Shown piece by piece: positions 1 to 64,000 of a DNA stretch of 64,000 nucleotides. The DNA lies in the NCBI RefSeq assembly GCF_018129995.1, contig NZ_JAFCKS010000001.1:186001-250000 (forward strand), given 5' to 3'. Position 1 is the first letter of the stretch; each line of letters begins with the position of its first letter. Made by a program: the position numbers and the translations under genes. This stretch comes from Bradyrhizobium sp. SZCCT0153 (GTDB lineage: Bacteria > Pseudomonadota > Alphaproteobacteria > Rhizobiales > Xanthobacteraceae). Below the pieces are notes generated by a model. The model was not told where the DNA came from. It made no database searches and worked only from the letters and a program-made list of their open reading frames with translations.

Positions 1-564
1 AATACCTTCAAGGAGTTCATCGACCTTGCCAAGCGCGAGCCCGGCAAGCTGACGATGGCCTCGCCCGGTCCGGGCACCACCAACCATCTGCTCAGCGAGC
101 TGATGCAGTCCAACCTCGGCCTGCAATGGGTCACGGCGCACTATCGCGGCAATGCGCCTGCCGTCAACGACCTGCTCGGCGGGCAGGTGCAGTTCGCGTT
201 CGACCAGCTCACGGTCAGCCTGCAGCACATCAAGGCCGGCCTGTTCCGCGCGCTCGCCGTCACCAGCCCGCATCGCCTGAAATCGCTGCCCGACGTGCCG
301 ACCTTCACCGAGCTCGGCTACAAGGATTTCGACGGCCAGACTTTCACCGGCCTGTTCGCGCCGGCAGGCACGCCGGCGCCTGTGGTCGAGAAGCTGCATG
401 AGGCGCTGAACGCGATCCTGAAAGATCCCGCCGTCGTCGACCGGTTCGAGAAGCTTGGCGGCGAAGCCGTGGCGATGACGCCGGACGAGTTCAGGGCCTA
501 TCTCGAGCGCGAGGACGCCAAGTGGATTCCGGTCGTGCGCAAGGCCAACATCAAGGCGGACTGA
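1..564 (+). CDS. Tripartite tricarboxylate transporter substrate-binding protein (TctC/Bug family), 5' truncated
   Basis: The frame is open from the first base and ends at TGA 562-564, so the N-terminus with its signal peptide lies outside the window; 187 codons remain. The visible part has the Bug/TctC look: SPGPGTTNHL, a central AVNDLLGGQVQF stretch where these proteins contact the ligand carboxylate, and the C-terminal PAPVVEKLHEAL helix. Family members are periplasmic receptors for organic acids. It is followed 3 nt later by a flavin reductase and then catabolic enzymes, so the ligand is probably the substrate of that pathway (inference). Family call firm, ligand unknown. Confidence 0.9.
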   Translation, partial: NTFKEFIDLAKREPGKLTMASPGPGTTNHLLSELMQSNLGLQWVTAHYRGNAPAVNDLLGGQVQFAFDQLTVSLQHIKAGLFRALAVTSPHRLKSLPDVPTFTELGYKDFDGQTFTGLFAPAGTPAPVVEKLHEALNAILKDPAVVDRFEKLGGEAVAMTPDEFRAYLEREDAKWIPVVRKANIKAD

Positions 565-567
565 TCG

Positions 568-1185
568 ATGCGGATCGACCCCGGCGAGCTCGGCGCGGAG
601 CGCATCTACCGGCTGATGACGGGTATCGTCGTGCCGCGCCCGATCGCCTGGGTGACCAGCCTGTCGCGGAGCGGCGTGCTCAACCTCGCGCCGTTCAGCG
701 CCTTCACCTTCGTCTCGCAGAAGCCGCCGATGCTGGCCATCAGCGTCGGCCGCAAGGGCGCCGACTACAAGGACACCGCCCACAACATCCTCGATACCGA
801 GGAATACGTCATCCATATCGCCGATACCCCGCTGATGTCTGCGGTGCACGACAGCTCGATCGAGCATCCGCCCGAAGTCAGCGAGGTCGCGGAGCTCGGC
901 CTCGAAACGCTGAGCTGCGAGCGCATCAAGGTGCCGCGCCTTGCCGCAGCACCGGTCGCGATGGAATGCCGCTTCCGGCAGTGCCTGGAATTCGGCGACG
1001 CGCGCAGCCGGCTCATCGTTGGCGAGGTCGTGATGTTTCACTTCCGCGACGGCCTCGTGACTGACGGCAAGGTCGAGACCAGGGCGCTCGATCCGATCGC
1101 GCGCATCGGCGGCCCGCGCTACGCCCGCCTCGGCGAGATCGTGACGCTGAACGCCGTCTTCCAGACCCCCAAATCGAAAGACTGA
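568..1185 (+). CDS. Flavin reductase family protein (FMN-binding split barrel)
   Basis: 205 aa. The N-terminal PRPIAWVTSLS then NLAPFSAFTFVS is the signature of the flavin-reductase-like split barrel, which spans most of the protein (about residues 12-165). Such proteins bind FMN and either supply reduced flavin to a monooxygenase or act directly. The ATG lies 3 nt after the preceding stop, so the two genes are probably translated together. No monooxygenase is visible in the window, so its partner would have to lie to the left. Family call firm; role in the adjacent catabolic pathway is inferred. Confidence 0.85.
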   Translation: MRIDPGELGAERIYRLMTGIVVPRPIAWVTSLSRSGVLNLAPFSAFTFVSQKPPMLAISVGRKGADYKDTAHNILDTEEYVIHIADTPLMSAVHDSSIEHPPEVSEVAELGLETLSCERIKVPRLAAAPVAMECRFRQCLEFGDARSRLIVGEVVMFHFRDGLVTDGKVETRALDPIARIGGPRYARLGEIVTLNAVFQTPKSKD

Positions 1186-1234
1186 GCGCGGTCACCTCGC
1201 CTGCACCGCGTCAAGATCATTGGAGAGAACGACC

Positions 1235-2095
1235 ATGCGACTCGTGAGCTATCTGTTGGACGGAGAGCCGCGCTATGGTGCTGCCGCTGATGGCGGGGTC
1301 GTCGATCTGACGAAGCGCATCGGGCACGACTTCTCCGACGTCAAGGCGCTGATCGCGGCCAACGCGCTGGCCGATGCGCAAGAGGCGGTGGCCGGGCAGC
1401 AGCCCGACTACGTGCTTGCGGATCTCGTCCTGCTTCCGCCGGTGCTGGCGCCCGAAAAGCTCTGGTGCATCGGCGTCAACTACGCCGAGCGCAATGCCGA
1501 GTACAAGGACAGTTCGGACCTGCCCAAATATCCGAGCCTGTTCGTGCGCAGCATGTCCTCGATGACGGGCTCCGGCCAGCCGATCGAGAAGCCGAAGGTT
1601 TCGGATCAGCTCGACTATGAAGGCGAGCTCGTCATCGTGATCGGGCAGGGCGGCCGCCACATCCCGCGCGAAAAGGCCTTCGCCCACATCTTCGGCATGA
1701 CGCTGTGCAACGAGGGCACGATCCGCGACTGGCTGCGCCACGGCAAGTTCAACGTCACGCAAGGCAAGAACTTCGATCGCTCCGGCAGCATCGGCCCCTG
1801 GATCGTCACGGCCGACGAGCTCGACCCGCGCGGACCCCATGACATCGTCACGCGCGTCAACGGCGAGGTGCGGCAGCAGGACACCACCGAGCGGCTGATG
1901 TTCCCGTTCGATTTCCTGATCTCCTATCTCTCCACCTTTGCCACGCTGAAGCCCGGCGACATGATCGTGACCGGCACGCCGACCGGGGCCGGCGCCCGCT
2001 TCGACCCGCCGCGCTGGCTGAAGGTCGGCGACGTCGTCGAGGTCGAATCCACGCATATCGGCGTGCTGCGCAACAAAGTCGCCGCGGAGAGTTAA
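1235..2095 (+). CDS. Fumarylacetoacetate hydrolase family protein
   Basis: 286 aa from the ATG at 1235, chosen over a TTG at 1220 because GGAGAG (1222-1227) is well spaced before it. The FAH fold occupies roughly residue 70 to the end: [11 protein letters not shown], metal-binding acidic residues in [12 protein letters not shown], and the closing TGTPTGAG loop. Family members include 2-hydroxyhepta-2,4-diene-1,7-dioate isomerases, oxalocrotonate decarboxylases and acylpyruvases. The HpaH-like hydratase directly downstream (stop TAA 2093-2095, next ATG 2098) makes a meta-cleavage isomerase/decarboxylase role likely, but the exact reaction cannot be read from sequence. Confidence 0.9.
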
Positions 2096-2097
2096 GC

Positions 2098-2901
2098 ATG
2101 CTGGACGCCGCCACGATCGAACGCCTCGCTGCGCGCCTCGATGAAGCCGAGCGCACCAAGGCGCTGATCCCGATGTTCACCAAGGAATATCCCGATTTCA
2201 GCATCGAGGACGCCTATGCCGTCCAACGCGCCTGGACGAAACTCCAGATCAGCCGCGGTCGCATCATCAAGGGCCACAAGATCGGGTTGACCTCGAAGGC
2301 GATGCAGAATGCGGTTGGCATCTCCGAGCCGGATTACGGCGTGCTGTTCGCCGACATGTTCTATGCCGACGCCACGCCGATCCCGTTCGACCGCTTCCAC
2401 GCGCCGCGGATCGAGGTCGAGCTCGCCTTCGTGCTGAAGGCGCCGCTGCGCGGGCCCGACTGCACCATCTTCGACGTGCTCAACGCCACCGACTACGTGA
2501 CGCCCGCGCTGGAGATTCTGGAGACGCGCATGCACCGCATCGATCCCGAGACCGGCAAGACGCGAAAAGTCATGGACACGATCTCGGACAACGCGGCCAA
2601 CGCCGCGCTGGTGCTGGGCGGCCGGCCGTTCCGCCCGATGGATGCGGACATGCGCTGGATCGGTGCGCTGCTGTTCCGCAACGGCGAGGTCGAGGAGACC
2701 GGGCTTGCCGCCGGCGTGCTCAATCATCCGGCGAACGGCATCGCCTGGCTCGCCAACCGCCTCGCGCCGCATGACGAGCATCTTGCGGCCGGCGAGGTGG
2801 TGCTGGCGGGCTCGTTCACGCGTCCCGTCGATATCCGCCGCGGCGACACGTTTCATGCCGACTATGGCGCCTTCGGCTCGGTGTCGTGCCAGTTCGTCTG
2901 A
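2098..2901 (+). CDS. hpaH: 2-oxo-hept-4-ene-1,7-dioate hydratase-like protein
   Basis: 267 aa, the usual length. Matches the HpaH/MhpD hydratase family along its length: [12 protein letters not shown] near residue 60, [11 protein letters not shown] with metal-ligand acidic residues, [17 protein letters not shown], and the C-terminal [15 protein letters not shown] and [10 protein letters not shown]. These enzymes add water to 2-oxo-4-enoates made by meta-cleavage of catechols. The gene abuts the FAH-family gene with a 2-nt gap. The HpaH-like motifs favour a dicarboxylic substrate, but the true substrate of this operon may differ. Confidence 0.88.
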
Positions 2902-2926
2902 ACCAACAAAAGAGAGGGAGCGCACC

Positions 2927-3319
2927 ATGACGAGTCAGAAGCGGCGCAAGAGCATCCACATCGGCGGCTTCAAGCACGCCAACCCGATCCCGAACGCCTG
3001 CCGCATCGGCAATCTCGTGATGTCGGGCGTCATCCTGGGCCGGGATGCGGCCGGCGCGATGCCGGAGAGTCTCGACGCCCAATGCGCCAACATGTTCGCG
3101 CACATGAAGGCGATGGTGGAGGCCGCCGGCGGCACCACCGACGACATCATCAAGATGACGGTGTGGCTGAAGGACCGCTCGCAGCGCGGGCCGGTCAATG
3201 TCGAGTGGCTGAAGATGTTTCCGGACGAGCATTCGCGCCCGGCGCGCCACGCGCTGCCGATGGACAACATGGACGGCGGCGCGCTGGTGCAGTGCGACTT
3301 CACCGCTGTGATCGACTGA
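2927..3319 (+). CDS. RidA family protein (possible aminomuconate-type deaminase)
   Basis: 130 aa. ATG 2927 follows GAGAGGGAG (2912-2920). The Rid/YjgF fold is seen in GNLVMSGVILGRD, the helix with MFAHMKAMVEAAGG, DDIIKMTVWLKD and the conserved ARHALPMDN/ALVQCDFTAVID end. RidA proteins hydrolyse imines/enamines; 2-aminomuconate deaminases of 2-nitrobenzoate and 3-hydroxyanthranilate breakdown belong to the same superfamily. Placement among an FAH enzyme, a hydratase and an amidohydrolase makes such a pathway-specific deaminase plausible. A general RidA role is the alternative. Confidence 0.85.
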   Translation: MTSQKRRKSIHIGGFKHANPIPNACRIGNLVMSGVILGRDAAGAMPESLDAQCANMFAHMKAMVEAAGGTTDDIIKMTVWLKDRSQRGPVNVEWLKMFPDEHSRPARHALPMDNMDGGALVQCDFTAVID

Positions 3320-3332
3320 GGGAGTTTTGCGC

Positions 3333-4208
3333 ATGCCGACCTATCTGCCGTTCGATCCCAATCCACGCCGCCCGGTCAAGGCGCCGCCGCCAAAGACCGT
3401 GGACAGCCAGTTCCACGTGCTGGGCCCCATCGACAAATATCCGGAGCGTCCCGGTGCGGCCTACCGGATGCCGACCGCCACCTGGGAAGCGGCGCTGCGC
3501 GTGCACAAGACGCTCGGCATCGAGCGCGGCATCATCGTGCAGACCACCACCTATGGCGCCGACCATTCCGTCGTGCTCGACGGCCTCGCCGCGATGGGCC
3601 CGAACTATCGCGGCTGCGCCAACGCTCTGGTGTTCGCGGAAGCGAACGATTCCTATCTTGCCAGGCTGCACGATGCCGGCGTGCGCGGCGCCCGCTTCAG
3701 CTTCCGCCAGGAACTCGGCGCCGTGCTGTCGGACGCCGATTTCGCCCGCGCCATCGCCCGCATCCGCGAGCTCGGCTGGTACGTCAAGATCCAGCCGGAG
3801 AAGGACGGCATCGTCTCCAGCGTTGCCAAGTACGAGAATCTCGACGTGCCCGTGCTGATCGACCACATGGCGCGGCCCGATCCGGAAGCCGGCAGCAACG
3901 ATCCGAATTTGCGCAAGATGCTGGAGCTGCTCGCCAAGGGCAATTTCTGGGTCATGCTGTCGCTTGGCGAGAAGACCTCGAAGCTCGGTGCTCCTTACGA
4001 CGACGTGATCCCGATCGCGCGCGCCTATATCGAGGCCGCCGTCGACCGCTGCGTCTGGGCCAGCGACTGGCCGCATCCGGTCTCGGTGAAGCAGCCGCCC
4101 AACGACGCCGATCTGCTCGAGCTGATGTACCGCTACGCGCCGGACCAGGCCACGCTGGAGAAGATCCTGGTGCACAATCCGGCAAGGCTGTTCGGGTTTC
4201 CTGATTAG
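3333..4208 (+). CDS. Amidohydrolase family protein (LigI-like TIM barrel)
   Basis: 291 aa from ATG 3333, preceded by GAGGGAG. Amidohydrolase_2 fold related to 2-pyrone-4,6-dicarboxylate hydrolase and muconolactone hydrolases: DSQFHVLGP near residue 24, a VLIDHMARP strand near residue 180, and WASDWPHPV near 245 carrying the conserved aspartate. The usual HxH after strand 1 is QxH here (Q26, H28). LigI-type enzymes work without a metal, so activity may survive. Last gene of the left-edge operon; probably hydrolyses a lactone or ring-opened intermediate (inference). Confidence 0.82.
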   Translation: MPTYLPFDPNPRRPVKAPPPKTVDSQFHVLGPIDKYPERPGAAYRMPTATWEAALRVHKTLGIERGIIVQTTTYGADHSVVLDGLAAMGPNYRGCANALVFAEANDSYLARLHDAGVRGARFSFRQELGAVLSDADFARAIARIRELGWYVKIQPEKDGIVSSVAKYENLDVPVLIDHMARPDPEAGSNDPNLRKMLELLAKGNFWVMLSLGEKTSKLGAPYDDVIPIARAYIEAAVDRCVWASDWPHPVSVKQPPNDADLLELMYRYAPDQATLEKILVHNPARLFGFPD

Positions 4209-4247
4209 TCTAGAGGGCTCGAGGCTCGCCACGAGCGCGGTGCGCTC

Positions 4248-4349
4248 CCTCTCCCGCTTGCGGGAGAGGCGGGGTGAGGGCTCTTACCTCTCGGGGATTC
4301 TTCGTTGTTGTGACACCCTCTCCCCAACCCTCCCCCGCAAGCGGGGAGG
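4248..4349. repeat. Intergenic inverted repeats, two hairpins
   Basis: 4248-4269 is a perfect 10-bp inverted repeat with a 2-nt loop (CCTCTCCCGC / GCGGGAGAGG). 4329-4349 is a related but inverted, slightly imperfect hairpin (CTCCCCCGC-AA-GCGGGGAG). They fill the gap between two convergent genes and could end transcription from both sides, although neither has a clear U-tract. Similar pyrimidine-rich hairpin sequence recurs near 52860 and 54378. Confidence 0.75.
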
Positions 4350-4415
4350 AAGCGCACCTTCCTGGTCGCTGCCACAATCGAGCCCGATCTCATTCTGCTT
4401 CAGGAGGCGCCGCGC

Positions 4416-5411
<996 letters not shown>

Positions 5412-5668
5412 GGCGGGTCCGGATGAGGGCGCGCGGGGATGCGCGCCGGGCTCTCACATGTAGTGCCGTCCGGGTCCCGATGTTAGCGCGGCACGGCCAC
5501 GCAAATGCAGGCGCAAAGATGCCATTCAAAATCGCTGTGCCCGACCGGACGCGGGGTCGGCCGCCAAAAGAAGCCGGGCATGTGGCGCCAGCGTTACAGC
5601 GAAGGCCGCGAAACTCAGCTAGGTTCATGAGGATTGCTTGACTTTTGATATCGAGCTGGAGAGCGGTT

Positions 5669-6526
5669 ATGAAGCGCATCCTCAGTGGTATCGTGTGTTT
5701 GGCGTCATTGATCGCGGCCGACGCACACGCGGCTCCGCCTGCCGTCTACAATTGGAACGGCTTCTACGCCGGCCTCAATCTCGGCTATAGCTGGGGCAAC
5801 TCCTCCACCACCCAATCGTTTTCTGACTCGGCAAGCGGAGCGTTGCTGAGTTCAGGCACCAGCGGTTTCGACATGACCGGTGTGATTGGCGGCGGCCAGG
5901 CCGGCTACAATTGGCAGCGGATGAACTGGGTGTTTGGCGTCGAGGCCGACTTCCAGGGATCGGGACAAAAGGGCAATAATACTGCCGTTTGCGCCGGCGG
6001 AACCCTGGCCGCGGCTCCGTTCAACGGCGCCTGCACGCCGGGCCATATCGGCGACACCGCGCCGTTCAACACTCCGGGCGTGCCGGTCGTTTTCGGTCTC
6101 AACCAGAGCCTGGAATGGTTCGGCACCATCCGCGGCCGTGTCGGCACCACTTTCACGCCTGTCATTCTGGGTTATGTGACAGGCGGTCTCGCCTATGGCG
6201 AGGTCAGCACCAGCGGCGCCGTCAGCGGCACCAATATCACCGGTCCGCAGGGCACGAACGTTGTCGTTCTGACGTCGGCCGCGACGTCGTTCGGCGATCG
6301 CAGCACGCGGGCGGGCTGGACCTTGGGCTGCGGCCTCGAAGGTCTCATCGGCGCGAATTGGTCCGCCAGGGCCGAATATCTCTACATCGACCTCGGCACG
6401 GTCTCGGGAACGGCCATCACGCCGGTCACCTCTCCCAGCGGCGCATCGGTGGCAGTGCGGTATTCGTCTCACGTCACCGACAACATCTTCCGCGTCGGCT
6501 TCAATTATCGGTTCGGCGGGCTGTGA
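5669..6526 (+). CDS. Outer membrane beta-barrel protein (Omp25/RopB-like porin family)
   Basis: 285 aa from ATG 5669, with CTGGAGAG (5655-5662) as ribosome site. Signal peptide residues 1-22 ending ADAHAA. Mature N-terminus YNWNGFYAGLNLGYSWG is the typical first strand of small eight-stranded barrels of Rhizobiales, followed by alternating strands, NWVFGVEADFQG, a Gly/Thr/Ser-rich extracellular part, and a C-terminal FRVGFNYRFGGL strand. Probably a surface barrel with structural or stress roles. Stands alone, divergent from the LLM gene. Confidence 0.9.
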   Translation: MKRILSGIVCLASLIAADAHAAPPAVYNWNGFYAGLNLGYSWGNSSTTQSFSDSASGALLSSGTSGFDMTGVIGGGQAGYNWQRMNWVFGVEADFQGSGQKGNNTAVCAGGTLAAAPFNGACTPGHIGDTAPFNTPGVPVVFGLNQSLEWFGTIRGRVGTTFTPVILGYVTGGLAYGEVSTSGAVSGTNITGPQGTNVVVLTSAATSFGDRSTRAGWTLGCGLEGLIGANWSARAEYLYIDLGTVSGTAITPVTSPSGASVAVRYSSHVTDNIFRVGFNYRFGGL

Positions 6527-6700
6527 CCGCGATCTGCGGCATGAAGCTGCAGGATAGACAAGGCTCAGCGAAACCCATCCGGTCTTAGCCGTTCACAACG
6601 CTGTTATTGCAGCCTGTCGCACCCTTGGTCCCAACTGGGCGTCTTGCGCTTGTTGTTGTACGCTTGGCGGAGCAACTGCGCGCTCGCCGGGAGGAAGCAT

Positions 6701-7204
6701 ATGACCATGGTCGTACTCAGCCGCCGCAGCCTCCTCGCCGCCAGTGGCTCCGCTCTCGCAACCGGGGTCCTGGCAACCAGCGTCTCCGGCCTGCTGTTGC
6801 CTGCCCGCGCGGACGGGCTCGCACCGACCGACTCGATGTCGGGCGGGGCGAACAACTACCGCAAGGGCGCGCCGGTCGTGGAGCGGATCGGCAAGGGCGG
6901 CTTCTGGATGAGCGGCACCGTCCGCCGCGCCGGCGACGGCGCTCCGCTCGCCGGCCAACGCATCCAGATCTGGGCGCACACGGTCGAAGGGCAGGAGCAC
7001 GAGCCGCAGAGTCACGGCGCCACGCTCACCGACAAGGACGGCAAGTTCCGGCTCGAGATGCCGCAGATCATTCCCATCTTCGGCCAGCCGCATGGCCACC
7101 TCGCCTATGACAGCGGCGACTTCAAAACGGTCTTCCTGCGGCCGGTGATGCGGAGCGCAAAGGAAACCAGCCTGGAAGCGCACTTCGTCCTTCAGTCGGC
7201 CTGA
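6701..7204 (+). CDS. Tat-exported protein with intradiol-dioxygenase-like domain
   Basis: 167 aa from ATG 6701 with CGGGAGGA just upstream. Twin-arginine signal SRRSLLAASG at residues 6-15, hydrophobic stretch, then an Ala-rich cleavage region. The rest (about 65-160) resembles the beta-sandwich of intradiol ring-cleavage dioxygenases: SGTVRRAGDGAPLAGQRIQIW, TLTDKDGKFRLEMP, and QPHGHLAYD where the catalytic enzymes have a His-x-His metal site. It is shorter than true dioxygenases and I cannot place a full 2-Tyr/2-His iron site. Only 5 nt separate it from a ferric-reductase-like membrane cytochrome, suggesting an exported redox pair. Confidence 0.8.
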   Translation: MTMVVLSRRSLLAASGSALATGVLATSVSGLLLPARADGLAPTDSMSGGANNYRKGAPVVERIGKGGFWMSGTVRRAGDGAPLAGQRIQIWAHTVEGQEHEPQSHGATLTDKDGKFRLEMPQIIPIFGQPHGHLAYDSGDFKTVFLRPVMRSAKETSLEAHFVLQSA

Positions 7205-7209
7205 TCGAA

Positions 7210-7854
7210 TTGCGAACCACGCGGTGGAGACTGGCCAAGGTGATCCTGATCTGGGTCGCCCTTGCTTTGGCCGTCTGCGTTCCGATCGCCGCCGCCGCGG
7301 GGAGCGAGCAACTCGCATGGCGCGGCCCGGTCTACATCCTGGCCGGCTTCGCGGGGATCATTGCGCTCGGTCTCGTGCTCATTCAGCCCCTGCTGATCGG
7401 CGGATACTTACCGGGATTCTCGGCCTATCGCGGCCGGCGCGCCCATCACTGGATCGGCGGCGCGCTTGCTCTGGCGATCGTGATCCATGTCGCCGGCCTC
7501 TGGATCACCAGCCCTCCCGACATGATCGACGCCCTGACCTTCTCATCGCCGACGCCCTTCTCCCCCTTCGGCGTGATCGCGATGTGGGCCATCTTCACCG
7601 TCGCGCTTCTGGCGCTGCTGCGCCGGCGATTGGGACTTCGACCGCGAACCTGGCGCTTCGTTCACATACCGCTGGCGATCGTCATCGTCGCAGGCAGCGT
7701 GGTCCATTGCCTGCTGATCGAGGGGACAATGGAGACGATCTCGAAGGCGGCGCTCTGTGCGCTCATCCTTGGGGTAACCGTAAAAGCCATGGTCGACCTG
7801 CAGGTGTGGCGAAAGCGAAGGACGCTCCGTGGGGAGAGTGTTGCGCGGCAGTGA
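7210..7854 (+). CDS. Ferric reductase-like transmembrane cytochrome
   Basis: 214 aa, starting at a TTG 5 nt after the previous gene. About six membrane spans. Histidine pairs in two helices (HHWIGGALALAIVIHVAG near residue 78 and RFVHIPLAIVIVAGSVVH near 150) fit the two b-hemes of the ferric-reductase/NOX/YedZ-like domain. No FAD/NAD domain is attached, so it probably moves electrons across the membrane for a periplasmic partner, most likely the Tat-exported protein encoded just upstream (inference). Confidence 0.8.
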   Translation: MRTTRWRLAKVILIWVALALAVCVPIAAAAGSEQLAWRGPVYILAGFAGIIALGLVLIQPLLIGGYLPGFSAYRGRRAHHWIGGALALAIVIHVAGLWITSPPDMIDALTFSSPTPFSPFGVIAMWAIFTVALLALLRRRLGLRPRTWRFVHIPLAIVIVAGSVVHCLLIEGTMETISKAALCALILGVTVKAMVDLQVWRKRRTLRGESVARQ

Positions 7855-7953
7855 GCCGAGGCGACCAAGTCCCATCCGAGACTTCCCGATCCCATCCTTT
7901 ATGTGCAGAATGGTAGGAGCCAAGGATCGTCGTCGAGCCGGGAGGATCTGGAA

Positions 7954-8742
7954 ATGGCAGAGCAGACAATTCACTTCGACGACGGTGCCGCCTACGAACA
8001 GATGATGGGAATTTGGAGCCGGTTCGCTGGCGAGATATTCCTTGATTGGCTGGCGCCTCCCCGGGGTTTGCGGTGGATCGACATCGGTTGCGGCAACGGG
8101 GCCTTTACTGAACTGCTGGTCGAGCGATGCAGCCCCGTCGAGGTCCAGGGCATTGATCCCTCGGCAGAGCAGCTCGCTTATGCGCGTACACGGCCCGCGG
8201 CGCGCGTGGCCAGGTTTCGCCAGGGTGATGCCATGGCGCTCCCTTTCGCCGACGGCAGCTTCGATGCGGCGGTGATGGCATTGGTTCTCGTGTTCGTTCC
8301 GGATCCCGCCAAGGGCGTCAGCGAGATGGTGCGAGTCGTTGTCCCCGGCGGTGCGGTCGTGACGTACATGTGGGACATGTTAGGTGGCGGCTTTCCGCTT
8401 GATCCGATCTACGACGAGATGAAGGCAATGGGCATTGCGGCAACCCGCCCGCCGCGGATGGACGCGTCACGAACGGAAGCGCTGCGAGACCTGTGGACCG
8501 GAGCAGGTCTCGAGGATGTGCAAACGCGAGAGATTACAGTGCACCGGACGTTCTCCAGTTTCGATGATTTCTGGGCAACAAATCTGAAGTCTCCTGCGGT
8601 TCGGCCTGCGGTTGCAGCGATGAAGGCGGGAGACGTCGAGATGCTCATCTCGCGGGTCCGTGCGCGCCTGCCGGCGGATGCCGATGGTCGCATCACCTAC
8701 AATGCGCGCGCACACGCGATAAAGGGGCGCCGGCCCAAATAG
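7954..8742 (+). CDS. Class I SAM-dependent methyltransferase
   Basis: 262 aa from ATG 7954, with GGGAGGA (7940-7945) in front. The Rossmann methyltransferase core is clear: motif I WIDIGCGNGAF near residue 41, acidic end of strand 2 in VQGIDPSAEQLAYA, motif II DGSFDAAVMALVLVFVPD near 103, and a MVRVVVPGGAVVTYMW segment typical of UbiE/BioC-like enzymes. Substrate unknown. It sits alone, 21 nt before a cyclic-nucleotide-binding protein gene. Confidence 0.85.
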   Translation: MAEQTIHFDDGAAYEQMMGIWSRFAGEIFLDWLAPPRGLRWIDIGCGNGAFTELLVERCSPVEVQGIDPSAEQLAYARTRPAARVARFRQGDAMALPFADGSFDAAVMALVLVFVPDPAKGVSEMVRVVVPGGAVVTYMWDMLGGGFPLDPIYDEMKAMGIAATRPPRMDASRTEALRDLWTGAGLEDVQTREITVHRTFSSFDDFWATNLKSPAVRPAVAAMKAGDVEMLISRVRARLPADADGRITYNARAHAIKGRRPK

Positions 8743-8763
8743 CTTGCAGCGCGGAGGATCGCC

Positions 8764-9252
8764 ATGGCTGTCAGTGCCCCCGATCTGAAAGCATTCCTGC
8801 TCGCGACGCCGTTCTTCGGCGGCCTCACGGACGCGAGCCTCGATCTGCTGATGTCGATGCTGGTCGAACGCAGCTTCGATGTCGGCGCGACCGTCGTGGC
8901 GGAAGGCGAGCCGGGACGCTCGCTGTTCATCGTCAAATCCGGCCGGCTGGCGGTGAGCAAGCGGACGAATTCGGGCAACGTCATCCCGATTTCCGTGCTG
9001 GAGCCCGGCGATTTCTTCGGCGAAATGACACTGATCGAAATGCAAAATCGATCCGCCACGGTGATCGCGCAGAGTCCGACGGTGCTCTACGAGCTGACCG
9101 CCCAGAAGCTCTACGCCTGCTACAAGGCCGATATCCACGCCTATGTGATCGTCCTGCAGAACATCAATCGCGAGCTATGCCGCCGGCTGCGCCGGGCGGA
9201 CGATCGCTTCACCGGGCATCAGGTGGGTGAAGATGAGGCTCCTGCGAGATGA
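8764..9252 (+). CDS. Cyclic nucleotide-binding domain protein without DNA-binding domain
   Basis: 162 aa; ribosome site GGAGG five nt before ATG. One CNB/CAP_ED domain covers residues 8-125: LLATPFFGGLTDASLDLL, VVAEGEPGRSLFIVKSGRLAV, and a phosphate-binding-cassette-like FFGEMTLIEMQNRSATV with the Arg-Ser-Ala-Thr expected for cyclic nucleotide contact. The C-terminus is a short helical basic tail; there is no winged helix, so it is not a Crp/Fnr regulator by itself. Perhaps a regulatory subunit for an unidentified partner. Confidence 0.85.
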   Translation: MAVSAPDLKAFLLATPFFGGLTDASLDLLMSMLVERSFDVGATVVAEGEPGRSLFIVKSGRLAVSKRTNSGNVIPISVLEPGDFFGEMTLIEMQNRSATVIAQSPTVLYELTAQKLYACYKADIHAYVIVLQNINRELCRRLRRADDRFTGHQVGEDEAPAR

Positions 9253-9282
9253 GTGCGCTGTAACTCCCGGCCAAAGCTGACC

Positions 9283-9417
9283 TTAGCTCTTGCTCGCGCG
9301 AGGTCGCAGGTGATCCATAGCGGACCTCAGACCATCGAGCTGCCCTGATGTGGTCGACAGGCTCGTTGACATGTCGGCAAGCTCCGCCATATCGCCGTCA
9401 ATGGCGCGTGATAGCAT
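9283..9417 (-). CDS. Possible small protein or remnant, 44 aa
   Basis: ATG at 9417 (minus strand), stop TAA at 9283-9285. It overlaps the 3' end of the next minus-strand gene by 20 nt in another frame. The product begins MLSRAIDGDMAELADM and has heptad-like Leu/Met spacing ending in HLRPRASKS, as in coiled-coil signalling proteins. No clear ribosome site. It may be a translationally coupled small protein, a fragment of a lost gene, or chance. Weak call. Confidence 0.3.
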   Translation of the reverse strand: MLSRAIDGDMAELADMSTSLSTTSGQLDGLRSAMDHLRPRASKS

Positions 9418-9682
9418 TCCGCTGAAGTCGGGCTACCGCCGGAAGGCGGTGTACGCAACCGACCACGTAGCCTTTAAATCCGGGATCGCCTCTCACAACC
9501 CGTAAGCCCATTGCGCGCGCCTCATCCTTGCAGCGCTCGACTTGGGCGCCGAACGCGGGATACTTTGCTACCGCGCAGGCCAATCGCATTCGGCCGGAAA
9601 GTGCCGCGCATTCCTGTGCATCGGCCGGCTTGGCGGCCGCGGTCATGCAAAGCAACAAAAGGACTCGGAAAGAGCGATGCAT
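9398..9682 (-). CDS. Small secreted hypothetical protein
   Basis: 94 aa with a signal peptide (MHRSFRVLLLLCMTAAAKPADAQ) and a short mature domain having three cysteines (ECAAL, ACAVA, RCKDEA) plus a fourth in VVGCVHRL, enough for two disulfides. The start is followed at once by a good hydrophobic core. I recognise no family. It faces away from a largely gene-free region on its right. Confidence 0.6.
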   Translation of the reverse strand: MHRSFRVLLLLCMTAAAKPADAQECAALSGRMRLACAVAKYPAFGAQVERCKDEARAMGLRVVRGDPGFKGYVVGCVHRLPAVARLQRNAITRH

Positions 9683-10004
9683 CTCAATTCCCAGAACTTG
9701 ATTGAGACGGCATGAACTCTAGCTAAACCTTGAGCAGCAAGCGAGTCTCGATGCGCCGACGGCAAAAAAACAGGTTCAGCGTGACCCCATCCCCAGCCGA
9801 CAAATTGCCGCTTGAGATGTCCTCCGCAATCATGAAGGGATTGGACTTCGCTGGTCCGCTTGCGCGGTGCAGCTTGAGCAGGCGCCTGCTCATTCCGCAG
9901 TCCCGCATCTGGCCCCATAGCGGAAGTCTGCTCGATGTCAGTTTGTGTCCCTTTCCTGTGGTGGGGCGATATACGAGCTTAAGCCCACGATGTGCGCCAA
10001 TCTG
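9683..10004. other. Intergenic stretch without a supported gene
   Basis: About 320 bases between the small secreted protein gene and the long repeat element. Open frames here are short, have no ribosome site and no protein-like composition. A-rich runs (for example near 9763-9770) make it less G+C rich than its surroundings. It presumably contains the promoter of the minus-strand gene ending at 9398. I see nothing else in it. Confidence 0.5.
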
Positions 10005-10650
10005 ACCCGTCGGGCAAAACACCCGCGCCACCCAAAACCCCGTCAACCCTCCCTCACAAAAATATTCCACTTTACCGAAATTCGGTTTTGCGGCATATAA
10101 CCGCCATCCCGATCCAGGGAGAGGGGCGATCGTCCGTCGTAACGAAACGTGGATCGGGGTGCGGTGGACGCGGCAGTGCCGGGCACGCGAAGGCGGGACC
10201 AGGGCGAGATGAACCTCGTGAGGTCTTGGCTAGCGTGCGGACGAACGGCGCCCAAGTCCTGCGAAGCCCTTCGGGCGAAGCAGGATGAGCTGCGTACGGC
10301 AAAATCGTGTGGTCCTGGCCGTCGTTGCTACGGTCAAGCCTTGCGGAGATGGATCGGGGCTCAACCGGGTCTTTGGCCATCGCCAATTCGCAAGGCGACG
10401 GTGACAAGAAGGAACTCGTCGCCGGGGAGAGCGCGGCATAAGCCGTCAACCCACTGCGCAGGGAAGGCCGAGTGTTCGGCTACACCTGTATGCTGCTGTG
10501 CGGTCTCTTTGCGTTACGTTGTCGCGCAGCGGACCGCGGGTGCCAGCCGGCACCCGGTCTTCCCTGCGCCCTCTTCACTTAAGGGGGTAACGGAAAACAG
10601 CAAAACTCGGGCCTCCAATGCCGCGAGAAGGCTGCTTCATGCGTGACTGA
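10005..10650. repeat. Long non-coding repeat element with nested hairpins
   Basis: About 645 bases without a credible gene. Its right part is strongly structured: an 11-bp perfect inverted repeat GCGCAGGGAAG (10456-10466) / CTTCCCTGCGC (10559-10569) encloses a second hairpin GGGTGCC-AGCC-GGCACCC (10538-10555). The order of segments (A-rich left edge with AAAAATATTCC, a middle part with TACGGCAAAATCGTGTGG, then the double hairpin) matches what I recall as an intergenic element recurring in Bradyrhizobium and Rhodopseudomonas genomes. Copy number cannot be tested here. Ends are approximate. Confidence 0.6.
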
Positions 10651-10659
10651 GCTGAAGAA

Positions 10660-10734
10660 TGGTGCTGCCAGACAGGATTGAACTGTCGACCTCTCCATTA
10701 CCAATGGAGTGCTCTACCACTGAGCTACGGCAGC
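10660..10734 (-). tRNA. tRNA-Thr (GGT anticodon)
   Basis: Reading the minus strand from 10734: acceptor GCTGCCG pairs with TGGCAGC, D-arm GCTC/GAGC, anticodon stem CTCCA/TGGAG with loop TTGGTAA (anticodon GGT), T-arm GACAG-TTCAATC-CTGTC, discriminator A and an encoded CCA ending at 10660. All four stems close, so the call is firm. Confidence 0.97.
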
Positions 10735-11049
10735 ATGTGCTGGGATGAGAATCGGCCGCCACAGGGGCCTACCAAGCGGGCCGATATCTGCCACAAGCCC
10801 CCCTCCTGTGCAAGCTTGCCGGCCCCGCGAAATCGATAAAATCGGGCCGGTTGCGCGCCGGAATCGGCCATTTCGTCCCGAAATGACCGGTTTTCGGCGG
10901 TCCGGTTCCGCAAATCCCCAACCAACTGGCCAGTTGGCCGCGGTGCCGGATTCGGCCCATTTTGAGTTTCGCACGATCGGATCGCGCTTGCCTCTTGAGC
11001 TGCCGTATTCGCTGGGCATGTTATCGCCGATCGCTGTAATGGACCGGTG
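10735..11049. other. Intergenic region with two palindromes
   Basis: 315 bases between tRNA-Thr and a small protein gene. It holds a perfect 16-bp palindrome CCAACTGGCCAGTTGG at 10922-10937 and the inverted repeat CATTTCG-TCC-CGAAATG at 10869-10885. No credible gene. Either palindrome could be a protein-binding site for the downstream genes, or a remnant repeat. Confidence 0.55.
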
Positions 11050-11262
11050 ATGGCTGACGAGAACGACAACAGCGCGAGGCAGGACGCAAAGCAGGACTCG
11101 CGACAGGCGCGAGCGTCCCGGGACGACCGTCTGAAATCGGCGCTGCGCGAAAACCTGAAGCGGCGGAAGCTGCAGGCGCGCGAACGCGCCGCAACCGCCG
11201 AGCCCTCGCAAAATGACGATGGTTCCCTAAATGAGGACGTCGCCGGCAAGACCGGTGGCTGA
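11050..11262 (+). CDS. Small charged hypothetical protein
   Basis: 70 aa from ATG 11050 (a GTG lies one codon earlier). Very hydrophilic, rich in Arg, Lys, Asp, Gln and Ala, with a predicted long helix (SRDDRLKSALRENLKRRKLQ) and no hydrophobic core. Small proteins of this kind are common in Bradyrhizobium, and I recall similar ones without known function. It ends 44 nt before the start of the cyclic-nucleotide/thioredoxin-reductase-like gene, and may be in an operon with it. Confidence 0.6.
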   Translation: MADENDNSARQDAKQDSRQARASRDDRLKSALRENLKRRKLQARERAATAEPSQNDDGSLNEDVAGKTGG

Positions 11263-11305
11263 AGACTGGCAGCTAGAATCCGGCGGCTGGAATTTTTTGG
11301 AGTGC

Positions 11306-13024
11306 ATGGAAGTGGCAATGGGGCAGGACGAATCGCAACGAACCGACGGTGACGCGCAGATGTCGCGGTTCACCCGCCCTGAGCAGACGTTTCCGGCACT
11401 GACATCGGCCGAGATCGAGCGCATGCGGCATTTCGGTGAGGTTCGCACCTACGCAGATGGAGAGCTGCTGTTCGAGACCGGCAAGCCCGGGCCGGGCATG
11501 TTCGTCGTGCTCAAGGGCCATGTCGCCATCACCCAGCGTGATGGCCTCGGCAACGTGACGCCGCTGATCGACCAGGGGCCGGGACAATTTTTGGCCGAGC
11601 TCAGCCAGTTGTCCGGCCGCCCGGCGCTGGTCGACGGCCGCGCCGAGGGCGATGTCGAGACGCTGCTGCTGCCGCCGGAGCGCCTGCGGGCGCTGCTGGT
11701 CGCCGAGGCCGACCTCGGCGAGCGCATCATGCGCGCGCTGATCCTGCGCCGGGTCAATCTGCTCCAGGCCGGCGTCGGCGGCGTGGTGCTGATCGGTCCG
11801 TCGCATTCGGCCGGCGTGGTGCGGTTGCAGGGTTTCCTCACCCGCAACGGCCAGCCGCATCATCTGCTCGATCCCGAGCGTGATCGCGACGCCGCGGAAG
11901 TGATCGCGCGCTATTCGCCCAAGCCGGAAGACTGGCCGCTGGTCGTCGCCGCCAGCGGCGAGGTGCTGCGCAACCCCGGCGAAACCGAGCTTGCCCGCGC
12001 CATCGGCATGATCGGCGGAGCAAAGGACGATCGCATCTACGACGTCGCGGTCGTCGGCTCCGGACCGGCCGGGCTCGCCACCGCGGTCTATGCCGCATCC
12101 GAAGGGCTGTCGGTCGCGGTGCTCGACACCCGCGCCTTCGGCGGCCAGGCCGGCGCCAGCGCGCGCATCGAAAACTACCTCGGCTTTCCGACCGGCATTT
12201 CCGGCCAGGCATTGACCGCGCGCGCATTCACCCAGGCCCAGAAATTCGGTGCCGAGATCATGATTCCCGTCACGGTGAAGTCGCTCGACTGCACGCGCAG
12301 GGATGGCGCATTCTCGGTAGCGCTCGACGGCTGCGACCCCCTGCGCGCGCGCGCGATCGTGGTCGCCAGCGGCGCGCGCTATCGCCGGCCGGAGATCGAG
12401 AATCTCGACAGGTTCGAGGGCCGCGGTGTCTGGTACTGGGCCTCCCCGGTCGAGGCGAAGTTGTGCGCCGGCGAGGAGGTCGCGCTGGTCGGCGCCGGCA
12501 ATTCGGCGGGGCAGGCGGCCGTGTTCCTGTCGGGGCACGCCAGAAAGGTGCTGATGATCATCCGCGGCGGCGGGCTGGGCGCCAGCATGTCGCGCTATCT
12601 CATCGAGCGCATCGAAGCGACACCCAACATCGAATTGATGTTCAACACCGAGATCTCCGCGCTCGAGGGCGACGAAGCCTCGCTGCTGCGGCGCATCCGC
12701 CTGAAGAGCCGGCTGTCGAACGACGAGGAATCCGCCGACATCCGCAATCTCTTTCTGTTCGTCGGCGCCGATCCCGCCACCGGCTGGCTCGACGGTTGCG
12801 GCATCACGCTCGATCGCGGCGGCTTCGTCGTGACAGGCGCCCAGTCCGAGCAGAACCAGGGCCGCCTTGTCGCGCCGCTGGAGACCTCGGTGCCCGGTGT
12901 CTACGCCGTCGGCGACGTCCGCTCCGGCTCGGTCAAGCGCGTCGGCGGCGCCATCGGCGAGGGCGCGCAGGTTGTGGCCTCCCTGCACGGCTATCTCGGC
13001 GACGCCGCAAAACCGGCGCTTTAG
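11306..13024 (+). CDS. Cyclic nucleotide-binding domain fused to thioredoxin reductase-like FAD oxidoreductase
   Basis: About 572 aa. Residues about 20-140 form a CNB domain (GELLFETGKPGPGMFVVLKGHV); from about residue 244 a thioredoxin-reductase-like module with FAD site VVGSGPAGLATAVYA, GGQAGASARIENYLG, NADPH site ALVGAGNSAGQAAVF and final VYAVGDVRSGSVKR. The redox CxxC expected near residue 375 is replaced by WYWASP, so a classical disulfide relay is lacking. ATG 11306 is preceded by TTTTTTGGAG; ATG 11318 is an alternative. Probably a flavin-dependent NAD(P)H oxidoreductase gated by ligand binding to the CNB domain (inference). Confidence 0.85.
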   Translation: MEVAMGQDESQRTDGDAQMSRFTRPEQTFPALTSAEIERMRHFGEVRTYADGELLFETGKPGPGMFVVLKGHVAITQRDGLGNVTPLIDQGPGQFLAELSQLSGRPALVDGRAEGDVETLLLPPERLRALLVAEADLGERIMRALILRRVNLLQAGVGGVVLIGPSHSAGVVRLQGFLTRNGQPHHLLDPERDRDAAEVIARYSPKPEDWPLVVAASGEVLRNPGETELARAIGMIGGAKDDRIYDVAVVGSGPAGLATAVYAASEGLSVAVLDTRAFGGQAGASARIENYLGFPTGISGQALTARAFTQAQKFGAEIMIPVTVKSLDCTRRDGAFSVALDGCDPLRARAIVVASGARYRRPEIENLDRFEGRGVWYWASPVEAKLCAGEEVALVGAGNSAGQAAVFLSGHARKVLMIIRGGGLGASMSRYLIERIEATPNIELMFNTEISALEGDEASLLRRIRLKSRLSNDEESADIRNLFLFVGADPATGWLDGCGITLDRGGFVVTGAQSEQNQGRLVAPLETSVPGVYAVGDVRSGSVKRVGGAIGEGAQVVASLHGYLGDAAKPAL

Positions 13025-13072
13025 AGCATGATCCGGAAAAGTGTGCAGCGGTTTTCCGAAAAGATCATGCTC
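13024..13072. repeat. Palindromic intergenic repeat (RPE-like)
   Basis: Arms GAGCATGATC (13024-13033) and GATCATGCTC (13063-13072) with inner arms CGGAAAA and TTTTCCG make a long imperfect hairpin immediately after the TrxR-like gene. Repeats of this form are, from memory, scattered through Bradyrhizobium intergenic regions. Confidence 0.8.
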
Positions 13073-13083
13073 AAACAATAAAC

Positions 13084-13127
13084 CTAAGGCGCGATCACGA
13101 CTGGAACCAACCACGATCGCGCCTTAG
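13084..13127. terminator. 13-bp inverted repeat, possible terminator
   Basis: CTAAGGCGCGATC (13084-13096) and GATCGCGCCTTAG (13115-13127) are perfect complements around an 18-nt loop. It follows the TrxR-like gene and could stop its transcript, but there is no U-run, so it may equally be a repeat element. Confidence 0.5.
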
Positions 13128-13195
13128 TCAAGGACAAGACGAGGGAATGGCAAGTCGATTGAGGCTTGCCATCTTGCCGTGTCATGCGGGACTAT

Positions 13196-13313
13196 CTCCT
13201 CATCCTGAGGAGCCGCGACAGCGGCGTCTCGAAGGATGAAAGGCCCAGCCGCCAAAGCCGGGCCTTCATGGTTCAAGACGCGTGCTTCGCACGCTCCTCA
13301 CCATGAGGATCTA
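13196..13313. repeat. Two adjacent palindromic intergenic repeats
   Basis: A first unit carries CTCATCCTGAGGAG followed by CGTCTCGAAGGATGA; a second carries TTCATGGTTCAAGACGCG and CTCCTCACCATGAGGA. Both are hairpin-forming and the first has a relative at 56511-56553. They fill the gap before the EthD gene and encode nothing I can support. Confidence 0.65.
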
Positions 13314-13341
13314 CAAACAAAACGCTTAAAGGGAGGACTCA

Positions 13342-13650
13342 ATGGCCGAACTCGTCGTGCTCTACAAGACGCCCAAGGATGCTGCCGCCTTCGACAAGCA
13401 TTATGCCGAGACCCACATTCCGCTCGCCAAGAAACTTCCCGGCCTGAAGAAATACGCAGTCAGCACGGGCCCGGTCGGCTCCCCCGCCGGACCTTCCGGA
13501 GTCCACCTCGTCGCCATTCTCAGCTTCGACAACGTAGCCGCCATCCAGGCGGCATTCGGCAGCGAAGCAGGCAAGGCGGCCGCGGGTGACGTGCCGAAAT
13601 TCGCCAGTGGCGGCGCCGACCTCTTGATCTTCGACACCAAGGACGTGTGA
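13342..13650 (+). CDS. EthD family protein
   Basis: 102 aa; GGGAGGA (13331-13337) precedes the ATG. EthD/dimeric ferredoxin-like barrel: VVLYKTPKDAAAFDKHYAETHIPLAKKLPGLKKYAVS is diagnostic, with the His of ETHIPLA in the conserved place. EthD proteins take part in ether or other xenobiotic breakdown and in many uncharacterised settings. Isolated here between repeats and a membrane protein gene. Confidence 0.85.
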   Translation: MAELVVLYKTPKDAAAFDKHYAETHIPLAKKLPGLKKYAVSTGPVGSPAGPSGVHLVAILSFDNVAAIQAAFGSEAGKAAAGDVPKFASGGADLLIFDTKDV

Positions 13651-13883
13651 GGCTTCGTCGTGTCGGCCCGCCGACCGCGGGCCGGCGCTGCGGCGATCGA
13701 TTCAACTTTCGTCGAAAGCCTGCCGTCGTTTGCGACAACGATGCAAAAAATTCAGCCATGCGTTTTTCGATTCGCACGATGACGCATGGCTGCGCACGCA
13801 TGTGTGACGCCAGCGCATGTGGCAATCTGATGAGGGCCGTAATATCAATCCCCGATCTCAATGCGGAGAGTAGGAGAGATGTC

Positions 13884-14393
13884 ATGGTTCTTGGGTTGAG
13901 CTTGCCCGCCTTCACACTGGTCCATGTCATCATCAGCCTGATCGGCATCGCCGCCGGCCTCGTCGCGATGTTCGGCCTGCTCGGCTCCAAGCCGATGCCG
14001 GGCCTGACCGCGATCTTCCTGCTGTTCACGATTCTGACCAGCGCCACCGGCTTCCTGTTTCCGTTCAAGGAGCTGCTGCCGTCGCATATCATCGGCATCA
14101 TCTCGCTGGTCCTGCTCGCGGTCGCCTGCATCGCGCTCTACGGCATGAAGCTCGCCGGCATCTGGCGTCCGGTCTACATCGTGACCGCGATGATCTCGCT
14201 CTATTTCAACGTCTTCGTGCTGGTGATCCAGTCGTTCCTGAAAGTGCCGGCGCTCGCCGCGCTCGCACCGGCCGTACCGCCAGCGCCGCCGTCGGGCCCG
14301 GTGTTCGCCGTGGTGCAGGGCATCGTGCTGGTGTTCTTCGTGCTGCTCACTATCGGTGCCTGGCGCCGCTTCAGGCCGATGGCGTTTGCCTGA
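13884..14393 (+). CDS. Small integral membrane protein
   Basis: 169 aa from ATG 13884, preceded by TAGGAGAG. Four hydrophobic segments (about residues 8-30, 38-60, 67-90, 96-118) and a fifth near 140, with a Pro/Ala-rich loop APAVPPAPPSGP before the last. No family recognised with certainty. It is followed by an alpha/beta hydrolase gene 124 nt downstream. Confidence 0.75.
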   Translation: MVLGLSLPAFTLVHVIISLIGIAAGLVAMFGLLGSKPMPGLTAIFLLFTILTSATGFLFPFKELLPSHIIGIISLVLLAVACIALYGMKLAGIWRPVYIVTAMISLYFNVFVLVIQSFLKVPALAALAPAVPPAPPSGPVFAVVQGIVLVFFVLLTIGAWRRFRPMAFA

Positions 14394-14517
14394 TCGCCCG
14401 ATCTTCGCCACCGCAGGGCGGTGCGCGGCATCGACCTCGAACGCTTGCACAACCATCTCCCGCTTGCCGGCTCGCGCCTCGCGCGCGCCGCACTGAGTCT
14501 CACTGAAGGAGCCATTC

Positions 14518-15342
14518 ATGCCCACGATCACCACCAAGGACGGCGTCGAGATCTTCTACAAGGACTGGGGTGCGGGCCAGCCGATCGTGTTCAGCCATGG
14601 CTGGCCGCTGTCGGCCGACGACTGGGACGCGCAGATGATTTTCTTCGCTAACCAAGGCTACCGCGTCATCGCCCATGACCGTCGCGGCCATGGCCGCTCC
14701 TCGCAGGTCTCCGACGGCCACGACATGGATCACTACGCCGATGATCTTGCGACTGTCACGGCGCATCTCGACTTGAAGAATGCCATCCACGTCGGCCACT
14801 CCACCGGTGGCGGCGAGGTCGTGCACTACATCGCGCGCCATGGCGAGAGCCGGGTGGCGAAGGCCGCGATCCTCTCCGCCGTCCCGCCGCTGATGGTGCA
14901 GACCGCGGCCAATCCCGGCGGCCTGCCGAAGAGCGTGTTCGACGGTCTCCAGGCTCAGCTCGCCGCCAGCCGCACCGGCTTCTACCGCGACCTCGCCGCC
15001 GGTCCATTCTATGGCTACAACCGCCCCGGCGCACAACCGTCGGAAGCGGTGATCCAGAACTGGTGGCGCCAGGGCATGATGGGCGGTGCGAAGGCGCATT
15101 ACGACGGCATCGTCGCGTTCTCCCAGACAGACTTCACCGAGGATCTGAAGAAGATCACCGTGCCGGTGCTGGTGATGCACGGCGACGACGACCAGATCGT
15201 GCCTTACGCCGATTCCGCGCCGCTGTCGGCCAAGTTGCTCAGGAACGGCACGCTGAAGACCTACAAGGGTTTTCCGCACGGCATGCCGACGACGCACGCC
15301 GAGACCATCAACGTGGACCTGCTGGCGTTCTTCAAGGGGTGA
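14518..15342 (+). CDS. Alpha/beta hydrolase, non-heme chloroperoxidase-like
   Basis: 274 aa. Clear member of the cofactor-free haloperoxidase/arylesterase group: [14 protein letters not shown] oxyanion region near residue 24, nucleophile elbow GHSTGGG near 96, acid in [11 protein letters not shown] near 222 and histidine in [11 protein letters not shown] near 250. Acts as an esterase, or as a perhydrolase that makes peracids. ATG is 9 nt after a weak GAAGGAG. The downstream gene is convergent. Confidence 0.93.
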
Positions 15343-15348
15343 GGGCGC

Positions 15349-16002
15349 TCACTTCAATATCGCCCTGATCGCATCGAAGGTGCGCTTCACGAAAGCTTCC
15401 GGCTTCTCCCGCGCGCCTTCGCCGATCCAGCTCTCGCCGCCGACGCGCATCGCGCCGGTGGCGATCATCGCGACGAGCCGCGCGTTCAGCTTGTCCGATT
15501 TGCTTCGGGCGCGCTGCGCGAGCCCGTCCGCCAGCGCCCGCTCGATCGTCTCGTATTTGAGCTGGTCGCGGGCCTGAAGCGCGGGATTGTCGCGCTTGAG
15601 CCGCGACATCGCCGCAGCCTCCGCCGGATCGATCCGCTTGACCGCCGCCGCGATCGCATTCTCCGCCGCGGTCAGCATGGATTCGTCCGCGGGCCGCGCC
15701 ACGACCTCCGCGACCAGCGCGGCCGCGGCGCCCTCCTGCCAGGCAGTGACCACGTCCTCTTTCGAGGCGAAATAATGGAAGAAGCTGCGGCGCGACACGT
15801 CCGCCGCGGCCGCGATATCGTCGATGGTCGTGGCCTCGAAGCCGCGCTCCAGGAACAGCGCCATCGCCGCGCGGGCCAGCCGCTCGCGGGTGGCCTGCAG
15901 CTTGCGTTGGCGCAGGCCGGTACTATCAGGGGATTTGACCCGTGCCGGCAATGGCTTGGCGCGTGTCCTGACCGATTTTCTGGCGGGCTTCGAAGCCTTC
16001 AA
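15349..16002 (-). CDS. TetR/AcrR family transcriptional regulator
   Basis: 217 aa starting at a TTG (16002), supported by a strong GAGGTG seven bases upstream. The basic N-terminal tail is followed by the TetR helix-turn-helix: RERLARAAMALFLERGFEATTIDDIAAAADVSRRSFFHYFASKEDV. The C-terminal half is an all-helical ligand domain. It is divergent from an SDR gene, and the 83-bp gap holds a palindrome, so it very likely represses itself and the SDR-epimerase pair. Confidence 0.92.
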   Translation of the reverse strand: MKASKPARKSVRTRAKPLPARVKSPDSTGLRQRKLQATRERLARAAMALFLERGFEATTIDDIAAAADVSRRSFFHYFASKEDVVTAWQEGAAAALVAEVVARPADESMLTAAENAIAAAVKRIDPAEAAAMSRLKRDNPALQARDQLKYETIERALADGLAQRARSKSDKLNARLVAMIATGAMRVGGESWIGEGAREKPEAFVKRTFDAIRAILK

Positions 16003-16024
16003 ATGATTTCACCTCTTGCAAAGT

Positions 16025-16037
16025 TGCACCAAGTGCA
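16025..16037. promoter_or_regulatory. Candidate TetR operator palindrome
   Basis: TGCAC-CAA-GTGCA is a perfect inverted repeat between the divergent tetR and SDR genes; a further TTGCA lies 8 nt to the left. Location and symmetry fit an operator, though binding is inferred. Confidence 0.55.
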
Positions 16038-16085
16038 CATTTAGACCGGTCGCGGGCCTCATTCCAGCCCCGAACGGAGACCGGC

Positions 16086-17024
16086 ATGACCGACTGGACC
16101 ACGGCAGACATCCCCTCTCTGGGCGGCAAGACCGCCGTCGTGACCGGAGCGACGGGCGGCCTCGGCTACGAGACGGCGATGGCGCTGGCGGGCGCCGGTG
16201 CCATTGTCATACTCACCGGGCGCAACGACGCAAAGGGCCTGCGAGCGATCGAGGGCATTTGCGAGCGCTTTCCCAACGCATTGATCGCCTACGAGCATCT
16301 CGACCTCGCCAGCCTCGCATCCGTCGCCGATTTCACGAGGCGCTTTGCCGCCAGCAACGAGCAGCTCGACCTCCTCGTCAACAATGCCGGCGTGATGGCG
16401 CTGCCGAAGCGGCAGCAGACGGAGGATGGTTTCGAGATGCAGCTCGGTACCAATTATTTCGGCCACTACGCGCTGACGGCGCGGCTGTTGCCGCAGCTTC
16501 GCCGTGCGAAGGCGTCGCGCGTCGTCAATCTGTCGAGCCTTGCGCACCGCTCCGGCGCGATCAATTTCGAGGATCTGCAAGCCAAGCATTCCTATCGTCC
16601 CTGGCGGGCCTATTGCCAGTCCAAGCTTGCGATGCTGATGTTTTCGCTGGAGTTGCAGCGCCGCAGCCTTGCGGCCGGCTGGGGCCTGACGAGCCTTGCC
16701 GCCCATCCCGGCTACGCGCGGACCGATCTCATCGCGAATGGCCCGGGCGCCAACACCCTCCAGTCGCGGGTGAGCCGCTGGCTGCAGCCTTTCATCAGCC
16801 AGTCTGCCGCAGACGGCGCGCTGCCAACCCTGTTCGCGGCGACCTCGCCGGACGCGGAGCCCGGCGGATATTACGGTCCGGACTGGTTCTACGAATTGAA
16901 GGGGCCACCCAGGCCGGCGAAGGTCATGCCGCAGGCGAAGGATCTTGCTGCCGCAGCCATGCTGTGGGATGTCTCGGCAACGTTGACCGGTGTATCCTTC
17001 GACGAAATCGCGGCCGCCGCATGA
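16086..17024 (+). CDS. Short-chain dehydrogenase/reductase
   Basis: 312 aa. NAD(P) site TGATGGLGYETA near residue 20, NNAGVMALPK near 98, catalytic Ser in VVNLSSLAHRSG, and Tyr-x-x-x-Lys in YCQSKLAML near 178. The length and the GYYGPDWFYELKG tail resemble retinol-dehydrogenase/WWOX-like SDRs acting on lipophilic substrates. The stop overlaps an ATG in an ATGA context with the next gene, so the two are probably cotranscribed and controlled by the divergent TetR regulator. Confidence 0.9.
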   Translation: MTDWTTADIPSLGGKTAVVTGATGGLGYETAMALAGAGAIVILTGRNDAKGLRAIEGICERFPNALIAYEHLDLASLASVADFTRRFAASNEQLDLLVNNAGVMALPKRQQTEDGFEMQLGTNYFGHYALTARLLPQLRRAKASRVVNLSSLAHRSGAINFEDLQAKHSYRPWRAYCQSKLAMLMFSLELQRRSLAAGWGLTSLAAHPGYARTDLIANGPGANTLQSRVSRWLQPFISQSAADGALPTLFAATSPDAEPGGYYGPDWFYELKGPPRPAKVMPQAKDLAAAAMLWDVSATLTGVSFDEIAAAA

Positions 17025-17050
17025 GCCGCGACCTTGGTGGAAGCGTCCCG

Positions 17051-17710
17051 ATGCAAGTCATCGTCTTCGGCGCGACCGGCATGGTCGGGCAGGGCGTCTT
17101 GCGCGAATGCCTGATCGATCCCGGCATCGCGCGCGTGTTTGTTGTGGGACGCAGCCCGACCGGCGTGCGCAACCCCAAGCTCACCGAAATCATACACGGC
17201 GATTTCACCGACTACGCGGCGATCGAAGCGCAGCTCACGGGCTTCGACGCCTGCTTCTTCTGCCTCGGCGTCTCCTCGATCGGCATGACCGAGGAACGCT
17301 ACCGCCATCTCACCTACGACCTCACGCTCGCGGCGGCGACGACGCTGGCGAGGCTCAATCCGCGAATGACGTTCGTCTATGTCACCGGCGCCGGCACCGA
17401 TTCCACCGAGCAGGGATCGCGGATGTGGGCGCGGATCAAGGGCAAGACCGAGAACGATCTGCTCAAGCTGCCGTTCAGGGCCGCCTACATGTTCCGGCCC
17501 GGCGCGATCCAACCCCTGCACGGTGCCCGTTCCAAGACCGCCTGGGTGCAGGCCGTATATGCCGCGACCTGGCCACTCTGGTCGGTGCTGCGCCGGCTCT
17601 CGCCGCGGCTCGTCACCTCGACCGAGCAGGTCGGCCGCGCCATGATCCGCGTCGCCCGAGAGGGGTATCCGCGGAAGCTGCTGGAGATGGAGGATATCAA
17701 TAGCCTCTAG
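17051..17710 (+). CDS. NAD(P)-binding epimerase-like protein
   Basis: 219 aa from ATG 17051, chosen because GGTGGAAG (17036-17043) is well spaced; an ATG at 17021 overlaps the upstream stop and would add ten residues. Rossmann motif FGATGMVGQGVL at the start, FCLGVSSIG near residue 72, YVTGAGTD near 108 and AYMFRPGAIQP near 148. Atypical-SDR fold similar to the HTATIP2/NmrA-like group. Role tied to the preceding SDR by position only. Confidence 0.85.
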   Translation: MQVIVFGATGMVGQGVLRECLIDPGIARVFVVGRSPTGVRNPKLTEIIHGDFTDYAAIEAQLTGFDACFFCLGVSSIGMTEERYRHLTYDLTLAAATTLARLNPRMTFVYVTGAGTDSTEQGSRMWARIKGKTENDLLKLPFRAAYMFRPGAIQPLHGARSKTAWVQAVYAATWPLWSVLRRLSPRLVTSTEQVGRAMIRVAREGYPRKLLEMEDINSL

Positions 17711-17792
17711 TCCGCCGGCCCGCTAGTTTGCGCGGAAATTTCGCGGTCCGCGCGCGTTGAGCCCGGTCCGCCCTGAAGGAGAAGCACCGGCG

Positions 17793-18242
17793 ATGTCTCC
17801 CCAGCTCAAATTGATCGCGCTCGATGCCGACGACCTCGCCGTGATCTCGGCCCATGTCCAGGACGCCCGCGTTGAGACCGGCGACATCATCTGGCGGCAA
17901 AGCGAAAAGCGGCTTGTGGTCGGGATGAGCCGGCTGGACTGGGAGCAGACGCTGGACGGCGACGCCGCGCCGCGCCGTCTGGTCGCCGCACTTCGCTTCG
18001 ACCGCGTGCTCGCGTGCAAATCGCGCAACATCGACCTTGCCGCGCCGGACAACGTCCTGGACCTCGTCGGCATCGAGTTTCACCCCCAGGACGGCCGCGA
18101 CGAGGAGCCAAGCGGCAGCGCCCTGCTGTTGTTCGCCCAAGGCGGCGCCATCCGTCTCGACGTCGAATGCCTGGAATGCGAGCTGACCGACCTCGGGGGC
18201 GACGAACTGGGGGCGGGGTTGGAGATCGAGGGGGAGGGGTAA
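17793..18242 (+). CDS. DUF2948 family protein
   Basis: 149 aa from ATG 17793, ribosome site GAAGGAG. Matches DUF2948: LKLIALDADDLAVISAHVQDA at the start, FDRVLACKSRNID centrally and an acidic LDVECLECELTDLG end. Function unknown. In many Rhizobiales it precedes hisD, as it does here with a 157-bp gap. Confidence 0.88.
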   Translation: MSPQLKLIALDADDLAVISAHVQDARVETGDIIWRQSEKRLVVGMSRLDWEQTLDGDAAPRRLVAALRFDRVLACKSRNIDLAAPDNVLDLVGIEFHPQDGRDEEPSGSALLLFAQGGAIRLDVECLECELTDLGGDELGAGLEIEGEG

Positions 18243-18399
18243 GCTGGCCGGTATACCAGCCAAATTTGCTCGGGCATGGTCCGCTCCTTCGCCGGGACGA
18301 CACGTCTCAAGGGTTGACGGCGGGGGGCCGCCGCGCCATTGCAGGGGGCCTTGTGACGCCAATCTGCCCCCCAAAGACCAGCCAAAAGACTGTCGCAAA

Positions 18400-19695
18400 A
18401 TGCCCGTTCGCCTCGACCGCAGCAGCGCCGATTTTGACCAGCGATTTGCGGCCTTCCTTGCCGCCAAGCGCGAGGTGTCGGCCGACGTCGAGGCTGCCGC
18501 GCGCGCGATCGTCGACGACGTGGCGAGGCGCGGCGATGCCGCCCTGCTCGAGGCCACGGCGAAGTTCGACCGGCTGACGCTGGACGCATCCGGGCTTCGG
18601 ATCACTGCCGCCGAGATCGAGGCTGCGGTCAAGGCCTGCGATGCCGCGACACTGGACGCGCTCAAGCTCGCGCGCGACCGCATCGAGACCTATCACCGCC
18701 GCCAATTGCCGAAGGACGAGCGCTTCACCGACCCGCTCGGCGTCGAGCTCGGCTGGCGCTACACCGCGATCGAATCCGCCGGGCTCTACGTGCCTGGCGG
18801 CACCGCAGCCTATCCCTCCTCGGTGCTGATGAACGCGGTGCCGGCAAAGGTCGCCGGCGTGGCGCGTCTCGTCATGGTGGTGCCATCCCCCGACGGTAAG
18901 CTCAACCCGCTGGTGCTGGCGGCGGCCTCGCTTGGCGGCGTCACCGAAATCTACCGCGTCGGCGGTGCGCAGGCCGTGGCCGCGCTCGCGCACGGCACCG
19001 CGACGATCGCGCCGGTGGCCAAGATCGTCGGACCCGGCAATGCCTATGTTGCCGCCGCAAAGCGGCTGGTGTTCGGCAAGGTCGGCATCGACATGATCGC
19101 CGGTCCCTCCGAGGTGCTGGTCATCGCCGACGATACCGGCAATGCCGACTGGATCGCTGCCGATCTGTTGGCGCAGGCCGAGCACGATGCCAGCGCGCAA
19201 TCGATCCTGATCACCGACTCGCCGCGCCTTGCCGCCGATGTCGAAAAGGCGTTCGAGGCGCAGTTGAAGACGCTGCCGCGGGCCGCGATCGCCGGCGCCT
19301 CGTGGGCCGATTTCGGCGCCATCATCATGGTGAAGAACCTCGACGACGCCATTCCCCTTGCCGACGCCATTGCCGCCGAGCATCTCGAGATCATGACGAC
19401 GGATCCCGACGCGCTCTCCGCCAGGATACGCAATGCCGGCGCCGTGTTCCTCGGGCCGCATACGCCGGAAGCGATCGGCGACTATGTCGGCGGCTCCAAT
19501 CACGTGCTGCCGACGGCGCGCTCGGCACGGTTCTCGTCGGGTCTATCGGTGCACGATTTCCTCAAGCGCACCTCTATCCTGAAATGCGGCCCGGATCAGC
19601 TTCGTGCGCTGGGCCCGGCCGCGATGACGCTCGGTAAGGCGGAGGGGCTCGACGCCCATTCGCGCTCGATTGGATTGCGCCTCAATCTGTCATGA
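18400..19695 (+). CDS. hisD: Histidinol dehydrogenase
   Basis: 431 aa, full length. Catalyses the last two oxidations of histidine synthesis, L-histidinol to L-histidine with two NAD. Family signatures: [17 protein letters not shown] near residue 128, [14 protein letters not shown] near 187, [16 protein letters not shown] near 210, zinc/substrate residues in [13 protein letters not shown] near 262 and AAEHLEIM near 328, and [19 protein letters not shown] near 366. Its TGA overlaps the next gene's ATG by 4 nt. Confidence 0.98.
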
Positions 19696-20189
19696 CCCAG
19701 CCGCCCGAACATGACGACTCGACCAATCGCATCGTCGCGGTCACGCTCGATGAGGAGTCGATCGGCCGTTCCGGTCCCGACATCGAGCACGAGCGCGCGA
19801 TCGCGATCTACGATTTGATCGAGCAGAATTTGTTCGCGCCTGATGGTGCCGACGGGAAGGGCCCGTTCACGCTGCATATCGGCATTACCGGCAGCCGCCT
19901 GATGTTCGACATCCGCCGCGAGGACGGCACGCCCGTGGTCGCGCATCTGTTGTCGCTGACGCCGTTCCGTCGGATCGTGAAGGACTATTTCATGATCTGC
20001 GACAGCTACTACCAGGCGATCCGCACCGCGACGCCAGACAAGATCGAGGCCATCGACATGGGCCGCCGCGGCATCCATGACGAGGGATCGCGCACGCTGC
20101 AGGAGCGGTTGAAGGGCAAGGTGCGGGTCGATTTCGAGACCTCGCGCCGGCTGTTCACCCTCATTACTGTTCTGCACTGGAAGGGCTAA
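19692..20189 (+). CDS. UPF0262 family protein
   Basis: 165 aa, overlapping hisD by ATGA. Conserved alphaproteobacterial family of unknown function; recognised by [32 protein letters not shown], the central [16 protein letters not shown] and [18 protein letters not shown]. Always found near hisD and a low-molecular-weight phosphatase in the genomes I know, which suggests cotranscription. Confidence 0.93.
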
Positions 20190-20194
20190 GCGCG

Positions 20195-20662
20195 ATGGCG
20201 GGTCCGCCACGCGCACGCGATCCACAATCGGTGCTGTTCGCCTGCGCCATGAACAGCGTGCGCTCGCCGATGGCCGAGAGCCTGCTGCGGCACATGTTTC
20301 CTCAAGGACTCTACGTGAAGTCGGCCGGCGCGCGGCGCGGCGAGCTCGATCCGTTCGCGGTCAGCGTGATGGCCGAGCTCGGCCAGGACATCTCCAGCCA
20401 CAAGCCGCAGACCTTCGAGGAGCTGGAGGATTGGGAGGGGTTGAATTTCGACCTCATCATCACGCTCTCGCCGGAGGCGCACCACAAGGCGCTGGAGCTG
20501 ACCCGCACGCTCGCCGCCGACGTCGAATACTGGCCGACGCACGATCCCACCACCACCGAAGGCAGCCGCGACCAGAGGCTCGCTGCCTATCGCGAGGTCT
20601 GCGACCAGCTCCTGATGCGCATCCGCAGGCGGTTTACGAAGGTCGGCGCGGCGAGCGGCTAG
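20195..20662 (+). CDS. Low molecular weight phosphatase family protein
   Basis: 155 aa. The phosphatase P-loop CAMNSVRS gives Cys17-x5-Arg23, the nucleophile and phosphate-binding Arg of LMW-PTPases/ArsC. A later THDPTTTEGS supplies the general-acid Asp. Starts 5 nt after UPF0262. Substrate unknown; relatives dephosphorylate tyrosine or reduce arsenate. Confidence 0.9.
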   Translation: MAGPPRARDPQSVLFACAMNSVRSPMAESLLRHMFPQGLYVKSAGARRGELDPFAVSVMAELGQDISSHKPQTFEELEDWEGLNFDLIITLSPEAHHKALELTRTLAADVEYWPTHDPTTTEGSRDQRLAAYREVCDQLLMRIRRRFTKVGAASG

Positions 20663-20807
20663 CCGTAACACCCGCGTCACAGACTGAGGGCACACGCATG
20701 TCGGAAGCCACGAATCAGTAAAGTCCGGGTTCCGGGTTGTGAAATCAGCCCCCTTCCGATAGGTTCCGCGCGCAATTCACCCCCTGCTTCATCCCCCAAA
20801 TCACCTG

Positions 20808-21437
20808 ATGCTCGGCCGCCCCAAATTCGTTCTTGCCTCCGGTTCGCCGCGGCGCCTGTCGCTGCTCAACCAGGCCGGCATCGAGCCGGACGCGCTCCGG
20901 CCGGCCGACGTCGACGAGACGCCGAAGCGGGGCGAGCTGCCGCGTGCTTGCGCCAACCGCCTCGCGCGGGCCAAGGCCGATGCGGCGCTCAAATCGGTGC
21001 AGCTGGACGACGAGCTGCGCGGCGCCTTCATCCTCTCCGCCGATACGGTTGTGGCGGTCGGCCGCCGCATCCTGCCCAAGGCCAACCTCGTCGACGAGGC
21101 CGCGCAGTGCCTGCGGCTGCTGTCGGGTCGCAACCACCGGGTCTACACCGCAATCTGCCTCGTCACGCCGCGCGAGGCCTTCCGCCAGCGCCTGGTCGAG
21201 ACCCGGGTCCGCTTCAAGCGCCTGTCGGAGGATGACATCCAGGCCTATATCGGCTCCGGCGAATGGCGCGGCAAAGCCGGTGGCTACGCCGTGCAGGGCA
21301 TTGCCGGCTCGTTCGTGGTGAAGATGGTGGGCTCCTACACCAACGTGGTCGGCCTTCCGCTCTACGAGACCACCACGCTGCTTGGCGGCGAGGGTTTTCC
21401 GATCCGCTTCGGCTGGCTCAACGCCACCGCGGTGTGA
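20808..21437 (+). CDS. maf: Maf family nucleotide pyrophosphatase
   Basis: 209 aa. Maf/Ham1-like fold: [11 protein letters not shown] at residues 10-20, [28 protein letters not shown] near 76 and [16 protein letters not shown] near 153. Maf proteins hydrolyse non-canonical or canonical NTPs to NMP and PPi and influence septum formation. The ATG at 20808 lacks a strong ribosome site. In related genomes infA sits between the phosphatase gene and maf; I do not find it here. Confidence 0.95.
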
Positions 21438-21580
21438 GCGCACTGACAAAAATCTCGAAAACAACCCCATGCAAAGTAGAATGGCCCGACCGGACTCCGG
21501 CGGGGAAGCAGGCGCCGCCGCCCGTGGAACCCGTTTGCCGACAGGCTCTTAAACTTCCTCACTCCGTACAAGCTACCGAC

Positions 21581-21766
21581 ATGATCGACGACCACGCCAA
21601 AAAGCCCGCCGCGCCCCTCAAAACCTGCCCGATCTGCGGCAAGCCGCAGTCCGAGGCAACCCGCCCGTTCTGTTCGCCGCGCTGCCGCGACGTCGACCTG
21701 AACCGCTGGCTGAAAGGCTCCTACGTCATTCCCGGCCGGGATGATGAGGCGGATGGCGAAGAATAA
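21581..21766 (+). CDS. yacG: DNA gyrase inhibitor YacG
   Basis: 61 aa. Zinc site Cys16, Cys19 (CPICGK) and Cys31, Cys35 (FCSPRC), followed by the diagnostic RDVDLNRWLKGSY and an acidic tail. YacG binds GyrB and inhibits its ATPase. Start ATG 21581; no good ribosome site is apparent, but the upstream reading frame is not conserved-looking. Follows maf and precedes tRNA-Phe, the usual alphaproteobacterial order. Confidence 0.95.
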   Translation: MIDDHAKKPAAPLKTCPICGKPQSEATRPFCSPRCRDVDLNRWLKGSYVIPGRDDEADGEE

Positions 21767-21962
21767 TTGAATAATATCAATAATTTATAGGAGTCTCCGG
21801 TTTGCCGCGCGCCAGCCGCGGCAACGCCGCCGGATCTTGTGCACAGCCGGGCCGCGCCGGCGAAGCCTTCAGGCGAAGCCGGGTGGACAGGCAGCTTCCA
21901 GCCCACTATAAACCGCCCGCTCGATGGGCCTTGACCATCTCTTTGGCCCTCATGTCGAGCAT

Positions 21963-22038
21963 GCCCAGGTAGCTCAGTTGGTAGAGCATGCGACTGAAAA
22001 TCGCAGTGTCGGTGGTTCGATTCCGCCCCTGGGCACCA
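21963..22038 (+). tRNA. tRNA-Phe (GAA anticodon)
   Basis: Acceptor GCCCAGG/CCTGGGC, D-arm GCTC/GAGC, anticodon stem TGCGA/TCGCA with loop CTGAAAA (anticodon GAA), T-arm CGGTGG-type stem with TTCGATT loop, discriminator A and encoded CCA ending at 22038. All stems close. Confidence 0.97.
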
Positions 22039-22105
22039 TTTCCTCGCTTCCCAAGCCGATGATCGGCCTCCTCCCGGCAGAGGCAGCCGCGGTTCGATGG
22101 TCGCA

Positions 22106-23323
22106 TCAGCTTCGGCGCGCGAATACCAGCTGCCGGACATCGATCTTTCCGGCCCTGAACCCTGCCTCGCAGTAGCACAGATAATATTCCCACAGCCGCC
22201 GGAAGGGCTCGTCAAACCCGAGCGAGGTCAGGTCCGTCCATGCCTGGCCGAAGCTCGTTCGCCAGACCGCGATCGTCTTTGCATAGTCTTGCCCAAAGAC
22301 CTGCTCGCGTACCAAAGGCATTTGCACGCGTTCGCCGAGCGAGCGCAGGACATTCGGCGAAGGCAGCATGCCGCCCGGAAAAATGTATCTCTGGATGAAG
22401 TCCACGCGCCGACGGTAGCTGTCGAAGAGCTCGTCCCGGACGGTGATCGCCTGGATACCGGCAAGACCACCCGGCTTGAGCCGTTGATGCAATTGATTGA
22501 AGTACGTCGGCCAGAATGGCTCGCCGACGGCCTCGATCATCTCGATCGAGGCGATACGGTCGAACTGCCCGTCCTGATCGCGATAATCCTGCAACCGGAC
22601 CTCGACGTTTTCGCCGAGCCCGGCTTCGTGGATTCGTCGGCTCGCGAATGCGTGCTGCTCCTTGCTGATGGTGAGCGCCAATACCTTTGCGCCGCAAGTC
22701 CTGGCGGCATACTCGGCAAAGCCGCCCCAGCCGCAGCCGATCTCGAGTAGGGTATGGCCGGGCCTCAGCTCGATCGCCTTCGCCAGTTGGGCGTATTTGT
22801 GCCGTTGAGCGGCGAGCAGGTCGGTCGTCTCGGGCGAGAACAATGCCGACGAGTAGGTCATGCTGGGATCGAGCCAGGCCGCAAAGAACTCGTTCCCGAG
22901 ATCGTAATGCGCGTGGATGTTCAGCCGCGATCCCTGCCTCGTGTTTCGGCGCAATCGATGAAGCGCCCGCCGGCAAAGCCGGACGAGCGCACTGCCGGCA
23001 AAGGCGTTGTCGACCAGGTCGTCGTTGAGACAGAACACGTAAAGAAGCTGGGATAGATCCGGCGTGCTCCAATCGCCGCGAACGTAAGCCTCGGCCATGC
23101 CGATATCGCCGCCAAGGACCAGACTTCGCGCGAAGGCGTAGCTGTTGATCTCGACGGTCGCCGACGGACCCGGATGCGTTCCTCGCAACGCGACGGTCCT
23201 GCCGTCGGGTAGGCGAACGTCCACGGTGCCAAGCTTGAGCCGCGAAGCAAGCCGCAGGGCGAGCCGCGCGAGGAAGGGAACGTCATCGAAGCGAGCAGTC
23301 TGGTGTGTGGCTGCGAGATCCAT
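22106..23323 (-). CDS. Cyclopropane-fatty-acyl-phospholipid synthase family methyltransferase
   Basis: 405 aa from ATG 23323. SAM motif I LLEIGCGWGGFAEYAA near residue 190, LALTISKEQHAFA, LQDYRDQDGQFDRIASIEMIEAVGEPFW, and the FIQRYIFPGGMLPS segment are all Cfa-family. The Cys of the classic YSCAY motif is Ser (MTYSSALF), so it may methylate rather than cyclopropanate unsaturated phospholipid chains. Third gene of an operon with DUF1365 and an FAD oxidoreductase, four bases after DUF1365, and under a predicted RpoE promoter. In Rhodobacter sphaeroides equivalent RpoE-controlled genes take part in furan fatty acid formation. Confidence 0.9.
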   Translation of the reverse strand: MDLAATHQTARFDDVPFLARLALRLASRLKLGTVDVRLPDGRTVALRGTHPGPSATVEINSYAFARSLVLGGDIGMAEAYVRGDWSTPDLSQLLYVFCLNDDLVDNAFAGSALVRLCRRALHRLRRNTRQGSRLNIHAHYDLGNEFFAAWLDPSMTYSSALFSPETTDLLAAQRHKYAQLAKAIELRPGHTLLEIGCGWGGFAEYAARTCGAKVLALTISKEQHAFASRRIHEAGLGENVEVRLQDYRDQDGQFDRIASIEMIEAVGEPFWPTYFNQLHQRLKPGGLAGIQAITVRDELFDSYRRRVDFIQRYIFPGGMLPSPNVLRSLGERVQMPLVREQVFGQDYAKTIAVWRTSFGQAWTDLTSLGFDEPFRRLWEYYLCYCEAGFRAGKIDVRQLVFARRS

Positions 23324-23327
23324 GGCT

Positions 23328-24116
23328 TCACATCTGGCGTTGGTTCGGACGGGGAACGTAAGGAACATTCTTCAGCCAAAGCCGGATCGCTTCCCAATGA
23401 ATGGCCGCGATGACCTTGAAGGTGACAAAGGGCAGGGTGACGAGCGTCGCCAACAGCGAGCGGCTGGTCAGCGGGCGACGTTGCCCGGAGAATGCAGCCG
23501 CAAATATTGCGCCATGCTCATCGGTCTGCACGATCCTGACCTTCAATTGCCGGTCGGGCGGGGAAATGCTGAAGCGATAACGCGTTTGCATGTCCATGAA
23601 TGGCGAGACGTAGAACTCCTTCGCCTGGCATTGTCGTATGGTACGGCCGGCAGCAGCGTCCTCTACCGGGAGGACGTAGGAATGGATTTCGCCAAAGGTG
23701 TTGCGCACCTCGTAGATCAGCAGCGCAAGATTACCGCAACTTCCATAGCAGAAGTAGATCGAAAGCGGATTGAACACGTAGCCGAAGACCCGCGGATAAC
23801 ATAAAAGGAGGATGCGCCCTCCCGACAGATCGATATCGCGTTGTTCGGCCAGGCTTCGCACATGGTCGCTCAAGGATGCGCCGTTGCGCTTCCCGTGATC
23901 GGACTCGTGAAAGCTGAAGGCTGAGGCGCGATTGACGCCGAACAGGCGAGACTGGCGATCCGCCTCATCGAGCCGGTCGAGGTCGATCAGCAGGTTCATG
24001 ACGCGGTAGGTGAACCTGTGGTGCGCAGGCCGCATTCGCGCGTGCATCACCCTGCCCAGGTAGAGCGCGGCTGCAGATGACGTCGCCGTTCGTTCTGGAG
24101 CGCTCGTTTGCAACAT
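23328..24116 (-). CDS. DUF1365 family protein
   Basis: 262 aa from ATG 24116, four bases after the upstream stop. DUF1365 marks: ALYLGRVMHARMRPAHHRFTYRV near residue 20, LLIDLDRLDEAD, ILLLCYPRVFGYVFNPLSIYFCY near 105, LLIYEVRNTFGEIHSYVLP and KEFYVSPFMDM. Function biochemically unclear; consistently found between an FAD oxidoreductase and a Cfa-type methyltransferase, suggesting a step in modifying membrane fatty acids. Translationally linked to both neighbours. Confidence 0.92.
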   Translation of the reverse strand: MLQTSAPERTATSSAAALYLGRVMHARMRPAHHRFTYRVMNLLIDLDRLDEADRQSRLFGVNRASAFSFHESDHGKRNGASLSDHVRSLAEQRDIDLSGGRILLLCYPRVFGYVFNPLSIYFCYGSCGNLALLIYEVRNTFGEIHSYVLPVEDAAAGRTIRQCQAKEFYVSPFMDMQTRYRFSISPPDRQLKVRIVQTDEHGAIFAAAFSGQRRPLTSRSLLATLVTLPFVTFKVIAAIHWEAIRLWLKNVPYVPRPNQRQM

Positions 24117-24120
24117 CTTT

Positions 24121-25431
24121 CTACTCAGCAGCCTGCGCCAACGCGCCGGATCGTCGCCACGGCACGGCACTGCCGAGTGCCTCGGCGACGGCGATGCCGG
24201 AGCGCAAGCCGTCCTCGTGGAATCCATAGCCGGTCCAGGCGCCGCAGAACCAGGTGCGGCGGTGCCCCTGAATTTCGGGAAGACGCCTCTGCGCGGCGAA
24301 CGCGCCCGCGTCAAATTGTGGATGCGCGAATGTGAACTTGCCGAAAGTGAGATGAGGCGCCGGCTCGCAAGGGGGATTGAGGCTGACGAATAGCGGCTTG
24401 CGGTCGTCGATGCCCTGCAGCCGGTTCATCCAATAGGTGACGGCGACGTCGTTCTGGGCAGGCGCTTCGCGTCGCCAGCGCAGGAAGTTCCAGGATGCCC
24501 ATGCATTGCGGCGTTTCGGCATGAGGTTGAGGTCGCGGTGCAGATAGGCCGTGTTTGGCGCGTACCGGATCGCGCCGAGAATGGATCGCTCGCGCGGGTC
24601 GGCGTCCGACAGCATCGCCAGGGTCTGATCGCTGTGACAAGCCATCACGACGGCATCGTAGGCGTCCTCATTGCCGTGACTGTCGCGGATCGTCACACCG
24701 TGCTCGGTTCGATGGACCGACGTCACGGCACGGCCGAGCCGGATCCAGCCCTTGAAGCTGGCCGTGAGCTTCTCGACATAGCGCCGGCTGCCGCCCTGGA
24801 CGGTACGCCAGCGCGGCCGATCCAGATGCAACAGCCGGTGATTGTCGAAAAAGGCGGTGAAGTTTTCCGCGGGAAAGGAGAGGATGTCGGCCGAGGGCGA
24901 CGACCAGATGGCGGCTCCCATCGGTCCCAGATAATCGCTGAACAAGCGCGGGCTGAATGCTCCCTTGCGCAGATATTCGCCGAGTGTGAGGTTCTGGAGC
25001 CGGCCAGCTCGCAAGTCGGAAACGCTTTCCCTGTTGAAGCGGAGGACCTCGGCCAGCATGCGAAAATACGACGGGGAGAAGAGATTACGCGGCTGAGCGA
25101 ACAGACCGGAGGCGACCTGCAGGAAGGTCTCGCCGCCGCCCCGCCATTCGAATCGGCCATGGTCTGCCGACATCGCGAAGCTCATGCATGTCTCCTCGGT
25201 TTTCACGCCCAGATGCGCGAACAGAGACGTCAGTTCCGGGTAGTTTGGCTCGTTGAACACGATGAAGCCGATGTCGACGTCGATCTGTTCGCCATCGTAG
25301 TCAACGCGCACAGTATGACTGTGTCCGCCCGGTCGCAATTCGCGTTCGTAGACCGTCACGGCATGACGTTCGGACAGGAGCCATGCGGCGGCGTTGCCGG
25401 CAATTCCCGTCCCGATCACCGCCAAACGCAT
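24121..25431 (-). CDS. FAD-dependent oxidoreductase (amine-oxidase-like), first gene of lipid operon
   Basis: 436 aa from ATG 25431, placed so that the FAD motif VIGTGIAGNAAAWLLSE begins at residue 5. VYERELRPGGHSHTV follows, as in phytoene-desaturase/amine-oxidase flavoproteins. Conserved later blocks include FDNHRLLHLDRPRWRTVQGGSRRYV near 205 and a final WFCGAWTGYGFHEDGLRSG. Partners (DUF1365, Cfa family) make a fatty-acyl desaturation or oxidation role likely. A predicted RpoE promoter lies at 25579-25552, leaving a leader of about 110 nt. Confidence 0.9.
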   Translation of the reverse strand: MRLAVIGTGIAGNAAAWLLSERHAVTVYERELRPGGHSHTVRVDYDGEQIDVDIGFIVFNEPNYPELTSLFAHLGVKTEETCMSFAMSADHGRFEWRGGGETFLQVASGLFAQPRNLFSPSYFRMLAEVLRFNRESVSDLRAGRLQNLTLGEYLRKGAFSPRLFSDYLGPMGAAIWSSPSADILSFPAENFTAFFDNHRLLHLDRPRWRTVQGGSRRYVEKLTASFKGWIRLGRAVTSVHRTEHGVTIRDSHGNEDAYDAVVMACHSDQTLAMLSDADPRERSILGAIRYAPNTAYLHRDLNLMPKRRNAWASWNFLRWRREAPAQNDVAVTYWMNRLQGIDDRKPLFVSLNPPCEPAPHLTFGKFTFAHPQFDAGAFAAQRRLPEIQGHRRTWFCGAWTGYGFHEDGLRSGIAVAEALGSAVPWRRSGALAQAAE

Positions 25432-25551
25432 GCTCTGTCGCCCCCACTGTAATACCACCAGCGACGGCCGGAACATCCGGTTTCGGGCCAATGTCGTCCG
25501 TCGCCCGGCTCGGGACAGCTCCGATAGCTGACCGGCCACACGCGCACTCAG

Positions 25552-25579
25552 GAAACGTCGGCACGGACGGCCTGGATCA
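25552..25579 (-). promoter_or_regulatory. Predicted RpoE promoter of FAD-DUF1365-Cfa operon
   Basis: On the minus strand, -35 TGATCC at 25579-25574 (preceded by GG), 16-nt spacer, -10 CGTTTC at 25557-25552. Spacing and both boxes match three other promoters in the 25-30 kb island. Confidence 0.75.
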
Positions 25580-25662
25580 CCCCCTTTCGTCCGGCGCATG
25601 GCGGGATATGAAACCGGGGCCTGGGGCGGACGTAATGATCAGAGTTTCCTTGCGGTGAGGAC

Positions 25663-26469
25663 ATGGGTTTCCTGCAAATATTGACCATCGCTGGCATCGC
25701 CCTGGCCCTTTCGGTGTTGATGGGGCTGGCCTGGATCGTTCAGCAGCGAACGGGCAACTCCGGGTGGGTCGATACGATCTGGACTTACTCCGTCGGCCTC
25801 GTTGGAGCGGTTGCGGCCCTTTTGCCGCTCGCCGGGGCGCTGCCAGCGCGCCAGATGCTCGTGGGTACACTCGTGCTGCTGTGGTCGGCGAGGCTCGGGA
25901 CGCACATCGCGCGCCGCGCCGCGGCGGGTATCGACGATCCGCGATATGCGAGCTATGCGCAGGAATGGGGCCCACGGGCGCCGCTTCGAATGTTCGCGTT
26001 CCTGCAGTCGCAGGCGTTCGCTTCGGTGCCGCTGCCATTCGCGGTCTTCCTGGCTGCACACGCTCCACGGGCCGACCTGGGAGTTCAGGATTATGCCGGC
26101 GCGGCCATCATGCTGGCGGCGATCGCAGGCGAGGCGGTCGCCGACGAGCAATTGCGGCGCTTCAAGCGCAACAAGGCCAACGCGGGCCTCGTCTGCGATG
26201 CCGGGCTTTGGCGCTGGTCGCGTCACCCGAACTATTTCTTCGAATGGCTCGGATGGCTCGCCTATCCGATCATCGCGCTGTCGCCGGGCTACCCATGGGG
26301 CTGGGCGAGCCTGATCGCGCCGGCGATCATGTACTGGATCCTCGTGCACGTGACCGGAATACCTCCGCTCGAGGTCCAGATGCTTCGATCCCGTGGCCAC
26401 CGGTATCGGGACTATCAGGCACGAACCAGTGCTTTCTTTCCACGACCGCCAGGACCAGCGCCGGAATGA
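25663..26469 (+). CDS. DUF1295 family membrane protein (steroid 5-alpha-reductase-like)
   Basis: 268 aa; GTGAGG five nt ahead of ATG. Multi-span membrane protein with the DUF1295 block WVDTIWTYSVGLVGAVAALL near residue 27, LWSARLGTHIARRAA near 72, and the C-terminal ICMT/5-alpha-reductase-like GLWRWSRHPNYFFEWLGWLAYP near 181. Such enzymes reduce or methylate lipid-like substrates. Divergent from the FAD-DUF1365-Cfa operon; DUF1295 genes often accompany it, but no RpoE-type motif is found on its own strand. Confidence 0.88.
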   Translation: MGFLQILTIAGIALALSVLMGLAWIVQQRTGNSGWVDTIWTYSVGLVGAVAALLPLAGALPARQMLVGTLVLLWSARLGTHIARRAAAGIDDPRYASYAQEWGPRAPLRMFAFLQSQAFASVPLPFAVFLAAHAPRADLGVQDYAGAAIMLAAIAGEAVADEQLRRFKRNKANAGLVCDAGLWRWSRHPNYFFEWLGWLAYPIIALSPGYPWGWASLIAPAIMYWILVHVTGIPPLEVQMLRSRGHRYRDYQARTSAFFPRPPGPAPE

Positions 26470-26545
26470 TCGGACTTCGCGCCATGCGATCCGGCTCGCT
26501 GGGCCCGACAGGCCGCGCGAGCCGCGCGGAACCAGTGTGCAGCGT

Positions 26546-26573
26546 GATCCGGCGAGGGACTTGCGTCGTTTAA
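26546..26573 (+). promoter_or_regulatory. Predicted RpoE promoter of DUF2177-tspO
   Basis: -35 TGATCC at 26546-26551 (preceded by GCG), 16-nt spacer, -10 CGTTTA at 26568-26573. Same boxes and spacing as the rpoE, lipid-operon and second sigma promoters. Transcription would begin near 26580, leaving a leader of about 48 nt. Confidence 0.75.
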
Positions 26574-26594
26574 GCAGGCGTTGCCTTTGTAAAA

Positions 26595-26613
26595 CCGGTT
26601 GCGAAGCAACCGG
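26595..26613 (+). promoter_or_regulatory. Leader hairpin abutting the ribosome site of DUF2177
   Basis: CCGGTTGC (26595-26602), GAA loop, GCAACCGG (26606-26613) form a perfect 8-bp stem. The Shine-Dalgarno AGGGGAG starts at the next base and ATG is at 26628. The hairpin could stabilise the 5' end or modulate initiation. Confidence 0.55.
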
Positions 26614-26627
26614 AGGGGAGACCGGAC

Positions 26628-27029
26628 ATGAGCTTGCTTTTCACATATCTGTCGGTGGCTGTGACCTTCGTTGCGCTCGACATGATCTGGCTCAAGACCA
26701 TGGTCGAGAGACTTTACCGGCCGGTGCTGGGCGACATGTTGCGGTCTGAGCCCGACCTCGCCGCCGCTGCAGTGTTTTATCTGGCCTATCCCGTCGGTTT
26801 GATCTGGTTCGCGGTGCTGCCGGCTCAGCAAGACGGCAGCGCTCTGCGCGCTTTCACGTCCGGCGTGCTGCTGGGTTGCTTTACCTATGCGACTTACGAT
26901 CTGACCAACCAGGCAACGCTGCGGAATTGGTCGACGGGGCTAACTCTTGCGGACGTGTGCTGGGGATCGTTCCTCGCCGGTGTCAGTGCCTGGATCGGAT
27001 TTCTTGTCGCTCAAAGGATGGCGCATTGA
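26628..27029 (+). CDS. DUF2177 family membrane protein
   Basis: 133 aa with four membrane spans. DUF2177 signatures: VALDMIWLKTMVERLYRPVLGDML near residue 16, FYLAYPVGLIWF near 50, GVLLGCFTYATYDLTNQATL near 79 and the DVCWGSFLAGVSAW end. Unknown function; repeatedly seen with RpoE/ChrR-linked lipid genes. Strong ribosome site. Predicted RpoE promoter at 26546-26573. The stop lies just before the tspO start. Confidence 0.92.
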   Translation: MSLLFTYLSVAVTFVALDMIWLKTMVERLYRPVLGDMLRSEPDLAAAAVFYLAYPVGLIWFAVLPAQQDGSALRAFTSGVLLGCFTYATYDLTNQATLRNWSTGLTLADVCWGSFLAGVSAWIGFLVAQRMAH

Positions 27030-27031
27030 CC

Positions 27032-27532
27032 ATGCATGGGGCGCACAACGGGGCGCTGGGGCAAGATGGCGAGCGGAAGCGCGGCAGATGGTCCAGATGC
27101 GCCGCTTTCCTCTGTCTCGTTCCTGCCGCGGGGCTTCTGATCGGTGTGCTCAACCGTCCGGGAGCGTGGTACGCGGCACTCAACAAGCCGTCCTTCAATC
27201 CGCCCGATGCGGTGTTCGCACCCGTCTGGACGATCCTGTTCCTGCTGATCGCCGTGGCGGGATTCCGCACCTTCGAGGCGGAGCCGCGCGGAAAGTCGAT
27301 GAGATTGTGGGGCCTGCAGATGATCCTGAATTTTGCATGGTCTCCCATCTTCTTTTCGCTTCATCGCATGGACGTGGCGCTCGGCGTCATTGTTGCGTTG
27401 CTGGCCGTGATCCTCGCGTTTGTCTGGCGCCGGTGGCAGACCGACCGGTTGGCAGCGATGCTTTTCATTCCCTATGCCGGCTGGGTCGGTTTTGCGACCC
27501 TGCTGAACATGTCGCTGCTCCGCCTCAATTAG
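27032..27532 (+). CDS. tspO: TspO/MBR family protein
   Basis: 166 aa; ATG 2 nt after the DUF2177 stop, so probably translated by coupling since no ribosome site is close. A longer than usual hydrophilic N-terminus (about 20 residues) precedes five membrane spans with GAWYAALNKPSFNPPDAVFAPVWTILF, MILNFAWSPIFF and PYAGWVGFATLLN. TspO binds porphyrins and in Rhodobacter modulates tetrapyrrole-linked, oxygen/light-responsive genes. Placement behind an RpoE promoter fits handling of photosensitising porphyrins (inference). Confidence 0.93.
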   Translation: MHGAHNGALGQDGERKRGRWSRCAAFLCLVPAAGLLIGVLNRPGAWYAALNKPSFNPPDAVFAPVWTILFLLIAVAGFRTFEAEPRGKSMRLWGLQMILNFAWSPIFFSLHRMDVALGVIVALLAVILAFVWRRWQTDRLAAMLFIPYAGWVGFATLLNMSLLRLN

Positions 27533-27589
27533 GGTCGACAGCGCAGAGCTGACTTCATCGGCGTCGAGCAGGCGAGCGTGGTGCCGAAT

Positions 27590-27892
27590 TCAAGGATCCC
27601 TCGGTGCATCGCACCCGTCAAAGGCGTCCCTGGTCTCCGCGATCTTGTCGGACAGCGACGCGAATGCGATCTGGACTCTCCGCTTTCCATCTTCGTCGAG
27701 CACGAGATGCGCGAGGTCGACCAGTCGATCGCCGAGGTGCTCCATGACGCCGAGCAAATGATCGAGGCCTTCCGCGGGCTGATCGGCTGCCAGACGGTCC
27801 ACCTCTCTCACCATCTGCTCGAGCCTCGCAAGAGAGGACACAAGCGGGTCCACATGTCCACGGTTGGGGAATTCGATGATCTCTGCGGCCAC
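27590..27892 (-). CDS. Small helical protein downstream of second ECF sigma factor, unknown
   Basis: 100 aa starting at GTG 27892, with GCGAGGAA about seven bases upstream, 20 bp after the ecf stop. Acidic, mostly helical with Leu/Val heptads (LVSSLARLEQMVREVDRLA and LGDRLVDLAHLVLDEDGK), no cysteines, no membrane span. Not recognised. As the only gene downstream in the same transcript it is a candidate partner or target of the sigma factor, but it has no known anti-sigma fold. Confidence 0.65.
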   Translation of the reverse strand: MAAEIIEFPNRGHVDPLVSSLARLEQMVREVDRLAADQPAEGLDHLLGVMEHLGDRLVDLAHLVLDEDGKRRVQIAFASLSDKIAETRDAFDGCDAPRDP

Positions 27893-27912
27893 GCGCGGGT
27901 TCCTCGCCTGCT

Positions 27913-28497
27913 TCAGGCTGCGGCCGATGCAGCAAGGCAGTCCTTGCGAACCGCCAGGAGAGTTCGGTGCAGCCAGGTCTTGATGGTGCCGACCGGCACC
28001 CCGAAGCGCCTTGACAAGCTCGCGCGGCTTTCGCCCTCGAGGTAGGCCAGAGCCACCAGCCGGCGGCGATCTTCCGGCAGACGAGCCAGCACGCCGCGCG
28101 CGATCGGTTCGGCGCGGGCGTAGTCGAAATCGTCAATCCGGGACGGATCAGCGGTGGCCGGAACCAGAAGTGCCTCGTCCAGCGCGTAAGTCGGTAGTCT
28201 CCTGGTCCGCAGATGGTCGATGGCGGTATTCCGGACGATGGCGGACATCCAGGTCATCGCTGAAGCACGGCTGCTGTCGAACCGACCCGCGTTGCGCCAG
28301 ATCTTCAGATAGGTTTCCTGAAGAATGTCCTCGATGTCGTGGGGCGGAGTTCCGACGGCGAGCGCAGTCCTGCGCAGCTTGCTCCGCGTCAGCATATGCA
28401 GCTCTGCGAAGGCCCGTGCGTCGCCCGCAGAAACGCATGCCAGCAATTCGAGCAATGTTTCGCTCTGCGCCTGTCGTTCCAGGCTTAGGCCGGCCAT
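27913..28497 (-). CDS. ECF RNA polymerase sigma factor (second, orphan)
   Basis: 194 aa from ATG 28497 with GAGGGAG in front. Sigma region 2 in DIEDILQETYLKIWRNAGRFD and MTWMSAIVRNTAIDHLRTRR (about residues 51-95); region 4 in LPEDRRRLVALAYLEGESRASLSRRFGVPVGTIKTWLHRTL (about 136-178). Resembles the SigK/ECF19 type, which normally has an RskA anti-sigma next door; none is present. It follows chrR by 78 bp, with its own RpoE-type promoter at 28550-28523, suggesting an RpoE-to-ECF cascade. Confidence 0.92.
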   Translation of the reverse strand: MAGLSLERQAQSETLLELLACVSAGDARAFAELHMLTRSKLRRTALAVGTPPHDIEDILQETYLKIWRNAGRFDSSRASAMTWMSAIVRNTAIDHLRTRRLPTYALDEALLVPATADPSRIDDFDYARAEPIARGVLARLPEDRRRLVALAYLEGESRASLSRRFGVPVGTIKTWLHRTLLAVRKDCLAASAAA

Positions 28498-28522
28498 GTC
28501 CTGTCTCCCTCGCGTTCCTTTC

Positions 28523-28550
28523 GAAACGCTCCGGGCTCGCCTTCGGATCA
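28523..28550 (-). promoter_or_regulatory. Predicted RpoE promoter of the second ECF sigma gene
   Basis: Minus strand -35 TGATCC at 28550-28545 (preceded by GGG), 16-nt spacer, -10 CGTTTC at 28528-28523. The leader would be only about 20 nt and includes the ribosome site. Confidence 0.75.
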
Positions 28551-28575
28551 CCCGGCGGAAAAGGACGCAAGCGGA

Positions 28576-29223
28576 TCAAAGCCGCACGAATGGCCCGATC
28601 AGTCTGCCGAGCAGGCCGTTCATGCGCAGGTCGCCCGTCATTGCGACGAGGCAAACACAGGGGCCCTCGTCGCCCACGATCGGTCGATGGTCGGTCTCGT
28701 CGTCGCCATAGTCGAAATCACCCGGACCAAACCGGCCGCCTTCGTGGCTGAAGCTGCCCTCGAGCACGAGGGTCAGCTCGGTGCCGGTGTGAGTATGTTC
28801 GAGCATGCGCGTCCCCGGCGCGGACCGAAGCAGAAACGCTCGCGCCTTGCCCGAACCGGACAGCTCGATCGATCGCATGCTCAGACCCGGAGCGACGCGC
28901 CTGCGCTTGCCGATACGGTAGTTCCGCAGCGCCGCCGGAACATCCTGGTCCCTGCCACGAGCGAGATCGGCAGTCCGCGCCGCTCGTTGTTCAGGAGCGT
29001 CGTGAATTCGCGACATCACCTGCTCGAACGCATCCGATGCGACCGGCACCGGCTCGACGTCTTCGAGCGCCAAGCCGCCAAGTTGCTCGATGGCCTGCAC
29101 GAACCGGCCGCACCGTGCACAACCTGCAACATGCACCCCCACCACCAATTGATGGGCCTCTTCCAACCTGCCGGCCGCAAAGTCGGCCAGAAGATCTTCC
29201 GGCGGATGATGGCTGATCGTCAT
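28576..29223 (-). CDS. chrR: ChrR-type zinc-binding cupin anti-sigma factor
   Basis: 215 aa. ATG overlaps the rpoE stop as ATGA. N-terminal anti-sigma domain with zinc ligands H6, H31, C35, C38, the same positions as in Rhodobacter sphaeroides ChrR. C-terminal cupin (about 100-200) has metal residues H143, H145, E149 (EHTHTGTE) and H179, and a CVC pair C189/C191, each two residues shifted from ChrR. ChrR holds RpoE inactive and releases it on singlet oxygen or organic hydroperoxide; the cupin is needed for the response. Confidence 0.95.
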   Translation of the reverse strand: MTISHHPPEDLLADFAAGRLEEAHQLVVGVHVAGCARCGRFVQAIEQLGGLALEDVEPVPVASDAFEQVMSRIHDAPEQRAARTADLARGRDQDVPAALRNYRIGKRRRVAPGLSMRSIELSGSGKARAFLLRSAPGTRMLEHTHTGTELTLVLEGSFSHEGGRFGPGDFDYGDDETDHRPIVGDEGPCVCLVAMTGDLRMNGLLGRLIGPFVRL

Positions 29224-29876
29224 GCTTCTTCGTCCAATATGTCTCTCAGGCGGTTCATCGCCAGTCTGATCCGCGATTTCACCGTTCCGAGCGGAATGCC
29301 GAGCAGGCTCGCGATTTCCGGGTGCGGCCTCTCCTCGATGAACGACAGCCGCACCACCATGGATTGCTCCGTCGAGAGCCGCTTGACGGCCGAATTGATC
29401 CGCGCGGCATCCTGCACGCGGGACATGACGGCATCCGCGGACTCGGCGGGATCCGGCGCATCGGGAAGCTCCGAAGTGCCCCGCAGTCGGTCCGCCCGCG
29501 CTCTGCTGCGGAACAAGTCGATGCGCAAGTTGCGCGCGATGGTGAATATCCATGCCGCGGCCCCTGCCGTCGCAGGATCGAACTGGCTCGCCTTCCGCCA
29601 GACGGCGATCATGGCGTTTTGAGCAATCTCCTCTGCCTCGTCGGAACTGCACCCGCCCTTCAGCATCAACCCCTTGATGCGGGGCGCGAAATGCTCGAAT
29701 AGGCGCCTGAAGGCCTCCCGGTCTCCGGTCGAGGCGACGCGTCCGATCAGATCAGCCCAGTCCACCTTTGTCTTCGGCCCTTTGCTCGCGCCAGTCGACA
29801 GCCGCGCTTCAATCCTCCAGGGAAAACCAGCTTTCGCCCGGATTGGCGCATCTAAAGCTCGGATAGCAGCGATCAT
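29220..29876 (-). CDS. rpoE: ECF sigma factor RpoE (singlet-oxygen response type)
   Basis: 218 aa from ATG 29876, with GAGG five bases upstream; a longer basic N-terminus than usual precedes the domain start at VDWADLIGRVASTGDREAF near residue 38. Region 2 in DEAEEIAQNAMIAVWRKASQFDP and AAAWIFTIARNLRIDLFRSR; region 4 in LSTEQSMVVRLSFIEERPHPEIASLLGIPLGTVKSRIRLAM. Encoded in one transcript with chrR (ATGA overlap) and preceded by its own motif-type promoter, so it is autoregulated. Confidence 0.95.
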   Translation of the reverse strand: MIAAIRALDAPIRAKAGFPWRIEARLSTGASKGPKTKVDWADLIGRVASTGDREAFRRLFEHFAPRIKGLMLKGGCSSDEAEEIAQNAMIAVWRKASQFDPATAGAAAWIFTIARNLRIDLFRSRARADRLRGTSELPDAPDPAESADAVMSRVQDAARINSAVKRLSTEQSMVVRLSFIEERPHPEIASLLGIPLGTVKSRIRLAMNRLRDILDEEA

Positions 29877-29905
29877 AGCGCCTCGACAAGCGACCTCTGG
29901 GTCTG

Positions 29906-29933
29906 GGAACGAACGAGGGCAGGCGCTGGATCA
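29906..29933 (-). promoter_or_regulatory. Predicted autoregulated RpoE promoter of rpoE-chrR
   Basis: Minus strand -35 TGATCC at 29933-29928 (preceded by CGG), 16-nt spacer, -10 CGTTCC at 29911-29906; ATG at 29876. The GTGATCCAG core is identical to that of the lipid operon promoter. Confidence 0.72.
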
Positions 29934-30011
29934 CCGCGGAATGCTCATCGTGACATTTTCCTGAGCCTGTCGCCGGGCGGGTCCGGCCGACCGCGCCGTC
30001 ATCCCCGCGCC

Positions 30012-31154
30012 TCACACCGGGAACGTCAGCGATTTCGCGAGCCTGACCAGGTCGACCTGGCGCCTGCAACCCGTTTTTTCGAAGACGTGAACGAGGTGGC
30101 TCTTCACGGTGCTGACGGACACGCCGAGCAATGCCGAGATCGCGTCGCGGGTGTGCCCATCGCAGATTAGCTCGAAGATGCGAATCTCGGCCGGCGTCAG
30201 GTCATAGAGTTGGTTGAGCGCATCGTGAGGCAGTCGCGGCGGGCCCGCGGCTGACGTCACGAACAGGGCGGCGGCGGCGCGCTGGACCAGACCGGATCGC
30301 ATCTGGCTGCGCCGCAGCGGCAGAACGTGGACGACGAGAGGGTAGGCGCCCTGGCGAGGGATCGGAATGCCGATGCCTTTCTGGCCGAGCGTCGCCTCGT
30401 CTTTTGCGGCCTGGGCGACGGCCGACTGCAATGTGGCGGTGGTCGCCGCCGATTGAACGGCGATGCGGCCATGCCTTGCCACGATCGGATCGCCGGCCGC
30501 GAGCATCGCGGTGGCCGCGGCGTTGGCGTGAACGATGTTCGAATCCTCGTCGGCCAGGACGACGCCGACCGTCAGCGCCTCCACCGTGGCGGCGAATGTG
30601 GTGGCTTCGACCGCCTTCATGTCGAACAGGTTGCTGATCGTCACGGCACGGCGGATGTGAGGTGCGAGCAGGCGCAATCCATTGAGCTGCGCTTCGTCGA
30701 TGGTGCCGGCCGATTCGTGCTGGCTGAAGATCGCATTTCCGACCATCGTCCTGTCGCGAACGAGGCCGACGGCCACGGCGTCGAACAAGCCCTTGGGCAT
30801 GGCCCATTCGCGATAATAGCGGTTGCCGGCAATGATGTCCTGCCGAACGGCCTGGGATTGAACGATGGGTTCTCCGAGCGGATATTGTTGAATGCGCTCG
30901 GCGCCGCCCCAGAGCTCGATGATGTCGGCCCCATAGCCGATGCCGTTCTGTGCCATCTCGGCCAGATCGGACCCGGAGACCGCATTGACGACGGCCTTCA
31001 TGTTGGTGAGGCTGGCGACCGAGAGCGCGCCGGTGGCAAAGCCGAACTCTGCGCAAATCCCGTCCAGAACTCCGGTCCAGCGTTCAGGCGCGATCACGCA
31101 ATCATAGATACCGCCGATGAGGTCCGAGAACTTCTCGACCGAAGCCTGCTGCAT
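30012..31154 (-). CDS. LuxR family transcriptional regulator
   Basis: 380 aa. C-terminal LuxR/FixJ HTH (about 317-378): LTPAEIRIFELICDGHTRDAISALLGVSVSTVKSHLVHVFEKTGC. Upstream is a PAS-like sensory region (ALTVGVVLADEDSNIVHANAAATAML near residue 190) and an N-terminal helical/GAF-like part starting FSDLIGGIYDCVIAPERW, an arrangement common in Bradyrhizobium regulators of unknown signal. Ends 79 bp before the rpoE promoter and has the same orientation; no evidence that it controls the island. Confidence 0.9.
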   Translation of the reverse strand: MQQASVEKFSDLIGGIYDCVIAPERWTGVLDGICAEFGFATGALSVASLTNMKAVVNAVSGSDLAEMAQNGIGYGADIIELWGGAERIQQYPLGEPIVQSQAVRQDIIAGNRYYREWAMPKGLFDAVAVGLVRDRTMVGNAIFSQHESAGTIDEAQLNGLRLLAPHIRRAVTISNLFDMKAVEATTFAATVEALTVGVVLADEDSNIVHANAAATAMLAAGDPIVARHGRIAVQSAATTATLQSAVAQAAKDEATLGQKGIGIPIPRQGAYPLVVHVLPLRRSQMRSGLVQRAAAALFVTSAAGPPRLPHDALNQLYDLTPAEIRIFELICDGHTRDAISALLGVSVSTVKSHLVHVFEKTGCRRQVDLVRLAKSLTFPV

Positions 31155-31475
31155 TCCAAATTGCTCACTTCAAAGTCACTGCCGTCGCTCGACGTCCGCT
31201 CGGGCATCATCAGCGCAAGGAGGTCGTCACAATCCCATCAGCCAATGGTCTTAGCATTGCGATTCCGCGGCGCAACGGGAACGCCGAACACAAAAACTTG
31301 GGAAGCATCGGCGCCTGATTAAAACTGAGGCAGTTGTGGGCGAGGCGGCAGCGCGTAAGCTGCGATCGGGTTTGTCGGTATCAACTCGAGAAGCCCGGAT
31401 GAGCGAAGCCACATCCGGGTTCTGATTCAAGGGATGCTCGCGCATGCGGCATTGCTCGTGCCGGCCGCTCGCTGA
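31155..31475. other. Intergenic region with one hairpin repeat
   Basis: About 320 bases upstream of the LuxR gene. It contains the inverted repeat CCCGGATG (31394-31401) / CATCCGGG (31412-31419), of the same kind as the one at 56841-56867. No credible gene on either strand. The LuxR promoter should lie in its left part. Confidence 0.55.
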
Positions 31476-31628
31476 TCACTTGTTCTGGATCTTGACGCCG
31501 TTGGGTCCGAGATTGATCTGGAGCCCTTCCGGCTGCTTCTTGTCCTGATAGAGGTTGTAGCCGAGGACGCCGACCACGACGACCAGCGCGCCGATAATGA
31601 GAAACAGGATGTTGCGATTGACAGGCAT
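31476..31628 (-). CDS. Small single-span membrane protein
   Basis: 50 aa, ATG 31628, stop TGA at 31478-31476. MPVNRNILFLIIGALVVVVG begins a membrane helix (about residues 7-24), then YNLYQDKKQPEG and a short conserved-looking tail GLQINLGPNGVKIQNK outside. The tail composition and strong coding bias in this frame, absent from the overlapping longer frames, argue that it is real. Similar tiny proteins occur across Rhizobiales without assigned function. Confidence 0.75.
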   Translation of the reverse strand: MPVNRNILFLIIGALVVVVGVLGYNLYQDKKQPEGLQINLGPNGVKIQNK

Positions 31629-31927
31629 GATGTTTCCGTTGGGCATGGGTTATCGGCGTGCGTGCCGCGCAAGGCCTCGAACCGATGATTCCGAGTCGGC
31701 GACCGGTTTCATACGTTGTCCTGGCGGTATTCGCCAGCCGAACACCTGCCCAAAATGCCCGGTTCAGGCCAAGGGGCGTCGCCGTTGATGCCGAAGCTCT
31801 GAGATCATGAATCAAGGGCCATCTGTGCATGGCTGCAACGCCAGCCGCCGCTTGCGTGGGTCATAGGTGAAGCCATGCCGCCCATCCCCGTGATATGGCT
31901 GTTCCCGCAACTTTCCGCGAGGACCCC
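31629..31927. other. Intergenic region without a supported gene
   Basis: About 300 bases between the divergent small membrane protein and the FABP-like gene. Presumably both promoters. I see no RpoE-type motif, no convincing palindrome and no gene. Confidence 0.45.
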
Positions 31928-32590
31928 ATGCTTCCCCTTCCCGCCGATATCTTCACCGAGCCGGAGGACGTCTCGCCCGATGGCCTGGCCAATCTCGGCC
32001 CGCTTCGCCGCCTCGCCGGCGTCTGGCAGGCCGACAAGGGCGTCGACGTCAATCCGAAGGCGGAGGGGCCGGAGCGGCGGACCTTCATCGAGCATATCCG
32101 GATGGACCCGATCGATCCGCAGGCCAACGGGCCGCAGCTGCTTTACGGGCTGCGCTATCACATCCACATCAACACGCCGGAGGAAGACATCACCTTCCAC
32201 GACCAGGTCGGGTACTGGCTGTGGGAACCGGCGACCGGGCTGATCATGCAGACGCTGGCGATCCCGCGCGGGCAGGTGCTGCTGGCCTCGGGCAAGGCCG
32301 GGCCCGACGACAGGAATATCTCCGTCACGGCGAAGCGTGGCGACACCGCTTACGGAATCTGCTCGACCGACTTTCTGGAACAAGCCTTCCGCACCGATGC
32401 CTACCGCTGCGACATCACCTTCAACGACGACGGCAGCTGGACCTATCTGATCCAGACCGAGTTGTTCGTGCGCGGCGCGCCGTTCAACCATCGCGACACC
32501 AACACGCTGCAGCTCATCGCGCCGCCGAAGCTCAATCCGCTTGCGGTGATCGTGAACGATCGCTCCAAGGGCGGCGGAACGGCGGCCTGA
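31928..32590 (+). CDS. FABP/heme-binding beta-barrel family protein
   Basis: 220 aa from ATG 31928, with GCGAGGA upstream. LGPLRRLAGVWQADKGVDV near residue 18 resembles the start of FABP-like/nitrobindin-type barrels (consensus G-x-W-x-G-x-G, here altered), followed by FIEHIRMDP, YGLRYHIHIN, FHDQVGYWLWEPATGLIMQTLAIPRG and SWTYLIQTELFV strands. Fold call reasonable; ligand unknown. Followed 20 nt later by a RibD-like reductase gene. Confidence 0.78.
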   Translation: MLPLPADIFTEPEDVSPDGLANLGPLRRLAGVWQADKGVDVNPKAEGPERRTFIEHIRMDPIDPQANGPQLLYGLRYHIHINTPEEDITFHDQVGYWLWEPATGLIMQTLAIPRGQVLLASGKAGPDDRNISVTAKRGDTAYGICSTDFLEQAFRTDAYRCDITFNDDGSWTYLIQTELFVRGAPFNHRDTNTLQLIAPPKLNPLAVIVNDRSKGGGTAA

Positions 32591-32610
32591 CGCGCGGCGC
32601 GGAGATTTGC

Positions 32611-33321
32611 ATGAAGCCCTACGTCATCTGTCTGATGCACTCCAGCCTGGACGGACGCACGCATCCGAGCCGCTGGCGCCCGAAGGGCGCGGGCACGGAC
32701 TGGTTCGAGAAGGTCCACGATGAGCTCGGCGGCGATGCCTGGGTGATCGGCCGCGTCACCGGTTCGGAGTTCGCCAAGGGCAAGCCCTATCTCGAGACGT
32801 CGAACGAAAAGCTCCCGCGCCAAAACTGGTTCGCGCGGCGCGATGCCGAGACCTATGGCGTCGTGCTCGACGCGCAGGGCAAGATCGGCTGGGGCCGCTC
32901 CGATATCGGCGGCGATCCGATCGTCGTGGTGCTGACCGAGAGCGTGCCGGATTCTCATCTCGTGGGCCTGCGCGGTGAGGGTGTCTCCTACATCTTCGCG
33001 GGCAAGTCCGAGATCGACCTGGCACTGGCGCTCGACATTCTCGCCCGCGAGCTCGGGGTGAAGCGTCTGCTGGTGGAAGGCGGCGGCGTCGCCAATGGCG
33101 CGTTCCTGCGCGCCGGCCTGATCGACGAGTTCAACCTGATCCTCAGTCCCGCGATCGATGGCGCCAGGGGCGCGCCCTTCGTGTTCGACTCCTCCGACTC
33201 CGACAGCGACCATCGTGCGCCGCTGACTGCGATGACGCTGGAGAGCGTGCGGGAGCTCGGCGGCGGTGTCCTGCTGCTGCGGTATCTGATCGACAACGAC
33301 GCGCAAGCTGCGAGCCGGTAA
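32611..33321 (+). CDS. RibD C-terminal/dihydrofolate reductase-like protein
   Basis: 236 aa. RibD_C fold: MHSSLDGRTH near residue 8, AWVIGRVTGSEF near 43, LVEGGGVANGAFLRAGLIDEFNLILSPAIDG near 150. These NADPH-dependent reductases include the second domain of riboflavin-pathway RibD and many stand-alone enzymes of unknown substrate. No deaminase domain is attached. GGAGATTTGC gives a ribosome site before ATG 32611. Confidence 0.88.
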   Translation: MKPYVICLMHSSLDGRTHPSRWRPKGAGTDWFEKVHDELGGDAWVIGRVTGSEFAKGKPYLETSNEKLPRQNWFARRDAETYGVVLDAQGKIGWGRSDIGGDPIVVVLTESVPDSHLVGLRGEGVSYIFAGKSEIDLALALDILARELGVKRLLVEGGGVANGAFLRAGLIDEFNLILSPAIDGARGAPFVFDSSDSDSDHRAPLTAMTLESVRELGGGVLLLRYLIDNDAQAASR

Positions 33322-33330
33322 GAGCGCGGC

Positions 33331-34602
33331 ATGTTAGATACGTCAGAGCACATCGTCATCGTCGGCGCCGGCGCGGCCGGCCTGATGGCGGCGCGCGAGC
33401 TGGCGCGTGCCGGCCGCAAGGTGACGATCCTGGAGGCGCGCGAGCGTTGCGGCGGACGCATCCATCCGCTGCCGGCGTCGGAGTTCGGCTATCCCGCCGA
33501 CGGCGGCGCCGAATTCGTCCATGGCGAGGCGCCGGTCACGCGCGCTTTGCTGCGCGAGGCCGGGCTGTCCCTGCAGAGGATCGACGGCGAGCAGTGGAGT
33601 TTCGACGGTGCGAACATCTTGCGCGAGGATCGCCACGATCCGCACGTGGCGGAGCTGCAAGCCGCGCTTCGGGACCTCAAGGACGACCTCACCGTCGCCG
33701 ATTTCCTGCGCCGGCATTTTGCCGGAGATGATTACGCGCCGATGCGCCATTCGATCGAGCGCATGGTCGAGGGCTACGATGCGGCCGACCCCGAGCGCGC
33801 CTCGACGCTGGCGCTGCGCGAGGAATGGATGGATGGCGGGCACTCTGCGCAGGCGCGCATCGATGGCGGCTATGGTGCGCTGATCGGCTTCCTGGCGGCC
33901 GAGTGCCGCAGGCGCGGGGTTGCGATCCGGCTTGGTCGTGCGGTGTCGGCGATCGAGGAGGCGAGCGGCGCGATTGCCGTGCGCTGCGCCGGCGGCGATG
34001 TGCTTACCTGCGATCGCGTGATCCTCACCGTGCCGCTGCCGCTGCTGCGCGAGATCGCGCTGCCGGGCGGCGCGCGCGCGAAGGCGGCGGCTGCCGCCGA
34101 TATCGGCTTCGGCAATGTCGTCAAGATCCTGCTGCGCTTCGGACGGCCGTGGTGGCGCGAACGCAGGCAGGAGCTCGCGGGCATGACCTTCCTGCTGTCG
34201 GACCAGACGATCCCGGTGTGGTGGACGCAATATCCGAACCAGCATCACGTGCTCACCGGCTGGTCCGGCGGCCCGGGCACGGCGACGCTGTCGCAACTCG
34301 ATCCGCAAGGGCTGATCGATGCCGGGATCGATTCGCTCGCGGCCGTCTTCAAGCGGCCACGCGAGGACATCGCGGGCGATCTCGTGGCGGCCGCCGCGAC
34401 CAATTGGGCGCACGATCCATTCGCCGGCGGCGCCTATTCCTGGGCAACGCCGCGGACGCGCGAGGCGCAAACGATCCTCGCGCGTGCCGACGGCGCGGTG
34501 CTGTTCTCCGGGGAGGCGCTCTATCGCGGAGCCGACATGGGCACGGTCGAGGCGGCGCTGGCGAGCGGTCTGGGGACCGCGGGGACGATCTTGCGAGGAT
34601 AG
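33331..34602 (+). CDS. Flavin monoamine oxidase family protein
   Basis: 423 aa. N-terminal FAD motif IVIVGAGAAGLMAARELARAGRKVTILEARERCGGR at residues 8-43, then GGAEFVHGE, a central substrate domain, and the C-terminal FAD segment FSGEALYRGADMGTVEAALASG. A polyamine-oxidase-like GGAYSWATP occurs near residue 365. Oxidises an amine or similar CH-NH substrate; substrate unknown. Starts 9 nt after the RibD-like gene, likely same transcript. Confidence 0.9.
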   Translation: MLDTSEHIVIVGAGAAGLMAARELARAGRKVTILEARERCGGRIHPLPASEFGYPADGGAEFVHGEAPVTRALLREAGLSLQRIDGEQWSFDGANILREDRHDPHVAELQAALRDLKDDLTVADFLRRHFAGDDYAPMRHSIERMVEGYDAADPERASTLALREEWMDGGHSAQARIDGGYGALIGFLAAECRRRGVAIRLGRAVSAIEEASGAIAVRCAGGDVLTCDRVILTVPLPLLREIALPGGARAKAAAAADIGFGNVVKILLRFGRPWWRERRQELAGMTFLLSDQTIPVWWTQYPNQHHVLTGWSGGPGTATLSQLDPQGLIDAGIDSLAAVFKRPREDIAGDLVAAAATNWAHDPFAGGAYSWATPRTREAQTILARADGAVLFSGEALYRGADMGTVEAALASGLGTAGTILRG

Positions 34603-34626
34603 TGCCTCGTGAGCGAGTATCGGAAA

Positions 34627-34651
34627 AAAGGCCCGCATTGCGCGGGCCTTT
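34627..34651. terminator. Bidirectional rho-independent terminator
   Basis: AAAGGCCCGC (34627-34636), loop ATTGC, GCGGGCCTTT (34642-34651): a 10-bp perfect G+C-rich stem with A-run and T-run flanks, sited between two convergent genes, so it can end both transcripts. Confidence 0.85.
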
Positions 34652-34655
34652 CATC

Positions 34656-34973
34656 TTACCAGCGGCTGCCGCCGAAGCCGAAACTCACGCTGGGACCGCC
34701 GCCGTAATATCCGTACGGTCCCCCGCCGTAATAGCCGTGGTGGCGCGGGTAATAGCCGTAGCTCCGGTAGTGCGGACGGTAATAGCCGTGATGATGGCGA
34801 GGACGCCAGTGATGGCGATAGCCGTGATGGTGGTGCCTGTGCTGCGCACTGATGTCGGTCGATTGGCCGGCCTGCGCGTTCTGCCTCGCGCTCGAATTAT
34901 TGGCCGCGTTCGCCGCCGAACCGCCGGCAAGCGCCGCCGCACCGATGGCCATCGCGACTATGAGATACTTCAT
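34656..34973 (-). CDS. Secreted His/Tyr/Gly-rich small protein
   Basis: 105 aa from ATG 34973. Signal peptide of about 22 residues (MKYLIVAMAIGAAALAGG...). The mature part is short and low complexity: clusters of histidine (HRHHHHGYRHHW, PRHHHGYY), then Tyr-Gly-Gly-Pro repeats, ending FGFGGSRW. The His content suggests metal binding (nickel, copper or zinc), but there is no known catalytic domain. Terminator follows directly. Confidence 0.82.
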   Translation of the reverse strand: MKYLIVAMAIGAAALAGGSAANAANNSSARQNAQAGQSTDISAQHRHHHHGYRHHWRPRHHHGYYRPHYRSYGYYPRHHGYYGGGPYGYYGGGPSVSFGFGGSRW

Positions 34974-35153
34974 GTCATCACTCCAGTTGAATGTCGTGTG
35001 ACAACACATGGGCATCCGGCGCGTTCCGGCGAGTGCGGGCGTCGAAACGACGCAGATGTCAGTTCCGATTCGCGCGTGAAGGGTGGAACGTCGCGCGATC
35101 TATCGTCGCATGGCCCGCGGTCGCCATGTAATCGCCTTGCAATCGCCTTGCTG

Positions 35154-35723
35154 TTACGCCGCTCCGAGCGCAGCGATGACTTCGCCGGTGGTGACGATGC
35201 GGGCGAACTCGCCGTCGAGGTTCGACAGCGTCATCGCATGGATCGCCTCGGCCGAATGCGCATCGCCATCGGGGCCGACGCGATCGAACGTCCAGGTCGC
35301 GTCGCGCACGAGCCTGGTGTCGAAGCCGAGATTGCCGGCCATGCGTGTCGTCGTCTCGACGCAATGATTGGTGGTGGCGCCGCAGATGACGACCGTCGCG
35401 ATGTTGCCTGCGCGCAGGCGCTGTTCGAGGTCGGTGCCGATGAAGGCGCTGTTGACGCGCTTGACGATCACGGCTTCGCCGGGCTGTTCGCGCGCCTCGT
35501 CCTTGACGACGTAGCCGGGGTCCGTCGGCAGGAATGACGAGGACGGCTTGGTACCCTCATGGCGGATGTGGAAGACGGGCGCGCCGCTCGCCCTGAACGC
35601 CTTCAGGAGATCGGCGATGCGCGCGGCCGCGTCCGGATTGTTGCGACGCTTGCCCGCCGCCTCCCACTGGTCGAACGCGCACTGGACGTCGACGACGATG
35701 AGGGCAGGGAGGGAGCTGGTCAT
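35154..35723 (-). CDS. Cysteine hydrolase (isochorismatase family)
   Basis: 189 aa. The Asp-Lys-Cys triad is present: Asp in LIVVDVQ (residue 12), Lys in IVKRVNSAFIGT near 87 and Cys in GATTNHCVETTTRMA near 121 with the cis-peptide region before it. Family includes nicotinamidases, isochorismatases and N-carbamoyl hydrolases. HIRHEGTKPSSSFLP near 52 is typical of uncharacterised bacterial members. Single gene, substrate unknown. Confidence 0.92.
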   Translation of the reverse strand: MTSSLPALIVVDVQCAFDQWEAAGKRRNNPDAAARIADLLKAFRASGAPVFHIRHEGTKPSSSFLPTDPGYVVKDEAREQPGEAVIVKRVNSAFIGTDLEQRLRAGNIATVVICGATTNHCVETTTRMAGNLGFDTRLVRDATWTFDRVGPDGDAHSAEAIHAMTLSNLDGEFARIVTTGEVIAALGAA

Positions 35724-35943
35724 GGAGAGCGGATTCCGATTTGTCGCGCCGAGTATGCGAGGCGCCGGCTGGCGCAGGCAACGCCGAATTTCCCTCGTTT
35801 CGTGACGGCGCGAAACCGCTCACGGATGCGGGTGGGGGAAGCCGTGGCGCTCGGACAGCGCGGTGAGGATCGCGTCCTTGTCGGCGATGAGGGGCGCGGC
35901 CGTGATGGCTGCCGGTCTGGTTCGGCGAGGTCGCCCCCCTCGA

Positions 35944-37803
35944 TCAGCGCGCAATGCCTGCGAGCGGCAGGCTGATATGAAAGACGGCGCCTCCTGTCGG
36001 CGCGTTCTCGGCCCAGATGCGCCCGCCATGTGCCTCGATGATCGTGCGCGTGATCGAGAGGCCGATGCCCATGCCCTGCGTCTTGGTCGTGAAAAACGGC
36101 TTGAAGATTTCGGCCACCTTTTCCGTAGAGATGCCGTCGCCGGCATCCGCGATGGAGACCATGGCCTGATTGTCGCTTGCGAGGCTGGTTCGACCGACGA
36201 TGCGTCGCCGATCCTCCGGCAGGTCGGTCACCGCATCGATGGCATTCATGACCAGGTTCAGAATGGCCTGCTGCAGCTGCACCTTGTCGGCATTGACGCG
36301 GATATCCGAGGACGATGGGTCGGTCGCGAGCGCGACGTCGTAGGTCAGGGCCTGGATCGATAGGAACCGAAACACCTCGCCGACCGTCGCGTTGAGGTCG
36401 AGCTCGCGGCGTTCTGTGGGGACTCTCTTCAGAAACGAGCGCAGCCGAACCACGATCTCGCTTGCGCGCCGATCGTCGCGGCGAATATCACCCAGTATAT
36501 CCCTGACGACGCCGAGGTCAGGAGCCGGCGCCTGCAACACCTGCTCGGCGGTCTCAGCATTGATCAGAATGGCGGCGAGCGGCGGGCTCAGCTCGTGCGC
36601 GATCGAGGCAGACATCTCGCCTGCGGTCGCACGGCGGTTCATGTGGGCAAGCTCCGACATGCGCTGACGTGCCTCGACCTCCGCCAGAAATCTCAGCCTG
36701 CGCTCGCGCAGGAGGATGGCGATCATCATCGTCTGCGCCAGCACCACGCCTGCGCTGATCATGACGCGCCAGTAATACTGCTCCCAGAAGCTCGGTTCCC
36801 GGAAACGCACCCGGCTACCCGGGGGCAGATGGGCTTCGTCCACATTCCAGAGCTTGAGCTGTCGCCAGTCGAAGATCGGCTTCACGTTGTCTCCGGCAAC
36901 GGGCGGGATGCTCGACGGCGCTTCGCCGCCGAGAATCCGCATGGCCACTTGGCCGGCTTCCCGTCCAATGGTTTCGGGCAGCAGCAGGAAGCCGCCAACT
37001 CCCGTCCGCCCAAGAAATGTATCGGAGGTGATGATGATCGGGCGGTTCGCGTGCTCGGCGACGCGCGCAAGCGCCGCGGCCGGCAGATAGTAGGTGCCTT
37101 CGCCGTCGGAATACATCGCCGAGGTCAGGATTGCAGAGCGCGGGGGCAGGGAGCGGACCCGTTCGCGCACCTCCCGCATCACCCTGTCGGACAGATCGAT
37201 AACCTCGAGATCCGGCATCGCGGCCGCGAATTCCTGCTTCCAGTGGCCGTATGTCAGCGGATTTTTCCATGCCTCGCCCACGAGGACGACGCTAGTCAGG
37301 TCGGGGACGACAGCGCGTGCCGCAGTCAGCAACTGCGTCGGTAGCACCTTGGCGAAGATCGCGGTCGTGCCGGGCAGAAACAGCGCGCGCACCTCGGGCA
37401 GATCGGGCACGAAGCCGTAAACCACGGGTGCGGCGGGCCAGATGTCGTGCTTGCGTCCCTGAAGGAATTTCGCCGATGCGACGCCGATCGAGACGATGAC
37501 GTCGATCGACCGGTGCGCGTATTTGGTCTTGAGATGACCGACCAGGCTCTCCTCGTAGTCCGGTCCCGGGAAACGGGCGAGATCGAGGCTTTCGCCGTAG
37601 ATCACGGTATGGATATGTCCATTGTCCTTCGCGGCGGTGCGGATACCGGCAAAAATCTCCGAATAGAACGGCGAACGAAAGTCGGCGTCTTCCAGCACCA
37701 GGATCGAGCGCTGCCCCGGACCGTCGGCTGCAGCGCATTCATGCGCCAGGCTTGCGAACAGGCAGACGATCAGGATCCGCTTGATCGCGATGATCGTTCG
37801 CAT
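35944..37803 (-). CDS. Sensor histidine kinase with periplasmic ABC-type binding-protein sensor
   Basis: 619 aa from ATG 37803, where a signal peptide (ILIVCLFASLAHECAAA) follows. Residues about 28-310 resemble ABC-transporter substrate-binding proteins (SILVLEDADFRSPFYSEIFAGI; VIVSIGVASAKFL; PIIITSDTFLGRTGVGGF). One membrane span near 345 (VMISAGVVLAQTMMIAILL). HisKA His in SIAHELSPPLAAIL near 398; ATPase N box NLVMNAIDAV near 510, G boxes DAGDGIS and GMGIGLS near 560-585. No receiver-domain gene is adjacent. Confidence 0.92.
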   Translation of the reverse strand: MRTIIAIKRILIVCLFASLAHECAAADGPGQRSILVLEDADFRSPFYSEIFAGIRTAAKDNGHIHTVIYGESLDLARFPGPDYEESLVGHLKTKYAHRSIDVIVSIGVASAKFLQGRKHDIWPAAPVVYGFVPDLPEVRALFLPGTTAIFAKVLPTQLLTAARAVVPDLTSVVLVGEAWKNPLTYGHWKQEFAAAMPDLEVIDLSDRVMREVRERVRSLPPRSAILTSAMYSDGEGTYYLPAAALARVAEHANRPIIITSDTFLGRTGVGGFLLLPETIGREAGQVAMRILGGEAPSSIPPVAGDNVKPIFDWRQLKLWNVDEAHLPPGSRVRFREPSFWEQYYWRVMISAGVVLAQTMMIAILLRERRLRFLAEVEARQRMSELAHMNRRATAGEMSASIAHELSPPLAAILINAETAEQVLQAPAPDLGVVRDILGDIRRDDRRASEIVVRLRSFLKRVPTERRELDLNATVGEVFRFLSIQALTYDVALATDPSSSDIRVNADKVQLQQAILNLVMNAIDAVTDLPEDRRRIVGRTSLASDNQAMVSIADAGDGISTEKVAEIFKPFFTTKTQGMGIGLSITRTIIEAHGGRIWAENAPTGGAVFHISLPLAGIAR

Positions 37804-37961
37804 TGCTGGGTTGGCCTGTGGTTTGCTGCCGGCGCCTCCTCGAGGAGGACGCATCCGAGCATACCTGCCGGTCCCATAGTTTCAACGAAAGGATGTGATC
37901 CGGCGGTGCCGCGCAGGCGGCAGTTCGCCTCGCCCGCATGCAGAGCGGTAAGGAAGGACCG

Positions 37962-38537
37962 TTACTTGAACGGATCCTGGATCGACGGCGCCGATTGCCT
38001 GATACGGCGCACGCTCACCGGCGTACCGTCGGAGACGAACAGCAGTTCGTAGCGGCGGCCCTCGCTGTCGGTGGCAGAGCAGGTGACATCAGTCACCTTC
38101 CTGGCGGCAAAATTGCCGGTCTGGCGGCAGATGCCGGTGGAGGTCTGCTCCGCCGGCACCGGCAGGCCGTCGACCTTGGGGCGGTCCTTGGAATTGAGCA
38201 GCATGCGGTCGATCGGCAGCTCGTAGGAATTGTCGTCGGCGCGCTTGCCGTTCTCGCCGGAGAACGACACGACGTGATTCTCGTCTGTGGGGTCGTCGAC
38301 CGCGACCGCGAAATTGACCCGCCCCCCGTCACCATGGGCGTAGGCGACCGTCTTGCAGGCGAACGTGCGCCCGGCCACCTTCAGCGTCTTGCAGTGGCCG
38401 GACATCAGCGCCAGCAGGTCGACGAAAGCGTTTGGGGCCGGAGGGTTGTTGACGGGAATCGGCAAGGAAGACTCGCCAAAACAAGGGCTTGCGAGAGCGA
38501 TGAGTGTTGCAGCCAGGACCGGTCGGCGGAGGCGCAT
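37962..38537 (-). CDS. Secreted hypothetical protein
   Basis: 191 aa from ATG 38537; signal peptide MRLRRPVLAATLIALASPCFG. Mature region has four cysteines (HCKTL, ACKTV, ICRQT, TCSAT) that could pair, and a C-terminal YELLFVSDGTPVSVRRIRQ. No family recognised. Downstream on the same strand from a TPR gene, 196 bp away. Confidence 0.7.
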   Translation of the reverse strand: MRLRRPVLAATLIALASPCFGESSLPIPVNNPPAPNAFVDLLALMSGHCKTLKVAGRTFACKTVAYAHGDGGRVNFAVAVDDPTDENHVVSFSGENGKRADDNSYELPIDRMLLNSKDRPKVDGLPVPAEQTSTGICRQTGNFAARKVTDVTCSATDSEGRRYELLFVSDGTPVSVRRIRQSAPSIQDPFK

Positions 38538-38732
38538 CGTCAGGCTCGTATGCCAGGGGCCACGGAAAAGGTCCGTCCAACAACCATTGAACCGCAAATT
38601 GGTTGCGATCCCGTTCGTCCGGCCATGCCTCTCTGGAATACCACCGTGCCACCCATCGGCGATCAGACCGATCGCGCCAACCCCGTCCCTAGCAGGCACT
38701 TGCCGCCAGGCCGATGTTTTTTTCGTGGCAAA

Positions 38733-40046
38733 CTAGCCCATCGCCGCCTGCCAGCGCGTATCCCGGAGCGAGGGCCGGCGGTGCAGGCGGGCATCGAGCA
38801 GCGCGCGGGCGCGGGGCAACTCGCCGCTGCGCATGAGGGCGACGACAAAAGTGTCCTCGATCAGCTCGCGCTGGGCGTGGCTGCCGCCGATGCGCACGAC
38901 GTCAGCGAGAACCGGCGTGAGCATTTGCACGCATGCCGCGTAATCCTCGTCGGCAAAGGCCGCCAGCGCGCGGCAGATCGCCGGCACCACGGGGCCGGCC
39001 GGCAGCTTGCCGTCAGCGAGCCGTTGCTCGATCACGGTGAGCCGCGCGGCGAGCGCCTCGCGGTTTTGCGTTGCCGCGGCGAACAGCGCCATGTGGACGT
39101 CGGCAAAGGGCAGGCTCGATTTCGGAAACAGTCTTTGCGCGGTGGCATCGGCATCGCGCCAAAGTGCCTCCGGCACCGTGTGGCCGTAAGCCGACAGGCG
39201 CCACAAAAGCGACGCGCCATCGGTGATGACGTTGAGCGGCGGCGCCTGCGTGGCGGAAGGCTGGAGCACGTCGGCATAGATCGCAAGCGCGCGGGCCGCG
39301 TCGCCATGCTCGAGCGCGCCGAGCGCCTGATGCCAGCGGATGTGGCCGTGCAGGATTCCGGCGCGGTCGTAGGAGGGGATCCATTCGTCGACGAGCCGGT
39401 CGGCCGCCTCGATCGAGCCGTCCTCGAACATCGCATGCAACACCGCGTGCGCAGCATGGGCGTTCTGACGTCGCAGGTCGAAGCCGCGCTCGGTGACGCC
39501 GCGGCCGCGGGCGACGTCGCCATTCTCGGTCATGGCCCAGCCGGACATGGTGAGGAACCACCAGTCCTCGCCGTAATGATGTGCGACGCGCTCGCACAGC
39601 TCATGCCGCGCGCGGTCGTGATCGGCCATGCCGGAGAAGGCGAACAGGCCGAACGCGCCGAGCGGCAGCGACAGCACCACGGCATCGCGCGGCCATGCCT
39701 CGACGTGTTTCAGCGTCGCCGCGATCGCCTCGGGCAGCCGGCCCTCGATCGCCAGCGCCAGGGTCTCGACATGCGAACGCTCACGCTCCGTGCCGCGCTT
39801 TGCGACCAACTCGCGCGCGCGGGCCGCCTTCTGCCGCGCGAGGTCGCCCTGCTGATAGAAGGCATGCACGCGGGCGCGGGCGATATGGGGAAGCGCAAAG
39901 TCCGGATCGGCGGCGATGGCGCGCTCCAGCGTCTCCGCCGTGCCGGTCCAGCCAGCGAGCATGTGGTCGACACCTTCGCGATAGGCGTTTGCTGCCTCAT
40001 CCGAAGAGGTGGAGAGCGGCAGGCCGTAGCGGTCTTCAAGCGCCAT
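38733..40046 (-). CDS. Tetratricopeptide repeat protein
   Basis: 437 aa, soluble. N-terminal SSDEAANAYREGVDHMLAGWTGTAETLERAIAADPDFALPHIARARVHAF has TPR pattern, and helix pairs continue to the C-terminus (LLDARLHRRPSLRDTRWQAAMG). Similar to a TPR family widespread in Bradyrhizobium and annotated without function. It ends 15 nt before the aldo/keto reductase start region on the same strand, perhaps cotranscribed. Confidence 0.82.
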   Translation of the reverse strand: MALEDRYGLPLSTSSDEAANAYREGVDHMLAGWTGTAETLERAIAADPDFALPHIARARVHAFYQQGDLARQKAARARELVAKRGTERERSHVETLALAIEGRLPEAIAATLKHVEAWPRDAVVLSLPLGAFGLFAFSGMADHDRARHELCERVAHHYGEDWWFLTMSGWAMTENGDVARGRGVTERGFDLRRQNAHAAHAVLHAMFEDGSIEAADRLVDEWIPSYDRAGILHGHIRWHQALGALEHGDAARALAIYADVLQPSATQAPPLNVITDGASLLWRLSAYGHTVPEALWRDADATAQRLFPKSSLPFADVHMALFAAATQNREALAARLTVIEQRLADGKLPAGPVVPAICRALAAFADEDYAACVQMLTPVLADVVRIGGSHAQRELIEDTFVVALMRSGELPRARALLDARLHRRPSLRDTRWQAAMG

Positions 40047-40061
40047 CGTCGTCTCCGCGAT

Positions 40062-41084
40062 TCAAGCCGTCCGTGCGCGGCGGCCCTCGATCGGATAGGC
40101 CGGGTCGTTATAGCCAGGCGTCGAGGGATGACCCGGAACGACCAGCCTGTCGATCAGCGCTTCGTCGTCCGCCGTGAAGCGATAGTCGAGCGCGCCCGTG
40201 TAGCCGTTCCATTGCTCCTCCGTGCGCGGGCCGGCGACGATCGAGGAGACAAAGGCGGAGTTCAGCACCCAGGCGACCGCGAACTGACCGGCGGTGATGC
40301 CCTTCTTCTCGGCGTGGGTCTTGATCTCCTGCGCGAGCTGGAGCGATTCCGGCCGCCATTCGGTCTGCATCATGCGGGTGTCGTTACGGCCCGCGCGCGT
40401 CTCCTTGTCCGGGACTGCATCCGGCTTGTATTTGCCGGTGAGCACGCCGCGCGCCAGCGGGCTGTAGGGCACGATGCCGAGGCCGTAATAGGAACAGGCC
40501 GGAAAGTGCTCGACCTCCGGCATGCGGTTCATCGCGTTGTAATAGGGCTGGCTCACCGCGGGTCTGTCGATGCCGAGCCGGTCACAGATGTTGCAGATCT
40601 CGGCGACGCGCCAGGCGCGGTAGTTCGAGACGCCGAAATAGCGCACCTTGCCGGCGCGGATCAAATCGCCCATCGCGCGCACCGTCTCTTCCAGCGGCGT
40701 CGCATGATCTTCCTTGTGCAGATAATAGACGTCGATGTGATCGGTGCCGAGCCGCTTCAGGCTTTCGTCGGCGGCCTGCAGCACCCAGCGCCGCGACAGG
40801 CCGGCGCGGTTGGGATCGTTGCCCGCACCATTGTTCATGGGATTGGCGAGCTTGGTGGCGAGCACCCAGGCGTGACGGTTGCCGGCGATGGCGCGTCCCA
40901 CCACCTCCTCGGATCCACCTTTCGAATAGGCGTCCGCCGTGTCGATGAAATTGATGCCTGCCTCGTGCGCCTTCGCGATGATCCGCTTCGACGTGGCTTC
41001 ATCCGTCGGCCCGCCGAACATCATGGTGCCCAAACAGATTGGCGACACTTTCAGGCCGCTGCGGCCGAGTTGGCGGTATTGCAT
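40062..41084 (-). CDS. Aldo/keto reductase
   Basis: 340 aa from ATG 41084. The AKR tetrad is visible: Asp and Tyr in FIDTADAYSKGGSEE near residue 47, Lys in WVLATKLANP near 78, His in DVYYLHKEDH near 119. GVSNYRAWRVAEI and a final FTADDEALIDRL also fit. NADPH-dependent reduction of aldehydes or ketones, resembling YajO/Tas-like group. Substrate unknown. Confidence 0.93.
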   Translation of the reverse strand: MQYRQLGRSGLKVSPICLGTMMFGGPTDEATSKRIIAKAHEAGINFIDTADAYSKGGSEEVVGRAIAGNRHAWVLATKLANPMNNGAGNDPNRAGLSRRWVLQAADESLKRLGTDHIDVYYLHKEDHATPLEETVRAMGDLIRAGKVRYFGVSNYRAWRVAEICNICDRLGIDRPAVSQPYYNAMNRMPEVEHFPACSYYGLGIVPYSPLARGVLTGKYKPDAVPDKETRAGRNDTRMMQTEWRPESLQLAQEIKTHAEKKGITAGQFAVAWVLNSAFVSSIVAGPRTEEQWNGYTGALDYRFTADDEALIDRLVVPGHPSTPGYNDPAYPIEGRRARTA

Positions 41085-41179
41085 GGGCTGTTTCCTCGAC
41101 TTTATCGGAAGCTTCAGCATAGCCGCCCGGTTCGGTCATTGCGAGCGCAGCGAAGCAGTCCAGGAATGCGTCATCTCTC

Positions 41180-41205
41180 GTCGTCCCGGCCTTCGCCGGG
41201 ACGAC
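41180..41205. repeat. Intergenic palindrome GTCGTCCCGGC-CTTC-GCCGGGACGAC
   Basis: Perfect 11-bp stem with CTTC loop, between the aldo/keto reductase promoter and the thioesterase end. A near-identical unit is at 60372-60397 and a half unit near 18288. Could double as terminator of the thioesterase gene. Confidence 0.8.
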
Positions 41206-41245
41206 AGCTGTGGGTGGGGAGCGCGGTGGCAGTATGACCGGCCGC

Positions 41246-41683
41246 CTACTCCGGCCCCTTCAATATCTTGAAGACGCCATTCGCCATCACCACGCAGCGG
41301 TCTTCAACCAACACCTCCGTGCTCATGAAGATCAGGCTGCGCGTCGTCCGCACCACGCGCGGGCGGGAGATCAGGATGTCGCCGATCTTGCCGGCTTCGA
41401 CGAAATGGGTGTCGAGCTGCACCGTCGCCATGTAGTGCTTGCCTGTCTCGTAGCGGGCGGTCATGCCGCAGGTGCGGTCGGCGAAGGTCATCATCACGCC
41501 GCCCTGGACCATGCCGCGGCGGTTGTGGTGCTTGTCCTCGGTGGCCAGCGCGAACTCGTAGTGGCCATCGACCTTGCGTTCCCAGAGCGGGCCGATGAGG
41601 TGAATGAAACCGCTGGTGTCGACGATCGTCCAGCCGTCTGATTTGAGCTTTGCGGCGGTCTTGTCGATCATCGCCCAGTCCAT
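41246..41683 (-). CDS. PaaI/hotdog-fold thioesterase
   Basis: 145 aa from ATG 41683. Hotdog fold: MVQGGVMMTFADRTCGMTAR near residue 58 carries the catalytic-loop Gly-Gly and acidic residue, then MATVQLDTHFVEAGKIGD and ISRPRVVRTTRSLIFMSTEVLVED strands. Family enzymes hydrolyse acyl-CoA thioesters. Divergent from the Nudix gene, 58 bp apart. Confidence 0.88.
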   Translation of the reverse strand: MDWAMIDKTAAKLKSDGWTIVDTSGFIHLIGPLWERKVDGHYEFALATEDKHHNRRGMVQGGVMMTFADRTCGMTARYETGKHYMATVQLDTHFVEAGKIGDILISRPRVVRTTRSLIFMSTEVLVEDRCVVMANGVFKILKGPE

Positions 41684-41741
41684 CCTTGCACGCGTCTTTC
41701 TCCTCGTTTCATCAGATGCAGTCCTGGTGTAGTCAAGCATC

Positions 41742-42368
41742 ATGAGAGCTTTCGATGATGCCACCAGACGGAATATCGCAGACGCCTGCGCGTCCTTCGC
41801 GCGGCTGCCTGACGAGGCCGAGCCGTCCAAGTTGAAGCGTGCTGCGGTGGTGCTTGCGCTGACCGCATCCGATGAAGGCGACGACACCGCCTTCCTGCTC
41901 ACGCTGCGCGCATCGCATCTACGTGCCCATCGCGGCCAATGGGCCTTGCCGGGCGGACGCTGCGACGCCGGCGAGACACCGGTCGAGGCGGCGCTGCGCG
42001 AGCTCGACGAGGAGCTTGGCCTTCGCCTCACCGGCGCAGAGGTACTCGGCACGCTCGACGATTATCCGACCCGCTCGGGCTATCTGATCACACCGGTCGT
42101 GGTCTGGGCCGCCGATAGCGCGGCGATCAAGCCAAACCCGGACGAGGTGGCTTCGGTCCACCGCATCGCGCTCGCGACGATCGAACGCACTGAGGCCTTC
42201 GATTTCGTCGCGATCCCCGAGAGCACGCGCCGCGTCATCCGTTTCCATCACCAGGCGAGCCTGATCCACGCGCCGACGGCGGCGCTGATCTACCAGTTCC
42301 GCGAGGTGCTGGCGGGACGGCATACCCGTGTCACCGAGCTGGAACAGCCGGTGTTCGCCTGGAAGTGA
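41742..42368 (+). CDS. Nudix hydrolase (CoA pyrophosphatase-like)
   Basis: 208 aa. Nudix box GRCDAGETPVEAALRELDEELGL fits G-x5-E-x7-RE-x2-EE-x-G, near residues 70-92. HRGQWALPGG before it and the long N-terminal KLKRAAVVLAL are as in NudL-type CoA pyrophosphatases. Probably trims CoA derivatives; divergent from a thioesterase acting on CoA thioesters, which makes a CoA link plausible. Confidence 0.9.
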   Translation: MRAFDDATRRNIADACASFARLPDEAEPSKLKRAAVVLALTASDEGDDTAFLLTLRASHLRAHRGQWALPGGRCDAGETPVEAALRELDEELGLRLTGAEVLGTLDDYPTRSGYLITPVVVWAADSAAIKPNPDEVASVHRIALATIERTEAFDFVAIPESTRRVIRFHHQASLIHAPTAALIYQFREVLAGRHTRVTELEQPVFAWK

Positions 42369-42424
42369 CGATGGTAAACGGCGCGTTAACGTGACGGTTA
42401 CCGGATGCCTGCTAAGAGGGCGGC

Positions 42425-43639
42425 ATGCGTCATTCGATTCGAAATGCCGTGAGGCTGGTTCCACTCGCGCTCGTTCTGCTCGCGCCCGCCGCGCGTGGTG
42501 GCGGGGCCGACGCGCTGGCGCCCGCCGTCCGCGATGCCAAGGCGCAGTTGCTGTCGCAGTTTTTTGCGCAAGGTGGGGCGTCGCCCGCCGTGCTCGAATA
42601 TCGCCGCAAGCTGCAGGAATATCAGGCCGCACGCGCGGCCTTCGACGAGGAGGCCGGCGCCTATTGGAGCCAGATCTCCGAGAAGCGGAAAGGTCGCAAC
42701 GCCAAGCGGCGCAGCGGGCAGCAGATCACGCTCGACGACTATGTGCTGGAGCATCCGCCGCTCTACAGCGGGCCGAAGCGGCCGGTGAACCCGGAGCCGG
42801 AGGAAACGCCGGATCGCCCGACCAGGAAGCCGATACCCGTCGTCGCCGATCTCCTCCGCGCGGCGCAGGACCTCTACCATTTCACGCCGCAGCGGCCGGC
42901 CAGCGAGATCGAGTTCAAGCGTGCCTATGCGCGTTACGCGCTCGCTTCGGGCCTGACGCGCGAGCAGGCCGTGCGGGTCTATTCGTTCGAGACCGGCGGC
43001 ACCGGCAGCTACGACGTGCAGGCGGGAATCGAGCATGGCGGCAAGCGCGCGATCTCGACCGCGATGGGCTACAATCAGCTCTTGACCACCAACAGCGTCG
43101 AGCTGCTGGCCGAGCAGGGCCATGAATTCATTCGTGCGCTGAGTGAAAAGGTCGCACGGACCTCAGGGCCGGCGCGCCAATCGCTCGAGCACAAGCTCAC
43201 TGTCCTGAAGAAAATGGTGGCGCATGCGAAGTCGGTGCCCGACTCCTGGTCGGAGCACGAGAAGATCGGCAATACCGCGCAGGGCTGGGCCATGCATGCG
43301 ATGGTGCTCGACATCGATATCGGTCCGATGTTGCAGACCCACAAGCTGCTGACGTCGGTGCTGTTCGCGCGCGCCAAGGGCTACACCCGCCCGCTCAGCG
43401 CGGCCGAGCTCGAGATGATGAACCTCACCGGCGACGGCACCGGCCTCGACATGGTGACGATGCCGCAGGCGATGCGCGAGCAGGTGCCGACCTCGAACTT
43501 CTTCCAGCGCGGCGGCTATGAGCGCAACCCGGTCGCGATCCGGCACAACACGGTGGCCAAGCTGCTCGCGGTGACGGACACGCGGATGGACAGCAATGGC
43601 AAAAATGCCGGCGCGCGGGAGCTGGCGGGGGCGTTTTGA
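42425..43639 (+). CDS. Secreted protein, possible lysozyme/transglycosylase-like
   Basis: 404 aa; signal peptide MRHSIRNAVRLVPLALVLLAP ending in ARG. After a Gln/Arg-rich helical stretch, residues about 160-250 include YALASGLTREQAVRVYSFETGGTGSYDVQAG and ISTAMGYNQLLTTNS. A Glu followed by a Gly-rich loop and then GYNQL recalls soluble lytic transglycosylase active sites, but the match is weak and I do not assign activity. C-terminal half is helical. Confidence 0.75.
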   Translation: MRHSIRNAVRLVPLALVLLAPAARGGGADALAPAVRDAKAQLLSQFFAQGGASPAVLEYRRKLQEYQAARAAFDEEAGAYWSQISEKRKGRNAKRRSGQQITLDDYVLEHPPLYSGPKRPVNPEPEETPDRPTRKPIPVVADLLRAAQDLYHFTPQRPASEIEFKRAYARYALASGLTREQAVRVYSFETGGTGSYDVQAGIEHGGKRAISTAMGYNQLLTTNSVELLAEQGHEFIRALSEKVARTSGPARQSLEHKLTVLKKMVAHAKSVPDSWSEHEKIGNTAQGWAMHAMVLDIDIGPMLQTHKLLTSVLFARAKGYTRPLSAAELEMMNLTGDGTGLDMVTMPQAMREQVPTSNFFQRGGYERNPVAIRHNTVAKLLAVTDTRMDSNGKNAGARELAGAF

Positions 43640-43713
43640 CGGCAGCGCTATGAAAGGTGACGTCCCCTCCTTCCGGGACGACGCCGAACGCGTGGCGCCG
43701 CGCCGCCCGCCTG

Positions 43714-44028
43714 CTAATTCGACCCGAACTTGAACTTGCCGTCGCCTTCCAGATACGGGCCGCTGCGCATGTAGAGCTGGCCGTTCTGGCCGATGAAGAA
43801 CAGCGTGCCCTTTGGCACCTTCTTGGCACCCTTCAGCAGCTCGCCGGCATTGTTGGTGCCCATCTTGTAGGAGAGGGTCTTGCCTTCCTTGTCATAGGCA
43901 TAGCCGGTGTCGGATTTGAGCTCCCACGGCGTGGCTGTGGTCTGCGCGAATGCCGGCGCGGCGAACGCGCCGAGCGCCGTTACGAGTGCAACCGAAACAA
44001 GTGCAAATGTCTTTGTTGAAAATGCCAT
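43714..44028 (-). CDS. Small secreted hypothetical protein
   Basis: 104 aa from the second of two adjacent ATGs, because GGGGAGG lies immediately before the first. Signal peptide ending APAFAQ. Mature protein about 75 aa, beta-rich, with TLFFIGQNGQLYMRSGPYLEGDGKFKFG at the end. I recall similar short proteins in Bradyrhizobium with no function. Convergent with the 42425 gene. Confidence 0.75.
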   Translation of the reverse strand: MAFSTKTFALVSVALVTALGAFAAPAFAQTTATPWELKSDTGYAYDKEGKTLSYKMGTNNAGELLKGAKKVPKGTLFFIGQNGQLYMRSGPYLEGDGKFKFGSN

Positions 44029-44215
44029 CATCCATCCTCCCCGCCATTGGGGTCCGCGACTTGAACAAATCACGAACGATGTGTCCTGGTCAATTTGCGA
44101 AAGCGCCGCAGCGCATCACGTCTTTCCCAGCAGTTTGTGATTTTCCCTTCGTCCCCGCGCGACTATGTTCCGCTTTCCGTCTAGAACGCAATTCGACAAA
44201 AATATGGGGTAGGGG

Positions 44216-44704
44216 ATGATTCGGATGAACCTCGTCACTAAAGCTTGCTCGGCCGCCGGCCTGTTGCTGACCGCGTTGGCGCCGGCCGCCTGGGCCGATG
44301 ATTACCAGCTCAGCCACAACCAGCGGATTTCGTGCAGCCGCGGCCTTGCCCCGGGCAAGCTGAACACCGCGACCTGCAAGTCCTACACTTACCTCTTCAA
44401 CACCAAGACCTCGGAATATTTCCGCTGCCAGGTCTCGCTGGCGCTGACCCGCGACAACAAGGAAGTCATCAACGTCCAGACCGACGGCGGCTGCACCAAG
44501 AAGCCGCGCATCTTCGAGGGCGACGGCCATTATGATTTCGACGTGACCGAGACCGAGCCGCCGAACACCAATTCGTTCTTCGGCCCCGGCGGCTACTCGG
44601 TCTGGGCCGCCGACGTCAACGCGCAGAAGATCCGCGGCTGCATCACCATCTCCTCGGGCCTCGGCTCCGACATTTCCAAGTGCCTGGACATGACTTTCCA
44701 GTAG
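44216..44704 (+). CDS. Secreted hypothetical protein
   Basis: 162 aa (ATG 44216; another ATG three codons later). Signal peptide ending AAWADD. Mature part has six cysteines (ISCSRG, ATCKSY, FRCQV, GGCTKK, GCITIS, KCLDM), suitable for three disulfides, and an aromatic/Gly-rich FFGPGGYSVWAADV. No family recognised. Single gene. Confidence 0.75.
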   Translation: MIRMNLVTKACSAAGLLLTALAPAAWADDYQLSHNQRISCSRGLAPGKLNTATCKSYTYLFNTKTSEYFRCQVSLALTRDNKEVINVQTDGGCTKKPRIFEGDGHYDFDVTETEPPNTNSFFGPGGYSVWAADVNAQKIRGCITISSGLGSDISKCLDMTFQ

Positions 44705-44925
44705 GGCTTGCCAGTAGGGCATGCCAGTGAGCTGGTCGCGCGCTCGAACCCGATCGGTTCGGGCGCAGCCATCGTCTCCGGCTGCGCCACCTCGCCGCAC
44801 CCGCCGGGTTCCCCAAAAGCCGAGCCGGATCGGCCGTTTACTGCAGTCCTGTTTTGCCTATTGGATGGGTTGACCCGCACCCCTCATCCGGCCAATTTCG
44901 CCGCCGGTTTGGGGAGTACAAAATC

Positions 44926-45873
44926 ATGAAACGGACGATCATCGGCGTGGCCGCGGCTCTTGCTCTGGCGGCGTCGGCACCTTGCGCCCAGGCGCAATCC
45001 TTCATCAACGTGCTGACCGGCGGCACCTCCGGCGTCTACTATCCGCTCGGGGTCGCGATCGGGAAGATCTACGGCGACAAGATTCCGAACGTGAAGACGC
45101 AGGTGCAGGCCACCAAGGCGTCGGTCGAGAATTTGATCCTGCTCCAGCAGGGCCGCGGCGAACTGGCGTTCACGCTGGGCGACTCGCTCAAGGCCGCCTG
45201 GGATGGCGACGAGGAGGCGGGCTTCAAGACCAAGCTCGACAAGCTGCGCACCATCGGCGCGATCTACCCGAACTACATCCAGATCGTCGCGACCGCCGAG
45301 AGCGGCATCAAGACGCTGGCCGATCTCAAGGGCAAGAGCCTGTCGGTCGGTGCGCCGAAGTCGGGCACCGAGCTCAATTCGCGCGCGATCCTCGCGGCGG
45401 CCGGCATGAGCTACAAGGACCTCGGCAAGGTCGAGTATCTGCCGTTCGCCGAATCCGTCGACCTCATGAAGAACCGGCAGCTCGCAGCGACGCTGCAATC
45501 GGCCGGCCTCGGCGTCGCCTCGCTGAAGGATCTCTCGACGTCCAGCCCGATCACGGTGGTGTCGGTGCCGAAGGAGACCGTCGACAAGATCGGCCCTCCG
45601 TTCATCGCTGCGATCATTCCGGCCAACACCTATGCCGGCCAGGACAAGGACGTTCCGACCGCAGCCGTCGTGAACTACCTCGTCACCAGCTCGGCGGTGT
45701 CGGACGATCTCGCCTACCAGATGACGAAACTGGTCTACGAGTCGCTGCCGGAATTGCAGAACGCGCACGTGGCCGGCAAGGAGATCAAGCTCGAGACGGC
45801 CGCCAATGGCAGTCCGGTTCCGCTGCACCCCGGCGCGATCCGCTATTACAAGGAAAAAGGGCTGATCAAGTAG
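44926..45873 (+). CDS. TAXI family TRAP transporter substrate-binding protein
   Basis: 315 aa from ATG 44926; GGGGAG ten bases upstream. Signal peptide ending AQAQ. Mature start FINVLTGGTSGVYYPLGVAIGKIY is the TAXI signature, then [49 protein letters not shown], and a C-terminal PLHPGAIRYYKEKGLI. Periplasmic receptor for the TRAP permease 171 bp downstream. Likely ligand a small carboxylate such as glutamate or 2-oxoglutarate, not determinable here. Confidence 0.95.
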   Translation: MKRTIIGVAAALALAASAPCAQAQSFINVLTGGTSGVYYPLGVAIGKIYGDKIPNVKTQVQATKASVENLILLQQGRGELAFTLGDSLKAAWDGDEEAGFKTKLDKLRTIGAIYPNYIQIVATAESGIKTLADLKGKSLSVGAPKSGTELNSRAILAAAGMSYKDLGKVEYLPFAESVDLMKNRQLAATLQSAGLGVASLKDLSTSSPITVVSVPKETVDKIGPPFIAAIIPANTYAGQDKDVPTAAVVNYLVTSSAVSDDLAYQMTKLVYESLPELQNAHVAGKEIKLETAANGSPVPLHPGAIRYYKEKGLIK

Positions 45874-45883
45874 GACAGGTGTC

Positions 45884-45981
45884 ATGGCCGGGCTTGACCC
45901 GGCCATCCATCCTCAAACAATCGCCTTTCGATGGATGCCCGGGTCTACGCGAAGACGCGCTTCGCGCTTTGGCCCGGGCAT
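45884..45981. repeat. Two adjacent palindromes between TRAP genes
   Basis: ATGGCCGGG (45884-45892) / CCCGGCCAT (45898-45906) and ATGCCCGGG (45935-45943) / CCCGGGCAT (45973-45981), the second enclosing a smaller GCGAA/TTCGC hairpin. They interrupt what is otherwise a transporter operon, so they may attenuate permease expression relative to the binding protein. Confidence 0.75.
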
Positions 45982-46044
45982 GACGTATTCAGGGCGCAGC
46001 GCGAATGCTGTAAGAACGCCCCAGCAGGGCGCGGGGACATATCG

Positions 46045-48156
46045 ATGTTGCAGGCAGAGGGTAGCCAAGCGGCGCCCATCAAGGTCGAGTTCGACAATTT
46101 CGAGCATGGGTTCCCGGAAGGGTTCGGTCCGGGCTGGTGGGGCCATCTCGCCTACTGGATCGGCATCGCGTTCGCGACCTTCCAGCTCTATGTCGCCGCC
46201 TTCAACTATCTGCCGAGCCAGGTGGTGCGCGGGGTCCATGTCGGCTTCCTCGTTCTCCTCACCTTCGGCCTGATCGGCAACTTCACCGCGAAGAGCGCGG
46301 CCGGCCGCGCGCTCGGCTGGGTGATCGGCGGCGCCGGCTTCTTATGTGGTCTCTATCAGTGGATCTTCTACGCGGATCTGATCGCGCGCGACGGTGATCC
46401 GACCCGCCTCGATCTCGTGGTCGGCACACTGCTCGCGGTGCTGATCTTCGAGGGCACACGGCGCCTGATGGGCGCGGCGCTGCCGCTGATGTGCGGCGCC
46501 TGCCTCGTCTACTGGTTCTTCGGGCAGTATCTGCCGTCGCCGCTCAACCATCGCGGCTACGATTTCGACCAGATCATCACGCATCTGTCGTTCGGCACCG
46601 AAGGTTTCTACGGCGTGCCGATCTACGTCTCGGCGACCTACATCTTCCTGTTCATCCTGTTCGGCTCGTTCCTGGAGCGCGCCGGCATGATCCAGCTGTT
46701 CACTGACGTTTCTCTTGGGCTATTCGGCAGGACCCGCGGCGGCCCGGCCAAGGTCGCGGTGTTCGCCTCGGGGATGATGGGCACGATCTCCGGCTCGGGC
46801 GTCGCCAATGTCGTCACCGTCGGCCAGTTCACCATTCCGCTGATGATCAGGTTCGGTTACCGCCGCGCCTTCGCCGCCGGCGTCGAGGCCACGGCCTCGA
46901 TGGGCGGGCAGATCATGCCGCCGGTGATGGGCGCGGTCGCCTTCATCATGGCGGAGACGCTCGGCGTCCAGTATTCGGAGATCGTGAAGGCGGCCGCGAT
47001 CCCCGCGATCCTCTATTTCGCCTCCGCCTTCTGGATGGTGCATCTGGAAGCCGGCAAGCACGGTCTCACCGGCATGAAGCGCTCGGAGATACCGAGCGCC
47101 TGGAAGGCGCTGGTGACACGCTGGTATCTCGTGCTGCCACTCGCCGCGCTGGTCTACATGCTGTTCGAAGGCTTCACGCCGCTCTATGCCGGCAGCATGG
47201 GCCTCGCGCTCACGGTGGCGTTAATCCTGGGCGCCAGCATCACGGCGGGCGTCTCTCACACGGCGATCCGCACCATCTTCTGGATCGGGCTTGCGCTCGT
47301 CGTCGCGGCGCTGTCGCGTGACGGCCTTCAGATCGTGCCGGTTGCAGGCGTCGTCGTCGGCTTGATCGTCATCACCGCGTTCGTGCGCGGCGGGTTTGCC
47401 GCCCTGCGCGCCTGCCGCGATGCGCTGGCCGAAAGCGCCAAATCCGCCATCACCGTCGGCATGGCCTGCGCCATCGTCGGCGTCATCATCGGCATGATGT
47501 CGCAGACCGGCGTCGGCACCATCTTCGGCGGCTGGGTGATCGGTCTCGGCGAGAAGAGCCTGTTCCTGGCGCTGATCATGACCATGCTGCTGTCGATCCT
47601 GCTCGGCACCGGCATTCCGACCATCCCGACCTACATCATCACCGCTGCGCTCGCCGCGCCCGCGCTGGCGAAACTCGGCGTGCCCCTGATCGCGAGCCAC
47701 ATGTTCGCGTTCTATTACGGCATCATGGCCGACCTCTCGCCGCCGGTGGCGCTGGCAGCGCTCGCGGCGGCTCCGATCGCGAAGGAGAACCCTGACAAGA
47801 TCGGCTGGGAGGCGATGCGCATCGCGCTCGCCGGCTACGTCATTCCCTTCATCTTCGTCTATTCGCCGGCCCTGATGCTGCAGGCCGGCGATCCCATGGC
47901 GGCCAAGCTCGGGTTCTACGGCGCGGTGGCGCTCGCGAGTTTCAAGGCGCTGGTGGCGATTGCGCTGTTCGGCATGGTGGCGATCGGCTTCCTGTTCACG
48001 CGCCTGACGCTGCTCGAACGCCTGGTCGCGCTCGGCGCCGCGCTCTGCCTGCTCGGCGACTTCCCGTTCAGCGACACCGCAGGCTTTCTGCTCTCTGCCG
48101 CGGTGGCGCTGTGGCAGTGGCGGCAGCGTCCGCCGGCAACGGTCGAGGCGGTGTGA
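46045..48156 (+). CDS. TRAP transporter fused permease (DctQM-type)
   Basis: 703 aa from ATG 46045. N-terminal four spans form the small DctQ-like part (AYWIGIAFATFQLYVAAF near residue 33); the rest is DctM-like with FGTEGFYGVPIYVSATYIFLFILFGSFLERAG, MMGTISGSGVANVVTVGQFTIPLMIRFGY and GTGIPTIPTYIITAALAAPAL, typical of the TAXI-linked fused permeases. Sodium-driven secondary uptake with the preceding binding protein. Stop overlaps the GTG of the DUF1850 gene. Confidence 0.95.
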   Translation: MLQAEGSQAAPIKVEFDNFEHGFPEGFGPGWWGHLAYWIGIAFATFQLYVAAFNYLPSQVVRGVHVGFLVLLTFGLIGNFTAKSAAGRALGWVIGGAGFLCGLYQWIFYADLIARDGDPTRLDLVVGTLLAVLIFEGTRRLMGAALPLMCGACLVYWFFGQYLPSPLNHRGYDFDQIITHLSFGTEGFYGVPIYVSATYIFLFILFGSFLERAGMIQLFTDVSLGLFGRTRGGPAKVAVFASGMMGTISGSGVANVVTVGQFTIPLMIRFGYRRAFAAGVEATASMGGQIMPPVMGAVAFIMAETLGVQYSEIVKAAAIPAILYFASAFWMVHLEAGKHGLTGMKRSEIPSAWKALVTRWYLVLPLAALVYMLFEGFTPLYAGSMGLALTVALILGASITAGVSHTAIRTIFWIGLALVVAALSRDGLQIVPVAGVVVGLIVITAFVRGGFAALRACRDALAESAKSAITVGMACAIVGVIIGMMSQTGVGTIFGGWVIGLGEKSLFLALIMTMLLSILLGTGIPTIPTYIITAALAAPALAKLGVPLIASHMFAFYYGIMADLSPPVALAALAAAPIAKENPDKIGWEAMRIALAGYVIPFIFVYSPALMLQAGDPMAAKLGFYGAVALASFKALVAIALFGMVAIGFLFTRLTLLERLVALGAALCLLGDFPFSDTAGFLLSAAVALWQWRQRPPATVEAV

Positions 48157-48536
48157 GCCTCTGTCTTGCGACAGCCTCGGGCGTGAAGGCGCTGGCGCTG
48201 ACCGCCTTCACGCTGGTGTGGACGCATTCGATCGCAAGGGTCGACTGGCAGGAGGACTGGCGCGTCACCCCCGCCGGTCTCGAACTGGTGCAGGCGCGGG
48301 TGAAGGGCACCGGCCCCGGCATGGAGCCGCCGCCCGAGGCGCGGCTGGTCGACGGCTGGTTTCAGTGGAGGCCTGAGCGCGCGCCGATGCCGGAGGTCGT
48401 GCTCGGCAATTCCGGCGCGGCGGGGGAATGGCGGCTCTGCCATGACGGCACGTGCCGGACGTTGTCGGAGATTGTCGGTCATCCCATTGGTGCTAACGTC
48501 ACCACGATGAAGGTCTGCGAAGAACAGCAGAAATAA
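48153..48536 (+). CDS. DUF1850 domain-containing protein
   Basis: 127 aa starting at GTG 48153, which overlaps the permease stop as GTGA. N-terminal span ALALTAFTLVWTHSIARVDWQEDWRV includes the WTHS and WQEDWRV blocks of DUF1850; FQWRPE and WRLCHDGTCRTL follow. DUF1850 is almost always with TAXI-TRAP transporters; function unknown. Translationally coupled to the permease. Confidence 0.9.
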   Translation: MSLCLATASGVKALALTAFTLVWTHSIARVDWQEDWRVTPAGLELVQARVKGTGPGMEPPPEARLVDGWFQWRPERAPMPEVVLGNSGAAGEWRLCHDGTCRTLSEIVGHPIGANVTTMKVCEEQQK

Positions 48537-48548
48537 GGGAGACACGCG

Positions 48549-49355
48549 ATGGATCGGCTCAAGGGCAAGGTTGCGATGGTGGTGGGCGCCGGTTCGATCG
48601 GACCGGGCTGGGGCAACGGCAAGGCTACCGCGGTGACCTTTGCGCGCGAGGGCGCGCAGGTGTTTTGCGTCGACCGCAACGGCGCGGCGGCCGAGGAGAC
48701 CGCGAAGCTCATCACGGATGAAGGTGGCAACGCGACCGCTTTCACCGCCGACGTCTCGCGGCCTGCCGAGATCGAGGCGATGGTCGCGGCGTGCCTGAAG
48801 GCCTATGGCCGCGTCGACGTGCTCGACAACAATGTCGGCATCGCCGAAATGGGTAGCGTGGTCGAGGTGACCGAGGAGAGCTGGGACCGCGTCTTCAGCG
48901 TCAATCTCAAGAGTGCCTATTTCGCCATGAAGCATGTCATTCCTGTCATGGTGAAGCAGGGCGGCGGCTCGATCATCAACATCTCCTCGATCGCCTCGAT
49001 CCGCCACATGGGCATCTCCTACGTCACCTACGGCACCTCGAAGGCGGCGATGAACCAGATGACCCGCACCACCGCGATCGAGTTCGCGCGCCATCATGTG
49101 CGCGTCAACGCGATCCTGCCCGGCTTGATGAAGACGCCGATGGTGGAGCATTCCGCCGGACTTGCGAACAGCTACGCCAAGGGCGACGTCGAGGCGATGT
49201 GGCGCGCGCGCGATGCGCAGGTGCCGATGGGCCACATGGGCGACGCCTTCGACGTCGCCAACGCCGCGCTGTTCCTGGCGTCGGACGAGTCGAAATATGT
49301 GACGGGGATCGAGCTGGTGGTCGACGGCGGGATCACCTGCAAGGCGGGCGCGTAA
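48549..49355 (+). CDS. SDR family oxidoreductase
   Basis: 268 aa. Cofactor loop altered to VGAGSIGPGWGNGKATAVTF (a Gly-rich loop with four extra residues), CVDRNGAAAEETA, DNNVGIAEMGSV, INISSIASIRHMGISYVTYGTSKAAMNQ (catalytic Tyr-x-x-x-Lys near residue 159), and VTGIELVVDGGI end. Classical SDR fold, substrate unknown. Lies 12 nt after DUF1850 on the same strand, so may be the first enzyme acting on the transported compound (inference). Confidence 0.92.
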   Translation: MDRLKGKVAMVVGAGSIGPGWGNGKATAVTFAREGAQVFCVDRNGAAAEETAKLITDEGGNATAFTADVSRPAEIEAMVAACLKAYGRVDVLDNNVGIAEMGSVVEVTEESWDRVFSVNLKSAYFAMKHVIPVMVKQGGGSIINISSIASIRHMGISYVTYGTSKAAMNQMTRTTAIEFARHHVRVNAILPGLMKTPMVEHSAGLANSYAKGDVEAMWRARDAQVPMGHMGDAFDVANAALFLASDESKYVTGIELVVDGGITCKAGA

Positions 49356-49377
49356 GCCGTCTCATACTCCGCTGTCG

Positions 49378-49520
49378 CCCCGGGGCGCGCAGAGCGCGAA
49401 CCCGGGACCCATAGCCACAGGGTAGATTTGTTTGCTGAGTAGTCACTCCGAGAATTCGTAAACACGGCGTCCTGTGGTTATGGGCCCCGGATCGGCGCTG
49501 CGCTTGTCCGGGACGACGGT
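49378..49520. repeat. Long imperfect intergenic inverted repeat
   Basis: ACCCATAGCCACAG near 49408 pairs with CTGTGGTTATGGGC near 49471 (two mismatches), with further CCCGGGA and GTCCGGGAC sequence at the edges. Fills the gap between two convergent genes and contains no gene. Confidence 0.6.
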
Positions 49521-49534
49521 GGAGTGTCTGGCTG

Positions 49535-50305
49535 CTACTGCGCCAGCGCCAGAATCCCGCCGGCGAAGGAATGCCACGCCGTCGTCTCGCTGATCGGCCA
49601 GTTCAAGACCTTCACCGCCAGCAGCGCGAGCGTGCCCGTGATGTAGACCGGATGCACGCGGCCCTCGGTGCGCCAGTCGCGCACCATGGCGACGACGAGC
49701 AGCAGCGAGGCGACCACGGCCGGCGCGATCGTGACCGGCACCGGCGGCGGGCCGGGCGGTCCCGGAGGCGCGAGGAAGGTGAGGAACCAGCGCGCGATCG
49801 CGGCATCGAGGATCGAGACCGCTGCGAGCAGCATCAGGCGCTTGTGAATATCGGGCTTCCGCGTGTTCATGATCGCGAGCACGAACGCACCTGCGAAGAA
49901 CGCTATCCCGCTCATCGGCACGATCGAGAAGGCGATGCCGGCGTCTTTCTGCCCGAGCGCGGCGGAATGCTGCATCACATGCACGGAGGCGAGGAAACCG
50001 AAGATCGTCATCGCGGTCGCGAGCGAGACGCCGGCGATGCCGAGCGCCCGGTGATTGACCACGCGGCCTGAGGCTGCGAGCCAGGTCTGGATCACGAAAT
50101 AGAGAGACCAGGTGAAGAACAAGAGTCCGTGAAAATGGATCACCGGGCTTGCGGAAAATGTCCGGTGGGCGAGCGGCACAAAATAGGTCGGTGCAAAGCC
50201 GAGAAATGCGGTGGCAGCACAGGCCAGGGACATGTGGAAATAAAAATATCGTGCAGGCGACGCATCACGCGCGCGTACACGACGGTCGTCGATCAGGGTC
50301 GTCAT
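49535..50305 (-). CDS. Integral membrane protein with conserved histidines
   Basis: 256 aa from ATG 50305. About seven spans. Two histidine-containing segments, SPVIHFHGLLFFTWSLYFVIQTWLA near residue 68 and VVNHRALGIAGVSLA near 98, plus HKRLMLLAAVSILDAAIARWFL near 165, could bind heme or metal. Pro/Gly run APPGPPGPPPVPV in a loop. Family not certain (DUF2306-like membrane proteins are a possibility). Stands alone. Confidence 0.78.
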   Translation of the reverse strand: MTTLIDDRRVRARDASPARYFYFHMSLACAATAFLGFAPTYFVPLAHRTFSASPVIHFHGLLFFTWSLYFVIQTWLAASGRVVNHRALGIAGVSLATAMTIFGFLASVHVMQHSAALGQKDAGIAFSIVPMSGIAFFAGAFVLAIMNTRKPDIHKRLMLLAAVSILDAAIARWFLTFLAPPGPPGPPPVPVTIAPAVVASLLLVVAMVRDWRTEGRVHPVYITGTLALLAVKVLNWPISETTAWHSFAGGILALAQ

Positions 50306-50389
50306 GAGTGATGAGTCTGGAGAGGCGGCGTTTGGTTCAAACGCCAATGTCGTCCCGGATCGGCGCGCGCCTGTCCGGGACGACGAGCC

Positions 50390-51934
50390 TCATCCCCCCG
50401 CGCTCAATTCCGCGCGATCGAGCTCCTCCTCGATCCGGTGAAAGGCGTCGTCACCGATCACCTCGGTGGCGCGCAGGCTGAAGATCGATTTGCGCGCGGC
50501 TTCGATGGCGCGGCGGCGCAGGGGATCGGCAGGCAATTCGCCGTTGGTGATGCCGCCGTTCGGATCGTCGTCCGCCTGCATCAGGATGGCGCGATATTCG
50601 AGCCGCAGGATCTCCGCTTCTTCCGACGGATCGTCCTCGATCGCGTCGAGCGCGGCGCGATAGGCCGCCGCGCGAGCGCGCGCGACCTCGATGCCGACGG
50701 GATCGTCGTCCTTGAGGTTGAAGGCGAGGATCAGCGGCCGCAGCGTCAGGCCCTGGATCACCAGCGACCCCAGCACCACCGCAAAGGCGATGAAGACGAT
50801 GAAGTCGCGATAGGGAAAGTTCTCCGGCAGGGCAAAGGCGGTCGCGAGCGTGACGAGGCCGCGCATGCCGCACCAGGAGATGATGAGGCCGCCCTTCGGC
50901 GAGGCGACGGCCTTGGGATCCTTCGGATGATAGATCCCGCGCGCGATCAGCACGCGCAGCGTGGTGCGGTAGAATGTGATCCAGAGCAGCCGCACCAGCA
51001 CTACGGTGAGCAGGATCCAGCCCGCCGCCACGCAATATTCCCAGCGTACCTCCGCGTCCAGCCGGGTCCAGATCGGGCGCATCTGCATGCCGATCAGCAT
51101 GAAGGCGAGCACGTTGAGCACGAACACCATCGTCTCCCAGACCGCGTAGGACGGCACCCGCAGCCGTGCCGGCATGCGCTCGCCCGCCGTGCGCGCGATG
51201 GTGATGGCGTAGACCACGATGGTGAGGATGCCGGAGAGGCCGAGATGCTCGGCGGCGATCCAGACCATGAAGGTGGTGGCGAACTGCACGATGATCGCGC
51301 TCGGCGCTTCCTTCACGCGCTCCATGAACAGCGGAATGATGCGCCCCGCGACAAGACCCGCCACGACGCTGCCGACCAATCCCAGCGCGATCGTCGGCGC
51401 GACCTCGCTCCATTTGAGGTGCTCCATGACGACGGCGCCGACCGCGATCCGATAGATCAGGAGCGCGCTGGCGTCGTTGAGCAGGCTCTCACCCTCCAGC
51501 ACCTTCACCATGCGGTGGGGCAGCTTGACCTGGCTCAGGATCGCGACGGCGGCCGCGGCGTCCGGTGGCGCCACAATGGCGCCGAGCGCGATTGCGGCGG
51601 CCCAGGGCATGTCAGGCATCAGCCGGTGCGCGACATAGGCCACGCCGACCGTGGTCAGGCCGACAGCGGCCACCACCAGGGTCGAGACCGGAACCCAATT
51701 CTTGCGCAGATCGCGCAGCGAGGTGTCGAAGGCGGCATCCAGCAGCACCGGTGCGACAAAAAGGGCCAATGCCAGGTCGGGTTCGAGCGTCCAGGACGGG
51801 CTGTTCGGCACGAAGGCGATCAGCGCCCCGCCGATGGCAAGAAAGGTCGGGTAGGGGACCTTGATCCGCCGGGCCAGCGCCGATAATGCAACGGCGCCGA
51901 GCAGCAGTGCGATGATCCATTCGAATGTCGACAC
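50390..51934 (-). CDS. Na+/H+ antiporter, CPA1/NhaP family
   Basis: 514 aa from GTG 51934 (TCGGGGAT upstream; STFEWIIALLLGAVALSALARR is the normal NhaP start). A GTG at 51967 would add 11 residues without a ribosome site. About 12 spans; ion-site region ALGAIVAPPDAAAAVAIL near residue 118 and LEGESLLNDASALLIYR near 148 with the Asn-Asp pair; SWCGMRGLVTLATAFALP near 353. C-terminal acidic cytoplasmic tail of about 120 aa probably regulates transport. Exports Na+ or K+ in exchange for protons. Confidence 0.92.
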   Translation of the reverse strand: MSTFEWIIALLLGAVALSALARRIKVPYPTFLAIGGALIAFVPNSPSWTLEPDLALALFVAPVLLDAAFDTSLRDLRKNWVPVSTLVVAAVGLTTVGVAYVAHRLMPDMPWAAAIALGAIVAPPDAAAAVAILSQVKLPHRMVKVLEGESLLNDASALLIYRIAVGAVVMEHLKWSEVAPTIALGLVGSVVAGLVAGRIIPLFMERVKEAPSAIIVQFATTFMVWIAAEHLGLSGILTIVVYAITIARTAGERMPARLRVPSYAVWETMVFVLNVLAFMLIGMQMRPIWTRLDAEVRWEYCVAAGWILLTVVLVRLLWITFYRTTLRVLIARGIYHPKDPKAVASPKGGLIISWCGMRGLVTLATAFALPENFPYRDFIVFIAFAVVLGSLVIQGLTLRPLILAFNLKDDDPVGIEVARARAAAYRAALDAIEDDPSEEAEILRLEYRAILMQADDDPNGGITNGELPADPLRRRAIEAARKSIFSLRATEVIGDDAFHRIEEELDRAELSAGG

Positions 51935-52063
51935 GTCGATCCCCGAAACCGATTTGACCGGCGCCACAAGCTAGCACCAATCCGGCCGTATGATGGATAG
52001 TGCGGCCCAAAGGCAAGACCCCAAAGGCAAGATCCGAGGCAAGACTTTCCGACTGTGATCAGC

Positions 52064-52852
52064 ATGCGTTCCTTTCTCGTTCAGTTGCCCGGCGCCGCAC
52101 TGCTCTGCGCGCTCTCGCTCGTCGCGGCCCAAGGCGCGGCCCATGGCGCGACCGGCGGCGAGCCGGTTGCGGCGGCGCCGCAGGTCGACGTCGCGCCATG
52201 CCTCACGGCTGCCGCGGCCGACGACGTCGACAAGGCGGCCACCGCCTGCGCGGTCGTGATCGACAACGAGAAGACGGCCAAGGCTGACCTGATCAAGGCG
52301 CTGATCGCGCGCGGCGCGCTGTATGCGCGGCACGACCAGACCGACCGGGCGATCGCCGACGACAGCCGTGCTCTTTTGCTCGATTCCAGCCTCGCCGATA
52401 TCTTCAACGCGCGCGGCGAACTCTGGCTGAAGAAGGGAGACAGGCCCAAGGCGGTACAGGATTTCGGTGCGGCGCTGAAGATCGACCCAAACCACGAAAA
52501 GGCCAAGGCCAACCACAAGGCGATGGCGCGTGAGCTCGAGCGGATCGGGGCGCAGATGGCGGTCGCCGGCAAGCCCAGCTTCAATTGCAGGAGTGCGCGC
52601 CGCGCGGTGGAGAAGGCGATCTGCGCCAACCGCGAACTCGCCGACCTCGATCGCGAGGTCTTTGCATCCCATGCGCGTGCCGTCCGCGAGGCGCAAAGCA
52701 TGCGGAACCCCAACCCCGACGCGCGAACGCTCCAGCGCGAGCAGGACGACTTCGTCGCGCGCCGCAACGCCGAATTCGGGCGTCCCGGCTACGATCTGAA
52801 GAAGGCAATGCAGGAGCGCTTGCTGCGGCTGAACGGGGTGGATGGGTATTGA
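52064..52852 (+). CDS. Secreted TPR plus LprI-like (DUF1311) protein
   Basis: 262 aa from ATG 52064 (GTG 52055 possible). Signal peptide with AAQGAAHGA end. Two TPR motifs near residues 75-145 (DDSRALLLDSSLADIFNARGELWLKKGDRPKAVQDFGAALKIDPN), then a C-terminal LprI/DUF1311 domain: SFNCRSARRAVEKAICANRELADLDREVFASH, and the tail RRNAEFGRPGYDLKKAMQERLLRLNG. LprI domains inhibit lysozyme in other bacteria. A paralogue with the same tail follows. Confidence 0.85.
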   Translation: MRSFLVQLPGAALLCALSLVAAQGAAHGATGGEPVAAAPQVDVAPCLTAAAADDVDKAATACAVVIDNEKTAKADLIKALIARGALYARHDQTDRAIADDSRALLLDSSLADIFNARGELWLKKGDRPKAVQDFGAALKIDPNHEKAKANHKAMARELERIGAQMAVAGKPSFNCRSARRAVEKAICANRELADLDREVFASHARAVREAQSMRNPNPDARTLQREQDDFVARRNAEFGRPGYDLKKAMQERLLRLNGVDGY

Positions 52853-52969
52853 GATTCTTCGCCTCTCCCCGCAGGCGGGTGAGGAGAGCAGGCACCGTCC
52901 GCCTCTGATGACGGGCCCGGTTTTGAACCGATTCTTTGCTCCCCGCGACAATGGTGAAAACCTGACGTC

Positions 52970-54370
52970 ATGGAGCCCTCTGTCATGTGCGGCACGCAAC
53001 CTTCCGCGCAAACCTTGCCATTTACCGGGTCGCCGCTGCGCGCCCTGCTGCTCGGCGCGGCGATGAGCCTTGTCCTGGCGGCGCCAGCGTCGGCCGCCGT
53101 CGATTGCGCGCTGGGCAGCAAGGCCGCGCCCGCCGAGTTGATCCCTGCATGCAGTGCCATCATTGATCAGGCTGCCAATCCAGCTTCCGACCGCGCCGGG
53201 GCACTGCTGGTTCGCGCCGACGCCAATGCGCGGACTTCGGGGGGCCTCACGCAGGCGCTGCGTGATATCGACCGCGCCATCGCGCTCGACGGCAGGAATG
53301 CAAAGGCCTGGCGCCTGCGCGGCGATCTGCTGCGCGAGGCCGGCGGCGATCTCAACCGCGCCGCGGCGGACCTCGGCAAGGCGATCGAGCTCGATCCGCA
53401 GGATGCGGAGTCCTACGAGCTGCGCGGCGTGGTCTACACCAATCAGCGCCGGCTCGACCGCGCGCTCGCCGACTACGACCAGGCGATCAAGCTGAAGCCG
53501 GACTATGCGCAGGCCTGGTCCGATCGCGGCGTTACCTACTATCTCGGCGGCGACAACGAAAAGGCGATCCGCGATCTCTGCGAGGCGCTGCGGCTCGATC
53601 CGAACCGGCCGCGGAGCTACACCAATCGCGGCGCCGCCTACAAGAAGCTCGGCCAGCTCGACAAGTCGGTCGCCGATGACGGCGAGGCGATCAGGCTCGA
53701 TCCGAAAGTGCCTGAGTATTACGACAATCGCGGCCTGTCGCTGGCTGCGATGGGCGAGTACGACAAGGCGATTGCCGACTACGATCAGGCGTTGCGGCTC
53801 GCGCCGAAGCCGAATTTCTTCACCAACCGCGGCGATTCCTATCACCTCAAGGGAGAACTGGGTGCGGCGCTGAGCGATTACGACGCCGCGCTGAAGCTCG
53901 ACCCGAATTTCGCACAGACCTACAACAATCGCGCCGTGCTCTACAAGAAGATGGGCGAGCGCAGGAAGGCGCTGGCCGATTACGAGACCGCGTTGAAGCT
54001 CGATCCCGGCAATGACAACGCCGCCGCCGGCCGCCGCACCATGATCGCGGAGATCGCCAAATTCGGCGCCGAACCGCTGCGGCCGCTCGCGGCGAATTCC
54101 GGCAGCGGCCCGTCGTTCGATTGTGCCACGGCTAGGCGCGAGGTCGAGAAGGTGATCTGCGCCGACCCGCAGCTCGGCGTGCTCGACCGCCAGATCGCCG
54201 AGACCTACGAGCGGCTGCTGAAGGCGACGAAAGGGCGCCCGGCGAGCGACCTGCGCAAAACACAGCGCGATTTCCTCACGACGCGCAATGCGAGCTTCGG
54301 CCGGCCGGGCTATGATCTGAGGAGGGTCATGCAGGAGCGGTTGCAGCGGCTGAACGGGATGGAGAGCTAG
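52970..54370 (+). CDS. Secreted multi-TPR plus LprI-like (DUF1311) protein
   Basis: 466 aa. Signal-like segment near residues 20-43 (LLGAAMSLVLAAPASAA). At least seven TPR repeats follow, about residues 75-350, one every 34 residues (for example NQRRLDRALADYDQAIKLKPDYAQAW). C-terminal domain SFDCATARREVEKVICADPQLGVLDRQIAETYERLL is LprI-like and ends FGRPGYDLRRVMQERLQRLNG, nearly identical to the preceding gene: a tandem duplication with expansion of TPRs. Confidence 0.88.
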   Translation: MEPSVMCGTQPSAQTLPFTGSPLRALLLGAAMSLVLAAPASAAVDCALGSKAAPAELIPACSAIIDQAANPASDRAGALLVRADANARTSGGLTQALRDIDRAIALDGRNAKAWRLRGDLLREAGGDLNRAAADLGKAIELDPQDAESYELRGVVYTNQRRLDRALADYDQAIKLKPDYAQAWSDRGVTYYLGGDNEKAIRDLCEALRLDPNRPRSYTNRGAAYKKLGQLDKSVADDGEAIRLDPKVPEYYDNRGLSLAAMGEYDKAIADYDQALRLAPKPNFFTNRGDSYHLKGELGAALSDYDAALKLDPNFAQTYNNRAVLYKKMGERRKALADYETALKLDPGNDNAAAGRRTMIAEIAKFGAEPLRPLAANSGSGPSFDCATARREVEKVICADPQLGVLDRQIAETYERLLKATKGRPASDLRKTQRDFLTTRNASFGRPGYDLRRVMQERLQRLNGMES

Positions 54371-54555
54371 CCGTCTGCTCGCCTCTACCCGCAAGAACGG
54401 GAGAGGGAGAAGATTCGTTCTTTCAGCTTGAACCGCAGCCCGTTCCCGGGAAAATACCTCCCAAACGAGGCCGGCACTTGATCCGGGTCATGGCGGGACT
54501 TTTGTCCTGCCGTCAGGTCAAGGCCAAGCCAATAAAGGGAACGGGAGCGCGGGAC

Positions 54556-56466
54556 ATGAGCATCCAGGGGAAGAGCAGCTATCACGAGGTCCATGCGCGG
54601 TCGCTGGCCGATCCCCAGGGCTTTTGGGCCGAGGCGGCGACGGAGATCGACTGGATCGAGCCGCCGAAGACCATCTTCGATGCCTCGCAGGGCGTCTACG
54701 GCCGCTGGTTCAGCGGCGGCGTCGTCAACACCTGCTACAACGCGCTCGATCGCCATGTCGAACGCGGCCGCGCCGACCAGGTCGCGCTGATCCATGATTC
54801 GCCGCTGACGAACAGCGTCACCAAGTTCACCTATGCCGAGCTGCTCAGCGAGGTGCAGGCGCTCGCCGCCGTCATGCAGGATTTCGGCGTCGCCAAGGGT
54901 GACCGCGTCATCCTTTACATGCCGATGGTGCCGGAGGCGGTGGTCGCGATGCTCGCCTGCGCGCGTATCGGCGCGGTGCATTCCGTCGTGTTCGGCGGCT
55001 TTGCCGCCAAGGAGCTCGCCACTCGCATCGACGATGCGCAGCCGAAGCTGATCCTGTCGGCGAGCTGCGGCATCGAGCCCGGCCGTATCGTGCAGTACAA
55101 GCCGCTGCTCGACGAGGCGATCAGGCTTGCCGGCAGCAAGCCGAAGGCCTGCATCGTGCTGCAGCGTCCGCAGCTCACCTGCGACCTCACGCGGGGCCGC
55201 GACTACGATTGGGCGAGCCTGCGCCGCAAGGCGATGAACGACAGCAAGAAAGCGCCTTGCGTGCCGGTTGCCGCCACCGATCCGCTTTACATTCTCTACA
55301 CCTCGGGCACCACGGGCATTCCCAAGGGCGTGGTGCGCGACAATGGCGGGCATCTCGTCGCGGTGAAATGGTCGATGTTCAACCTCTATGGCGTCAAGCC
55401 CGGCGAGGTCTGGTGGTGCGGCTCCGACATCGGCTGGGTGGTCGGCCACAGCTACATCGTCTATGGCCCGCTGCTGCATGGTGCGACCTCGATCATGTAT
55501 GAGGGCAAGCCGATCGGCACGCCCGATGCCGGCGCATTCTGGCGCGTCATCAGCGAGCACAAGGCGGTCGCACTCTTCACCGCGCCGACCGCGTTCCGGG
55601 CGATTCGCAAGGAGGATCCGGAAGGCAAGTTCATCCGGCAATACGATTTCTCCCAATTCCGCACGCTGTTCCTCGCCGGAGAACGCGCCGACCCGCCGAC
55701 GGTGGAATGGGCGGAGCAGCAGCTGAAGGTGCCTGTCATCGACCATTGGTGGCAGACCGAGACCGGCTGGTGCATCGCCGGCAATCCGGTCGGTCTCGGC
55801 ATGTTGCCGGTGAAGCACGGCTCGCCGACGGTGCCGATGCCGGGCTATCAGGTCGACGTGGTGGACGAAGCCGCAAAGCCGGTCGGGCCCAACACCATGG
55901 GCTCGATCGTCATCAAGCTGCCGATGCCGCCGGGCTGTCTGCCGACGTTGTGGAATCAGGATTCGCGCTTCAAGGAAGCCTACCTCAGCGAATTCCCCGG
56001 CTACTACAAGACCTCCGACGCAGGCTACAAGGACGAGGACGGCTATGTCTTCGTCATGGGCCGCACCGACGACATCATCAACGTCGCCGGCCACCGGCTC
56101 TCCACCGGTGGCATGGAGGAGATCCTGGCTTCGCATCCGGATGTCGCCGAATGCGCCGTGCTCGGCGTCAAGGACGCGATCAAGGGCGAGGTGCCCTGCG
56201 GCTTCCTGGTGCTCAAGGCCGGCGTGAAGCGCGCGCCTGCCGAGATCGAGAAGGAGATCATCGCGCTGGTGCGCGACAAGCTCGGTCCCGTTGCCGCGTT
56301 CAAGCTTGCGATCACCGTCGGCCGCCTGCCCAAGACGCGCTCCGGAAAGATCCTGCGCGGCACCATCAAGAAGATCGCCGACGGCGAATCCTGGACCATG
56401 CCTGCGACGATCGAGGACCCCAAGGTGCTCGACGAGATCGGCGAGGCGCTGAAGGGGCGGGTGTGA
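54556..56466 (+). CDS. prpE: Propionyl-CoA synthetase (acetyl-CoA synthetase-like)
   Basis: 636 aa from ATG 54556. ANL superfamily: AMP-binding YILYTSGTTGIPKGVVRDNGG near residue 245, GEVWWCGSDIGWVVGHSYIVYGPLLHG near 285, HWWQTETGW near 400, GYKDEDGYVFVMGRTDDIINVAGHRLSTGGMEE near 492 and catalytic Lys in KTRSGKILRG near 600. PrpE-type details (HSVVFGGFAAKELATRIDDAQPK) favour propionate over acetate. Single gene in this context. Confidence 0.92.
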   Translation: MSIQGKSSYHEVHARSLADPQGFWAEAATEIDWIEPPKTIFDASQGVYGRWFSGGVVNTCYNALDRHVERGRADQVALIHDSPLTNSVTKFTYAELLSEVQALAAVMQDFGVAKGDRVILYMPMVPEAVVAMLACARIGAVHSVVFGGFAAKELATRIDDAQPKLILSASCGIEPGRIVQYKPLLDEAIRLAGSKPKACIVLQRPQLTCDLTRGRDYDWASLRRKAMNDSKKAPCVPVAATDPLYILYTSGTTGIPKGVVRDNGGHLVAVKWSMFNLYGVKPGEVWWCGSDIGWVVGHSYIVYGPLLHGATSIMYEGKPIGTPDAGAFWRVISEHKAVALFTAPTAFRAIRKEDPEGKFIRQYDFSQFRTLFLAGERADPPTVEWAEQQLKVPVIDHWWQTETGWCIAGNPVGLGMLPVKHGSPTVPMPGYQVDVVDEAAKPVGPNTMGSIVIKLPMPPGCLPTLWNQDSRFKEAYLSEFPGYYKTSDAGYKDEDGYVFVMGRTDDIINVAGHRLSTGGMEEILASHPDVAECAVLGVKDAIKGEVPCGFLVLKAGVKRAPAEIEKEIIALVRDKLGPVAAFKLAITVGRLPKTRSGKILRGTIKKIADGESWTMPATIEDPKVLDEIGEALKGRV

Positions 56467-56510
56467 CGGTCGCGATGGGGCTTGAATAGGCCGCATTTTT
56501 CCGCTCAACC

Positions 56511-56553
56511 CTCATCCTGAGCCGCGCGCCTGGCGCGCGTCTCGAAGGATGAA
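56511..56553. repeat. Palindromic repeat related to 13196 unit
   Basis: CTCATCCTGAG, GCGCGCC/GGCGCGC and CTCGAAGGATGA make a hairpin before the small lipoprotein gene; sequence is close to the repeat at 13196-13240. Confidence 0.65.
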
Positions 56554-56562
56554 GGGCCTGCC

Positions 56563-56823
56563 ATGAATTCGAAGCCGTTTCTTGCGATTGCGTTTGCGGG
56601 CCTCGTCCTTTCCGCCTGCTCCGCGCGCTATCAGACGCCGGTGGCGATGGGCGGCGATGATGACGATGCGGTCTGCCAGGGTCGTGGCTATGCGGCCGGC
56701 TCTCCCGAATACGTGGCCTGTCGCAAGGACCGCGACGTCCAGCGCAGCGCCGCCACCGCACGCTCCGACCGCCGCCAGCGTGATCTCGGCGAGTACATGC
56801 TGAACCATCCCGATCGGCCGTAA
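56563..56823 (+). CDS. Small lipoprotein
   Basis: 86 aa. Lipoprotein signal MNSKPFLAIAFAGLVLSAC with lipobox LSAC (Cys19). Mature part has an acidic cluster GGDDDDAVC, a second and third Cys (VCQGRG, ACRKD) and an Arg-rich helix. Unknown function; typical of small rhizobial lipoproteins. The ATG follows an intergenic palindrome, so its ribosome site GAAGGGCC is weak. Confidence 0.78.
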   Translation: MNSKPFLAIAFAGLVLSACSARYQTPVAMGGDDDDAVCQGRGYAAGSPEYVACRKDRDVQRSAATARSDRRQRDLGEYMLNHPDRP

Positions 56824-56840
56824 GGCATTGAGACCTGTAG

Positions 56841-56867
56841 CCCGGATTGCGCTGCGCCCCATCCGGG
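56841..56867. repeat. Hairpin CCCGGAT / ATCCGGG
   Basis: Arms at 56841-56847 and 56861-56867; same family as 31394-31419. Confidence 0.65.
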
Positions 56868-56918
56868 CCACGTCGTGCCCCGACGGATTGCGGGGCTCGT
56901 TCAGAAGCCGAAATAAAA

Positions 56919-56942
56919 ACGCGGCAGGTTTCCCCGCCGCGT
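56919..56942. terminator. Probable rho-independent terminator
   Basis: ACGCGGC (56919-56925) and GCCGCGT (56936-56942) form a stem preceded by an A-run, between convergent lipoprotein and trcR genes. The A-run favours termination of the minus-strand trcR transcript. Confidence 0.65.
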
Positions 56943-56979
56943 CCAAATCTCATCCGATGGTAAACGAAGAAGCGGAGCT

Positions 56980-57675
56980 CTACTCCTCGTCTTCGTCCTG
57001 CTTCTTGCCGCCGAGCGTCTTCAGCTTGGCGAACACGGCGTCGACGTTGAGGTCGTCGCTCGATCGCTCCGCCGGCTCGAACTCGTCCTTCTTGGTGGTC
57101 TCGGAGGCCGGCAACAGGGTCGCGCCGCCATAGGCTGTGTCGATCGGCTTTTCCTTGGCTGCGCGCGCGACCTCGAAATCCAGTTCGATCTGCGAGCAGA
57201 GACCGAGGGTGACCGGATCGATCGGGGTCAGCGACGACGTATTCCAGTGGGTGCGATCGCGGACGCTGGCGATCGTGCTCTTGGTGGTGCCCACCAGGCG
57301 CATGATCTGGGCGTCCTTGAGCTCGGCATGGTTGCGCAGCAGCCAGAGGATGGCGCTCGGGCGTTCATGGCGGCGCGAGACCGGGGTGTAGCGCGGGCCC
57401 TTGCGCTTGGGCTGGGGGGGCAGCACCACCTTGCTCTCCTGGAGGCGGAGCCTGTAGTCCGGGTTCTTCTCGCCCTTCTCGATCTCCTCACGGGTCAGCT
57501 GGCCGTTGGAGAGGGGGTCCATGCCCTTGATGCCCTGGGCCGCGTCGCCGTCGGCGATCGCGCGCACCTCGAGGGGGTGCATTTTGGTGAAATCGGCGAC
57601 CTGGTCGAAGGTCAGCGCGGTGTTGTCGAGCAGCCAGACGGCGGTCGCCTTGGGCATCAGAGGTGCGTTGCTCAT
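56980..57675 (-). CDS. trcR: DUF1013 protein, cell-cycle transcriptional regulator TrcR
   Basis: 231 aa from ATG 57675 with AAAGGAG eight bases upstream. DUF1013 is alphaproteobacteria-specific: PLMPKATAVWLLDNTALTFDQVADFTKMHPLEVRAIADGD near residue 6, RHERPSAILWLLRNHAELKDAQIMRLVGTTKSTIASVRDRTHWN near 110, TLGLCSQIELDFEVARA near 168, then a charged tail. Brucella TrcR of this family activates ctrA-linked transcription. Divergent from ispH. Confidence 0.92.
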   Translation of the reverse strand: MSNAPLMPKATAVWLLDNTALTFDQVADFTKMHPLEVRAIADGDAAQGIKGMDPLSNGQLTREEIEKGEKNPDYRLRLQESKVVLPPQPKRKGPRYTPVSRRHERPSAILWLLRNHAELKDAQIMRLVGTTKSTIASVRDRTHWNTSSLTPIDPVTLGLCSQIELDFEVARAAKEKPIDTAYGGATLLPASETTKKDEFEPAERSSDDLNVDAVFAKLKTLGGKKQDEDEE

Positions 57676-57928
57676 GGCAAATCTCCTTTGTGCTTCGCCC
57701 ACCCCTCAGGAGGCGAAACCGGTAGTCATCAGCGATGACAGGGAATTGGCGCTATATAAGCCCGGAGGGGGTAGCCACGCAATGGTTCTGCTATAGATAG
57801 TGCCTTGACAGCGCCCGAAAGGGGGCCCAATTCCCTCTCAGGTCGCCGTAAGCTCGTACCTTAGCCCTATTCCATCCATCGACCGCTTCCCGCCATTTGG
57901 CGAGGTGATTCGGTCCCGAGATCGCTCA

Positions 57929-58897
57929 ATGTCAGCCAAACCAGACCTCAAGATCGTGCTTTGTTCTCCCCGCGGCTTCTGCGCCGGGGTGGTCCGGGCG
58001 ATCGACACCGTGGAACGGGCGCTCGATAAATACGGCGCCCCCGTCTATGTTCGCCACGAGATTGTGCACAATAAATACGTCGTCGACGGGTTGAAGAAAA
58101 AGGGCGCGATCTTCGTCGAGGAGCTCGCCGAGATCCCGGAAAATACCACCGCGCCGGTGGTATTCTCGGCCCATGGCGTGCCGAAATCGGTTCCGGCCGA
58201 CGCGACGTCCCGCAATCTGTTCTCGCTGGATGCGACCTGCCCGCTGGTGACCAAGGTGCACCGCGAGGCCGCGATCCATTTCAAGCGCGGCCGCGAGATC
58301 TTCCTGATCGGCCATTCCCATCACCCCGAGGTGGTGGGCACGCTCGGCCAGCTTCCGGTCGGCGCCGTGACGCTCATCGAGACCGCCGAGGACGCCAAGA
58401 CCATCTCCCCGAAGGATCCGAACAATCTCGCCTTCGTGACCCAGACCACACTGTCGATCGATGACACCGCGGAGATCGTGGCGCTCCTGAAGGAGCGCTT
58501 CCCGAACATCAACGGGCCGCACAAGGAAGACATCTGCTACGCCACTACCAACCGCCAGCTCGCGGTGAAGAAGGTGGCGCCGGTGGTCGACGCGCTGATC
58601 GTGGTCGGTGCGCCGAACTCGTCGAACTCGCAGCGCCTGCGCGAGGTCGCCGAGCGTGAAGGCTGCCCGATCGCAGTGCTGGCGCAGCGCGCCACCGAGA
58701 TCGACTGGAAGCGGTTCGAAAACATCACCAGCCTCGGCATCACCGCGGGCGCCTCGGCACCGGAAGTGATCGTCGAGGAGATCATGGACGCGTTCGCCGA
58801 ACGCTTCACGCTGCATGTGGAGACGGTCTCGGCCGCGGAAGAGAACGAGTTCTTCCCGCTGCCGCGCCAGGTGCGCCCCGAAGCCGCCGCCGAGTAG
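57929..58897 (+). CDS. ispH: 4-hydroxy-3-methylbut-2-enyl diphosphate reductase
   Basis: 322 aa from ATG 57929. Final step of the MEP isoprenoid pathway, making IPP and DMAPP. Fe-S cysteines in [13 protein letters not shown] (near residue 16), [14 protein letters not shown] (near 104) and a third in [14 protein letters not shown] near 204; also [39 protein letters not shown] and [15 protein letters not shown]. First gene of the run ispH-thrB-rnhA. Confidence 0.98.
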
Positions 58898-58903
58898 ACC
58901 TTC

Positions 58904-59887
58904 ATGGCGGTCTACACCGACGTTGCCGCCGACGAACTTGCGGACTTTCTGAAACAATACGATCTCGGCGAATTGCTCTCCTACAAGGGCATCGCCGAGG
59001 GTGTCGAAAATTCCAACTTCCTGCTGCATACGACCAAGGGGTCGTTCATCCTCACGCTCTATGAGAAGCGCGTGGCGAAGAACGATCTGCCGTTCTTCCT
59101 CGCGCTGATGACGCATCTGGCCGAGCACGGCGTCAACTGCCCGCTGCCGGTGAAAGGAACAGACGGCGAGGCGCTGCGCGAGCTGTCGGGCCGGCCGGCC
59201 GCGATCATCACGTTTCTCGAAGGCGTCTGGCCGCGCAAGCCGAACGCCGCCCATTGCGCCGGCGTCGGCGAGGGGCTCGCCAGGATGCATCTGGCCGGCG
59301 CCAATTTCGCGATCGAGCGGGCGAACGCGCTGTCGGTCTCGGGCTGGCGGCCGCTGTTCGATACGGCGTCGCCCCGGGCCGACGAGGTTCAGCCGGGTCT
59401 GCGCGCGTTTCTTGCGGCCGAGCTCGACTATCTCGCGAGCGGAATCTGGCCGACCGATCTGCCGGAGGGCGTGATCCACGCCGACCTCTTCAACGACAAC
59501 GTCTTTTTCCTTGGCGACAAGCTCTCGGGGATCATCGACTTCACCTTCGCCTGCAACGACATGCTGGCCTATGACGTCGCGATCTGCCTCAACGCCTGGT
59601 GCTTCGAGCCGGATCACTCCTTCAATGTCACCAAGGCGCGCGCCTTCCTCAACGCCTATGGCCGGGTGCGCAAGCTCTCGGAGGCGGAAGAGGCCGCGCT
59701 GCCGCTGCTGGCGCGCGGCGCCGCGATCCGCTTCCTGCTGACGCGGTTGGTCGATTGGCTCAACGTGCCGCCCGGCGCGCTGGTTCGCCCGAAGGATCCG
59801 CTGGAATATTTTCGCAAGCTGCGTTTCCACCAGAGCGTTTCGAGCGTGCGCGACTACGGGCTGATGCCGTCAGGACTGGTCGCGTGA
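58904..59887 (+). CDS. thrB: Homoserine kinase (ThrB type II, aminoglycoside-phosphotransferase fold)
   Basis: 327 aa, 6 nt after ispH. Phosphorylates homoserine in threonine synthesis. [29 protein letters not shown] near residue 28, catalytic [13 protein letters not shown] near 187 and metal-binding [23 protein letters not shown] near 208 fit the APH-like homoserine kinases. Stop overlaps the rnhA GTG as GTGA. Confidence 0.96.
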
Positions 59888-60348
59888 GCGAGCTTCCCAA
59901 TGTCACGATCTATACGGATGGCGCGTGCTCGGGAAATCCCGGGCCCGGCGGCTGGGGCGCGATCCTGAAGTTCGGCGACAAGGAAAAAGAGCTGAACGGC
60001 GGCGAGCGCCACACCACCAACAACCAGATGGAATTGATGGCGGCGATCTCCGCGCTCGAAGCGCTGAAGAAGCCGTGCACCGTCGATCTCTACACCGACA
60101 GCCAATATGTCCGTCAGGGCATCACCGGCTGGATCCACGGCTGGAAGCGCAACGGCTGGCGCACCGCCGACAAGAAGCCGGTGAAGAATGTCGAGCTATG
60201 GCAGCGCCTCGACGCCGCGCTGAAAGCACACGAGGTCCGCTGGCACTGGGTCAAGGGCCACGCCGGCCACCCGGAGAATGAGCGGGCAGATCAGCTCGCA
60301 CGCGACGGGATCGTGAAGGCGCGGCTGCAGCAGCGGGTGGCGGAGTAG
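59884..60348 (+). CDS. rnhA: Ribonuclease HI
   Basis: 154 aa from GTG 59884 overlapping thrB by 4 nt. Degrades RNA in RNA-DNA hybrids. Catalytic residues: Asp in [12 protein letters not shown], Glu in [11 protein letters not shown], Asp in [12 protein letters not shown] and Asp in NERADQLAR. Basic handle [18 protein letters not shown] present. Confidence 0.97.
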
Positions 60349-60371
60349 GCGCATTGCGCCCACTTACTACC

Positions 60372-60397
60372 GTCATCCCGGCCTTCGCCGGGACGAC
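60372..60397. repeat. Intergenic palindrome, second copy
   Basis: GTCATCCCGGC-CTTC-GCCGGGACGAC; one G-T wobble away from the unit at 41180. Between convergent rnhA and peroxiredoxin genes, where it could serve as terminator. Confidence 0.75.
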
Positions 60398-60428
60398 ACG
60401 GAGGATATGGCTGATAGCAGGGGTCGTG

Positions 60429-60914
60429 TTACAGCTGCCCCAGCAGCGTATCGCCGCCGGACACTTCGACCTTGCCGGGCATCGCCTCGAGGTTCAGTTT
60501 CTTGACCACGCCGTCCTCGACCAGCATCGAATAGCGCTTCGAGCGGATGCCGAGGCCGTTGCCGGAAGCATCCAGCTCCATGCCGATCGCCTTGGCGAAT
60601 TCGGCATTGCCGTCGGCGAGGAAGATGGCCTCGTCGCGCTGGTCGGTATCGCGCTTCCAGGCGTTCATGACGAAAGCGTCGTTGACGGAAACGATGGCGA
60701 TGGTGTCGACGCCCTTGTCCTTCATGGCGTAGGCGTTGAGGAAGATGCTCGGCAGATGCATCTTGTGGCAGGTGCCGGTATAGGCGCCGGGCACCGCGAA
60801 CAGCGCCACCTTCTTGCCCTTGAAGATATCGTCGGTGGTCTTCACCTGCGGGCCTTCCGCCGTCATTACGCGGAATTTGGCCTCGGGCAGCTTGTCGCCA
60901 GTCTGGATCGCCAT
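60429..60914 (-). CDS. Peroxiredoxin (Prx5-type)
   Basis: 161 aa from ATG 60914. VALFAVPGAYTGTCHKMHLPSIF near residue 36 carries the peroxidatic Cys in the Prx5 context, with the conserved Arg near 126 (GIRSKRYSMLVEDG). Reduces peroxides with thioredoxin or glutathione. No second conserved Cys, so likely 1-Cys. Single gene. Confidence 0.93.
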   Translation of the reverse strand: MAIQTGDKLPEAKFRVMTAEGPQVKTTDDIFKGKKVALFAVPGAYTGTCHKMHLPSIFLNAYAMKDKGVDTIAIVSVNDAFVMNAWKRDTDQRDEAIFLADGNAEFAKAIGMELDASGNGLGIRSKRYSMLVEDGVVKKLNLEAMPGKVEVSGGDTLLGQL

Positions 60915-61022
60915 CGTCAGTCTCCCTGAAAATCGGTCCCGCTTTTTAGACCGTGCGGCGGGCCTGCACAATATTGCCGGCAGGGAAAGCGGCGACGGAT
61001 GCCGCCCTTCACCTTGATGTCA

Positions 61023-61577
61023 TCAGCCGGAAAAGCCGCCATTGTCGAGGAAGGCCTGTTCTTCCTCGGTGGTCGGGCGTCCGAGGAGGCGGTTGCGGTG
61101 GGGAAAGCGGCCAAATCGCCGGATGATGTCGGCGTGCTCGCGCGCGTATTTCAGGTTTTCGGCATTCTCGGTGCTTTGAAACAGCGCGACGCAGTGCATC
61201 TGGTCGGGCAGGTGCTCGGAATGCATGAAGGGCATATAGAGGAATTCGAGCAGGACCGGATCGATCCTTTGATCTGCGCCGCGCTCAATGGCGCGGCGGG
61301 CGACGTCGCGCGCCAACGCATCGCTGGCAAAGGCCTGCGTTGTACCGCGAAACATGTTGCGGGGAAACTGATCGAGCACGATGACGAGCGCGAGCGCGCC
61401 GTCGTCGGTCGCCTCCCATGACGCGAGTTCGCCGGCGGCCGCCGTCTGCCACAGCGCGAGAAAGCGGCGCCTGACTTCCGCGTCGAAAGCGTCGTTGCGC
61501 TTGTACCAGGCATCGCGGCCGGCCTCGCGCCAGAAGGCGAGGATGCCGGCCGGGCCGATGTTGCCGACGTCAGTCAT
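61023..61577 (-). CDS. DUF924 family protein
   Basis: 184 aa. DUF924 pattern: ILAFWREAGRDAWYKRNDAFDAEVRRRF at the start, VIVLDQFPRNMFRGT near residue 65, FLYMPFMHSEHLPDQ near 112 and FGRFPHRNRLLGR near 154. Helical, TPR-like family, function unknown. 15 nt after it, on the same strand, is the end of the fadD gene region, which lies upstream. Confidence 0.92.
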   Translation of the reverse strand: MTDVGNIGPAGILAFWREAGRDAWYKRNDAFDAEVRRRFLALWQTAAAGELASWEATDDGALALVIVLDQFPRNMFRGTTQAFASDALARDVARRAIERGADQRIDPVLLEFLYMPFMHSEHLPDQMHCVALFQSTENAENLKYAREHADIIRRFGRFPHRNRLLGRPTTEEEQAFLDNGGFSG

Positions 61578-61592
61578 GAACGAAAGAGGCGC

Positions 61593-63278
61593 TTACGCCG
61601 CCTCCGCCTTCTTCTCGTCGCGCAGCTGCCGGCGCAGGATCTTGCCGACATTGGTCTTCGGCAGGTCGGCGCGGAATTCGATGTGCTTGGGCACCTTGTA
61701 GCCGGTCAGCTGCTCGTGACAGAACTTGACCACGGCCTCCGCCGTGAGGTTCGGGTCCTTCTTGACCACGAACGCCTTCACCGCCTCGCCCGACTTGGAA
61801 TCGGGGATGCCGATCACGGCGCATTCGAGCACGCCCGGATGGCTCGCGATCACTTCCTCGATCTCGTTGGGATAGACGTTGAAGCCGGAGACCAGGATCA
61901 TGTCCTTCTTGCGGTCGACGATCTTGGTGTAGCCCTTCTCGTCCATCACACCGATGTCGCCGGTGCGGAAGTAGCCGTCCGATGTCATCACCTTGGCGGT
62001 CTCCTCCGGCCTGTTCCAGTAACCCGACATCACCTGCGGGCCCTTGGCGCAGATCTCGCCGGGCTGGCCGAGCGGCATCTCGTTGCCGTCGTCGTCGCGG
62101 ATCGAGATCCAGGTCGAGGGCACGGGAATGCCGATCGATCCCGAGAATTCGGTCGTGGTCGCGGGATTGCAGGTCAGGGTCGGCGAAGTCTCCGACAGGC
62201 CGTAGCCTTCGGCGATGAAGCAGCCGGTCACCGCCTTCCACTGCTCGGCCACGGGGCGCTGTACCGCCATGCCGCCGCCGTTGGAGATCTTGAGCTTGGA
62301 GAAGTCCAGCTTCTTGAAGTCGGGATGATGCATCAGGCCGTTGTAGAGCGTGTTCACCGCCGGGAAGCTGTTGACCTGGTACTTCGCCAGCTCCTTGACG
62401 AAGCCCGCGATGTCGCGCGGATTGGGGATCAGCAGATTGCAGCCGCCGGCGCGCACGGCGAGCAGGTAGCAGGCCGTCAGCGCGAAGATGTGATAGAGCG
62501 GCAACGCGCAGACGATCATGAGCTGATCGACATGCGGCGGCGAGGCGAGCGCCGGCTGCAGCCACGCGTCGTTCTGCAACACGTTGGCGACGATGTTGCG
62601 GTGGAGCAGCGTGGCGCCCTTGGAGACGCCGGTGGTGCCGCCGGTATATTGCAGGAACGCGACATCGCCGGGCGACAGCTTGGGCTTGTTGAAGCTCAGA
62701 GAGCGGCCGGCCGAGATCGCGTCGTTGAAGGACACCGCGCCCGGCAACGACCAGGCCGGTACCATCTTCTTGACGCGGCGGACGACGAGATTGACGATCA
62801 CGCCCTTGAAGCCGAGCAGATCGCCCATGCTGCCGACGATGACGTGCTTCACTTGCGTCTTCGCGATCACCTGCTCGACGGTGTGGGCGAAATTCTCCAG
62901 CACGATGATGGCTTCGGCGCCGGAATCCTTGAGCTGATGCTCGAGCTCGCGCGGCGTGTAGAGCGGGTTGACATTGACCACCGCGAAACCGGCGCGCAGC
63001 ACGGCGGCGGTGGCAACAGGATATTGCAGCACGTTCGGCATCATGATCGCGACGCGGGCGCCACGCTGCAGACCGCGGCCTTGCAAATAGGCCGCCATCG
63101 CCAGCGACATCTGGTCGAGATCGCGATAGCTGATCGACTTGTCCATGCAGATGAACGCCCTGCGGTCGGCGAACTTGGTGAAGCTCTCCTCCAGGAGGTC
63201 GACCAGCGATGCGTATTGCGTCGGCTCGATATCGGCGGGGACGCCGGGCGGATATTGCTTGAGCCAGATGCGCTCCAT
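61593..63278 (-). CDS. fadD: Long-chain fatty acid-CoA ligase
   Basis: 561 aa. ANL enzyme: FLQYTGGTTGVSKGATLLHRN near residue 210, EGYGLSETSP near 352, GYFRTGDIGVMDEKGYTKIVDRKKDMILVSGFNVYPNEIEE near 430 and catalytic Lys in KTNVGKILRRQLRDE near 543. FadD-type N-terminus MERIWLKQYPPGVPADI and NVNPLYTPRELEHQLKDSG identify long-chain specificity. Upstream gene in the same orientation is the partial CDS at the right edge. Confidence 0.96.
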   Translation of the reverse strand: MERIWLKQYPPGVPADIEPTQYASLVDLLEESFTKFADRRAFICMDKSISYRDLDQMSLAMAAYLQGRGLQRGARVAIMMPNVLQYPVATAAVLRAGFAVVNVNPLYTPRELEHQLKDSGAEAIIVLENFAHTVEQVIAKTQVKHVIVGSMGDLLGFKGVIVNLVVRRVKKMVPAWSLPGAVSFNDAISAGRSLSFNKPKLSPGDVAFLQYTGGTTGVSKGATLLHRNIVANVLQNDAWLQPALASPPHVDQLMIVCALPLYHIFALTACYLLAVRAGGCNLLIPNPRDIAGFVKELAKYQVNSFPAVNTLYNGLMHHPDFKKLDFSKLKISNGGGMAVQRPVAEQWKAVTGCFIAEGYGLSETSPTLTCNPATTTEFSGSIGIPVPSTWISIRDDDGNEMPLGQPGEICAKGPQVMSGYWNRPEETAKVMTSDGYFRTGDIGVMDEKGYTKIVDRKKDMILVSGFNVYPNEIEEVIASHPGVLECAVIGIPDSKSGEAVKAFVVKKDPNLTAEAVVKFCHEQLTGYKVPKHIEFRADLPKTNVGKILRRQLRDEKKAEAA

Positions 63279-63469
63279 GGAAAACTCCCCTCATCTACCA
63301 GAGCCCGTTGTGTCTCGGGCTTGCCTCATTGCAGACAGTATCGAGCCTGCCGGAACGGGTGGCAAGCCGTCGAGGCTTAGGACAAAGGTCAGGGAGTGGC
63401 TACCGGAATCCTCGCAAGCGGCGCCGCCGCAAGTGCGAAGTGCGCCGCGGTCTCGCCTCGCCGGGGCCG

Positions 63470-64000
63470 CTAACTATTGTTGGCCGGCTTGGCGGCGGGC
63501 TTGGTCGCTGCCTTGGGCTTGGCGGGCTTGGGCGCCCGATCGCCGGCCGCCGCAGGTTTTGCCGCCGCATCGGGCTTGGCCGCGGCATGCTTGGTGCCGG
63601 CCGGCTTGGCTGCGGACTTGCCGTCGGTCTTGACGTCGGCCGGCTTGGCATCCGGTTTCGCCGCCGCCGTCTTGGCATCCGCCGTCTTGGCATCCTTCGG
63701 CTTGTCGGCCGTCTTGTCTGCTGCGTCAGGCTTCTTGGCGACGCGCGACTTCTTGCCACGCGGCTTTGGCGTGGCCTGCTGGTCGGCATCGGCCGCGACC
63801 GCCGCGATCAGGGCGGTGCCCGTGCGTGTCGGGCCGGTATAGACCAGCACGGGCTCGGCCGCCGCCGGGGCCGAGGCCATCAGCTCGGAGGCTTTCATCA
63901 GGGGCGGCTGGAGGCCGGCTGTGAAGAAGGTGACCTGGGCTTCGCCGCCGGTGGCGGAGGCCGATCCGGACGTGCCGCCATTGGTCGCGATCAGCGCGTC
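63470..64000 (-). CDS. C-terminal part of Ala/Lys/Pro-rich protein, 5' truncated by window edge
   Basis: Frame open to the window end; 176 codons visible, stop TAG at 63470. The visible part begins DALIATNGGTSGSASATGG, continues with VTFFTAGLQPPLMKASELM and EPVLVYTGPTRTGTALIAA, then a low-complexity tail of Ala, Lys, Pro and Asp repeats (about residues 95-175) like histone H1 or cell-wall tethers. A D-alanyl-D-alanine carboxypeptidase or other envelope protein is possible; the N-terminal domain needed to decide is missing. Confidence 0.7.
   Translation of the reverse strand, partial: DALIATNGGTSGSASATGGEAQVTFFTAGLQPPLMKASELMASAPAAAEPVLVYTGPTRTGTALIAAVAADADQQATPKPRGKKSRVAKKPDAADKTADKPKDAKTADAKTAAAKPDAKPADVKTDGKSAAKPAGTKHAAAKPDAAAKPAAAGDRAPKPAKPKAATKPAAKPANNS

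Follow-up and report, generated by a model that had tools for sequence, protein, structure and literature searches.

Four conserved sites of the form GTGATCC-N16-CGTT, grouped in one gene island of Bradyrhizobium sp. SZCCT0153, are quite probably promoters of the island's own σ factor RpoE, in which Thr103 likely reads the T of the −10 element CGTT, where the majority of RpoE systems outside the genus have the A of CGTA. The sites lie in a window, the whole stretch of 64,000 nucleotides that was analysed, for which an earlier note had pointed out the shared layout. That note missed that the fourth base of the −10 element is T and not the usual A, and that one amino acid of RpoE varies along with this base.

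Three of the sites are on the minus strand, ahead of rpoE-chrR (29908..29934, 31 nt from the rpoE ATG), of sig2 and orf100 (28525..28551, 27 nt from the chosen ATG), and of the FAD-DUF1365-Cfa operon (25554..25580, 122 nt from the chosen ATG). The fourth is on the plus strand ahead of DUF2177-tspO (26544..26570, 57 nt from the ATG). A pattern scan bore out that all four consist of G plus TGATCC, a 16-nt spacer, and CGTT. Three of them point left and one right, instead of two left and one right as originally described, and the plus-strand position had been off by one (TGATCC to CGTT span 26545-26570). Nor did the statement hold that the combination occurs nowhere else in the window, since a fifth exact match is present at 59591-59617 on the minus strand. 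Because it lies within a homoserine kinase gene (58904-59887, plus strand), in antisense orientation, we regard this match as a chance occurrence.

Within the window, TGATCC-N15..19-CGTT was observed five times versus 0.58 expected, and none of 100 shuffles reached five matches. GTGATCC-N16-CGTT occurs ten times in the whole genome, with four of the ten inside 4.4 kb. All spacers of 4-30 nt together gave 136 matches, that is, each of the 26 spacers other than 16 nt accounted for ∼4.8 on average; the six genome matches outside the island are at background level. These other spacers served as the control because the reversed pattern was an unfair one, probably since CTAG-like words are rare.

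The decisive test of whether the sites are real is the comparison with relatives. The scan of related genomes suggested in the earlier note returned 56 of 56 sites in 14 close relatives, each site being kept in 14/14, and the four sites are thereby confirmed as real. Relative to the window, the boxes are 98-100% identical, the spacers 46-64%, and the flanks 32-67%; the box value, but not the 56/56, is partly a matter of construction, because the relatives' sites were located by the pattern TGATC[CT]-N16-CGTT. The motif TGATC[CT]-N16-CGT[TA] was present in 279 of 311 distinct regions upstream of rpoE, sig2, FAD, DUF2177, and tspO genes, and each spacer of 10-15 and 17-23 gave 0-9 matches in the same regions. 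Among distinct loci whose RpoE carries the sequence [T/S]-x-G in its specificity loop (see below), the motif precedes the operon heads rpoE (65/66), sig2 (42/42), and FAD (37/37), as well as DUF2177 (31/40) and tspO (14/20). It was found ahead of none of the internal genes in these loci (chrR 0/65, DUF1365 0/36, cfa 0/36, orf100 0/18), and ahead of one of 37 copies of the DUF1295 gene. By eye, the number of exact motifs per genome did not clearly separate rpoE-bearing from other genomes; nearly all have several.

The predicted reader of the four sites is the ECF11-type σ factor encoded by rpoE (29220..29876, minus strand), which contains the Pfam domains Sigma70_r2 and r4_2 and matches Rhodobacter RpoE (PDB 2q1z_A) with an E value of 7.9e-40 over residues 36-212. 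The anti-σ factor gene chrR (28576..29223, minus strand) passes the cut-off of the ChrR family TIGR02451 (179.2 bits; cut-off 124.5) and stays below that of the narrower NF051881 (186.6 against 300). The zinc motif HxxxCxxC and the His/Glu ligands of the cupin domain, as named in PMC6852236, were recognised in its translation by eye, and Cupin_7 matched with an E value of 2e-13. Together with the −35 element and spacer as published, the ChrR family match and the σ factor match to 2q1z support the earlier reading of these sites as Rhodobacter-type RpoE promoters.

As in Rhodobacter sphaeroides, Pseudomonas syringae PSPTO_1043, and Shewanella RpoE2, the genes for the σ factor and a ChrR-type protein are adjacent, the −35 element is TGATCC, and the spacer measures 16 nt. 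The P. syringae RpoE/ChrR promoters, found by ChIP-seq, are given as TGATCC-N16-CGTA in PMC5507510, and the same −35 element and spacer are given for Shewanella RpoE/ChrR promoters in PMC4336711. The island further shares with these RpoE-ChrR (ECF11) systems a site ahead of the σ factor gene itself, and Cfa-type genes are among their published targets. In contrast, the usual −10 element CGTA, a property of the promoter and not of the protein family, is replaced by CGTT at all four sites, and we therefore class the island system as a variant. It further differs by Thr103, which corresponds to Arg in 2q1z, and in that the motif also precedes a second ECF σ factor gene and DUF2177-tspO. RpoE is predicted to recognise the four sites.

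The minus-strand operon behind the third site encodes an FAD-dependent amine-oxidase-like protein (24121..25431; Pfam PF01593), a DUF1365 protein (23328..24116; PF07103), and Cfa, a cyclopropane-fatty-acid-synthase-like methyltransferase (22106..23323; PF02353, under the NCBIfam equivalog cut-offs). On the plus strand, the DUF2177 membrane protein (26628..27029; PF09945) is followed by tspO (27032..27532; PF03073). The DUF1295 gene (25663..26469, plus strand; PF06966) is without its own site here; in distant islands it follows chrR on the same strand (order in L101-L107).

The specificity loop of RpoE, FDPATAGAAAW (residues 99-109), is encoded at 29550..29582 on the minus strand, with Thr103 at 29568-29570, and residues 99-105 form a loop between two helices in an AlphaFold2 model. 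We compared this loop with the −10 base in loci from several samples: 110 from the class sample (151 ChrR-bearing genomes), 70 from the family sample (100), 24 new ones from the phylum sample (107), and the best 80 of 552 named stretches; for the genus, 35 of 41 rpoE matches were taken as long regions. Loci without an rpoE match were dropped (14/110 class and 5/70 family loci), RpoEs that agreed in all of their last 150 residues entered the count a single time, and for 43 of 270 distinct RpoEs the upstream stretch searched contained no TGAT[CT][CT]-N16-CGT site. Promoters were found for 228 distinct RpoEs: the 68 with a [T/S]-x-G loop had CGTT in 67 cases and CGTA in one, and the 160 without it had CGTA in 157 and CGTT in three. 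Counted by site over 109 distinct loci (of 134 overall), [T/S]-x-G loci gave 190 CGTT, six CGTA, one CGTG, and one CGTC, and the remaining loci 81 CGTA and six CGTT. Two genomes carry both types of RpoE, with a separate set of promoters for either one. In one (G743), a locus with an Arg loop (L356) has CGTA at 3/3 operon heads and one with a Ser-x-Gly loop (L357) CGTT at 3/3; in the other (G034), L358 has CGTT at 3/3 heads and L359, with a Lys loop, CGTA at 3/3 locus sites, one of them ahead of folE.

The pairing has exceptions. Three loci contain a mixture of CGTT and CGTA sites. Arg-x-Gly occurs with CGTT at 2/2 sites in Aquabacter (L350/L464, one genome), Gly103 with CGTT at 3/3 sites in Hyphomicrobium (L442), and Ser-x-Gly with CGTA ahead of rpoE and FAD in L349. 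A Lys loop is combined with CGTT ahead of rpoE and CGTA ahead of FAD in L430, and with a CGTT match by a weak −35 element in L371. Thr or Ser without Gly105 pairs with CGTA (L351/L429, L390, L391). Position 108 (Ala/Thr) tracks the −10 base as well, which also counts against the reading by residue 103.

These exceptions, above all L350, L430, L442, and L349, lend some weight to the view that the sites are RpoE promoters whose −10 base and loop residue only share ancestry, the T having been set by another part of RpoE or by drift in a few lineages. So does the small number of independent transitions: the RpoE tree shows nine changes of the base and five of the loop, with only one independent pair on supported branches, so that the association does not qualify as significant once kinship is corrected for. 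In 200 random pairings on this tree, the loop changed in the same direction as the base in 130 cases, did not differ in 69, and ran in the opposite direction in one. We nevertheless consider this explanation rather unlikely. In a scan of 173 aligned columns, residue 103 was the best predictor of the −10 base, making the fewest errors of all columns at each of three redundancy levels (7/228, 6/154, and 8/104). The pairing also recurs in the taxonomically distant Acetobacteraceae, where L428, L450, and L437 (Neoroseomonas lacus) combine T-x-G with CGTT at 2/2 sites each, and L431, from a metagenome-assembled genome, combines R-x-G with CGTA at 2/2 sites. Furthermore, published work places the loop on the flipped-out base. 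In Mycobacterium tuberculosis SigH, with GTT as −10 element, PMC6411747 describes how T-9 flips into the loop, where T76 and N77 bond to it and F72 and W81 surround it, and according to PMC8103513 and PMC6372665, which recount the work of Campagne, swapping the loop swaps the base. Thr103 of RpoE and T76 of SigH share their distance from the Phe (F99+4 and F72+4); this match was made by the Phe anchor because the F-to-W stretch of the loop has one residue more in RpoE. SigH does not belong to an RpoE-ChrR system, and the likeness covers the −10 element and the loop only.

Two other readings concern what binds the sites. The second σ factor gene of the island, sig2 (27913..28497, minus strand; Pfam Sigma70_r2/r4_2, TIGR02937 above cut-off), is a predicted RpoE target. 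It is followed by orf100 (27590..27892, minus strand), which encodes a conserved 100-aa protein present in 18 distinct [T/S]-x-G loci and without a family match in profile searches; no anti-σ factor gene was recognised beside sig2 in the island. An assignment of sig2 as SigK-type was rejected (NF007228, 91.6 bits, below the cut-off of 226), and one as EcfQ (ECF33) of Bradyrhizobium japonicum was considered and is not favoured. The latter is likewise an ECF σ factor without an anti-σ factor gene in an oxidative-stress setting in the same genus, but its promoter boxes (GCAGAC/TAACAAT and GAAAC), as described in PMC3420878, differ from TGATCC-CGTT; the two proteins were compared by promoter description. 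Sig2 could read the CGTT sites in place of RpoE or together with it, since its gene lies in the island behind such a site and full-length relatives (at least 52% identity) were found in 27 of 117 genomes, each of which is one of the 38 that have rpoE. We think this very improbable. Seven islands (L101-L104, L106, L107, and L358) come from genomes that lack a full-length sig2 relative, one of these genomes (G100) being only 67% complete; in these islands the motif is kept ahead of rpoE-chrR, and CGTT is retained at rpoE, FAD, and DUF2177. Moreover, RpoE-ChrR systems elsewhere have the same −35 element and spacer, a sig2 fragment (73% identity, residues 7-105) is found in a genome without an rpoE match (G033), and the sig2 loop, FDSSRASAMTW, is an Arg loop. 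That the boxes form an operator for a repressor or activator is hardly credible: nothing specific favours it, the two boxes do not form an inverted repeat and thus do not suggest a dimer operator, and the fixed 16-nt spacing, the direction of the sites towards operon heads, and the agreement with the P. syringae promoters cited above speak against it.

Outside the island, the exact genome matches comprise, besides the one in the homoserine kinase gene, one in an integrase-like gene (C19), one without a clear gene (C17), one ahead of an AraC-type gene and overlapping the end of a LuxR-type gene (C12:1153155), and one each for folE and a 110-aa protein, of which the latter is supported as an off-island target. 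The folE match lies 106 nt ahead of the gene. We rejected folE as a regulon member, since among the best 30 folE loci (of 115 genomes with a match) the exact motif occurs at 9/14 copies from rpoE-bearing genomes versus 5/16 from genomes without rpoE, and is not clearly rpoE-linked. Copies of folE within rpoE islands of other genera do have the motif (7/7), as do six of 13 folE matches in distinct [T/S]-x-G loci.

With the four sites as RpoE promoters, ChrR would, by analogy to Rhodobacter, keep RpoE inactive until photo-oxidative or hydroperoxide stress at the membrane releases it. Freed RpoE would then transcribe its own operon, the lipid-modifying FAD-DUF1365-Cfa operon, DUF2177-tspO, and sig2, which may thereby constitute a second, RpoE-dependent tier. 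Judging from published ECF structures, the fourth −10 base would be flipped out into a pocket of loop L3, where Arg, Lys, or Gln at position 103 would go with A, and Thr or Ser followed by Gly105 with T. The base would have changed across the regulon along with the loop, and some genera still have a mixture of both bases. We give about an even chance to the broader proposal that a change from Arg, Lys, or Gln103 to Thr or Ser (with Gly105) recoded the −10 master base from A to T, with the whole RpoE regulon following, at least twice (in Bradyrhizobium and its kin, and in Acetobacteraceae) and via σ factors accepting both bases, and that a single base insulates two ChrR-RpoE channels which share −35 element and spacer in the same cell.

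Loop L3 is already known to determine the flipped-out base, from swaps between different ECF σ factors reported in PMC8103513 and PMC6372665. In the present case the change occurs within one family, in which CGTA, mixed, and CGTT regulons coexist today and single genomes hold both types. The residue that changes the code, a permissive intermediate, and the separation of two paralogous stress pathways by one base thereby become testable. Promoter scans are corrected as well, since in these rhizobia the RpoE-ChrR regulon would escape a search for CGTA. The pairing of base and residue is likely an example of how the code of a σ factor and that of its targets can change jointly.

The genome around the window (7.4 Mb) is of the Bradyrhizobium type, and the closest named relatives of its RpoE, among the best 80 of 552 named stretches, are from Bradyrhizobium strains (94% and 93% identity). 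The island (22.1-29.9 kb of the window) carries rpoE-chrR, sig2-orf100 (sig2 being a second ECF sigma gene) and FAD-DUF1365-Cfa reading leftward, and DUF1295 and DUF2177-tspO reading rightward. As an earlier note had described, the motif GTGATCC-N16-CGTT, with the G before the TGATCC of the -35 box, precedes rpoE, sig2, the FAD gene and DUF2177. We locate it 31, 27, 122 and 57 nt upstream of the chosen start codons, respectively. The same note was wrong in denying any further copy in the window: a fifth exact match is located at 59591-59617 (-), antisense inside a homoserine kinase gene, and is taken as a chance occurrence. Directly upstream of rpoE lies a gene for a LuxR-type regulator (30012-31154, -), which was seen in only two (L070, L074) of the regions from 14 close relatives. 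The product of orf100 (27590-27892, -; 100 aa) has no family match. This gene adjoins sig2 in 18 distinct loci and is a candidate partner or anti-sigma factor of sig2, for which no anti-sigma gene was recognised.

Motif counts in the window favoured the island, and outside it the exact motif occurs genome-wide at background level. We regard the comparison across relatives as far stronger evidence than these counts. A two-box scan of related genomes, as suggested previously, recovered 56/56 sites in the 14 close relatives, with an identity to the sites of the window of 46-64% in the spacer, 32-67% in the flanks and 98-100% in the boxes, the latter partly by construction, since sites were located by pattern. 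In one of these relatives (L069) the DUF1295 gene was not seen in the island, yet all four sites are retained. The boxes are separated by 16 nt in 279 of 311 distinct upstream regions of the five operon-head genes (rpoE, sig2, FAD, DUF2177 and tspO), compared to 0 to 9 regions for each other spacer between 10 and 23 nt. Among 109 distinct loci, 65 encode an RpoE with Thr or Ser at residue 103 and Gly105 in the specificity loop L3 (TSxG). In these, the motif was found before rpoE (65/66), sig2 (42/42), the FAD gene (37/37), DUF2177 (31/40) and tspO (14/20), but is nearly absent before chrR (0/65), DUF1365 (0/36), cfa (0/36), orf100 (0/18) and DUF1295 (1/37). Therefore, the boxes mark operon starts.

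RpoE and ChrR of the window are of the ECF11 kind. Excerpts of the published work give TGATCC-N16-CGTA as the ECF11 promoter of P. syringae, determined by ChIP-seq (PMC5507510), and place the mapped starts of two Shewanella genes downstream of TGATCC and CGTA (PMC4336711). The -35 box and the spacer are thus the same, which bears out the proposal that the sites are RpoE-type promoters, whereas the -10 box is CGTA there and CGTT here. Within the genus, rpoE was detected in 38/117 genomes (E 1e-30 or better). Full-length sig2 relatives (at least 52% identity) occur in 27 genomes, all within these 38, and one genome without rpoE has a sig2 fragment. CGTT sites are retained in seven islands of genomes without full-length sig2 at this identity (L101-L104, L106, L107, L358). 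Together with the ECF11 kinship, this suggests that the CGTT sites are probably read by RpoE rather than by sig2, and that sig2 is likely a target in an ECF-to-ECF cascade.

Off the island, the exact motif lies 33 nt upstream of a gene for a 110-aa protein (contig C12, 454778-455107) with similarity to DUF3291 below the cut-off. This gene is rare (12/117 genomes), and rpoE is present in 11 of the 12. Among eight orthologs at at least 60% identity, including the window genome's own, five are preceded by the exact motif at a distance of 27-33 nt, and the other three, judged by eye, by a CGTT site with an altered -35; five of the eight are located within ~2.5 kb of rpoE. The motif was absent before all of the five more distant copies. 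We take this gene as a real off-island member of the regulon. Such a role was not supported for folE of the window's genome. Copies of folE accompany rpoE islands, within them or next to them, in several genera and in the Bradyrhizobium-type genomes G034 and G774 (L349, L352-L355, L359, L367), and every one has a TGATCC-N16-CGTT or CGTA site of its own. As described in PMC3420878, neither EcfQ nor EcfF of B. japonicum has the TGATCC-N16-CGTT motif.

The -10 base is switched in the genus. A promoter match was obtained at 83/96 rpoE loci of the class sample, comprising 82 CGTA, of which 79 have a 16-nt spacer, and one that scored as CGTC (L244). Outside the genus, the family sample gave 51 CGTA, 5 CGTT and 1 CGTG, and the phylum sample CGTA in 22/23, the remaining one being a weak match. 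Genus regions gave 35 CGTT vs 1 CGTA. In the RpoE alignment, this base tracks the loop that precedes region 2.4: CGTT accompanies FDP-x-[Thr/Ser]-x-Gly, and CGTA accompanies Arg, Lys or Gln and, in rare cases, Leu, Cys, Met or Tyr. For 228 distinct RpoEs with a promoter, we counted 67 CGTT/TSxG, 3 CGTT/other, 1 CGTA/TSxG and 157 CGTA/other. Sites before head genes (109 distinct loci of 134) gave 190 CGTT, 6 CGTA, 1 CGTG and 1 CGTC for TSxG loops, and 81 CGTA and 6 CGTT for the others. Scanning 173 columns, residue 103 was the best predictor at all three redundancy levels, with 7/228 (baseline 70), 6/154 (baseline 31) and 8/104 (baseline 15) errors; the second-best column trailed it clearly at the first two levels, and by 11 errors to 8 at the third.

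An AlphaFold2 model of RpoE (pLDDT 79 on average, 95 and 92 for the two blocks at this loop) places residue 103 in loop 99-105, between two helices. In M. tuberculosis SigH, excerpts of PMC6411747 describe a GTT -10 in which the specificity loop takes up the flipped third base, T-9, and the T76 and N77 side chains bond it between F72 and W81. Anchored on the Phe, SigH F72, T76 and W81 correspond to RpoE F99, T103 and W109, with one extra residue before the Trp in RpoE; Rhodobacter RpoE has Arg at the position of Thr103. Published work regards L3 as a modular element that reads this base, with L3 swaps exchanging the base (excerpts of PMC8103513 and PMC6372665); the natural switch thus likely uses a known reading head.

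The simple loop-base rule is broken by L350/L464, L430, L442 and L349, and Thr or Ser without Gly105 goes with CGTA (L351/L429, L390, L391). The RpoE tree shows 9 base changes and 5 loop changes, but its supported branches provide just a single independent pair; therefore, kinship-respecting statistics cannot decide the association. Three loci of other genera combine a TSxG loop with mixed sites: CGTA before FAD and rpoE and CGTT before folE (L349), CGTA before FAD and folE and CGTT before rpoE (L353), or CGTA before FAD and CGTT before folE and rpoE (L355). Mixtures of this kind would be expected to remain from a permissive intermediate. Genome G743 harbors two systems, an Arg loop with CGTA and a Ser-x-Gly loop with CGTT, each at 3/3 heads, and G034 a similar pair (L358, L359). 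In the Acetobacteraceae, TSxG-CGTT loci (L428, L437, L450) have an Arg-CGTA relative (L431). Two genomes, G035 (L088, L100) and G060 (L096, L099), carry two rpoE-chrR copies each; all share the TSxG loop and CGTT, and cross-talk is therefore predicted there. No statement on a CGTT -10 for ECF11, or on its link to L3, was found in the open-access literature searched. The system itself is already known; what appears to be novel is a base switch seen inside one family together with its regulon.
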